A stretch of DNA of 32,563 bases from Candidatus Brocadiaceae bacterium (GTDB lineage: Bacteria; Planctomycetota; Brocadiia; Brocadiales; Brocadiaceae). Shown one piece after another: positions 1 to 32,563 of the stretch. The translations under genes were made by a program, and so were the position numbers. The DNA lies in NCBI GenBank assembly GCA_015661205.1, contig JACVXV010000010.1, positions 1-32,563 on the forward strand, written 5' to 3'. The notes under the pieces were generated by a model. It saw only the letters and a program-made list of their open reading frames with translations, did no database searches and was not told the origin of the DNA. Positions within the stretch are counted from its first letter, which is position 1; every line of letters begins with the position of its first letter.

Positions 1-153
1 GCTTGCATTTAAAATATTTCCTAAATCCTTTAGTTGTCGTAGGATAGCTCTTGCTTTTTGTTTTGTTGGCGGGATATGAGGTCAGGAGGTCTGAAGTTAC
101 CGCATTGTAAGTGTAACTGATTAACAAGTCAAGTTGAATCAAATCTGGTGTTT
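1..153. other. Left-edge stretch without a recognised gene
   Basis: No open frame of useful length and no recognisable domain was found on either strand. It lies downstream of the minus-strand cyclase gene, so it would hold that operon's 3' end or the start of further maturation genes outside the window. No convincing terminator hairpin with a U-tract was seen. Confidence 0.4.
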
Positions 154-2052
154 TCAAGCAAATCGCTGTAAAAACAAGCCCATACCTATTCCACGCAACA
201 AAATAGTTCCGGCCTGGGTGGTGTTTTTCGCCGTAACCTCTTGACTTAAAGACGCTAACACCGCCCGCATCCGGGGAATATCCAGCCAAGCGCCGGCGAC
301 CGGATGTTTCTGTAATTGATCGAGCAAGGCAACAATCTCCGCTTGTTGCGCCACGACCCGGTGTCCTATATCAGCAGCTTGTAAGCCCTTTCGACGATCG
401 TCCAGCACCGCATCAGGCATAAAAGGCCGTAATGCGCGACGCAACAGCCAACGCCGTTCACCACCACGGCAATACTGCCGGTTTGGAACTTTCCAACAAA
501 ACTCAATCACCCGTCGGTCCAGGGTTGGATCTCGCACTTCTAACTTATATGCAGCACCGATGGTATACCAGAGACCTCCAGCACCCAAGCCCACCGTGCG
601 AAAGCGTGTCCGGAGCGTGGGATTGTCCCGGGTGAAAGTCGGATCATGGCCGCTGGCGCGAATCTTCTCTTGTAGCTTAAGTTGTTTGGCAAACGCAGGG
701 TGGATTGCTGAATATTCTGCCCACGGCGGATGGGCGCTGTTGTGGCCTTGCCGGCTACGCCATTGATGCAGTAGCGGTAAGGCTAGCGGTTTGATAACCT
801 GCCATTTTAATGCCTGCCAGGGATTGACGCTCATATCGCGCAAGGCTTGACAAACCCCTCGCCAGTCGCCTCGAACCAAACAGGGTTGTAAAGAGCTTTC
901 GCCGGAACGTGACACCGTAGCATTGCCATTTTGGCCGGTGAGCAAGACGCCTGCCCCCAGCGCTTGCGCAGCGTCAAGTATTGCCAATATCCAGTGAAGA
1001 TTGGAGGCGGTATGTTGTGGGGTATTGACGATGGTTAACGTCCTCTCCAGGCTGTCCATGAGGCTGAGGTTTTCGGCGCGGATCGCCGTCAGGTCGATAT
1101 ATCCGCTATGGACGGCGGTGGCCTGGGCGAGTTCCCACTCATTGCCACGGCGTTTTGCGCTTGCACCGGTTGGCAGATACTGCGGCACAGCAGTATAGGC
1201 GCGGAGCCGTTGCCCGCGTGCCGCCAGTTGCCGGGCCGCCAGCGCACATACTGAACCGGAATCCAAACCGCCGCTGAGGGTTGCGGCTATTGGACGTGTG
1301 CTGTGCAGACAAGCCGCAACTGCCGTGTTGTAAACCTCCAAAAATGCCTCTTCATAAGCAGTGTCGTCCGGCAAAATCAGTTCCGGCAACTGTTCCGGAT
1401 GCCAATAGCGGCTGATGTTCAGTTGTCCCGCCTCAAATGACAGCCAATGCCCCGGCATCAAACGCCGAATACCTTGAAACACCGTGGCTTCCGGTTCGGG
1501 GCCAAACCAAACCACGAGGGTTTGCGCCACTTTCATCGGATCGGGTCGGCGGGGAATTTCCGGTAGGGCAAATAATCCTAAAAGACCGGAGGAAAACGCG
1601 AACAGGCCGGGTGCGTGATAGTAAAGCAAATCGGTGTTACCGCCATGATCGCGGGCAATGAACAATCGTTTGCTGTGGCGATTCCACACCGCAATTGCCC
1701 AGTCACCCACGAAATGGGCAAGACAAGCTTCTCCCCAGCGCCGCCAGGCATGATGCATAAGTTCACTGTCCGGCAACGTTATATCACCGGGAATTGCCAG
1801 TTCCCGGCGTAATTCGGCTCGGTTGTCCAATCGTGCCGCCGCGATAAAAACTTCATCTTTGTCTACCAGTGGCTGACGCTCGAGCAACGCCTCGGCAGTC
1901 ACCGCTTGTTGGCTTTGTCCAAAACCTGCGCCGTCGAGACACCACTCGCCGCCACCATCACCGCCCCAGTGTCGCATAGCGCCGGACATTGCCGCCAGAG
2001 AATCTGCTGCCGGGGAACCATTCGCACGGATCAATCCGAATATAGCGCTCAT
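154..2052 (-). CDS. Asparagine-synthetase-like protein, lasso-peptide-type macrolactam synthetase
   Basis: A 632-residue member of the class-B asparagine synthetase fold: an N-terminal Ntn glutaminase-like domain (about residues 1-200) and a C-terminal ATP-pyrophosphatase domain with the PP-loop SGGLDSGS at about residues 260-267. The nucleophilic Cys expected directly after the initiator Met is Ser here (MSAIFG), so glutamine hydrolysis should be lost. This is compatible with lasso-peptide C proteins, which adenylate an Asp/Glu side chain of a precursor and close a ring instead of making asparagine. The start at 2052 is chosen because GGAG sits 8 bases upstream; an ATG 18 bases earlier has no Shine-Dalgarno. 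The HprK-like kinase directly upstream on the same strand is a known partner in proteobacterial and Paenibacillus lasso clusters. The precursor and B proteins are not visible, so the lasso assignment is inference; the fold assignment is solid. Base composition by eye is richer in GC than downstream genes, suggesting transfer. Confidence 0.8.
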   Translation of the reverse strand: MSAIFGLIRANGSPAADSLAAMSGAMRHWGGDGGGEWCLDGAGFGQSQQAVTAEALLERQPLVDKDEVFIAAARLDNRAELRRELAIPGDITLPDSELMHHAWRRWGEACLAHFVGDWAIAVWNRHSKRLFIARDHGGNTDLLYYHAPGLFAFSSGLLGLFALPEIPRRPDPMKVAQTLVVWFGPEPEATVFQGIRRLMPGHWLSFEAGQLNISRYWHPEQLPELILPDDTAYEEAFLEVYNTAVAACLHSTRPIAATLSGGLDSGSVCALAARQLAARGQRLRAYTAVPQYLPTGASAKRRGNEWELAQATAVHSGYIDLTAIRAENLSLMDSLERTLTIVNTPQHTASNLHWILAILDAAQALGAGVLLTGQNGNATVSRSGESSLQPCLVRGDWRGVCQALRDMSVNPWQALKWQVIKPLALPLLHQWRSRQGHNSAHPPWAEYSAIHPAFAKQLKLQEKIRASGHDPTFTRDNPTLRTRFRTVGLGAGGLWYTIGAAYKLEVRDPTLDRRVIEFCWKVPNRQYCRGGERRWLLRRALRPFMPDAVLDDRRKGLQAADIGHRVVAQQAEIVALLDQLQKHPVAGAWLDIPRMRAVLASLSQEVTAKNTTQAGTILLRGIGMGLFLQRFA

Positions 2053-2122
2053 ATCTTTTTCTCCATCCATAAAAACTGCACAGCAGAGATGACAGCCCTG
2101 TTAATAATCATGCATTGATGCA

Positions 2123-3055
2123 TTATAGGGTTCCAGCTTGTTGCCAGTCCGCTTCGATTCGTTCCACGCACGCCGGCAATGACCAGGTTTCTCGTGGTCG
2201 CTTTATACGTGTGATAGGGACACGGTTAGCCACTGCGCCCAACAACGGTAGATAGTTGGCGTTTTGTCCTAATTGCAGGGCAAGGCCAGCCCGGTAAGTA
2301 TGCCGCGTCACTATTTCTAATTGGGTTATATTTTGAAACGGCATAATGTCCATTTCCACCTTTGTTGTGTCGGACGGTTTTAATTCATAGAGCATTCCCA
2401 GTGGCGCCGGCATTAAACCGGAACCGACCATTGACAAAAAATATTTTTCTACGCCAGGCCGCACTTTTCGTGTGGTAGCCGGATCCAGGCATAGCTCAGT
2501 CAGCAATTTTTGCCCTAGCTTGTGTTGCGGTAAACCAGGGTACATCCATAAAGCGCCGCCGGCGTCTTTTCGTAGCGGACTTATGTCGTCACTTAACGGT
2601 GTATGGCCGCGCAGGCATAACGCTGCGGCCAAAGTCGATTTCCCCGCTCCGGGTTTACCTAAGAATACCGCTGCCCGCCCATCCGGCATTTGCACCGCAC
2701 TGCCGTGTAATGGCAGATAACCGCGTTGATGCAATAAGGCTCCAAACGCAGAGCCAAACAGGAACAGGCGCAGATAATCGGGATGGGCATGTGGATTGGG
2801 CTGAATAGTGATGGAGTTTCCGTTAACTATATAGTAGCGGGCAACGTCCTGAACCGTGAGCAGGCATTCGCCGGTTTTTCCTTCCCAATATTGATAAGGT
2901 TGCTGCAATTGGCGGGATGCCGGTAAATGTATTGGCGTTTCGCCACAGTGAATAGCAACATCGACATCGGAATGTGATTTATCCTCGGCGAAGAATTCAG
3001 AAAAAGGAAGTTCTGAAGCAAAATGCAGTCCGAAACAACGGAAATGATATGGCAT
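2123..3055 (-). CDS. HPr kinase/phosphorylase-like kinase, probably precursor-peptide modifying
   Basis: A protein of about 310 residues with the HprK C-terminal P-loop: GKPGAGKST near residue 135, preceded by the family-typical LHGSAV segment and followed by LSDDISPL, the Walker B-like region. The N-terminal 100 residues (IASELP-type opening, here HFASELPF) match the small HprK-like proteins next to asparagine-synthetase-like cyclases, not true HprK of the PTS, which has a different N-terminal domain. In characterised lasso clusters such kinases phosphorylate a residue of the precursor peptide; that role here is inferred from the neighbour. The next gene begins 70 bases downstream on the same strand, so one transcript is likely. 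The ATG at 3055 is preferred over a TTG at 3067; neither has a clear ribosome-binding site. High GC matches the cyclase gene and not the rest of the window. Confidence 0.8.
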   Translation of the reverse strand: MPYHFRCFGLHFASELPFSEFFAEDKSHSDVDVAIHCGETPIHLPASRQLQQPYQYWEGKTGECLLTVQDVARYYIVNGNSITIQPNPHAHPDYLRLFLFGSAFGALLHQRGYLPLHGSAVQMPDGRAAVFLGKPGAGKSTLAAALCLRGHTPLSDDISPLRKDAGGALWMYPGLPQHKLGQKLLTELCLDPATTRKVRPGVEKYFLSMVGSGLMPAPLGMLYELKPSDTTKVEMDIMPFQNITQLEIVTRHTYRAGLALQLGQNANYLPLLGAVANRVPITRIKRPRETWSLPACVERIEADWQQAGTL

Positions 3056-3137
3056 GTGGTTACGCAATCAACGGATAAAACGTTTAATTTACAGCGAGCC
3101 TTTGTTTTTTGCTACAAAATAAGGATATGTCAATATT

Positions 3138-3166
3138 ATAGTACAAATATAACACTGACACGGCAA
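3138..3166 (-). promoter_or_regulatory. Candidate sigma-70 promoter for the kinase-cyclase operon
   Basis: On the minus strand TTGCCG (3166-3161) is followed after 17 bases by TACTAT (3143-3138), about 80 bases before the kinase start, in an AT-rich gap. This is a pattern call only. Confidence 0.4.
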
Positions 3167-3221
3167 GCTTAAAAGGGTTTTTGTAAATTTTATCGTAACT
3201 ACCCGGCCATGTTGTGCATCC

Positions 3222-3400
3222 TTTTCTGTCACCCCTTCGGGGCTGGTAATGTTATTGTATTTACCAAGGGTTCCACCCCCTGGCTATATCCTTTCAGCGC
3301 TTTGGGCCTGTTGTAGAGCCGTTGTAGGGACGTATTGCAATACGCCCCTACGTGCGAACGTGAAAAATGTCGCCGAATTCCTAATTTAACACATATCGGC
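3222..3400 (-). repeat. Composite palindromic intergenic repeat (minus orientation)
   Basis: Read on the minus strand this holds, in order, an AAATTAGG...CGGCGAC segment, a palindromic module around GGGGCGTATTGCAATACGTCCC, the CTACAACAGGCCC link, and a hairpin cluster (ATAGCCAGGGGGTGG... and CCCCGAAGGGGTGACAG). The same modules recur in the other composite repeats of the window. No coding potential is seen; short frames across it merely translate the repeat. Confidence 0.7.
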
Positions 3401-3458
3401 AGGACAGGCGCGTTAAAAAACCCGTTTAGAACCACAGATTGCAGACATCTTGGATGAT

Positions 3459-3795
3459 TCAATCACACGAAGGATTGTTTATTGCCGCTTCCAAAATGAG
3501 ATCGCACGTTCGGGAAATAGCTTTGGGGCCGTTGAGGCGGGCGCTTAGCTGCTTTGCGCCGCTTGTCATGCATCAACCGATGCAAAGCGGACGTTACGGT
3601 TCCTGGTTGATAATTCCTGGGGAAGACTTGTTCGCCCAAGCCCAGGCGGATTATGCGTGAGGCGTTGTCAAATTGATCGTGAGCAAAAGGCGACACCTGT
3701 TGCGGGACTCCGGCGGCAAGCGCCTGCGCCGTCGTGCCAATTCCGCCGTGATGGACAACGGCTGCGGAAGACGGCTCGTCAGAAAGAACTACAGA
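3459..3795 (-). pseudogene. Remnant of a GT1 (UDP-glycosyltransferase/MGT-like) gene, frameshifted and 5'-truncated
   Basis: The minus strand encodes the donor-binding signature of GT1 glycosyltransferases: VVHHGGIGTTAQALAAGVP, then PFAHDQFDNASRI. In the intact family this motif lies about 100 residues from the C-terminus. The frame then runs as far as LHRLMHDKRR near 3560, after which the expected C-terminal helix (ARLNGPKAISRTCDLI) continues only in the neighbouring frame, ending at a stop at 3459. Upstream of about 3795 an in-frame stop and repeat-like sequence replace the missing 300 or so N-terminal residues. A true family member of about 420 residues is therefore reduced to a frameshifted C-terminal quarter. 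A second scrap of the same motif region lies near 5200. Confidence 0.75.
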
Positions 3796-3799
3796 TCAA

Positions 3800-4190
3800 A
3801 CCGCCAATGAACGCCAATAAAGAAACCCATTCGCGTGTATTAGCGTGTATTAGCGGTTAAAAGTTGTCGTTGTTTCTCCGCGTTCTCAGCTATGAATTGT
3901 CTTTGCAGTATTGGCGTTTGTTTGCCTTATAATCAAGCCGCTCGCAAATAGACTTGCCATCCTTTAAAGACGGCAGGCTGGAAGCCTGCGCTACTTTTCC
4001 GTTGTATTCGCAAAGCACAATATATATGATAAACGCGCATCTTAAATCCATGAGCCACAAGAAGCGTTTAGTTGTTGAAACAACGAAAGCATAATATATG
4101 ATGCTGGGTATCTCTTTCGGCTTGTTCGGGTTGGGGGGCTTTGACAACTATTTCTGGTGTTGTACAGAGAATATTTGCACGCTTTGATGT
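3800..4190. other. Non-coding stretch between the glycosyltransferase remnant and repeats
   Basis: No supported gene. It contains a short hairpin around GGCAGGCTGGAAGCCTGCGC (about 3970-3989), a type common in intergenic repeats, and AT-rich sequence. Short frames here lack ribosome-binding sites and recognisable motifs. Confidence 0.5.
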
Positions 4191-4420
4191 TTGTGTCGCC
4201 CCTCCGGGGCTTTATAACGTCTTGCAATAGCTTTCCCACCGCTTACGCAGTTGTTGCCCCTAATGGGGCATGACAAAGACACCCCATCGGGGTGTAACAA
4301 TCGTAGCCACTGCGTGAGCGGTGGGTAATGAGAGAGACCTATTGTTTTAGCCCCGTAGGGGCAGCACAACCTAGATAAGCAGTATAGACGCGTGGTGTGC
4401 AGGCACGGCAAAACCCATTT
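4190..4420. repeat. Hairpin-rich intergenic repeat cluster
   Basis: Several small GC stems occur in a row: CGCCCCTCCGGGGC, GCCCCTAATGGGGC, ACACCCCATCGGGGTGT and GCCCCGTAGGGGC. The segment CCCACCGCTTACGCAG (4236-4251) recurs in inverted, slightly altered form at 4309-4324, giving a larger imperfect inverted repeat around the inner stems. No gene is supported. Confidence 0.6.
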
Positions 4421-4433
4421 GTCGGCTTAAACG

Positions 4434-4640
4434 GTACGAATACCGGCGGATTTAGGCCTACGGCGGCTTTTAACGCGTAGTGGCAAGGCGCTCCTTGCCA
4501 CTAACACGTACGTTTGAATTTCCTGTACGTTAAATTAGTCCTATGGCGACTTTTTTGTGTTCACACGTGAGGACACGGGCACCGTGTCCCTACAATGGCA
4601 TTGAAATTCCTATACATCAAGCTGGAGCTTGGGAACGAGA
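4434..4640 (+). repeat. Composite intergenic repeat, modules M1-M2-M4
   Basis: Module M1 (GTAGTGGCAAGGCG...CTTGCCACTA, 4473-4535), module M2 (GGACACGGGCACCGTGTCC plus TTGAAATTCCTATACAT, 4564-4618) and module M4 (AAGCTGGAGCTTGGGAACGA, from about 4619). Each has its own perfect or near-perfect palindrome. M1 and M2 recur in the same order at 32350-32480. A direct-repeat tract of ATTCGTGT units follows at 4645-4675. Confidence 0.7.
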
Positions 4641-4717
4641 GAATTCGTGAAAATTCGTGTAATTCGTGTCTTTTGTGGTTAAACGCGTTTTAGTTTTACT
4701 CTTGGGAAGGGCGTAGA

Positions 4718-5170
4718 ATGCAGATACTGGTTGACGCCGACGCGTTTCCCGGCGTGATCGTGGATATCCTGTACCGGGCGGTGGAGCGTGTTCGCGTGCC
4801 GTTGATCCTGGTCTCGAACAAGCATATAAAGACTCCTCGATCACTGTACATTTCAACTATTACGGTATCTGCGGGTTTTGACGTGGCGGATGACCGTATC
4901 GTTGCGATGGTTCAACAGGGCGACCTGGTCATTACCGCCGACATACCGCTTGCTGACCGCGTCGTTGATAAGGGCGGATACGCGATTGACCCGCGCGGCG
5001 AGCTTTATACGGAATCGAACGTAAAACATCGGCTGGCTATGCGCAATCTTTTGAATGAACTTCGTAACGGCGGTATCATTACCGGCGGCCCCTCTTCGTT
5101 TGGCCGAAAGGACGCCCAGTCATTTGCCTGCCAACTGGACCGTTTTTTGACGAAATATTGCAAGAGGTGA
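4718..5170 (+). CDS. YaiI/YqxD family protein (UPF0178)
   Basis: A 150-residue protein matching the usual family length. It has the N-terminal acidic motif VDADAFPG, the conserved GFDVADDRIV and DLVITADIPLADRVV blocks, and the C-terminal GGPSSFGRKDAQSFACQLD signature. The family is related to the PIN/NYN nuclease-like fold, but its biochemical role is not established. The ATG has GGAAGGG about 6 bases upstream, which fixes the start. It stands alone between repeat clusters with no operon partner and is the only plus-strand gene in this part of the window. Confidence 0.9.
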   Translation: MQILVDADAFPGVIVDILYRAVERVRVPLILVSNKHIKTPRSLYISTITVSAGFDVADDRIVAMVQQGDLVITADIPLADRVVDKGGYAIDPRGELYTESNVKHRLAMRNLLNELRNGGIITGGPSSFGRKDAQSFACQLDRFLTKYCKR

Positions 5171-5195
5171 AAGAGTATACCCAAGGCGCGCTTAT

Positions 5196-5234
5196 TTACC
5201 GATGCAAAGCGGCCGTCACGGTTCTTACTTGATA
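5196..5234 (-). pseudogene. Possible second scrap of a GT1 glycosyltransferase gene
   Basis: About 35 bases (5200-5234) match 3578-3612 of the first remnant with roughly six mismatches, and the minus-strand translation YQVRTVTAALHR then stop parallels YQPGTVTSALHR. It is too short to be sure; it could be a chance-preserved piece of a tandem paralogue. Confidence 0.35.
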
Positions 5235-5379
5235 TAGCTCGTAACGAATCAAATGCGACATTTGTCTTGACTTAGGGGCTGTAAATAAACAATTTTTGCA
5301 ACTTCATTCTAACGATTATAGAATTTTATCGTTCCAATCACAGGGAAAAACAAATTCACCGCAGAGGACGCAGGAACAG

Positions 5380-5514
5380 CGTGTGATTTACGATGGAAAT
5401 GATGATACCGTCGCGCGGCAGACGGCCAAGTGGTTGCGATATAAATTCCGGTGCGAGGCAAAGGCAGTAATCGACAGCGCGTATTCTCTGCGCACGGTGG
5501 TTAATTATCAATAA
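5380..5514 (+). other. Possible coding remnant, unrecognised
   Basis: The frame reads VIYDGNDDTVARQTAKWL, then continues for about 25 residues to a stop at 5512-5514. Codon use looks protein-like and the start of the segment vaguely resembles a rhodanese-type strand-helix unit, but there is no ribosome-binding site or plausible start, and the end overlaps the 3' end of the opposite ABC ATPase gene. It may be a decayed gene end. Confidence 0.2.
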
Positions 5515-6535
5515 ACATAACCTCCATCTTTTCAATAGAAAACCTTACAGGCTGCCCCACCTCATACCGCTCACGAGCGTGCAGCTTGATTTCTTCACCG
5601 GAGGAGGAGATATTGTACTTGTACACATCGCCCACAAAGCCCCGGTTTGTGATTATGCCGTCGCAACAGCCGCACTTCACTATCGTTGCGTGATGCGGAC
5701 GGAAGAGGAGGGTGGCATTCCCACTCTCACGGCCTTTTGTATTACACGCCCACTCGCCCCACGGCGTTACTATCTTGTTCTCACCGGGTATTTTTACGGG
5801 TATGATGTTGGATTCTCCTACGAAGTTGGCTACAAATAATGAGTTTGGTGTGGAATATATTTCTTCGGGACTCCCTATCTGTTCCACACGGCCTGCATTC
5901 ATTACAACCACCTGGTCGGCCAGGAGAAAGGCGTCATCCTGGTCGTGGGTTACGTATACGGTGGTTATTTGTGTCTCTTGTTGAATGCGTTTCATTTCTT
6001 GCCGGATATCTTCGCGCAATTTCACGTCAATGTTCGATAACGGTTCGTCCATAAGCAACAACTTCGGCTCCGTAACAATGGCCCGCGCAATGGCAATCAA
6101 CTGCTGCTGGCCACCGGAGAGTTTGCCGGGATACTCTTTGGCATATCTACCCATATTGACCTTTTTCAAAACGGCCTCAATTTTTTCCCGCCTTTCAGCC
6201 TTTACAAGCCCAGCCGCCTTCAATCCGAACTCGATGTTTTCGTACACCGTTATATGAGGCCAGAGCGCCAGGTCTTGAAAGACCATGCCGATGTGCCGCT
6301 GTTTTTGAGAAATCATTGCTTTGCTACCTTGACTTGCAAGCACGCCTTCCATCCAAATCTCGCCGGCATCCGGGGACTCAAGACCGGCAATCATCCTCAA
6401 GGTTGTTGTCTTACCGCATCCGGAAGACCCCAATAAGGCCAGGAGTTGTCCCTTCTTAACACCAAAGGAAACACCCCTTAAAACCTCTTTATTGCCAAAA
6501 CGTTTGGTTAATTGCTTTACTTCTAAGGTATTCAT
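5501..6535 (-). CDS. fbpC: ABC importer ATPase, ferric-iron (FbpC/PotA-like) type
   Basis: A 344-residue ATPase with all nucleotide-binding motifs in order: Walker A GSSGCGKTT (about residues 36-44), Q-loop MVFQDLALWPH, signature LSGGQQQ, Walker B LLLMDEPLSNID and H-loop VYVTHD. A C-terminal TOBE-like regulatory domain follows (about 240-344), as in FbpC, CysA and PotA. The internal ATG (MNTLEVKQL) is preferred to one 60 bases upstream because it begins exactly at the domain. Neither start has a strong Shine-Dalgarno. It is the third component of an iron-type importer with the fused permease upstream, but about 500 bases of repeat element separate the two. The substrate is inferred from permease and binding-protein type; other oxyanion or polyamine specificities cannot be excluded from the ATPase alone. 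Confidence 0.85.
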   Translation of the reverse strand: MNTLEVKQLTKRFGNKEVLRGVSFGVKKGQLLALLGSSGCGKTTTLRMIAGLESPDAGEIWMEGVLASQGSKAMISQKQRHIGMVFQDLALWPHITVYENIEFGLKAAGLVKAERREKIEAVLKKVNMGRYAKEYPGKLSGGQQQLIAIARAIVTEPKLLLMDEPLSNIDVKLREDIRQEMKRIQQETQITTVYVTHDQDDAFLLADQVVVMNAGRVEQIGSPEEIYSTPNSLFVANFVGESNIIPVKIPGENKIVTPWGEWACNTKGRESGNATLLFRPHHATIVKCGCCDGIITNRGFVGDVYKYNISSSGEEIKLHARERYEVGQPVRFSIEKMEVMFIDN

Positions 6536-6597
6536 AGTTTTTTCAGGTAAGATTGAACGGATAAACAGACAGGGTCTTGGCTCAATTAAAAACATTC

Positions 6598-6988
6598 GGA
6601 ACCACAGATTTCACAGATTACACAGATTTAAATTTAGCAACAAATGGACACGAATTACACGAATTTACACGAACAGGCACGTATAAACGTAGAGACGCCC
6701 TGCCAAGGTGTCTGTAGAGTCTATGCAACCCAATATTCTACAAAAATTAACGCATCCTTCAGCATTCCCCTACTGGGAGGAGTGCCGAGGTGGGTTTCCC
6801 GTGGCATACAAGATCGTATCGCTTTGCCGTAGCAATTGTTGCCATTACACCCCACCCACAAACCCGCATAAACAAAATGAAAACTCCTATACAATAAATT
6901 TATCTCTGTCGTATCTCTGGCTTTTTTAATACCGAACGAACTGTTACGATTTTCATCTGTGTCATCTGTGAAATCTGTGGTTCCGGTC
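6598..6988. repeat. MITE-like element with about 30-bp terminal inverted repeats
   Basis: The left arm CGGAACCACAGATTTCACAG (from 6598) returns inverted at 6955-6988 with about two mismatches over 30 bases. Inside the left half is a run of ACACGAATT units, also found in the opposite orientation at 4645-4675. No transposase or other gene is present in the 390-base interval; short frames are unsupported. It lies between the ATPase and permease genes of one importer. Confidence 0.6.
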
Positions 6989-7042
6989 TTTCTTTTCAAG
7001 CGGGGAAGTGTTACATAGTCTCTAAATCGGGAGAGCCCTGTC

Positions 7043-8707
7043 TTATTGAATTATTCTCGCCAAATATCTTGAGATTACAAGGAAAACAGCCACTGGCAAT
7101 AAGGTCATAACGACAATGAGAAGGGACATTGCAGAGACGACGTCTACCGGGCTGTTTGCCATGACCGTAAATAATGCGATTGGAAGGGTTTCGTGTCCGG
7201 GTGGATAAACCAATATCGTTGTCCCCATCTCTCCAATGCAAAACAGAAAGCAGATCAACCAGGTGGCAATGATCCCGTAACCCTGCAAGGGTATCATAAT
7301 TTTTCCTATAACACGAAACCACGAGGCGCCTATTACCGTTCCGGCCTCCTCCATGGAATCCGGGATTTGTTTGAAATAGTTTGCCATAATACGGCTCGAT
7401 AACGGCAAAAACCGTGCGATGTATCCGATGATCACAATCCACAAAGAACCGTAGATGAATTGGCAGATATCTTCCGGCCTGTTATACAACTTGATCAGCC
7501 CCACCCCTATTACCGTAGCAGGCACGGCGAAGAAAATCCAGATAAACGCCGCCGCACTGCTTTTTAACCCGGACCGGGTTTTTTCCGAAAGATAACCCAA
7601 AAAGAAACCCACGCAGGTGAGAAAGGTAGCGCCAATGGCGCCAAACAAGAGGCTGTTCACGATGCCATTCTTTGCCAGGAGAAAGGCGTCATGATATGCG
7701 GATACGGTTTGGGCATGTAAAAAAAGTGTTGCCAGGGGAGTGACAACACCAATTATCAGCACAAGGGTGCAAAAGATTACCCCGGACACCGTTAGCCAGC
7801 GAATATCATATAGTATCGCGCCATTTGAAGCCTTTTTTCCCAGCGCCTCAAAGGATTTTTCGCGGAGATACACCCGCTCTATTATTATTAAAACAAAGGT
7901 AATTGCAATGAGGGGAAAGGCAATAGCGGTGGCCGCCTTCTCATTATAAAAGGCGCTAAATTCGGTGAATATCCGGGTGGTGAGGACGTTCACCTGCAAC
8001 AGGGACGGTATTCCAAACTCAGAGATGGACAGCACAAAGACGATCATCATACCGGAAAGAATTGCCGGGGCAATCAAAGGCAAGGTAATCTTTCGTATCA
8101 CCTGAAAGGCGCTACCCACAACCAGGCCGCCTTCCTCCAGCCGGGGATTGAGGCCTTTCAAGGCATATTCGGCCACTAACATCACGACGGGAAAGAGGTT
8201 TATTGAGAGGACAAAAGCAGCCCCGTAAATGCTGTAGATAAAGCCGGAAACACCTTCGGGCGAGAGAGGTAAACCGCGGGTCAACAGGGTATTCAAAAAC
8301 CCCGTTTTGCCCAAGAGATTTGCCCATGCAATGCCCGTGATATACGAGGGGATAATCAGCGGCACCAAAAAACATATTCGAAAAATGTTTTTAAAAGGAA
8401 GGTGTACTTTAGCCAGGAAAAATCCGGCAGGAACGCCGGTCAGGGAAGATAAGACGGTTGTGACAGAGGCAAATATAAGGCTATTGCAGATAACCTTTAC
8501 GTATCCCCGCGTTAAAAAGATATCCCGGTAATAGACGAAAGAAATTCCGTTGCCATCATAAACCGAATTCCCAAACATCCACACAACCGGCAACAGGGCG
8601 ACACAGACAAACAGCGTAAAGAAAAAGCCTAATGTCAATTTTTTCTGCATAGAGGCGTTATTAAACAAAAAATGAATAGATTGCAAGCTTTTTCGTACCA
8701 AGCTCAA
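7043..8707 (-). CDS. fbpB: ABC importer permease, fused two-domain ferric-iron (FbpB) type
   Basis: About 554 residues forming two homologous membrane halves, each with six or so hydrophobic segments and an EAA-type cytoplasmic loop (EEGGLVVGSAFQVIRKITLP in the first half, EEAGTVIGASWFRVIGKIMIP-like in the second). This fused arrangement is characteristic of FbpB/SfuB iron permeases. The start is uncertain: the frame opens with TTG at 8707, an ATG lies at 8650, and the only strong Shine-Dalgarno (GGAGGT, 8739-8734) is five bases before an in-frame ATA at 8728. The most hydrophobic N-terminal segment (LTLGFFFTLFVCVALLPVVW) follows all candidates. The partner ATPase is downstream across a repeat element; the binding protein is 3 kb upstream on the same strand. 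Confidence 0.85.
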   Translation of the reverse strand: MSLVRKSLQSIHFLFNNASMQKKLTLGFFFTLFVCVALLPVVWMFGNSVYDGNGISFVYYRDIFLTRGYVKVICNSLIFASVTTVLSSLTGVPAGFFLAKVHLPFKNIFRICFLVPLIIPSYITGIAWANLLGKTGFLNTLLTRGLPLSPEGVSGFIYSIYGAAFVLSINLFPVVMLVAEYALKGLNPRLEEGGLVVGSAFQVIRKITLPLIAPAILSGMMIVFVLSISEFGIPSLLQVNVLTTRIFTEFSAFYNEKAATAIAFPLIAITFVLIIIERVYLREKSFEALGKKASNGAILYDIRWLTVSGVIFCTLVLIIGVVTPLATLFLHAQTVSAYHDAFLLAKNGIVNSLLFGAIGATFLTCVGFFLGYLSEKTRSGLKSSAAAFIWIFFAVPATVIGVGLIKLYNRPEDICQFIYGSLWIVIIGYIARFLPLSSRIMANYFKQIPDSMEEAGTVIGASWFRVIGKIMIPLQGYGIIATWLICFLFCIGEMGTTILVYPPGHETLPIALFTVMANSPVDVVSAMSLLIVVMTLLPVAVFLVISRYLARIIQ

Positions 8708-8797
8708 CCATTGGAAAAACGCGACTATGGTTTACCTCCGGCGGAGTTGTGCCTTTCGGACAAAAAGAGAGACTCTGTAAGGGAGCTTTACTTCTGC

Positions 8798-9985
8798 CTA
8801 GCCGATGCTGGGCAGGGTTATGTCTTTCCAGGAAGAGACGGTAATCCCCTGATGAAGAGAGCTTTGCTCTCCGCCGTAGATTAAACGCGCGTTCCCGGAG
8901 AATTCCCCCGCTATTTTTTGCCATTTCTTCAGTCCCTTAAAAAAGTCGCTGTTTAACGTCTGGCCGGCCTTTATCTCTATCGGAAAAAGAACCTCTCCCT
9001 TTTCTTCAAGAAGGTCAATTTCGTCACCAAGGTTATTCCTCCAATAAAAAAGATTAGAAGCAAGCCCATGGTTGAAACGGTTTTTGAGCATTTCTCCTAA
9101 AATAAATCCTTCAAAAAGCGAACCTTTTAAAGGGTGAACTCCAAGATGCTTCGCGTCTTGAATGTTTAACAGCCATGCAGCAAGACCGGTATCGTAAAAA
9201 TAGAGTTTCGGAGTCTTGACCAAACGTTTGCCGAAATTCCGGTAGTGGGGACGCAGCAGGTGGATTATGTAACTTGCCTCAAGAACGCTAATCCATGCTT
9301 GCGCGGTATTATGGGTAATGCCGCAATCATTTGCCAGAGACGACAGATTCAGCATTTGTCCGTTCCTCGCGGCACACATGCGAACAAACCGTTGAAAAAC
9401 CGACAAATCCTTTACATTCAGAATTTGCCTTACGTCCCTTTCAATATAGGTAAGGACATAATTGGAAAACCAGATTTCAGGCAAAATGTTCCGGTCGTAA
9501 ATTGGCGGGTACAGTCCTTTATATAAAAGCTCATCAAGATTAATATTGCCGAAAGAAGATGCGCCTTTATTGCCCTCGTTATGGACTAATTCCCGGTATG
9601 AGAAAGGAAGAAGTTGTACAAGCCCGACCCTTCCGGCAAGCGACTGGCTGATCCTTGAAAGAAGTCCAAATTGTTGAGAGCCTGTCAGGACGTAGAGTCC
9701 GGTTCTTCCGTCGAGATCAACAACGGATTGAAGGTAGGAAAACAATGCAGGGTTGCGTTGTATCTCATCGATAATCGCCCCGTCAGGGAAACCGGCAAGA
9801 AAACCACGCGGGTCCTTTTCTGCAATCTCAAGGGTATCGGGGGCTTCAAGGGTTATATAGGTTTTTTGAGGAAAGACCGAACGGGCGAGGGTGGTTTTCC
9901 CCGACTGTCTTGGTCCCGTAAGTGCAACAACCGGGAAACCTTTTGCAAGCTCACGAATGGTCTGCTCTGCGTCTCTCTTTATCAT
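8798..9985 (-). CDS. AAA_14 / DUF4143 ATPase
   Basis: A 395-residue P-loop ATPase: Walker A TGPRQSGKTTLAR near residue 25, Walker B GAIIDEIQRNP near 75, sensor segment YVLTGSQQF, then the DUF4143 C-terminal half (from about 200) ending in a nuclease-like fold with EIDLLEE and PIEIKAG. The latter resembles the D/E-X-K core of restriction-like nucleases, as is usual in this family, whose cellular role is not established. The ATG at 9985 is chosen because it starts at the domain and because a near-consensus promoter ends seven bases upstream, implying a leaderless transcript. A 45-base palindrome covers the promoter's -35 region. The gene sits between components of the iron importer but is unlikely to be part of it. 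Confidence 0.9.
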   Translation of the reverse strand: MIKRDAEQTIRELAKGFPVVALTGPRQSGKTTLARSVFPQKTYITLEAPDTLEIAEKDPRGFLAGFPDGAIIDEIQRNPALFSYLQSVVDLDGRTGLYVLTGSQQFGLLSRISQSLAGRVGLVQLLPFSYRELVHNEGNKGASSFGNINLDELLYKGLYPPIYDRNILPEIWFSNYVLTYIERDVRQILNVKDLSVFQRFVRMCAARNGQMLNLSSLANDCGITHNTAQAWISVLEASYIIHLLRPHYRNFGKRLVKTPKLYFYDTGLAAWLLNIQDAKHLGVHPLKGSLFEGFILGEMLKNRFNHGLASNLFYWRNNLGDEIDLLEEKGEVLFPIEIKAGQTLNSDFFKGLKKWQKIAGEFSGNARLIYGGEQSSLHQGITVSSWKDITLPSIG

Positions 9986-9992
9986 GAGTGAT

Positions 9993-10021
9993 ATTTTAAG
10001 GCAATTTATACAAATTGTCAA
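9993..10021 (-). promoter_or_regulatory. Near-consensus sigma-70 promoter for a leaderless ATPase mRNA
   Basis: On the minus strand TTGACA (10021-10016), a 17-base spacer, then TAAAAT (9998-9993). Only seven bases separate the -10 box from the ATG at 9985, so transcription should begin at or next to the start codon. Confidence 0.6.
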
Positions 10022-10046
10022 TTGGATTGACAGTTTGTATAAATTG
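10002..10046. promoter_or_regulatory. 45-bp palindrome, probable operator
   Basis: Arms 10002-10022 (CAATTTATACAAATTGTCAA...) and 10026-10046 match as inverted repeats at 20 of 21 positions with a three-base centre. It overlaps the -35 box of the ATPase promoter and lies 17 bases before a small divergent frame, a position suited to a dimeric repressor or autoregulation. Confidence 0.55.
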
Positions 10047-10062
10047 GCTGGACAAGGAAACA

Positions 10063-10191
10063 ATGGATGGGGCACCTGCGGAGCAACGGCCGTCAGACTA
10101 TCGCCGTATCCACGAGGTATTTCTCAAACGTCTTATCGACAATTGCGGGTTGCTCTGGTGTTGGTACCGGCGTATGGAATTTCATCAATAA
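10063..10191 (+). CDS. Small ORF, 42 residues, function unknown
   Basis: The frame MDGAPAEQRPSDYRR... ends WYRRMEFHQ, with AAGG five to seven bases before the ATG, starting just beyond the palindrome and divergent from the ATPase gene. It has no membrane segment or signal peptide and a basic, Trp/Tyr/Cys-containing C-terminus. It is not recognised. It could be a real small protein sharing the operator, or the scrap of a lost gene. Confidence 0.35.
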   Translation: MDGAPAEQRPSDYRRIHEVFLKRLIDNCGLLWCWYRRMEFHQ

Positions 10192-10193
10192 CT

Positions 10194-10538
10194 TTAGCTA
10201 TCATATTTAAAAAACCAGTCCACCAGAGCAGCTCCTCCAAGGTCACGCCTTGCCTTTTCACTTTCAATCCACTTGTAATCAAGTAGATTTTTGATTTTAG
10301 GGGCTAACGATGGCTTTAAATCTATGAGATTTTTGAAGGCATCTTCTGCCAGTTCCAATTCAACCCTCACCTGATTAGGGCATACCAGCATCATGATAAT
10401 AAACAATGCATCATATTTTTCCTGCTGAGCCAGTTTAACGACGTCAGGGCAAATCGTAAAATATTCAAAGATAAATGAGGGGTCATATTTATCTTTTGCA
10501 ATGAATAATTTGTCTTCTATTCTTCTAAATACTATCAT
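10194..10538 (-). CDS. Hypothetical protein, 114 residues
   Basis: A soluble, mostly helical-looking protein (MIVFRRIEDKLFIAKDKYD...) with no signal peptide or membrane segment and no recognised domain. The C-terminus LGGAALVDWFFKYDS is well formed and the frame uses no rare-looking composition, so it is probably genuine. There is no clear Shine-Dalgarno upstream of the ATG. It converges within three bases on the small plus-strand frame and is divergent from the plus-strand gene that begins at 10757. Confidence 0.55.
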   Translation of the reverse strand: MIVFRRIEDKLFIAKDKYDPSFIFEYFTICPDVVKLAQQEKYDALFIIMMLVCPNQVRVELELAEDAFKNLIDLKPSLAPKIKNLLDYKWIESEKARRDLGGAALVDWFFKYDS

Positions 10539-10657
10539 AGGGTGAATATCATTGGATCCGATGGAACAAAAAAAGGATTTCTTTGGTCACGTCCGTGCCA
10601 CGCTATGTTACTTATTAACATTTTACCCATTCTATCCAGGGAAAGGCAAATAATTTA

Positions 10658-10685
10658 TTGCACAATGATTAACAGGCTGTATAAT
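10658..10685 (+). promoter_or_regulatory. Candidate sigma-70 promoter for the one-TM protein gene
   Basis: TTGCAC (10658-10663), 16-base spacer, TATAAT (10680-10685), about 70 bases before the ATG at 10757. Confidence 0.5.
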
Positions 10686-10756
10686 CATCATACGGTAAAG
10701 ATGAAAAAAATGAGAGATATAATAATGAGTCCTTTAAACAATCCCGTTGGAAATAG

Positions 10757-11278
10757 ATGCCTGATCTGACCAAAATTCTTTTTAACTACAAGTTCCAAAT
10801 CGCCGGCAATCTTGTTTTGGCCGGCATTGGGGCAATTATCATCTACTTTAACAGCCGCAAAAACCGCCACGCTGCCGCCGCCGAAAAATTCAGGGCCGTC
10901 TTTTGTGCGAAATTAAAAGGGCTTTACCCCACCCCATCTCAATGGCCTCAAGACTTCAATATCCTCAATAACCGCCTGAGAGAAGCCTTCGTTAGTCTCC
11001 AAGCCGCCGTTGACGAGTTCAAACGGTTCGTTCCTTTGTATCGGCGAAAGGGTTTCAACCTGGCATGGCGCCAGTATCGTCTCGGCAAAGAGGGGCAAGA
11101 CACTGAGCAGCAAGATTACAAACACTATCAAAGTGGCGAAGGCGCGGCTGCGATTGCCGGTAATGAAAGTACAGAAATAACCGACGGTAAGGCACGCTTT
11201 AAGCAAAACGTTGACAAGCTTCTTTCTTTTGCAAAACAAAAAAAACCATCCCTTACGGTACCGTTACCATCACACTGA
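10757..11278 (+). CDS. Hypothetical membrane-anchored protein
   Basis: 173 residues with one N-terminal membrane segment (IAGNLVLAGIGAIIIYF, about residues 14-31) and a positively charged, soluble remainder. A glutamine/charged linker (about 110-140) and a basic C-terminus follow. No domain is recognised. The topology is a membrane anchor with the bulk probably cytoplasmic, given the RKNRH immediately after the segment. TTGGAA lies 5 to 10 bases upstream of the ATG as a weak ribosome-binding site. Its 3' end overlaps the 3' end of the convergent exported-protein gene by 26 bases, so the two transcripts would be complementary there. Confidence 0.6.
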   Translation: MPDLTKILFNYKFQIAGNLVLAGIGAIIIYFNSRKNRHAAAAEKFRAVFCAKLKGLYPTPSQWPQDFNILNNRLREAFVSLQAAVDEFKRFVPLYRRKGFNLAWRQYRLGKEGQDTEQQDYKHYQSGEGAAAIAGNESTEITDGKARFKQNVDKLLSFAKQKKPSLTVPLPSH

Positions 11279-11699
11279 ACATTTCATTGCCGGCTAAACC
11301 GTTAGCCCTCTGTGTCCTTACAGACACGTTAAAGTCGCTGCTCAAGGAGTCCACTTTTGTTATCTTAGCGAAGTATTTGTTTGTCATAGCGCTATTGTAG
11401 CTTGACACCTGAGCGTTTCCGCCACTACCGGTGCCACTGGTCCCGGTGGAGGTGGCGCCAAGCCCAACGAAGGTAACCAAGTATAAGCCAGTACCGGTTC
11501 GTGTGATAGTGACTGCACCTCCGGTCGAGTTGTACGCAAAAAGCGGGTTGGGTGTGTAGGGAACACCGATAGCGCTGACCGCGTTGTTCGACCAGACAAA
11601 GCCCGAATGTGCCGCATTTGCTGCCTGTGGATTACCGAAAATGCTCCACAACAGAAGCAGCATGGGAAATACCGTAAGCTTTGTGATTTTCATAGTCAT
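11253..11699 (-). CDS. Small exported protein with a beta-sandwich-like domain
   Basis: 148 residues beginning with a signal peptide (MTMKITKLTVFPMLLLLW..., likely cleavage after ANA or AHA near residue 28). The mature part contains GLYLVTFVGLG, a Gly/Ser/Thr-rich stretch, and a C-terminal VSVRTQRANGLAGNEMFSV pattern. That order (G-Y-V-F-GL, then a variable loop, then V-V-R-x-G-x-x-x-x-x-F-V) resembles repeats found in secreted beta-sandwich proteins of environmental bacteria; the resemblance is from memory and moderate. GAGGAG six bases before the first ATG fixes the start. It should be periplasmic or extracellular; no lipobox or C-terminal anchor is seen. Confidence 0.7.
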   Translation of the reverse strand: MTMKITKLTVFPMLLLLWSIFGNPQAANAAHSGFVWSNNAVSAIGVPYTPNPLFAYNSTGGAVTITRTGTGLYLVTFVGLGATSTGTSGTGSGGNAQVSSYNSAMTNKYFAKITKVDSLSSDFNVSVRTQRANGLAGNEMFSVMVTVP

Positions 11700-11833
11700 G
11701 TTTTTCTCCTCTTGATAAATTGCTTAGCAATAGTATATAGATTAATCTTGTCAACGTAACAGACAAGTACCATGAAAATAAAATATCTCCTTTTCAGAGA
11801 GCGGGTTGACTGTGCATACGGCAACACCGGCCA

Positions 11834-12838
11834 TTAATACCCCACCCACTGCTTCAAAAACGGCCCTATCTCGTCCAGTTTCACGGCAACAGTATGGTAA
11901 TTAATGTTCATACCATTGATGGCGGCAATGGTTAGCACGTCCGCAGGCGTCTGCACGTAGTGCCTCAGCGGCATTTGCGCGCACATCGCGTATGCCAGAT
12001 TCTTTTCAACGTCACCGCTGACGAGGTAATCAATTAACTTCTTCCCGTTTTCCCGGTTAGGGTTGTTTTTTATGAGACAAACCATGTTGGGTATAATGAG
12101 GGTGCCTATGCCGGATTCATCCGGATATACGATTTTCACCGCGCTACCCTCCCGAACCGCCACGTTGGCATCATCCGTGTCCGTAATACCCACCTTGACC
12201 TCTCCCCGCGCCACGAGCCGCCGTACTTCGCTATTTGAGGAAACGATTTTCACGCCGTTGGCCTTCAAATCATTCAGAAAATTTACGGCCTTTTCGTCGC
12301 CCAGGGTGATAAACAAGGCCGCAATGTGTATTGCGGTGGTGCCGAATAATGGGTTGGCTATGGCTACCTGACCCCTCCACCGGGGTTTGGCAAGGTCGAA
12401 CAGGGACATCGGCCTTTCATCCATACTTACCAGGTTTGAATTGTAAAGAATGACGCGCGCCCGCGCAGAGAAACCGGTCCAATGGCCTTCCGGATCCTTG
12501 TATGCCGCTGGAATATCCGTTGCGGAACCTGATACGTATGGCATGGTTACGCCCTTAATTTTAAGCAGGACTGGGCGCACCGGGTCTCCACTCCAAAACA
12601 CGTCGGCCTGCGGATACTCCTTCTCCGCAATCAAACGGTTCACAACACCGGTGCTTTTGGTTTCTTCCGTATCATAGATAGCCCGTACCTTTATCCCCGT
12701 CTTCTTTTCAAATTGTTGAAGAACCGGTTCTGAAAAAATCTTGTCCTCGGAGGTATAAACAACCACCTCGCCCCCGGCAAGACACGCCTTTGCCAGTGCA
12801 AAGATCGTCAAACATGTAATCGCAATAAACTTCATCAT
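11834..12838 (-). CDS. fbpA: Periplasmic binding protein, ferric-iron (FbpA/AfuA) type
   Basis: 334 residues with an N-terminal signal peptide (cleavage likely at CLA-GG near residue 22) and the class of fold typical of iron-type extracellular solute-binding proteins: VVVYTSEDKIFSEPVLQQFE, then GIKVRAIYDTEE, PQADVFWSGDP, FSARARVILYNSNLV and GQVAIANPLFGTTA. GAGGTGA just before the tandem ATGs fixes the start. It should deliver its ligand to the fused permease and ATPase encoded further along the same strand, but is separated from them by about 3 kb. Upstream, with gaps of 1 and 5 bases, are the genes for a lectin-like and a barrel-like protein, so it is the last gene of a three-gene operon. 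Iron is the likely ligand by family; the metal-coordinating residues were not verified. Confidence 0.85.
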   Translation of the reverse strand: MMKFIAITCLTIFALAKACLAGGEVVVYTSEDKIFSEPVLQQFEKKTGIKVRAIYDTEETKSTGVVNRLIAEKEYPQADVFWSGDPVRPVLLKIKGVTMPYVSGSATDIPAAYKDPEGHWTGFSARARVILYNSNLVSMDERPMSLFDLAKPRWRGQVAIANPLFGTTAIHIAALFITLGDEKAVNFLNDLKANGVKIVSSNSEVRRLVARGEVKVGITDTDDANVAVREGSAVKIVYPDESGIGTLIIPNMVCLIKNNPNRENGKKLIDYLVSGDVEKNLAYAMCAQMPLRHYVQTPADVLTIAAINGMNINYHTVAVKLDEIGPFLKQWVGY

Positions 12839-12843
12839 TCACC

Positions 12844-13632
12844 TCACTTTTTGCCGATAATAAATGTAATACCCATAGTCATGCCCCAATCCACGCTTTC
12901 GTTGTTCAAACCTTTAAATCCCGCAACGTCATATTCTATATCCGTTGGCCCTTCCCATACCACACCACCCAATAATTGATGCTGCAACAAGGCGCTTTCA
13001 ACCTTTTCCCCGCTATATTCCGTTACCAGATGGAGTTTTTGATATTGCGGCACAGGCGCATCCAATATGATACCGTAAAGAAAGATGCCTTGCCTGCCAT
13101 GCTCGCCACTCTCCGTCGTTGTGCCGCCCCCCAACGTCGTATGGCAGGTAAAGTCTTTCAGATACCACGAAAATATGCCTGCCCCCTCAAGGCCCAATCC
13201 GGAAGTGCCTTTTTCCGTAGGAAATAACGCGCCAGTCTCCGTAGCAAAATTAGGTATCCAGCCGCCACGTTCTGCACGCCACCAGACCTTCTTAAAAAAG
13301 CCCGCCGTATCGGCAAACTGCTTCTCCTTTATACCCAATTCTCCCGTATATTCAGTATCAATTAACTCACCAACCGTTTCCAAAACAAGCTCACTATCCC
13401 ACGGCAGCCCGTAATTGAAGCGAATGCCCGGCACTTCCAACGTCAGTTCATCAGGACCGGGTTGTTTTTGCCTACGCACCCCAAGCAGCCCTAATTCGAT
13501 TTCTACCAAATTGGTTTCAACTACGTCTGCATCCGTTGTGACGAACGGCCTCAACGCAAACACCGTTGAAGGCAACAGAAATCCTTGCACAACACAGAGT
13601 GTTAACAACCATCTCCTCCATAGACGTCGCAT
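12844..13632 (-). CDS. Predicted outer-membrane beta-barrel protein
   Basis: 262 residues with a signal peptide (LRRW..TLCVVQGFLLPSTVFA, cleavage near residue 27) followed by LRPFVTTDADVVETNLVEIE, an opening typical of MetA-pathway/transporter-like outer-membrane proteins. The remainder alternates hydrophobic and polar residues as in amphipathic strands and ends in a strand (WGMTMGITFIIG) near the C-terminus. It lies in an operon with the lectin-like gene one base upstream and the iron-type binding protein five bases downstream, which suggests passage of the binding protein's ligand across the outer membrane. That role is inferred from context; no plug domain or TonB box is present. Confidence 0.7.
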   Translation of the reverse strand: MRRLWRRWLLTLCVVQGFLLPSTVFALRPFVTTDADVVETNLVEIELGLLGVRRQKQPGPDELTLEVPGIRFNYGLPWDSELVLETVGELIDTEYTGELGIKEKQFADTAGFFKKVWWRAERGGWIPNFATETGALFPTEKGTSGLGLEGAGIFSWYLKDFTCHTTLGGGTTTESGEHGRQGIFLYGIILDAPVPQYQKLHLVTEYSGEKVESALLQHQLLGGVVWEGPTDIEYDVAGFKGLNNESVDWGMTMGITFIIGKK

Positions 13633-13633
13633 A

Positions 13634-14326
13634 CTATTTCAGCTCCTGCATCACCAGGTCATCGAAAAAAGTATAGGAATCCGCCTTTGTCCAAAGTCCC
13701 ACGCTTCCGCTGTTAAAGACGCCATCAGTTGCCTCTATTACCAGGGCATTATCAAAAAAACATTGTATCTTGTTTGCCTTACAAATAACTTTCAGCAGAT
13801 GCCACTCGCCCGGCGTTACCTTCGTGTTTTTACCCGCAATCTGCTTTCGATTTCCATTGATTACGATATACAAACGCACGTTGTTTTCCAGGGCGTTGGC
13901 CCTGAGTACGTAATAGTTGTTATTATCTTTATATCGAAAGGCCAGCCCCCCGGCCTGATCCGTCTTCCCGCTAACGGCCAGAAATCTTACGGATACCATA
14001 ATATCTTTATACGAAACACCATCCAATATCAAGAGAGGGAAGCGATAATCCGTGATATCCAGCTTGGTTTGCACCACCACGTTATCGGCGGAAGGGGCGT
14101 TTTCTATCTTCTTAACTACCCAAAGTCCCGGTTCGCCTTTTCCCGTAAAGGCGCTTTGGAATCCGGGAGGGGGTTCATTCGGTTTATTATCGTCAAAATA
14201 ATATTCCTTTCTTTCACCCAGGATTTCTGAGACGGTAACTTTTTGTCCTTGCTGTGCGTGGACATAATTTGAAACCGGTAAAACTAATAAACAAACTATA
14301 ACCGCAATTGGAGTTTTCTTCATCAT
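13634..14326 (-). CDS. Exported concanavalin-like (DUF1080/LamG-type) protein
   Basis: 230 residues. A signal peptide (MMKKTPIAVIVCLLVLPVSNYVHA) precedes a jelly-roll domain of the DUF1080/laminin-G type: VVKKIENAPSADNVVVQT, the strand DIMVSVRFLAVSG, GGLAFRYKDNNNYYVLRA, WHLLKVICKANKIQCFFD and GSVGLWTKADSYTFFDDL. This strand order is typical of the 3-keto-disaccharide hydrolase/LamG-like clan, but at this length with no extra catalytic domain a binding role is as likely as hydrolysis. It is the first gene of a three-gene operon with the barrel protein and the iron-type binding protein. A GAG-containing weak ribosome-binding site lies before the ATG. Confidence 0.75.
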   Translation of the reverse strand: MMKKTPIAVIVCLLVLPVSNYVHAQQGQKVTVSEILGERKEYYFDDNKPNEPPPGFQSAFTGKGEPGLWVVKKIENAPSADNVVVQTKLDITDYRFPLLILDGVSYKDIMVSVRFLAVSGKTDQAGGLAFRYKDNNNYYVLRANALENNVRLYIVINGNRKQIAGKNTKVTPGEWHLLKVICKANKIQCFFDNALVIEATDGVFNSGSVGLWTKADSYTFFDDLVMQELK

Positions 14327-14346
14327 AATAATCTCATTTCAGTTGG

Positions 14347-14645
14347 CGAGGCGATGCCTCGGGACAGTAAAAACGTTTGAAAACCACCGGTTTCACAGAT
14401 TTTAATTTATTACGTCAGGCATTGGGCGGCTTTTAGCAGCGTAGTGGCAAGGCGCGCCTTGCCACTACACATACGTTTGAAATTCCTATACATTAAATTA
14501 GACCTTCGGCGAATTTTTCATGTAGAGCGAAGAGCCTCTTCGCTCTACAACAGGCCCGAAGGGCAGAAAGTATATAGCCAGGGGTGAAGCCCCTGGTTAA
14601 AGAAATACTATAACAAGCCCCAAAGGGGCGACAGAAAAGGATGCT
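14347..14645 (+). repeat. Composite intergenic repeat, modules M1-M3-R
   Basis: A small hairpin CGAGGCGATGCCTCG (14347-14361) is followed by a CACAGATT scrap, module M1 (GTAGTGGCAAGGCGCGCCTT..., 14434-14500), module M3 (AGAGCGAAGAGCCTCTTCGCTCT, 14521-14550) and the R hairpin cluster (GGCCCGAAGGGC, CCAGGGGTGAAGCCCCTGG, GCCCCAAAGGGGCGACAG, to 14645). The order matches the repeats at 26650 and 32340. Confidence 0.75.
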
Positions 14646-14699
14646 TAACATGGCTGGGGCGCTTAGCATTTATTATTGTTTTAATCACGAAAACAAAAC

Positions 14700-14800
14700 G
14701 TCCTGTCTCCCCTTCGGGGCTTGTATTATTTTATTATCTTTCAGGGGGCTTCACCCCCCGCTATGCCCTGTCGGCCTTTCAGGCCTAACGGCAAAAAAGG
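14700..14800 (-). repeat. R-type hairpin cluster, inverted copy
   Basis: The R module of the preceding repeat recurs here in opposite orientation (CTGTCTCCCCTTCGGGGC, GGGGGCTTCACCCCC, GGCCTTTCAGGCC), so the two R clusters face each other across about 60 bases just downstream of the cytochrome gene. Confidence 0.65.
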
Positions 14801-14805
14801 GCTGC

Positions 14806-16125
14806 TTATTTGATCACAACAGAAAGCGAAGCACTGGAAAGCGCCGTCTGGTCATCTGCAAAACCCCGCTCATTGTAACGATTCAGATCGTAGATAAGGC
14901 CGGTTTGAACGGTATAATTGCCTGCCTTGAGTTCCGGCGTCCAGGACAGCACCCGTTCTTCTCCGGCGCGGATAATCTGCTCATGCGGCCCTTGTGCATC
15001 GGCCTGAATAGCCGCTTCCGCGTCGGGACGCTTCTTGTCCTCTTCCAAAAAAGCCTTGTCGTCTGGGCGCATTCCATACCAGGGGGCAAACATCCACTCC
15101 TGGCTTGCTATACCGTTTCCGCCTTCGTCAAGGACGTTCGCCTTGAGATATATGGCACGGCGATTAGATCCGGTCGGCACGGAGTGTCCGGCGCCGATAT
15201 TAATAACATGGAATTCAAGCGCCGATTTTCCCTCCTGCGGCTGGATAGTCACCAGGCTCAAGGCGGTTCTCAGGCGCTGTGTCGAGTGGCCGCCAGTCCA
15301 CAAATGCCTGGCAACGGCCCTTACGGGGACATTGAAATCCTCTGCAACCTTACGGATGGTGCGTGGCATGTGGCAGTCCTGGCAGTGCTGCCGTCCTAAG
15401 CCGGGTTTGTTAAAGTCCTCGTACCACTCCAGGAAGGTCTGTGTTTGCTTGCCAACCACACGCTTGCCCAGGGAATGGCAATAGGCGCACATATCTGAAG
15501 TTTGCATCTTCAAGTTCTTGACCGTCTGGTGCGGCGACGAAACGTCGTAAGGCCCGCGCATCTTACCATCCGGTGTCAGATGGCAGCTTGCGCACGTAAG
15601 GCCACCTGCTTCCTGTGTCTTCGGACGCGCCTTTGGCTTGGGGACGTCACGTTCTGCCGTGTCAGCAAAATCCACTATTTCAAAGGGCTCGGGGAAATGG
15701 CATACGTCGCATGATTTTCCTTCCTCTTCCATGCCCCGCGCATGGAGGGGAAAAGGGTCTACTCCAGCAAGGGAGTGTGCCGTCCCGGTAATTGAAACGT
15801 GAGAAGGAAGGTTGAGAAGCTGTTCCTGTGCTGATTTGTAGACGATACCCTTGAATTGCAGGTCTGCCCCAAACCCTAACGCATATTCACGATAAATTGC
15901 CTGATGGCAAACACCGCACGTCTCCGATGGCGTAGCCGTTCCCAGCGGCCACTGAACCGGCGCCGCAACTTGCTCGCCAGGTTGGCGCTCCACCACAGCA
16001 GCTTGCTCACGAGGTTGGTGCTCCGCGGTGGTTTGAGTGGCTGCACAACCGGAAAAAAGGATTGTTTCCGTAACAATAACCATCCAAACCAATACGCCTG
16101 TTTTTTTACCGCTAACCCACTTCAT
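14806..16125 (-). CDS. Pentaheme c-type cytochrome lipoprotein
   Basis: 439 residues. A lipoprotein signal peptide ends in LFSGC (Cys27), so the mature protein should be lipid-anchored on the periplasmic side. Five CxxCH haem-attachment motifs follow at about residues 70, 139, 178, 213 and 248 (CGVCH, CDVCH, CASCH, CAYCH, CQDCH), resembling the spacing of cytochrome c554-like multihaem proteins. The C-terminal 170 residues are haem-free and look like a beta-sandwich (NIGAGHSVPTGSNRRAIYL). A short tandem repeat (HQPREQAAV / RQPGEQVAA) forms the linker after the lipid anchor. GGAGGG about 9 bases before the ATG fixes the start. An electron-transfer role is implied by the haems; the partner is unknown. 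It is monocistronic, framed by repeat clusters on both sides. Confidence 0.9.
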   Translation of the reverse strand: MKWVSGKKTGVLVWMVIVTETILFSGCAATQTTAEHQPREQAAVVERQPGEQVAAPVQWPLGTATPSETCGVCHQAIYREYALGFGADLQFKGIVYKSAQEQLLNLPSHVSITGTAHSLAGVDPFPLHARGMEEEGKSCDVCHFPEPFEIVDFADTAERDVPKPKARPKTQEAGGLTCASCHLTPDGKMRGPYDVSSPHQTVKNLKMQTSDMCAYCHSLGKRVVGKQTQTFLEWYEDFNKPGLGRQHCQDCHMPRTIRKVAEDFNVPVRAVARHLWTGGHSTQRLRTALSLVTIQPQEGKSALEFHVINIGAGHSVPTGSNRRAIYLKANVLDEGGNGIASQEWMFAPWYGMRPDDKAFLEEDKKRPDAEAAIQADAQGPHEQIIRAGEERVLSWTPELKAGNYTVQTGLIYDLNRYNERGFADDQTALSSASLSVVIK

Positions 16126-16193
16126 CGTTTTTTCCCTCCAGGATTGAAGATTGTTAAATACCTAATATATTTGTAACACTTTAATATTATGAA

Positions 16194-16512
16194 AAACAAC
16201 CCCAGAGGGGTGAAATATTAATAGCTAACCCCCCAAATACAATAAAGCTCCGGAGGAGCGGCATATAAGGTGCGTAAACAATATATCGCTCCTCGCGGAG
16301 CTTTTCAGGATTTTTCGCAACGTATAAGGTCACAGCGCTTCACTGCAAATGCCACTACTACGCCAGCCCGCAAACCCACACAAATAAAACAAAAAGCCAC
16401 GAAGGGGCGACAGAAAAGGATGTATAGCATTGCTGAAACACGTATGTTTCCTGGAATTTACCATTGTTTTGTTCCCGAATACTATAATGAAGCTGGAGCT
16501 TGGGAACGAGAG
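16194..16512. repeat. Hairpin-rich intergenic repeat region ending in module M4
   Basis: Contains GC stems (CCCCAGAGGGG, GCTCCGGAGGAGC, GCTCCTCGCGGAGC), an R-like fragment (GAAGGGGCGACAGAAAAGGA, about 16398-16417) and module M4 (AAGCTGGAGCTTGGGAACGA, from 16490), the last also present near 4619. No gene is supported. Confidence 0.6.
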
Positions 16513-16547
16513 TAGATCATAATGTCAACCGGGGACGGTTGATCTAC
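16512..16547 (-). terminator. Bulged hairpin over the MFS stop codon
   Basis: Arms GTAGATCA (16512-16519) and TGATCTAC (16540-16547) with an inner CAACCG/CGGTTG stem. It covers the stop codon of the MFS gene and could end its transcript, but no U-tract follows on the minus strand, so a repeat-derived hairpin is as likely. Confidence 0.3.
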
Positions 16548-17776
16548 CGAGAAACATCTCCAGCTTTTCTTTCCTGCACCGTCAGCGCGAAAACAAACGA
16601 AGCAAGAACTAAGATTGTGGCAATAATGAGAAAAGAGTATTGATAACTGAGGTGCGCCAGAAGTAGTCCGGCTAAAATAGGGCCAGACGCATGGCCTATA
16701 TCAAAGATACTCCCAAAGGTTCCCATAGCAATGCCATAATGCTGTTCCCTGCAGAATCCTGCTACCATAGCGGCTGAAGAAGAGGTCACAAACGCCTCGC
16801 CAATGCCAAAAATTGACGCCAGAAAAATTAAAAAATAAAAATCCCGCGTCAATGGAATACAAGCAAAGGGAATCGCACAAATCCACATTCCGAAAAAGAT
16901 AACAGGCTTTCCGCCATATCGGTCAGAGATTTTTCCCATAACGGGCTTTGCCAGGATAGTAGTAAAAATCTGCGCCCCCCAGAGAACCCCGGCCTGAAAA
17001 GCCGTCAGGCCGGCAACCGTAACTGCATAGATCGGCAAAAACGCCTCTAATGCGCCGACCGATAGATTTTGTATGCCCTCCATGTTGCTGGTAATAATTA
17101 TCCGATAATCGCTCATAATCTCTTTTATACCTTTGGATAATTTCTTCCAGGCGTCTATCAGAGAGATTTTGTTTTGATTTGTTTCACGGTTCTGTGGTTT
17201 GCCGGCATAGAGCTTCAACGTAAAACCCAGAGAAATCAGGCCAAAAAGCCCACAGATAAAATAGGCTATGTGAAAATGGCGTAGAAAATGACTCCCATTC
17301 GGGGACAGGCAATACAGAATATATCCCCCGAAAGGAGCGCCGATAAGATTTCCTATAATGGTAATGGAAGAAAACCATGAAAGCCTTTCCCCTTTTTTCT
17401 CGCCGGCGGTATCTGCGATCATTGCCATAGCAACAGGACCGTAGATTGACGTGGCGAGTCCGTGGAAAAATCGAATACCCACCAATTGCCAATAATTAGT
17501 TACAAAGTAATAGGCGAAAGGAGTAAATGCAAAAACCAGAACACCCACAAAAAGCATTTTATACCTGCCAAATATGTCTGACAGGGCACCTGCCGGCAGT
17601 TTGAACAATATCCCTGTTATCGTAGATGCGCCAACCACAAATCCAATAGCCTCCGGTTTCGCGCCTAAGGTCAGGGCAAATAAAGGCAGTATGGGGGTTC
17701 TTGCCATAGCATAACTCATCCGAGCAAAGAAACCCACCGTGCACAAGGCAAGAAAAGGAGAAAGGATTTTTGTCAT
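16544..17776 (-). CDS. MFS transporter in a chrB operon
   Basis: 410 residues with about twelve hydrophobic segments and the MFS loop 2-3 signature as GALSDIFGRYKM (near residue 60) and its second-half counterpart GKISDRYGGKPV. The start ATG overlaps the stop of the upstream small gene (ATGA), indicating translational coupling. That operon begins with a ChrB-like gene, so this transporter occupies the position where the CHR-family chromate pump ChrA is normally found; export of chromate or another oxyanion is an inference from context. A partial, roughly 85%-similar second copy of its C-terminal quarter lies at about 20350-20611. Confidence 0.88.
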   Translation of the reverse strand: MTKILSPFLALCTVGFFARMSYAMARTPILPLFALTLGAKPEAIGFVVGASTITGILFKLPAGALSDIFGRYKMLFVGVLVFAFTPFAYYFVTNYWQLVGIRFFHGLATSIYGPVAMAMIADTAGEKKGERLSWFSSITIIGNLIGAPFGGYILYCLSPNGSHFLRHFHIAYFICGLFGLISLGFTLKLYAGKPQNRETNQNKISLIDAWKKLSKGIKEIMSDYRIIITSNMEGIQNLSVGALEAFLPIYAVTVAGLTAFQAGVLWGAQIFTTILAKPVMGKISDRYGGKPVIFFGMWICAIPFACIPLTRDFYFLIFLASIFGIGEAFVTSSSAAMVAGFCREQHYGIAMGTFGSIFDIGHASGPILAGLLLAHLSYQYSFLIIATILVLASFVFALTVQERKAGDVSR

Positions 17777-18027
17777 TTGAAAAGCCCGAAATATTGGAGA
17801 TTTTCTTTCAACCGGTGTTCCATGTCCTCCTTAATATGAAGAACAAACTCCGTAACTGCTTCTTTTCCCCATTTCTCCCCGACATATTTCATATTCTCAG
17901 GAATTCTTGAAATATCATGAATATCCGGGGACTTTACCTTGTCATCATCCATCCAGTGATGAAGCTCCTTATATTCTTTTCCGGTTCTGTGTTTGCTGTT
18001 CTCTAAGTGTATATCGAGTAGTGGCAT
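17773..18027 (-). CDS. Small hypothetical protein in the chrB-MFS operon
   Basis: 84 residues (MPLLDIHLENSKHRTGKEY...). The start at 18027 is fixed by GGGAGGT eight bases upstream; it begins one base after the chrB stop and ends overlapping the MFS start. The segment YKELHHWMDDD, followed by RIPENMKYVGEKWGKEAVTE and HIKEDME, recalls small uncharacterised proteins with an LHxWxD...H(R/I) pattern (DUF6915-like), but this is a weak call. The several His and acidic residues could bind a metal. It has no membrane segment. Tight coupling to both neighbours suggests a role in the same resistance or regulation pathway. Confidence 0.75.
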   Translation of the reverse strand: MPLLDIHLENSKHRTGKEYKELHHWMDDDKVKSPDIHDISRIPENMKYVGEKWGKEAVTEFVLHIKEDMEHRLKENLQYFGLFK

Positions 18028-18028
18028 A

Positions 18029-19021
18029 TTAGTTACCTCCCGCTGTATTTGAAGAGTAATACTGATAAAGAGCGTCAAATATTTCTGCTCCCTTTTCAAG
18101 CAACTTGTTGTCATTCTTTAATTTTTGACTCAGCCCGGTAACAATTTGAGACAATCCCTCGGCCTCTTTTCGTCCGTACTTATCGTCCTTTAAATCAATG
18201 TCATGGACGATCTCTGCGATCGGCGCCAATGCTGCATCTTTTAGGCCAAATGCCTTAATAAGAGTCTCAAAGGTGCAGTCGTCCCCATGATGGGTAAATT
18301 CCGCGCCGTACATATCAAAGGGTATCGCGCCTTTGGGTGTTTTATCGGTACTTTTTGGCAAAAAAATAAACCTTGCCTTTGTATCAATAAATCTTCTGAT
18401 AAGCCAGGCCGAAGCCATCCGGTCGATGTATACGTCTCTTCGTGTCACCCACTTTTTACCCACATAATCCTTGGCTTGATATGTCTTATCAATACCGCAT
18501 ACTTTCCTCTTTGTCGCCTTAGACCATCCATCTAACTTCTGTTGTATTACTTGTACCTTTTGGGAAACCCGTTCTTTTTGTGGGGCATTGAAAAAGTCAA
18601 TTTTGGCCAAATCTTCAACATTTTTGATGGTTTCGTTCAGACGTTTTTTGACGTCATGAGTAAGGCTATCCGTTATGCCTTCCGTTCCCTCAATTTGTTC
18701 AACCGTCTTCAGTATATTATCGCACGCATTGGACAGCACAAGGTACTCCTTGTCACAGGCATCGTTAAAGGTCTTAACAATCTCTTCGTCTTGTTTTTTA
18801 TCCAGTGACTCCGTGATGAATAAAGATGCGTCACTCCCGCTGTCCTTGATGTGCTTGCATAGCCACAGTATGATCTCCTCGTATTCTTTTGTGTAGGGAA
18901 GCACATATACCGCATTTTTAAAAAGCGCTGCCCCATATTTTTTCAAATCACGCCAGACCTTAACCCGGAGACTCGGCGCATCCTGTGCGATTTGATGTAT
19001 GAAGAGTATCCACTTATTCAT
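18029..19021 (-). CDS. chrB: ChrB-like chromate resistance protein
   Basis: 330 residues with both ChrB parts. The N-terminal domain opens WILFIHQIAQDAPSLRVKVW, then YGAALFKNAVYVLPYT, as in ChrB regulators. A charged, helical linker (about 80-175) follows. The C-terminal chromate-resistance domain contains WVTRRDVYIDRMASAWLIRR, AIPFDMYGAEFTHHGDDCTF and IAEIVHDIDLKDDKYG, with its conserved Arg, His and Asp residues intact. In characterised systems ChrB senses chromate and controls the chr operon. Here it leads a coupled operon with a small protein and an MFS transporter; no ChrA is present. A promoter candidate lies about 50 bases upstream. Confidence 0.88.
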   Translation of the reverse strand: MNKWILFIHQIAQDAPSLRVKVWRDLKKYGAALFKNAVYVLPYTKEYEEIILWLCKHIKDSGSDASLFITESLDKKQDEEIVKTFNDACDKEYLVLSNACDNILKTVEQIEGTEGITDSLTHDVKKRLNETIKNVEDLAKIDFFNAPQKERVSQKVQVIQQKLDGWSKATKRKVCGIDKTYQAKDYVGKKWVTRRDVYIDRMASAWLIRRFIDTKARFIFLPKSTDKTPKGAIPFDMYGAEFTHHGDDCTFETLIKAFGLKDAALAPIAEIVHDIDLKDDKYGRKEAEGLSQIVTGLSQKLKNDNKLLEKGAEIFDALYQYYSSNTAGGN

Positions 19022-19066
19022 AGGACATCCGAAAAGTGTATGTTATATAAATTACATTGTGTAACC

Positions 19067-19095
19067 ATGGTAACATTTAGCCGGTATCGTGTCAA
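19067..19095 (-). promoter_or_regulatory. Candidate promoter of the chrB operon
   Basis: On the minus strand TTGACA (19095-19090), a 17-base spacer, TACCAT (19072-19067), 46 bases before the chrB ATG. The -10 box is part of GTTACCATGG, followed by GTTACACAATGTAAT, a local symmetric segment that could hold an operator. Confidence 0.45.
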
Positions 19096-19350
19096 CGTAT
19101 TTTGACACCCTGCCGGAGCCACAGGTTGCGCGTAAGCGTTGATCTTTGTGTTACTATTTTGCCGTTAACGGGTTCAGGCTTGCAATTTGAACCCTGATTT
19201 TGATAGCATTAATGAACTGTGCTGTCTATCGGGTGCTTTTAAAAAATAACAGATTCCTTCACACCCATCCCATGAACGTAATGCCGGCAGAGCTTTTAAA
19301 GAGTATCGTTATTAAACAACTCCAATCACGTTTTTTTAAGGGAATACAAA

Positions 19351-20430
19351 ATGTTGACCCGTATTCAAATCCGAAACTTCAAAAAATTGGAAAACGTTGA
19401 TTTTGAGCTTGGTAATTCCGTTGTGCTGATCGGCCCCAATAATAGCGGCAAGACGACGGCGCTTCAGGCTCTCGCCCTCTGGGATATTGGCCTCCGGCTG
19501 TGGAATACAAAGCGTGGCGGAAAGACTTCCCCTGAGAAACGTCCGGGGGTAACGATAAACCGGAGGGATATTATTGCCATCCCCGTTCCCGTTGCAAATC
19601 TCCTTTGGCGTGACCTGCACGTGCGCAACGTTGAGCGGATAGAAGGAAAGCCGAGAACCCAAAATATCCTGATTGAAATAGTTGTTGATGGCGTAACCAA
19701 CGGCGCATCATGGACGTGTGGTCTTGAATTTGACTATGCCAACGAGGAGTCATTCTACTGTCGCCCGCTTCGTATGACAGATGAAAAACACCCGCAAAGG
19801 ATGCCTGTTCCCGATGAAGCGTCCGGCACAAGGGTAGCCTTTCTTCCACCAATGTCGGGATTAGCAGCGGTCGAACCAAAGCTCGAGTCGGGGCGGATTA
19901 ACGTGCTTATCGGAGAGGGCCAAACCGCCCAGGTGCTGCGTAATTTATGTTATCATATCTACGAAAAAACGGAAGCGAATACGGATTGGCCCGAACTGAC
20001 TGAACACATAAAGAAACTTTTCGGGGTAACCCTGCTCACACCTCAATACATCAAGGAGCGGGGAGAAATTGCCATGTCTTATAAAGAAGCGATCGGCATT
20101 CAGTTGGACATCGCTTCTTCCGGCAGAGGATTACAACAAACGTTACTGTTGTTAACGCATCTTTACGCAAATCCCGGAACCGTCCTCCTCCTGGACGAAC
20201 CGGACGCCCACCTTGAAATCCTTCGGCAAAGGCAGACGTATCAATTGCTGACAGAGATTGCAGAGAAAATGGGGTCGCAGGTAATCGCCGCCAGCCATTC
20301 AGAGGTAATCCTGAATGAGGCCGCCGACCGCGACGTCGTTATCGCCTTTGTTGGAAAACCTCACCGGCTTTTCTTTCCTGCACCGTCAGCGCAAAAACAA
20401 ACGAAGCGATCACCAGGATTGTGGCAATAA
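19351..20430 (+). CDS. AAA_21/OLD-like ATPase, C-terminally truncated and fused to foreign sequence
   Basis: 359 codons. The start has AAGGGA seven bases upstream. Walker A is IGPNNSGKTTAL (about 27-38), the ABC-like signature region ASSGRGLQQTLLLL near 255 and Walker B VLLLDEPDAHLE near 280, then the His-switch IAASHSEVI: an SMC/RecF-like ATPase of the AAA_21/OLD type. The family normally continues past AFVGKPH into a long TOPRIM-like C-terminal part. Here, after about residue 335 (position 20352-20362), the frame runs into the antisense strand of a truncated MFS gene and ends with about 24 unrelated residues. The ATPase core is intact but the effector domain is lost, so it is probably non-functional or altered. 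No toxin or nuclease partner is adjacent. Confidence 0.8.
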   Translation: MLTRIQIRNFKKLENVDFELGNSVVLIGPNNSGKTTALQALALWDIGLRLWNTKRGGKTSPEKRPGVTINRRDIIAIPVPVANLLWRDLHVRNVERIEGKPRTQNILIEIVVDGVTNGASWTCGLEFDYANEESFYCRPLRMTDEKHPQRMPVPDEASGTRVAFLPPMSGLAAVEPKLESGRINVLIGEGQTAQVLRNLCYHIYEKTEANTDWPELTEHIKKLFGVTLLTPQYIKERGEIAMSYKEAIGIQLDIASSGRGLQQTLLLLTHLYANPGTVLLLDEPDAHLEILRQRQTYQLLTEIAEKMGSQVIAASHSEVILNEAADRDVVIAFVGKPHRLFFPAPSAQKQTKRSPGLWQ

Positions 20431-20611
20431 TAAGAAAAGAGCCTTGATAACTGAGGTGCGCCAGAAGGAGTCCCGTCAGGATAGGACCGGAGGCGTGGCC
20501 GACGTCAAAGATACTCCCAAACGTCCCCATCGCAGCGCCATAGTGCTGTTCTTTGCAGAATTCTGCTACCATGGCGGCGGAAGAAGAGGTCACAAAGGCC
20601 TCGCCAATGGA
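20350..20611 (-). pseudogene. Partial second copy of the MFS transporter (C-terminal quarter)
   Basis: The minus strand encodes GEAFVTSSSAAMVAEFCKEQ, GTFGSIFDVGHASGPILTG and FVFALTVQERKAGEV, almost identical to the C-terminus of the MFS protein at 16544-17776. DNA similarity by eye is about 85% and stops abruptly near 20611 at one end and near 20352 at the other, where the AAA ATPase coding sequence takes over. The remaining ~300 N-terminal residues are absent, so it is a dead fragment. The divergence suggests an older duplication or import of a related copy, not a recent event or assembly error. Confidence 0.85.
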
Positions 20612-20675
20612 GAAAACCACTGAGATGCTACCATTCAATATCATTCACTCATTTCATTGCTGCCGCCCAATACGG

Positions 20676-21833
20676 CTATTTCCTGCCATACGGCGAGATT
20701 TCCCTTAATCTTTTGATAATGGGCGGTATCTGTTCGATGATGTAATCAACCTCTTCCATTGTGTTATAGCGGCTGAGGCTGAGCCGTATCGAACCATGCA
20801 CCGCGGTGAAGGGAACGCCCATGGCGCGCAACACGTGGGACGGTTCCAGCGAACCGGAGGTGCAGGCAGAGCCGGATGACGCGCAAATGCCCTTTTCGTT
20901 CATGAGTAGCAGTATCGCCTCCCCCTCTACAAATTCGAAGCTGATATTGGTCGTGTTGGGGAGACGATTGATTTGGCTTCCGTTTACCCTGGCGTCGGGC
21001 GCCCTCTTCATGATTTCAGATTCCAGCTTGTCCCTTGCCTGTTTCACAAACGTATGCTCGTCAGGCAGGTATTTTTTAGCCAGCTCGCACGCCTTGCCGA
21101 GACCGATGATGGCGGGGACGTTTTCCGTGCCGCCGCGCCGGTTCTTTTCCTGGTGTCCCCCGATAATAAAGGGGGTACATGTCGTTCCCTTTCTGATAAA
21201 AAGCGCTCCAATCCCTTTCGGCGCATGGAGTTTATGTCCGGAAAGGGTGAGCAGGTCTATCGTGCTCATGGCAAGATTTAAGGGTAGCTTGCCTACGGCC
21301 TGAACGGCGTCCGTATGCAGGAGGGAGCCTTTCTGTTTTACAATGACCCCGATCTCCTCAATGGGGAAAATCACGCCGGTCTCATTGTTTGCGTACATTA
21401 TTGAAACGATTGCCGTGTCTTCCCGTACGGCGTCGGATAATTCATTGAGGTTGAGCATCCCCTGGCTGTCTACGCCCAGTTCCGTCACGTGATAACCGTT
21501 TTGCGCAAGATACTTGCACAGGTTGTAAACGGCGGGATGTTCCACCCGCGAGGTAACAATGTGCCTCTTGTGCGGATGCGCCCGGAGTACCCCTAAAATG
21601 GCTGCGTTATCGCTTTCCGTGCCGCAGCTCGTGAATACGATCTCAGAAGGGTCGGCGCCGAGGATATCCGCCACCTGCTGTCTTGCAACATCAATCTTTT
21701 TAGCAACCTGCCCGCCAAAGGAGTGCATACTGGAGGGATTACCGTAATATTCCCCAAAATAGGGCATCATCGTCTCCGTCACTTCCGGCGCCACCCTGGT
21801 GGAGGCGTTGTTGTCTGCGTATACTACCTTCAT
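20676..21833 (-). CDS. nifS: Cysteine desulfurase, NifS type
   Basis: 385 residues, a class V aminotransferase-fold PLP enzyme that releases sulfur from cysteine for Fe-S cluster assembly. PLP lysine is K201 in LSGHKLHAPKG; catalytic Cys is C324 in SSGSACTSGSLEPSHVL, with the short active-site loop of the NifS/IscS group; HTDAVQAVGK and RRGGTENVP are also present. Length and residue positions closely match Azotobacter NifS. GAGGAG eight bases before the ATG fixes the start, which overlaps the NifU stop by four bases (ATGA), indicating coupling. With no nitrogenase genes nearby, it most likely serves general Fe-S assembly, important in an Fe-S and haem-rich anaerobe. Confidence 0.95.
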   Translation of the reverse strand: MKVVYADNNASTRVAPEVTETMMPYFGEYYGNPSSMHSFGGQVAKKIDVARQQVADILGADPSEIVFTSCGTESDNAAILGVLRAHPHKRHIVTSRVEHPAVYNLCKYLAQNGYHVTELGVDSQGMLNLNELSDAVREDTAIVSIMYANNETGVIFPIEEIGVIVKQKGSLLHTDAVQAVGKLPLNLAMSTIDLLTLSGHKLHAPKGIGALFIRKGTTCTPFIIGGHQEKNRRGGTENVPAIIGLGKACELAKKYLPDEHTFVKQARDKLESEIMKRAPDARVNGSQINRLPNTTNISFEFVEGEAILLLMNEKGICASSGSACTSGSLEPSHVLRAMGVPFTAVHGSIRLSLSRYNTMEEVDYIIEQIPPIIKRLREISPYGRK

Positions 21834-22684
21834 GCGGTTATCTCCTCAACGATCAGTGAATCGGCGACAAGCTCCCTCAGCTTTGCCTCTACCGTGGATT
21901 TTAAGGTGACCTTCGAACCGGAGCAGGCCGCGCAGCTTCCCCGGAAGGAGACCATAACCCGGTCGCCGTCAACGTCGATCAATTCGATATCGCCGCCGTC
22001 GGCCTGAAGGATAGGCCGAATAACCCGTTCAACAGTTTCCTGCGTCATCATTATTTTTTGTATGTTCGTCAATTTTTTGACAGGCATAGCGCCCTTGCCG
22101 ACCAGCGCCTTTTCCTTTTCTTTTTGCCACACCTCATCGATAATTGCCTGGATCTGAGGATGACAGGAACGGCAGCCGCCCCCGGCCTTGCAAAAGTTGG
22201 TAACCTGTTCGATAGTCGTTAATTTGTGTTCTCTGACCTCGTGGGCGATCTTGTTATCCGTCACCCCGAAACACTTGCAGACAATAATGCCTTCGTCAAC
22301 GGGCTTTTCTATCTTAACCCCTTTGTAGTTGGCAATAGCCGCTTCGAGGGCCTCACGCCCCATTACGGAGCAGTGCATCTTTTGTTCGGGCAGGCCATCG
22401 AGGTAATCCGCGATGTCGTTGTCGGTAATCATGGCAGCCTCGTCCAACGTCTTTCCCCGCACCATTTCCGTTAAGGCGCTTGCCGAGGCAATTGCGCTTC
22501 CGCAGCCGAACGTCTTGAATTTTGCATCCACAATCCGCTTCGATTTGTCAACTTTCAACATCAGCTTTAATGCGTCGCCACAGGCCAAGCTGCCCACCTC
22601 GCCCACGGCATCCGGATTCTCTATATCGCCGACGTTTCTTGGATGGAAAAAATGGTCTTTAACCTTTTCAGTATAGTCCCACAC
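21830..22684 (-). CDS. nifU: Fe-S cluster scaffold NifU (three-domain)
   Basis: 284 residues with all three NifU modules. The N-terminal IscU-like scaffold has C35, C61 and C105 (LACGDALK, FGCGSA, HCSVMG). The central [2Fe-2S] domain has C136, C138, C171 and C174 (CKCFGVTD, GGGCRSCHP). The C-terminal Nfu domain has CAAC at 251-254 (SFRGSCAACSGSKVT). These positions closely track Azotobacter NifU. The start is a GTG at 22684 with GGGA six bases upstream. The gene is coupled to nifS downstream by a 4-base overlap. Full-length NifU in a non-nif context is usual in several anaerobic lineages, where it replaces IscU/SufU. Confidence 0.95.
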   Translation of the reverse strand: MWDYTEKVKDHFFHPRNVGDIENPDAVGEVGSLACGDALKLMLKVDKSKRIVDAKFKTFGCGSAIASASALTEMVRGKTLDEAAMITDNDIADYLDGLPEQKMHCSVMGREALEAAIANYKGVKIEKPVDEGIIVCKCFGVTDNKIAHEVREHKLTTIEQVTNFCKAGGGCRSCHPQIQAIIDEVWQKEKEKALVGKGAMPVKKLTNIQKIMMTQETVERVIRPILQADGGDIELIDVDGDRVMVSFRGSCAACSGSKVTLKSTVEAKLRELVADSLIVEEITA

Positions 22685-22716
22685 CCTTTATCCCTTTCCA
22701 CAAATAATTATTTTTA

Positions 22717-23088
22717 TTAATAACTTCCATGCCTGGCAAGAAATTTCGCGATCTTCGCCTTTTCGGATTCTTCTATCTCATGGAAAAAAATAGCAACGTT
22801 ATATACACTATGATTCGCCTTTATGGTATCTTTCTCAACCCTAACCACCACCCCGCCACATTCTACCTGGTTTGCGCCCTCCCCCTCTTCATCATCCGCC
22901 AACGCAAACGATATCATCAGATGCGACATAAACGAGAGGGGCTTATTGACCTGGCAGCATACGCCGATGCAACTCAAATCCGTTGTTTCCGCAACAATAT
23001 CGGAATCATGCGTCTTCAGTTTAAATTGGATACGCTTACTCGTCCGGGGATGTTTTCTGTTCTCTTTGTGGGGTTTTTGTTGTCTCAT
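22717..23088 (-). CDS. PilZ-domain protein
   Basis: About 123 residues that are nearly all one PilZ domain: the RxxxR-type motif as RKHPRTSKR, then TTDLSCIGVCCQV, matching the D/N-x-S-x-x-G motif of c-di-GMP binding, with strands VECGGVVVRVEKD and YNVAIFFHEI to the end. Both binding motifs are present, so c-di-GMP binding is expected. The ATG at 23088 is chosen at the domain edge; an upstream in-frame TTG (23184) lacks a ribosome-binding site. It may share a transcript with the upstream 136-residue gene. It has no output domain, suggesting it acts through a protein partner. Confidence 0.85.
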   Translation of the reverse strand: MRQQKPHKENRKHPRTSKRIQFKLKTHDSDIVAETTDLSCIGVCCQVNKPLSFMSHLMISFALADDEEGEGANQVECGGVVVRVEKDTIKANHSVYNVAIFFHEIEESEKAKIAKFLARHGSY

Positions 23089-23214
23089 CGTCACCGTTTT
23101 ACCGTATAAAGACGCCGTTTTTCGGGGTATTACCTGCAGATTATTATCGATGGAACCGTTATCCGCGAAGGACGAATATAGCAAAAACGCGGCCGAAAAA
23201 CAACAGAAAAGCAG

Positions 23215-23625
23215 TTAGTCCTGACACACCTTCTCCTTTATCTCCCTAACAAGCAAAGGGATATCCCGGCTGAATTCTCCGTTAAAATACAATTTGAAAT
23301 AATATCTTCCCGGTCTCGGTATAAGCAAATTAATCGTCCTTATCCCCATCTCCGGATTGTGCAGACGGGAAGAAACCGTTAACGTTATTCCCTCAAAAAC
23401 ACCCAGGATGCAGTCGTTGTCGTCACAGAATTCCACCCGAACGGCATAATCGCCTTCTGCGTCTGATAAACGAATGTACAAGGCCAGGTTCGGATGTACA
23501 AATGGAAAATTGGCCGTTTGAATCCTGTCGAATATGCCTATAGCGCTCCATTTGTTGGTTTCCTTTTCCTGGATTACCATATCTGCAAGGAGAAACGACG
23601 TTATTTCAGGTTTTACGGGCGGCAT
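23215..23625 (-). CDS. Hypothetical protein (DUF6941-like)
   Basis: 136 residues with no signal peptide: KPEITSFLLADMVIQEKETN, then SAIGIFDRIQTANFPFVHP and a C-terminal half of predicted strands (GRYYFKLYFNGEFSRDIPL). The opening pattern (a short KPE...LLAD..., then G-IFD-I) resembles the DUF6941 family of small beta-rich proteins of unknown role; the call is from memory. AAGGGA seven bases before the ATG fixes the start. It lies upstream of the PilZ gene on the same strand, possibly in one operon. Confidence 0.65.
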   Translation of the reverse strand: MPPVKPEITSFLLADMVIQEKETNKWSAIGIFDRIQTANFPFVHPNLALYIRLSDAEGDYAVRVEFCDDNDCILGVFEGITLTVSSRLHNPEMGIRTINLLIPRPGRYYFKLYFNGEFSRDIPLLVREIKEKVCQD

Positions 23626-24047
23626 CTAATGTCCCTTTCATGCTAAGAATTCAATATCAATTGCTATTCAGACCATATTTTGGAACTATCTGGAATCTCT
23701 TTATTTGTTCATGCCTTCCACAACAAATAGTGTAACTATAACAATTTTATTGATAAATGTGTATTGAAAATCCCAATTACAGTGCGTATTACCGGATGGC
23801 CGTATCGTCTTGCTATGGTTGGATAGGTCAGGCAATGTAAATAATCTTCACAAAATAAAGGCGCTGTTTCCAGACGGTAGCGCTTTCATGATGTTCTTAA
23901 AAACCACTGTTATTTAGTGGCAATAAATTATTTCCAACCACTAAAGTAGGAAATATTCAACCTATTTTACCTGCCATTCCACCAGGCTAACATGCCAATT
24001 AACAGGAACTTATATATTACCCGCCTCCACCGGTATTAGTATATTTA
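23626..24047. other. Intergenic region between divergent units
   Basis: An AT-rich gap of about 420 bases between the minus-strand hypothetical/PilZ unit and the plus-strand SBBP gene. No gene, tRNA or strong hairpin was recognised. It does not carry the composite repeats seen elsewhere. Confidence 0.4.
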
Positions 24048-24077
24048 TTGAATCTGCCTCGAAAAATATGGTATTAT
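24048..24077 (+). promoter_or_regulatory. Candidate promoter of the SBBP gene
   Basis: TTGAAT (24048-24053), 18-base spacer, TATTAT (24072-24077), about 165 bases before the ATG at 24246, leaving a long untranslated leader with a T-rich stretch near 24125 and an imperfect GCACCA/TGGCGC stem near 24200. Confidence 0.4.
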
Positions 24078-24245
24078 TGGACACGTTTTTTGCGTAAAGA
24101 CAGCACGGTAAACAGTGAATAAATACTTTTTTTTGTACACACGGAGATAATAAGCCCTCCTTGTTTTATAACAGATAGCCATGTTCCTTTCGTGACGCAC
24201 CAGGCATGGCGCACATTTTTTGTACCATTTAAGGTGATAAGAAAG

Positions 24246-26630
24246 ATGAAGCTGATAAACAAAGGTGTTTTGGCCGGTGGCGTTAGTCTCGTAGTTGCGG
24301 TGTGCGTTTCTTTTTCCCCAAATTTTTCCGGCAAGCGGGTGGAAACAGCCAATCCACACCAGGCAAACGAGGTTATTCAAAAGGCGCAGGGAATTCAACT
24401 GCCTTTTATCAAGAATGAAGAGCAAATGGATGAAGAGGTCGCCTTTTTTACCAATACATTTCAGGGCGGCGTATTTGTTACAAAACGGGGAGAACTCGTT
24501 TATTCACTGAAGGAAAGGCGCTATGAGGCACAGACAGAAAATCCAAATACGGGCACGGAAAAAGAGCATAATGGCGACGCCTCCGGCCTCTCGCATCCGG
24601 CAGGAAACGGGCAAGACGTTGCCCTTGAAAAGGAAGGGGCCTTTGCAGGATTTGCTGCTAAAAATCGGGTAAAAAGGGTGGTGCTGAAGGAAGAATTTAT
24701 TGACGGAAAGGTTGAAAACATAACCGGAGAGGGAAAAACGGCCACGGAGGTTTCTTGTTTTAAAGGAAACGACCCATCCAGGTGGAAAAGCAACATATCG
24801 GCGTACGACGTCGTCAGCCTCGGAGAAGTGTACCAGGGCATCGAATTAAAATTGAAGGCCTACGGAAACAATATTGAGAAGCTTTTTTACGTCAAGCCTG
24901 ATGCCGGAACGGAACAGATCAAGATAGGCCTCAGCGGCGCAAATTCCCTGGGGGTAAATAAAGAAGGACAGCTTGAGGCGGAAACAGGGCTTGGTACGGT
25001 TAGGTTCACGAAACCCGTGGCATATCAGGAGATTGATGGAAAGCGGGTGGCGGTGGAGGTGGAGTATTGTGTTTTGGCTAGCGGGGGACTGGGGGCGGCG
25101 GAGCAGGGGGGCAGGGGAGCAGGGGGGCAAGAGAGCGGGAAAGCGGGGGAGATGGGAGCGATTAATTATGGGTTTAAGGTGGCTGCTTACGATACAACAA
25201 AGGAACTGGTTATTGATCCCCTTCTTGCCTCCACCTATTTAGGAGGGCTTGATTCGGATTTTGGCTATGCTATTGCTATCGATGCGGATAAAAACATCTT
25301 AGTTGCAGGGTATACCATGTCGCCAGAGTTCCCGATAACGGCTGGCGCTTGGGGAATAACGTATAACAACAATGACATCTTCATATCCAAATTCAGCGGG
25401 GATTTGAAGTGCCTCCTGGCATCCACCTTTATCGGCGGCTCTTCCGACGATTATGTGCGCGCTATGGTTATAGATACGGCCAAAAACATTTATATAACCG
25501 GCCAAACCTCATCCTCAAATTATCCGGTAACCCGCGATGCATATACGGTTACCAAACACGGCGGTAGCGACGTCTTCCTGACAAAGCTTGACGGGAATTT
25601 AACGCACCTCACCGCGTCTACTTTTTTAGGCGGGACTTCTGATGATTATGCACAGTCTATCGTCCTTGCGAAAAGCGGTATTTTTATCTATGTAACCGGC
25701 GGTACCTCGTCACCTGACTTTCCAACGACCCCCGGCGCCTACAGTTCTTCACATAAGGACTCCGACGCCTTTGTTGCAAAGCTGAATTCCAACCTCTCCC
25801 TCCTTCTCGCATCGACATACCTGGGAGGAGACAATAAAGACTACGGTATTTCGGTATGTCTTGACTTACAGAATGACATAATTGTGAGCGGCGATACCTG
25901 TTCGCCTGATTTCCCGATAGCTTCTGGCGCTTATGACACGACATTTAACGGCGGTTTTGGCGACGTTTTTGTAGCTAAATTTAATTCAGACTTGTCGAAA
26001 CTTCTCGCGTCCACGTATTTGGGAGGGACTTCGGATGATTTGGCGCACGGGAGCACCATAGACTCACAAGGAAATATTTACGTTACCGGCCAGACGGAAT
26101 CGTTGGACTTTCCGGCCACGCCGAATGCTTATAGCACCTCGTTTCGCAATGGCGACGTCTTTGTGTCCAAATTCAATTGGAATCTAACCGAGCTTGCCGC
26201 ATCTACCTATTTGGGCGGGGCAGACGACGACGCGGGTAATTCAGTCGTCATCGGTCCGGACGGAAAGATATACGTAGGCGGCTACACTGGCTCAACGGAT
26301 TTTCCAACCACACCCGGTGCTTATTGCACCACGAAAGGGGCCTTCTTTGATGCCTTTGTCGTAAAACTGAGCACCGATTTGTCGAAGCTTCTCGCCTCCA
26401 CGTTTATCGGCGGGTTTTATCGGGATGCTGCCCACTCTATCACGACAGACCCCCAGGGGTATGTTTATGTGGTGGGTGAAACGCGCTCAGCAGACTTTCC
26501 GGTAACACCGGGGGTTTTTGATAGTGGTTACAATGGAGATGCAGCCGGCTCCTATACCTACGACGCCTTTATATCAAAGCTGGACAATACCCTGTCGGCA
26601 TCGCCCGGCGGCGGCGACAAAAAGCGGTAA
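24246..26630 (+). CDS. Secreted SBBP-repeat beta-propeller protein
   Basis: 794 residues. A signal peptide (MKLINKGVLAGGVSLVVAVC..) is followed by a DUF7948-like N-terminal domain (FFTNTFQGGVFVTKRGELVY, about residues 60-340) and then seven SBBP repeats, each starting with AST(Y/F)(L/I)GG and passing through a GNIYVTGxTxSxDFPxTPGAY-like strand pair and a DVFVSKFNxDLS-like end. Seven repeats fit a closed seven-bladed propeller. AAGGTGATAAG before the second Met (24246) decides the start over an earlier ATG at 24192. No C-terminal anchor or sorting domain is seen, so the protein may be extracellular or periplasmic; its ligand is unknown. A G-rich repeat insertion sits in the N-terminal domain (25081-25160). 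Confidence 0.88.
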   Translation: MKLINKGVLAGGVSLVVAVCVSFSPNFSGKRVETANPHQANEVIQKAQGIQLPFIKNEEQMDEEVAFFTNTFQGGVFVTKRGELVYSLKERRYEAQTENPNTGTEKEHNGDASGLSHPAGNGQDVALEKEGAFAGFAAKNRVKRVVLKEEFIDGKVENITGEGKTATEVSCFKGNDPSRWKSNISAYDVVSLGEVYQGIELKLKAYGNNIEKLFYVKPDAGTEQIKIGLSGANSLGVNKEGQLEAETGLGTVRFTKPVAYQEIDGKRVAVEVEYCVLASGGLGAAEQGGRGAGGQESGKAGEMGAINYGFKVAAYDTTKELVIDPLLASTYLGGLDSDFGYAIAIDADKNILVAGYTMSPEFPITAGAWGITYNNNDIFISKFSGDLKCLLASTFIGGSSDDYVRAMVIDTAKNIYITGQTSSSNYPVTRDAYTVTKHGGSDVFLTKLDGNLTHLTASTFLGGTSDDYAQSIVLAKSGIFIYVTGGTSSPDFPTTPGAYSSSHKDSDAFVAKLNSNLSLLLASTYLGGDNKDYGISVCLDLQNDIIVSGDTCSPDFPIASGAYDTTFNGGFGDVFVAKFNSDLSKLLASTYLGGTSDDLAHGSTIDSQGNIYVTGQTESLDFPATPNAYSTSFRNGDVFVSKFNWNLTELAASTYLGGADDDAGNSVVIGPDGKIYVGGYTGSTDFPTTPGAYCTTKGAFFDAFVVKLSTDLSKLLASTFIGGFYRDAAHSITTDPQGYVYVVGETRSADFPVTPGVFDSGYNGDAAGSYTYDAFISKLDNTLSASPGGGDKKR
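25081..25160 (+). repeat. G-rich purine repeat within the SBBP coding sequence
   Basis: Runs of five or six G separated by GCA/AGCA units (GGAGCAGGGGGGCAGGGGAG and more) form an in-frame insert coding for a Gly/Ala/Gln/Glu linker. Several G-runs on one strand could form a quadruplex. The unit resembles intergenic GGGGAGCA-type repeats, captured here in a gene. Confidence 0.55.
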
Positions 26631-26649
26631 CAGTTCTGTGTGAAAAGTT

Positions 26650-26868
26650 CATACGTAAGGACACGGGTGCCGTGTCCCTACAACGGCTTTGAAATTCCTA
26701 TACATTAAATTAGGTCGTCTACGGCGACTGCTTTTGCATGTAGGGCGAAGAGATTCTTCGCTCTACAACAGGCCCGAAGGGCAGAAAGAATATAGCCAGG
26801 GGTGAAGCCCCTGGTAAAGAAACAAAAGATACCCAGCCCCGAAGGGGAGACAGAGAAGGACACACAAC
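26650..26868 (+). repeat. Composite intergenic repeat, modules M2-M3-R
   Basis: M2 (GGACACGGGTGCCGTGTCC plus TTGAAATTCCTATACATTAA, 26652-26714), M3 (AGGGCGAAGAGATTCTTCGC..., 26739-26770) and the R hairpin cluster (GGCCCGAAGGGC, CCAGGGGTGAAGCCCCTGG, GCCCCGAAGGGG, to 26868). It fills the gap between the convergent SBBP and DUF2149 genes, where its stems could also serve as bidirectional terminators. Confidence 0.75.
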
Positions 26869-26872
26869 TTGG

Positions 26873-27235
26873 CTAACGATTCTCTTCATGCCCTTCAGGC
26901 ACATAAATTACCTTTCCGTCTTTTAACCGGTAAGCGGTACCCAGACGAGTGCCTTCCCCTTGCAGTTTTTTGTCGGTGACTTTTTCTACTTTTACCTGCT
27001 TGCCTTTTTTCGTAACGATCTCTACCTGGCAGGCATCGTTTTTCCTGACCAGGGTGATTTCTGATTTTAGTGAGAGGACGTCTGGCAGGCTGTAAGCGCT
27101 GATTAAGGCGCCGATAAGACCTACAATAAATACTATCCCCACATCAAAAAGGTTGGCTACGCCCGACAGGGGATCTTCCTGATGGAGATCGACCTCTTTT
27201 CCGATGACCCTACGCCTTCTTTTAAGGTATCTCAT
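26873..27235 (-). CDS. DUF2149 membrane protein (HmuV/ExbD-like position)
   Basis: 120 residues with one membrane segment (VGIVFIVGLIGALISAYSLP, about 32-51) near the N-terminus after a basic cytoplasmic tail, and a soluble C-terminal part with strands (VEIVTKKGKQVKVEKV, GTAYRLKDGKVIYVP). This matches DUF2149, found beside CobN-like and MotA/TolQ/ExbB genes in methanogens and in hmu loci (HmuV) of Bacteroidota. Its single-helix plus periplasmic domain layout recalls ExbD, making it the likely partner of the ExbB-like channel. It starts 14 bases before the end of the upstream ExbB-like gene, so the two are co-translated. Confidence 0.85.
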   Translation of the reverse strand: MRYLKRRRRVIGKEVDLHQEDPLSGVANLFDVGIVFIVGLIGALISAYSLPDVLSLKSEITLVRKNDACQVEIVTKKGKQVKVEKVTDKKLQGEGTRLGTAYRLKDGKVIYVPEGHEENR

Positions 27236-27839
27236 TTTTTATAATGCATTCCGTAAAATACTCAAGATTCTTTATGTCTTCATAAATCCATCGGTTTTTT
27301 ATCATCGAGAGAAAGTATGCAATCATTCCAATAGCCAGCCCCACGACCGTCGTAGTAAAGGCAATGGTGATATTACTGGAAAGTTTATCAATATCGCCCT
27401 GAGATAATCCCGACAGTGCAGGCCCCATCGGAATTATGGTTCCCATCAAACCAAGGGTCGGGCCAGCGCGCACCATGAGGCGGAGGGTATCCAGGCTTTT
27501 TGCCATCTGCTGTTCCTTGCTTTGCAACAGATATTCAATGCGCATCTCTTTATCCGTTGCCTCTTTTAATTCATCCTTTAACTCTTTGAGATATTCCCGC
27601 AAATAACAGGGTATTTCCTGAAATGCTACTTGCCGAACATCTTTATTTGATAATAATTCTATATATTCCCTGGGATTTTGCAGCCCGGCTTGTTTCTTGC
27701 GTTGCAAGTATTCGGAAGCAAATCCACCGGCGGCGAAAATAACCCGGACAAAAAAAGCAACTAACAAAATCATAACCGGGTAAAGCATTATGGATGAAAA
27801 AACGGAAAGAACGTCTTGTAATAATTTGAGAAGATTCAT
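27222..27839 (-). CDS. MotA/TolQ/ExbB-family proton channel protein
   Basis: 205 residues with three hydrophobic segments at about 17-38, 130-155 and 165-187. The conserved family core is present: RLMVRAGPTLGLMGTIIPMG, then ITIAFTTTVVGLAIGMIAYF, separated from the first helix by a cytoplasmic charged loop (EYLKELKDELKEATDKEMRI). In TolQ/ExbB/MotA proteins this forms a pentameric channel that uses proton-motive force to move a periplasmic partner. Here the neighbours are an exported CobN-like chelatase (66 bases upstream) and DUF2149 (overlapping downstream), the same trio as HmuS-HmuU-HmuV. No TonB or TolA gene is present in the window. Confidence 0.9.
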   Translation of the reverse strand: MNLLKLLQDVLSVFSSIMLYPVMILLVAFFVRVIFAAGGFASEYLQRKKQAGLQNPREYIELLSNKDVRQVAFQEIPCYLREYLKELKDELKEATDKEMRIEYLLQSKEQQMAKSLDTLRLMVRAGPTLGLMGTIIPMGPALSGLSQGDIDKLSSNITIAFTTTVVGLAIGMIAYFLSMIKNRWIYEDIKNLEYFTECIIKNEIP

Positions 27840-27905
27840 AGTAACACTTTATACACACGAAAATGAGTTAAGTTTTAAAAGCGGGCGGCCCGAAGCGTTG
27901 CCTCG

Positions 27906-30900
27906 TCAGAATTTCTTCCTTATCCACCCAAAAGTAAATAAACTGATGCATCCAAGCGTTATTGCGACTAATAACCACGGTTTGACGGCGCTGTTAACGT
28001 TCCGGTTGTTTTTGCTATCTTTTATCTCTTCCATTTCCAATCCTTCAACAGTCCCGGTTTTTCCAGCATCGTCATCCTCTATTTTCCAATCGTCCACCTT
28101 TGGAGCGGCTAATCGTCTCTCACCGCTGTCCTGCAAGGGAGGAGGGGCTTGAACAATCTTGTCCATCTCTGTTTGCCGCTCGTTTAGTGTTTTACCGGTG
28201 ACGGTTTTTAAGACTTCGGCATACTGAATCAAGGTGTCGGGATGTACGAGGCCGGGAGTAGACAAAACATCTGTTGTATATTGTTGAAAGGCCGGGTTGC
28301 CGCAGGTATGTTCACAGCAGGCCACACCATGCTCTATCACCGTTCCCAGATATTCCTTCGCCAGGGTTTGTTTGATGCTTTCCGTAGGTTGCCAGTAACC
28401 TTTTCGTATCGTCTCCAGCATGCGCGCGGTGAGCGCCTGATACGCGTAGGGATTATTTTTACTAAAAAATTCTTTTAAGGCCATTCCGTATTTATCTTCA
28501 ACGTAGACTTCAAATGTCTGACCCCATCGGGCGGCGTCCATTGTCTCCGGCATCGTAACCTGCCAACCCCACATATTTTCAACAAATTCAGACATCTTGT
28601 TGGCCCCTTCAAAGCCCTCTTTCTTCATTCCTTCAATCCATTCCGGATTCCAATAGCGTGACCGTAATTCCATGCCCATCATCCTGTCAATCGCCGTCAT
28701 TTCAGGCCGGGCTGGATTCATCATATTGGTAACGACCAGTCCGGGTGACTTTCCGTCCAGGTTTCTGATTGCTGCAGCAAGCCCTCCCGCATACATGAAA
28801 AAATCGTCATTATCGACCGTGCCATAAAGGTTGGTAGAGCGGCTGTGGACAACCATCCTGGTTCCGCTGAGCGCCATTTTATAAACGTCTTCCATCGGCT
28901 CACCCCACAAACCGTTTCCATATCCACAACACATACGTTTTAAGTATTCTTCTGCCACAACAGAGGCGTCTTCCCAGGTTCCACTTGCGCTTACGATACG
29001 TGACACATTCAGGTCATAATGACCGGGGGCCTCATCAAAGATTCTTACGGCAGCGTACTGCTCAGCCTTCTTTTGCGGCCAGCCTTTTTGAACCAGTTTT
29101 TTTGTCACTTCCCTGACATGTTGTTGAACCTGGTTATCTTTTTCGTCAAGCCCTTTTACCATTTGAACGGCCTGGTCTATGTATTGAGTCAACTGGCCAA
29201 ACATTTCTTCAGCAGCCGAAGAAACAACGATATCAATGCGTGGACGGCCTAACTTCTCTCTTGATATTATTTTAATTCCTGTTACCTTACCCCACTCATT
29301 CCAAATGGGCTCAACACCTAATAAGTAGAGAATCTGGGATTCCAGTACCCCCTCGTGGCGTATGGTCTCTGTACCCCAGATAACGAAGGATAACTTTTCC
29401 GGATACTTTCCGTCGTTATTTGCACGATAATTATCGAGTAGTTCTTGTGTTAATTTTACACCCACCTGCCAGGCCTCTTTCTTGGGTATCTTATCCGGGT
29501 CGAAGGCATAGAAGTTCTTCCCCGTCGGCAATGAGCCGGGATTTCTTACCGGATCGTTTCCCGTTCCCGTCGGTATATAGTGCCCATTCATAGACTTAAT
29601 CAGGCTGGACAATTCCCGCTTTGCGCCTTCCTGAATATTTTTGTCTAACTCATCAGCAGAAACATCCTTAACAACCTCTTTTACCGCTTGAATGGTAGAT
29701 AAGCGAAGCGGTTCATCAGGCACATTGCCAAAGGTATGCAGTCCGTACGGCATATTGAGCTGTTTCAACTCTTTAAGAAACCCTTCAATTTCATGAATGA
29801 CCTCATGGTCAAATTTGTGTGGATTGCCCTCTTTAGCATCAACGTTTAGAAATTCACTGATATCGATATCTTTATCAAGCCCCAGGGATTTTACCTTGTT
29901 TATGATGTTTTCCTGGTACTGCTTTGCATGTGCTGCCCCTTGCTCAAGGGCTTGATCATGGCTCCTTATCATCTCCTCAAGTTCGGCGTATTCATGATAA
30001 AGCCCGCCCTTTTTTAAGGGGGGGATCATGTGGTCTATGACAACGGCAGCGCCCCTCCGTTTCGCCACAAGCCCTTCACCCACATCGTCTACAATGTAAG
30101 GATAGATTACCGGCAAATCCTGAATCAATGCCTCCGGCGGGTCGTCACCCGAAAGACCGTTGCTTTTTCCTGGCAGCCACTCATGCGTGCCGTGTGTGCC
30201 AAAGTGAATAACCGCATCCGCGCCAAAACCATATTTCAGCCATAAATAGGTACCGAAATACTGATGATGCGGAGACAGGTCTTTACTATGATAGATGGCC
30301 TCTTTGTCTTGCAGCCAGCCCCTGACCGGCTGTGGGAGGATAACGACATTTCCCCGCCTTACAGCAGGAATGACCATATATTTCTTCTTTTGTACCGGGT
30401 CCGTCCACATCATTACATTGGATTCTTCAACGGAACCCCAATCCTTATGAACGTCTTTCATACTATTCGCGGGTAAATTTCTGACCCATCTTTGGTAATC
30501 CTCTAACGGAACTAATACACATTTTCCTTTACTTGCCATTTCGTCGAGTTCGCCCGGCGCCCAATTCCCCACATTCCTTCCGTACCTGAGAGAATTCTCG
30601 AGAAGTATTTCAGGGTCAATCGCTTCATTACCTACGTCATATCCAGCCTCTTTCATTTTTTTCAAGACGTTATCAATGCTAGCGAAGACATTCAGGTAGC
30701 TAGCGCCAATATGTTGCTTCCCCGGTGGATAGTTCCAGTAAAATATGGCAACCTTTTTGTTTGAGTTATTTTTTCTTTGCAAATTGACCCAGGCGTTTAT
30801 ACGGTTGACAGCGCGATTAACGCGCTCAGGTATGGGCTTTCGTTGCTCAACAAAGAAACCTGTTCCTTCGTCTTTTTCACGAATACGATAGGAGACGACC

Positions 30901-31922
30901 GTGGGTTGGATAAGACCGGCAATTTCCGGGATAGCCAACTGCCAGCTTACCTCCAGAGAACTCAAGCCTTCGGGGTCGTTCTCCCACGTCTTTCCGTCTT
31001 TCCCATAAACAGTAATCAGGTTGATTACCGGCGCCCCGCATTTCTCTAATGCATTCGTTGCCTTAAAATCTGAAAAACGAAATAAGAAAGAAAGGATACC
31101 GGAAGCCCTTGAGACCCCTTTGGTATCAACTAATAGTCTTTCAACGACAGCGCCTTCAGGGTAACCAAATGCCACAAAGGCATTCAACCCTTTTTCTTCA
31201 AGGGCGCGAATCAAATCGTCTTCTACTTCATTTTGATCCTGTTCGCAAAACGACGGGTAGGTCAGGACTGCAATCCATTTTGCTTTTTCCTTGAAATAAC
31301 CTTCTTTCCTGTACCAATTCTTATATTCCTCATATGTCTCAAAAAACATCGCCTGAGAGTTATGACGATGATAGTAGCCTTCTTTCATCTGCCTCCTGGG
31401 TGGTTCCACCGGTATTCCCGAAATGCCTTGGTATTTTGCCAGGGAAAATAGCACCATGTTCTGAAAGTTATCCGGCCCTCCATAATCAAAATAAGAGCGA
31501 AATTCTTCGTCATAGATAAGGCCTAAATCGATGTACTCCTTATCTAATCCGGCCGAGTGGTTAATGGGCAATATACGCGCTCCCTGTGAAATAGCCCTCT
31601 GAATCGCCTCATGGGCAAAACCCGATTGTGTAGGAGTTGAAATCAGGATACCCATAATATCGACAACAATAATGTCGGAATCATCAATCTCATGGGGATT
31701 AAAGTTGGCATCTAAATCAGTTTTGCTAATGAGTTCAAAATTGACCCGGTTTTTCAGCGAGGGATGTTTTGTCCAAATATTTTTTATGGCTTTAACGACC
31801 GCAGGAGTCAGGTAGTTTCCTACAAGAAAAGTGTATTTTACCGGTTTGGTTTCTTCCGCGAGAGATAGAGGAAGATAGAAAAGAAACACGGTAAAGAAGA
31901 ACGCCGCCACACCCCTTTTCAT
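27906..31922 (-). CDS. Exported CobN/HmuS-like tetrapyrrole chelatase, membrane anchored
   Basis: 1338 residues, close to CobN/BchH/HmuS size. The CobN/Mg-chelatase H core is clear: HFGTHGTHEWLPGK near residue 570, GLSGDDPPEALIQDLPVIYP after it, WGTETIRHEGVLESQILYLL in the middle, and HGVACCEHTCGNP near 1200. Unlike cytoplasmic CobN it has an N-terminal signal peptide (FFFTVFLFYLPLSLAEE) and a C-terminal membrane helix (PWLLVAITLGCISLFTFGW) with a basic tail, so nearly the whole enzyme faces the periplasm, tethered to the membrane. Such proteins next to ExbB and DUF2149 genes include HmuS, linked to haem iron removal in Bacteroidota. No CobS/CobT- or ChlD/ChlI-type ATPases are nearby. Its start overlaps the DUF4430 stop by one base (TAATG). 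Substrate (haem, corrinoid or another tetrapyrrole) and direction of metal transfer are not determined by sequence. Confidence 0.92.
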   Translation of the reverse strand: MKRGVAAFFFTVFLFYLPLSLAEETKPVKYTFLVGNYLTPAVVKAIKNIWTKHPSLKNRVNFELISKTDLDANFNPHEIDDSDIIVVDIMGILISTPTQSGFAHEAIQRAISQGARILPINHSAGLDKEYIDLGLIYDEEFRSYFDYGGPDNFQNMVLFSLAKYQGISGIPVEPPRRQMKEGYYHRHNSQAMFFETYEEYKNWYRKEGYFKEKAKWIAVLTYPSFCEQDQNEVEDDLIRALEEKGLNAFVAFGYPEGAVVERLLVDTKGVSRASGILSFLFRFSDFKATNALEKCGAPVINLITVYGKDGKTWENDPEGLSSLEVSWQLAIPEIAGLIQPTVVSYRIREKDEGTGFFVEQRKPIPERVNRAVNRINAWVNLQRKNNSNKKVAIFYWNYPPGKQHIGASYLNVFASIDNVLKKMKEAGYDVGNEAIDPEILLENSLRYGRNVGNWAPGELDEMASKGKCVLVPLEDYQRWVRNLPANSMKDVHKDWGSVEESNVMMWTDPVQKKKYMVIPAVRRGNVVILPQPVRGWLQDKEAIYHSKDLSPHHQYFGTYLWLKYGFGADAVIHFGTHGTHEWLPGKSNGLSGDDPPEALIQDLPVIYPYIVDDVGEGLVAKRRGAAVVIDHMIPPLKKGGLYHEYAELEEMIRSHDQALEQGAAHAKQYQENIINKVKSLGLDKDIDISEFLNVDAKEGNPHKFDHEVIHEIEGFLKELKQLNMPYGLHTFGNVPDEPLRLSTIQAVKEVVKDVSADELDKNIQEGAKRELSSLIKSMNGHYIPTGTGNDPVRNPGSLPTGKNFYAFDPDKIPKKEAWQVGVKLTQELLDNYRANNDGKYPEKLSFVIWGTETIRHEGVLESQILYLLGVEPIWNEWGKVTGIKIISREKLGRPRIDIVVSSAAEEMFGQLTQYIDQAVQMVKGLDEKDNQVQQHVREVTKKLVQKGWPQKKAEQYAAVRIFDEAPGHYDLNVSRIVSASGTWEDASVVAEEYLKRMCCGYGNGLWGEPMEDVYKMALSGTRMVVHSRSTNLYGTVDNDDFFMYAGGLAAAIRNLDGKSPGLVVTNMMNPARPEMTAIDRMMGMELRSRYWNPEWIEGMKKEGFEGANKMSEFVENMWGWQVTMPETMDAARWGQTFEVYVEDKYGMALKEFFSKNNPYAYQALTARMLETIRKGYWQPTESIKQTLAKEYLGTVIEHGVACCEHTCGNPAFQQYTTDVLSTPGLVHPDTLIQYAEVLKTVTGKTLNERQTEMDKIVQAPPPLQDSGERRLAAPKVDDWKIEDDDAGKTGTVEGLEMEEIKDSKNNRNVNSAVKPWLLVAITLGCISLFTFGWIRKKF

Positions 31923-32305
31923 TATTCACCCCTTCCCGGAGAACAAACATCCTTAGTATACGTCCATCTCATGCAGTCATCTTCATTGAGAATACATTTA
32001 TCGGCAAAAAGGGTCGCACTTTTATCGTTAATGCGGTAATACCATACCTTAATCCCCACTTGCCCTTCAACGCCGTCAATGGACGCAACCAAAAGGTGAT
32101 CGCCGATTAACCGTGTTTCGGTTTGTGCTGCGGATTGAAGCGCGTCCAGGGCGGTAATGCCCTGTTTCCATTTTATGTCTACCTTGCGATTTTGTTGTAG
32201 CCCTCCATAGTCGATTTCAACCGTCACCTTTTGTCCTGCGCCGCACGCAGCAGTCAAAACCACGAAAAGGACAAACATCATCACGATTTTTTGTAAGTAT
32301 TTCAT
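31922..32305 (-). CDS. Exported DUF4430 protein (transcobalamin C-domain-like)
   Basis: 127 residues: a signal peptide (IVMMFVLFVVLTAACGAG), then a DUF4430 domain with ITALDALQSAAQTE, the VASIDGVEG turn, WYYRINDKSATLFADK and DCMRWTYTKD, the latter two being hallmark strands. DUF4430 is related to the C-terminal beta domain of transcobalamin and intrinsic factor, so a role in holding a corrinoid or other tetrapyrrole near the chelatase is plausible but not shown. AAGGAG about 11 bases before the ATG at 32305 supports this start. It is the first gene of the operon and is coupled to the chelatase gene by a one-base overlap. A possible Cys at the cleavage site could make it a lipoprotein, but the lipobox is weak. 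Confidence 0.82.
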   Translation of the reverse strand: MKYLQKIVMMFVLFVVLTAACGAGQKVTVEIDYGGLQQNRKVDIKWKQGITALDALQSAAQTETRLIGDHLLVASIDGVEGQVGIKVWYYRINDKSATLFADKCILNEDDCMRWTYTKDVCSPGRGE

Positions 32306-32329
32306 AACACTCAATTCTCCTTCCTTAAA

Positions 32330-32563
32330 TTAGGCCTTTCGGCACTTTTAACAGCGTAGTGGCAAGGCGCGCCTTGCCACTACACGTACGTTTGAATTTT
32401 CTAAACATTAAATGAGGCCTTTTCGGCGACTTAACACGTAAGGACACGGTTCCCGTGTCCTTACTTTGAAATTCCTATACATTCATGTAGAGCGAAGAGC
32501 TTCTTCGCTCTACAACAGGCCCGAAGGGCAGAAAGGATATAGCCAGGGGTGAAGCCCCTGGTA
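32330..32563 (+). repeat. Composite intergenic repeat, modules M1-M2-M3-R, cut by the window edge
   Basis: The most complete array: M1 (GTAGTGGCAAGGCGCGCCTT..., 32354-32415), M2 (GGACACGGTTCCCGTGTCC, 32435-32482), M3 (AGAGCGAAGAGCTTCTTCGC..., 32486-32513) and the beginning of the R cluster to the window end. It starts about 25 bases upstream of the chelatase operon's first gene, so any promoter of that operon must lie in or beyond it. Confidence 0.75.

Follow-up and report, generated by a model that had tools for sequence, protein, structure and literature searches.

Exported homologues of CobN occur widely, and for most of them no role has been assigned; according to the authors of the HmuS study, most sequences of the class I chelatase superfamily are not annotatable (PMC12583661). 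An operon of a Brocadiaceae bacterium raises the question of what such a chelatase does outside the cytoplasm, which substrate it handles and how it is powered. The operon occupies positions 26873-32314 on the minus strand of the window, i.e., the whole stretch of 32,563 nucleotides that was analysed, which is the entire contig C20. All four open reading frames were recovered (Table 1), with Pfam matches above the curated cut-offs for 4/4 proteins, in agreement with the initial annotation of four coupled minus-strand genes. The DUF4430 and cobN genes overlap at 31922, cobN and the channel gene are spaced by 66 bp, and a 14-bp overlap joins the channel gene to that for DUF2149. The DUF4430 gene has two candidate starts, TTG at 32314 and ATG at 32305, the latter being the one chosen initially. 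Because the same four-gene order recurs in relatives, the arrangement is not due to chance; the operon and its four coupled genes are real. The nearest named relatives are Ca. Brocadia, Ca. Jettenia and Brocadiaceae, in support of the anammox-type organism presumed initially. Its upstream neighbours are cut off, since the contig stops 249 bp upstream of the DUF4430 gene. This short stretch contains three perfect short inverted repeats (hairpins) and no btuB, and a riboswitch search across the window returned no hits.

Table 1 Features of the operon and of the stretch upstream of it
Feature	Position	Strand	Description
DUF2149 gene	26873..27235	minus	120 aa; PF09919, 101 bits
MotA/TolQ/ExbB-family channel gene	27222..27839	minus	205 aa; PF01618 MotA_ExbB, 56 bits
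Chelatase gene (cobN)	27906..31922	minus	1338 aa; PF02514 CobN-Mg_chel, 1044 bits
DUF4430 gene	31922..32314	minus	127-130 aa; PF14478, 34.7 bits
Intergenic stretch upstream of DUF4430	32315..32563	minus	runs to contig end; assembly break

The chelatase contains a full-length CobN/Mg-chelatase domain, an N-terminal hydrophobic segment (residues 4-22) and a C-terminal transmembrane segment (1316-1334), consistent with the export claimed for it initially. Hydrophobic N and C termini were found in 77 and 76, respectively, of 94 members of the chelatase clade and in 0/6 cytoplasmic anchors. In the tree, an LG+G4 quick tree in which the placement of the long branches (HmuS, BchH) is unsure, the protein falls with exported homologues and is split from cytoplasmic CobN and BchH with an SH-aLRT support of 99%. 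Its score is below every NCBIfam CobN equivalog cut-off. A grouping with cytoplasmic CobN, which by the initial annotation would have refuted its reading, does not appear in the tree, and this identity was ruled out by the tree position. We propose that the protein is an exported, membrane-anchored class I chelatase, a CobN homologue of the BtuS type. The term BtuS is credited to Rodionov et al. 2003 (PMC6460266); the family represents a third, exported type of CobN homologue for which metalloporphyrin salvage was proposed. The tested B. fragilis BtuS1/2 serve haem-iron use, whereas the context of the window chelatase is one of corrinoids and cobalt, with DUF4430 in addition.

With cytoplasmic CobNST the module shares a homologous large subunit and an Asp at the position of HmuS His-1209. 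CobNST is, however, cytoplasmic and ATP-driven, whereas the window chelatase is exported, belongs to a separate clade and has no ATPase partners nearby. AAA+/VWA partners (CobS/CobT, ChlI/ChlD) are absent among the operon genes and in the neighbouring loci of relatives; such partners were seen only beside a separate cytoplasmic-type CobN in one genome (G015). The source genome encodes no second class I chelatase. The partner in the operon is instead of the motor type, with a MotA/TolQ/ExbB domain, as recognised from the outset.

The closest solved structure is that of HmuS (9d26, E=6e-151), which belongs to the haem dechelatase system HmuS-HmuT-HmuU-HmuV of Bacteroidota (PMC12583661, PMC13227078), HmuT being a putative permease (PMC13227078). 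Common to both systems are an exported membrane-anchored class I chelatase, an ExbB-like protein, DUF2149 and, in relatives of the source organism, a TonB-dependent receptor. The superfamily motif HFG(T/A)HG, with HmuS His-538, is present as HFGTHG (H577), and the C-terminal Cys pair of HmuS is conserved; the key residues of the chelatase are M90, H577, D1040, M1043, C1202 and C1207. The likeness to HmuS and to methanogen clusters proposed in the initial annotation is supported. Dechelation of haem or another porphyrin, as by HmuS, would agree with the structural match, the common trio of proteins, the Cys pair and M90/G91, which correspond to HmuS Met-79 (site-1 haem ligand) and Gly-80, although some close relatives have His at the M90 position. 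It would also suit anammox cells, which are haem-rich. However, the His-254/HGR motif is missing, being replaced by S-G-I in the phmmer alignment and by a gap in that of MAFFT (the HMMER and MAFFT alignments disagree near HmuS 254-256, and neither has the His). The LSLDHxxEFMGG motif with His-1209 and Glu-1212 is missing too: the chelatase has VDNDDFFMYAGG, with D1040 and M1043, and the Asp at the His-1209 position is of the CobN type. Trp-1202 has no counterpart, and the Met-rich insertion is missing, HmuS 698-909 being unmatched and the chelatase contiguous at 747. There is neither HmuY nor HmuR, the source genome lacks HmuT/DUF2162, and the relatives’ loci are under B12 riboswitches, not iron starvation, with an added transcobalamin-fold protein, BtuB and cobalt genes. 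Residues and context together rule out haem dechelation as the main reading and leave it very little probability. Of the haem or corrinoid/metal handling suggested initially, the corrinoid/metal part is supported and the haem part is not.

A similar layout is known from P. aeruginosa, where TonB receptor, CobN-like, ExbD-annotated and DUF2149 proteins are encoded in one operon, PA1922-PA1925, which is Zur-regulated and induced by zinc starvation (PMC4542158, PMC9431628). Scavenging of another metal chelate, of zinc or nickel, would fit this layout and the His-rich N-termini of some chelatase relatives. However, the P. aeruginosa receptor is of the CirA type and its operon under Zur/zinc control, whereas the receptors in the window’s relatives are of the BtuB type. 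Loci related to PA1922-PA1925 (L157, L162, L164-L166) possess the HmuS-like His/Glu pair, and no B12 riboswitch was found upstream at any of five His-type loci (Stutzerimonas among them), against 11/12 loci of the window’s order. Such a role is quite improbable for the Brocadiaceae module.

In those 11 of the 12 scanned loci of the order, the riboswitches (RF00174, cobalamin) lie at most 8 kb upstream of cobN and on its strand, mostly directly 5' of a BtuB-like receptor gene; in close relatives a TonB-dependent receptor gene directly precedes the operon. Shortly upstream and on the same strand, relatives carry a riboswitch followed by cbiM-cbiQ-cbiO-cobD-cobQ, and the cobalt importer gene cbiM is found 8-21 kb from cobN in 10/16 chelatase-bearing Brocadiaceae genomes. 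The receptors in the loci of three relatives match TIGR01779 best among NCBIfam models (312-339 bits vs 163-178 bits for hemin models), as does the best btuB of the source genome (316 bits); the curated cut-off of 599.7 bits is above all these scores, and the receptors are BtuB-like, not certified BtuB. Outside Brocadiaceae the best NCBIfam matches vary (hemin, siderophore, B12), and receptor names were rejected as proof of the ligand; we therefore relied on riboswitches. Beyond the order, 9/25 loci have a riboswitch placed in this way, and the other 16 of these 25 Asp-type loci have none at that distance on the strand of cobN. Together with the Asp-type locus L163 (Azospira oryzae), whose receptor scores above the hemin and hemoglobin cut-offs, this excludes a strict rule that Asp means corrinoid. 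In the source genome, the sole two riboswitches and the best btuB reside on another contig (C248), which the operon does not follow, and B12 control of the window operon is for this reason inferred from the relatives.

The DUF4430 protein provides a further link to corrinoids. It has an N-terminal hydrophobic segment (10-28), and its AlphaFold model (pLDDT 82.8) retrieved at E<=0.001 19 PDB matches, all 19 of them intrinsic factor, transcobalamin, haptocorrin or the R. gnavus DUF4430 protein 3u7z. The TM-score against the isolated transcobalamin beta domain 5no0 is 0.75 (normalised to 5no0), and identity to transcobalamin-type beta-domains is 11-17%. The predicted fold is accordingly that of the cobalamin-binding beta-domain of transcobalamin and intrinsic factor, in a bacterial protein that would be a stand-alone domain, without their alpha-barrel. 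We propose an exported periplasmic corrinoid binder. The pairing of DUF4430 with the chelatase, considered unusual initially, is not peculiar to the source genome, as it occurs in 13/16 chelatase-bearing Brocadiaceae genomes, but none was found beyond the family apart from a fragment in a single genome of the order (L014). Two weak HMM matches in methanogen clusters (L143, L155) proved to be HTH proteins of the ArsR type.

As for the motor, the 205-aa protein matches ExbB with an hhalign probability of 95.9, and T134 and T164 are conserved in 66/66 and 61/66 homologues; it is proposed to be a HmuU-like proton channel of the MotA/TolQ/ExbB family. The HmuV-like DUF2149 protein has one transmembrane helix bearing Asp31, and P22, D31, G93, G95, G99, Y102, G107, Y111 and P113 are invariant in 79 homologues. 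It is possibly an ExbD-like stator partner. D31 lines up with the Asp of ExbD at a non-significant hhalign probability of 2.5%, the structure model is poor (pLDDT 61.8), and DUF2149 was rejected as a certified ExbD homologue. The chelatase and DUF2149 co-occur: among 33 Brocadiaceae genomes, 15 encode CobN with an intact DUF2149, one CobN alone, none DUF2149 alone and 17 neither (Fisher p=1.5e-8). The ExbB/DUF2149 pairing, whose lack in related genomes would by the initial annotation have refuted its reading, is kept in them, and this gene linkage suggests that the motor is coupled to the chelatase.

A role of the module in corrinoid or cobalt handling is highly probable. The four genes would make up the inner-membrane/periplasmic part of a B12-controlled system for corrinoid/cobalt acquisition, in which a BtuB-type receptor (its gene lies beside the operon in relatives but on a different contig in the source assembly) would bring corrinoids into the periplasm and the DUF4430 protein would bind them and hand them over to the exported chelatase. 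The ExbB-like channel and DUF2149 would act as a proton-driven motor that works the chelatase cleft in place of the ATP-driven CobST/ChlID ring. Cobalt, the most likely product, would be released and imported via CbiMQO for the cell’s own anaerobic B12 synthesis, in parallel to the HmuR-HmuS-FeoB route for haem iron; the presence of CbiD and CbiM and the absence of a true BtuC in the source genome support this reading. Our best guess is that the module is a B12/cobalt counterpart of the haem-stripping system recently characterised in gut bacteria, of the BtuS/HmuSTUV kind. As a whole this mechanism is tentative, with chances a little below even, and cobalt removal as the specific reaction is somewhat doubtful. 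Against it speak the B12 synthesis genes that the organism possesses and the Brocadiaceae without the module, which likewise carry riboswitches and lack BtuC, so that the module is not needed for the role of those riboswitches. Decobaltation of a corrin with the ring intact is not known, and chemistry offers no mild counterpart to it (PMC6771967). Cobalt stripping from corrinoids would be chemically demanding and is a best guess made by analogy with HmuR-HmuS-FeoB.

Alternatively, the complex might use the proton gradient to move intact corrinoids over the inner membrane in place of BtuCDF, the chelatase fold serving as corrinoid receptor. True FecCD/BtuC was found in only 2/33 Brocadiaceae genomes (G015 and G016, 272-303 bits) and not in the source genome, and the other 31 have BtuB-type receptors without it. 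A count of BtuC in 29/33 genomes is misleading: all but two matches score 19-33 bits in frames of ~290 aa, most likely other permeases. At many other loci HmuT’s place is taken by DUF2162, a predicted transporter, and some loci encode CbiZ, a corrinoid-remodelling enzyme; both would also suit transport. The Brocadiaceae operon, however, has no permease-like gene and the source genome no DUF2162; large solutes are not known to pass ExbB-type channels; the chelatase retains its catalytic His (H577) and cleft motifs; and module and BtuC coexist in G015 and G016. We consider intact-corrinoid transport unlikely. In favour of the corrinoid/cobalt role, a comparable assembly, the cluster Glov_3667-3675 on plasmid pSZ77 of Trichlorobacter (Geobacter) lovleyi, whose function was called unknown (PMC3403914), has a receptor, ExbB-like and DUF2149 proteins and an exported CobN (39.5% identical to the window chelatase) beside corrinoid-synthesis genes, also without CobS/CobT; it differs in having DUF2162 and its own TonB/ExbBD, and in lacking DUF4430.

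The reaction might also run in the canonical CobN direction, i.e., periplasmic insertion of cobalt into corrinoids that carry no metal or the wrong one, before these are used. The CobN-type Asp would agree with this, CobN being an insertase, and outside the cytoplasm a non-ATP energy source would be needed. However, cobalt insertion in this organism is of the early type (CbiD is present), and no cobalt-free corrin therefore arises. Little free cobalt is available in the periplasm. Among characterised exported homologues, the nearest one works in the removal direction (PMC12583661). Insertion or repair has a rather small chance of being right.

For exported CobN homologues in general, the His/Glu pair versus Asp, read with regulator and receptor context, offers a straightforward and testable way of telling haem, zinc and corrinoid roles apart. 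The wider proposal is a bold one and is on balance improbable: a periplasmic, proton-driven and ATP-independent chelatase would decobaltate corrinoids and feed a cobalt importer, and receptor, exported chelatase and ExbB-like/DUF2149 proteins would form a metal-stripping machine of general use, whose iron, zinc and cobalt versions would be determined by iron, Zur or B12-riboswitch control. If true, this would be the first case of biological cobalt removal from a B12-type ring, and the exchange of an AAA motor for an ion motor would be a new way of powering a chelatase. Cobalt stripping, if it occurs, would revise ideas of cobalt and B12 traffic within anammox communities.

We have identified the four tightly packed minus-strand genes of the initial annotation, encoding DUF4430, an exported CobN-type class I chelatase, an ExbB-like channel protein and DUF2149. 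Hydropathy analysis predicted an export-type N-terminal segment and a C-terminal anchor in the chelatase and one N-terminal segment in the DUF4430 protein; for the channel protein it indicated two strong transmembrane segments, for DUF2149 one. The window comprises the entire contig C20, which ends 249 bp upstream of the DUF4430 gene; this stretch contains three perfect hairpins. The perfect palindrome CCAGGGGCTTCACCCCTGG, three copies of which are present (zero expected), one at the contig end, is likely a dispersed repeat at which the contig probably broke, hiding upstream genes of the operon. On the opposite strand, the operon adjoins a gene for an SBBP beta-propeller protein (812 aa) with an N-terminal DUF7948 domain. 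Elsewhere, a gene for a ChrB protein (N- and C-terminal domains) lies upstream of a same-strand MFS transporter gene, a pair suggesting chromate or metal resistance.

Features of the operon and other elements in the window
Feature	Position	Strand
DUF4430 gene	31922-32314 (32305 from ATG)	minus
CobN/Mg-chelatase gene, 1338 aa	27906-31922	minus
MotA/TolQ/ExbB gene	27222-27839	minus
DUF2149 gene	26873-27235	minus
SBBP beta-propeller protein gene	24192-26630	plus
ChrB gene	18029-19021	
MFS transporter gene	16544-17776	
CCAGGGGCTTCACCCCTGG, copy 1	14578-14596	
CCAGGGGCTTCACCCCTGG, copy 2	26796-26814	
CCAGGGGCTTCACCCCTGG, copy 3	32543-32561	

The solved structure nearest to the chelatase is HmuS, the haem dechelatase of Bacteroidota (9d26, E = 6e-151), with CobN and ChlH behind. 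The HmuS family is characterised by a Met-rich insertion, Met-79, His-254 and the LSLDHxxEFMGG motif with His-1209 (PMC12583661). The window protein retains Met-79 (as M90) and the superfamily residue His-538 (as H577); His-254 and the Met-rich insertion are missing, and His-1209 and Glu-1212 are replaced by D1040 and M1043. Most cytoplasmic CobN sequences in the set share this Asp, BchH has His at the 1209 position and Asp at the second site, and the HmuS-like His/Glu pair was found only in HmuS and five proteobacterial loci. The cysteine pair near the C-terminus (C1202, C1207) matches C1371 and C1376 of HmuS; the cytoplasmic anchors lack it. A tree of 77 rows places the protein inside a 100%-supported clade of 52 exported rows, almost all with Asp at the His-1209 position (Asp-type), and the whole exported group is split from cytoplasmic CobN and BchH at 99% SH-aLRT. 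Hydrophobic N- and C-termini occur in 77 and 76 of the 94 exported sequences, respectively, versus none of six cytoplasmic ones.

The five His/Glu loci (L157, L162, L164, L165 and L166; Stutzerimonas, Falsochrobactrum and others) form a second class of exported chelatases. The receptors examined there are CirA-like, and no riboswitch was found on the operon strand. The same layout is seen in P. aeruginosa PA1922-PA1925, an operon under Zur control that zinc starvation strongly induces (PMC4542158, PMC9431628); this analogy suggests that the five loci are a zinc-linked version. Another metal is among the rival substrates for the window's operon, in which the His/Glu pair is replaced.

The full length of the channel protein aligned to ExbB (hhalign 95.9%); among 66 homologues T134 never varies and T164 rarely does. 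D31 of DUF2149, at the start of its single helix, is invariant in 79 homologues and falls on the essential ExbD Asp in the best hhalign segment, an alignment without significance; the DUF2149 structure model was poor. An ExbB/ExbD-like stator is plausible for this pair, and proton-driven transport of whole corrinoids is a rival to cobalt removal as the work that it would power.

For DUF4430, an AlphaFold2 model built from 12 family sequences (mean pLDDT 82.8) gave 19 PDB matches at E <= 0.001. All were intrinsic factor, transcobalamin, haptocorrin or their isolated beta domains, save a DUF4430 protein from a gut bacterium, whose annotation is putatively metal-binding. Sequence identity to these matches was 11-17%. 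DUF4430 is a predicted transcobalamin-fold partner, supported at the fold level, with putative cobalamin binding.

Among named organisms, the best relatives are ‘Ca. Brocadia’, ‘Ca. Jettenia’ and other Brocadiaceae, which bears out the anammox-type host proposed initially. The exported chelatase is encoded in 16 of 33 genomes of the family; intact DUF2149 was found in 15 of these 16 versus none of the 17 chelatase-free genomes (Fisher p = 1.5e-8). Two of the latter retain short DUF2149 remnants of 38-47 residues (L197 in G012, 5351-5491; G028:C243:2781-2894), which suggests that those lineages have lost the operon. An intact DUF4430 gene immediately precedes the chelatase gene in 13 of the 16 genomes (G002, G010 and G015 lack it); outside the family no DUF4430 partner was found in 70-odd loci, the one exception being a fragment in L014, from a genome of the order. 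Some relatives' chelatases (L006, L007, L008, L010, L012, L013 and L014) carry a His-rich, HEGHSHEKH-like stretch just past the signal peptide, a possible metal-binding tail, which the window protein lacks.

We fetched 16 wider loci from relatives (L031-L046). A TonB-dependent receptor gene is present at 15 of them, in most Brocadiaceae directly upstream of DUF4430 or cobN. For the receptors of L031, L036 and L040 the top-scoring NCBIfam model is that of the vitamin B12 receptor, TIGR01779 (312-339 bits, below its curated cut-off of 599.7 bits), versus 163-178 bits, about half, for hemin models. For the receptor of L039, a locus of a different family within the order, a hemin model scored highest. 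Haem, with HmuS as the nearest structure on one side and the BtuB-like receptors and the replaced HmuS residues on the other, is the least likely substrate. Cobalamin riboswitches (RF00174) lie upstream on the cobN strand in 11 of 12 loci of the order, often in tandem and usually immediately 5' of the receptor gene. Farther upstream on the same strand, Brocadiaceae encode cbiQ-cbiO (cobalt ECF transporter), cobD and a cobyric-acid-synthase-type gene. In ten genomes (G002, G004, G010, G011, G016, G017, G020, G024, G031 and G032) cbiM and cobN share a contig and are 8.4-20.6 kb apart; in G009, a finished genome, the two genes are far from each other. In locus L037 (G039:C95, 4754-6920), genes for a ferredoxin-type membrane protein and a double-cubane anaerobic reductase separate the receptor gene from that of the exported chelatase.

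The window's own genome carries two cobalamin riboswitches and no more; both stand in tandem on contig C248, shortly before the best BtuB-like gene, whose product is 65-78% identical to the family's cobN-linked receptors over most of its length. A porin-like gene, not the operon, lies downstream. Past the contig end the operon may be preceded by a second receptor gene, G011 having two operon copies, or else the operon has separated from the C248 receptor. Since the operon does not follow the C248 riboswitches and receptor, we can only infer B12 control of this copy. CbiM (C281), CbiD and CobS are present; neither a true BtuC permease (best FecCD match 20 bits) nor DUF2162 was found, and no class I chelatase besides the window protein was found in the genome. 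Within the family, only G015 and G016 are BtuC-positive (FecCD 272-303 bits). Both possess a separate cluster (L041, G015:C49, 112-12530; G016:C84) comprising a TonB receptor, BtuFCD, a cytoplasmic-type CobN homologue, fused AAA/VWA ChlI-ChlD and ExbB-ExbD-TonB, the full order being read in G015 only.

Genes for an exported CobN, an ExbB-like channel and DUF2149 are found together in Nitrospira, Acidobacteria, many Proteobacteria, Desulfobacteria, Methylomirabilis, Bacteroidota and methanogens, frequently accompanied by DUF2162, the corrinoid-remodelling amidohydrolase CbiZ or a BtuF-CbiZ fusion. A riboswitch lies no more than 8 kb upstream, on the same strand as cobN, in 9 of the 25 Asp-type loci from outside the order. 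The same module on a T. lovleyi plasmid is flanked by corrinoid-synthesis genes; the authors who described it pointed out that CobS/CobT are missing and assigned no function (PMC3403914). Three or four exported CobN genes stand in tandem in some deltaproteobacterial and methanogen loci (L120, L133, L148 and L150). The methanogen proteins are as long as 1500-2150 aa, and one of them contains carboxypeptidase-regulatory-like domains.

The gene content would be most simply read as a cobalt counterpart of the Bacteroides haem pathway, with BtuB in place of HmuR as receptor, the window protein in place of HmuS as periplasmic chelatase and CbiMQO in place of FeoB for ion import. Such cobalt retrieval would explain why a B12-synthesising cell without BtuCDF keeps a B12-type receptor, and why the operon adjoins a cobalt importer. 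Cobalt is not known to leave corrin without destruction of the ring (PMC6771967), a chemical difficulty for cobalt removal; if biology does remove it, an energised complex would be expected, and the L037-type membrane protein and reductase of some order-level relatives could give low-potential electrons. Cobalt insertion or repair, a rival reading, would fit the Asp shared with cytoplasmic CobN. The operon is of a known kind (BtuS/HmuSTUV), and what is new is its corrinoid/cobalt context, CobN-type cleft and predicted transcobalamin-fold partner. Evidence from relatives supports well a role in corrinoid/cobalt handling, the reaction itself being putative.
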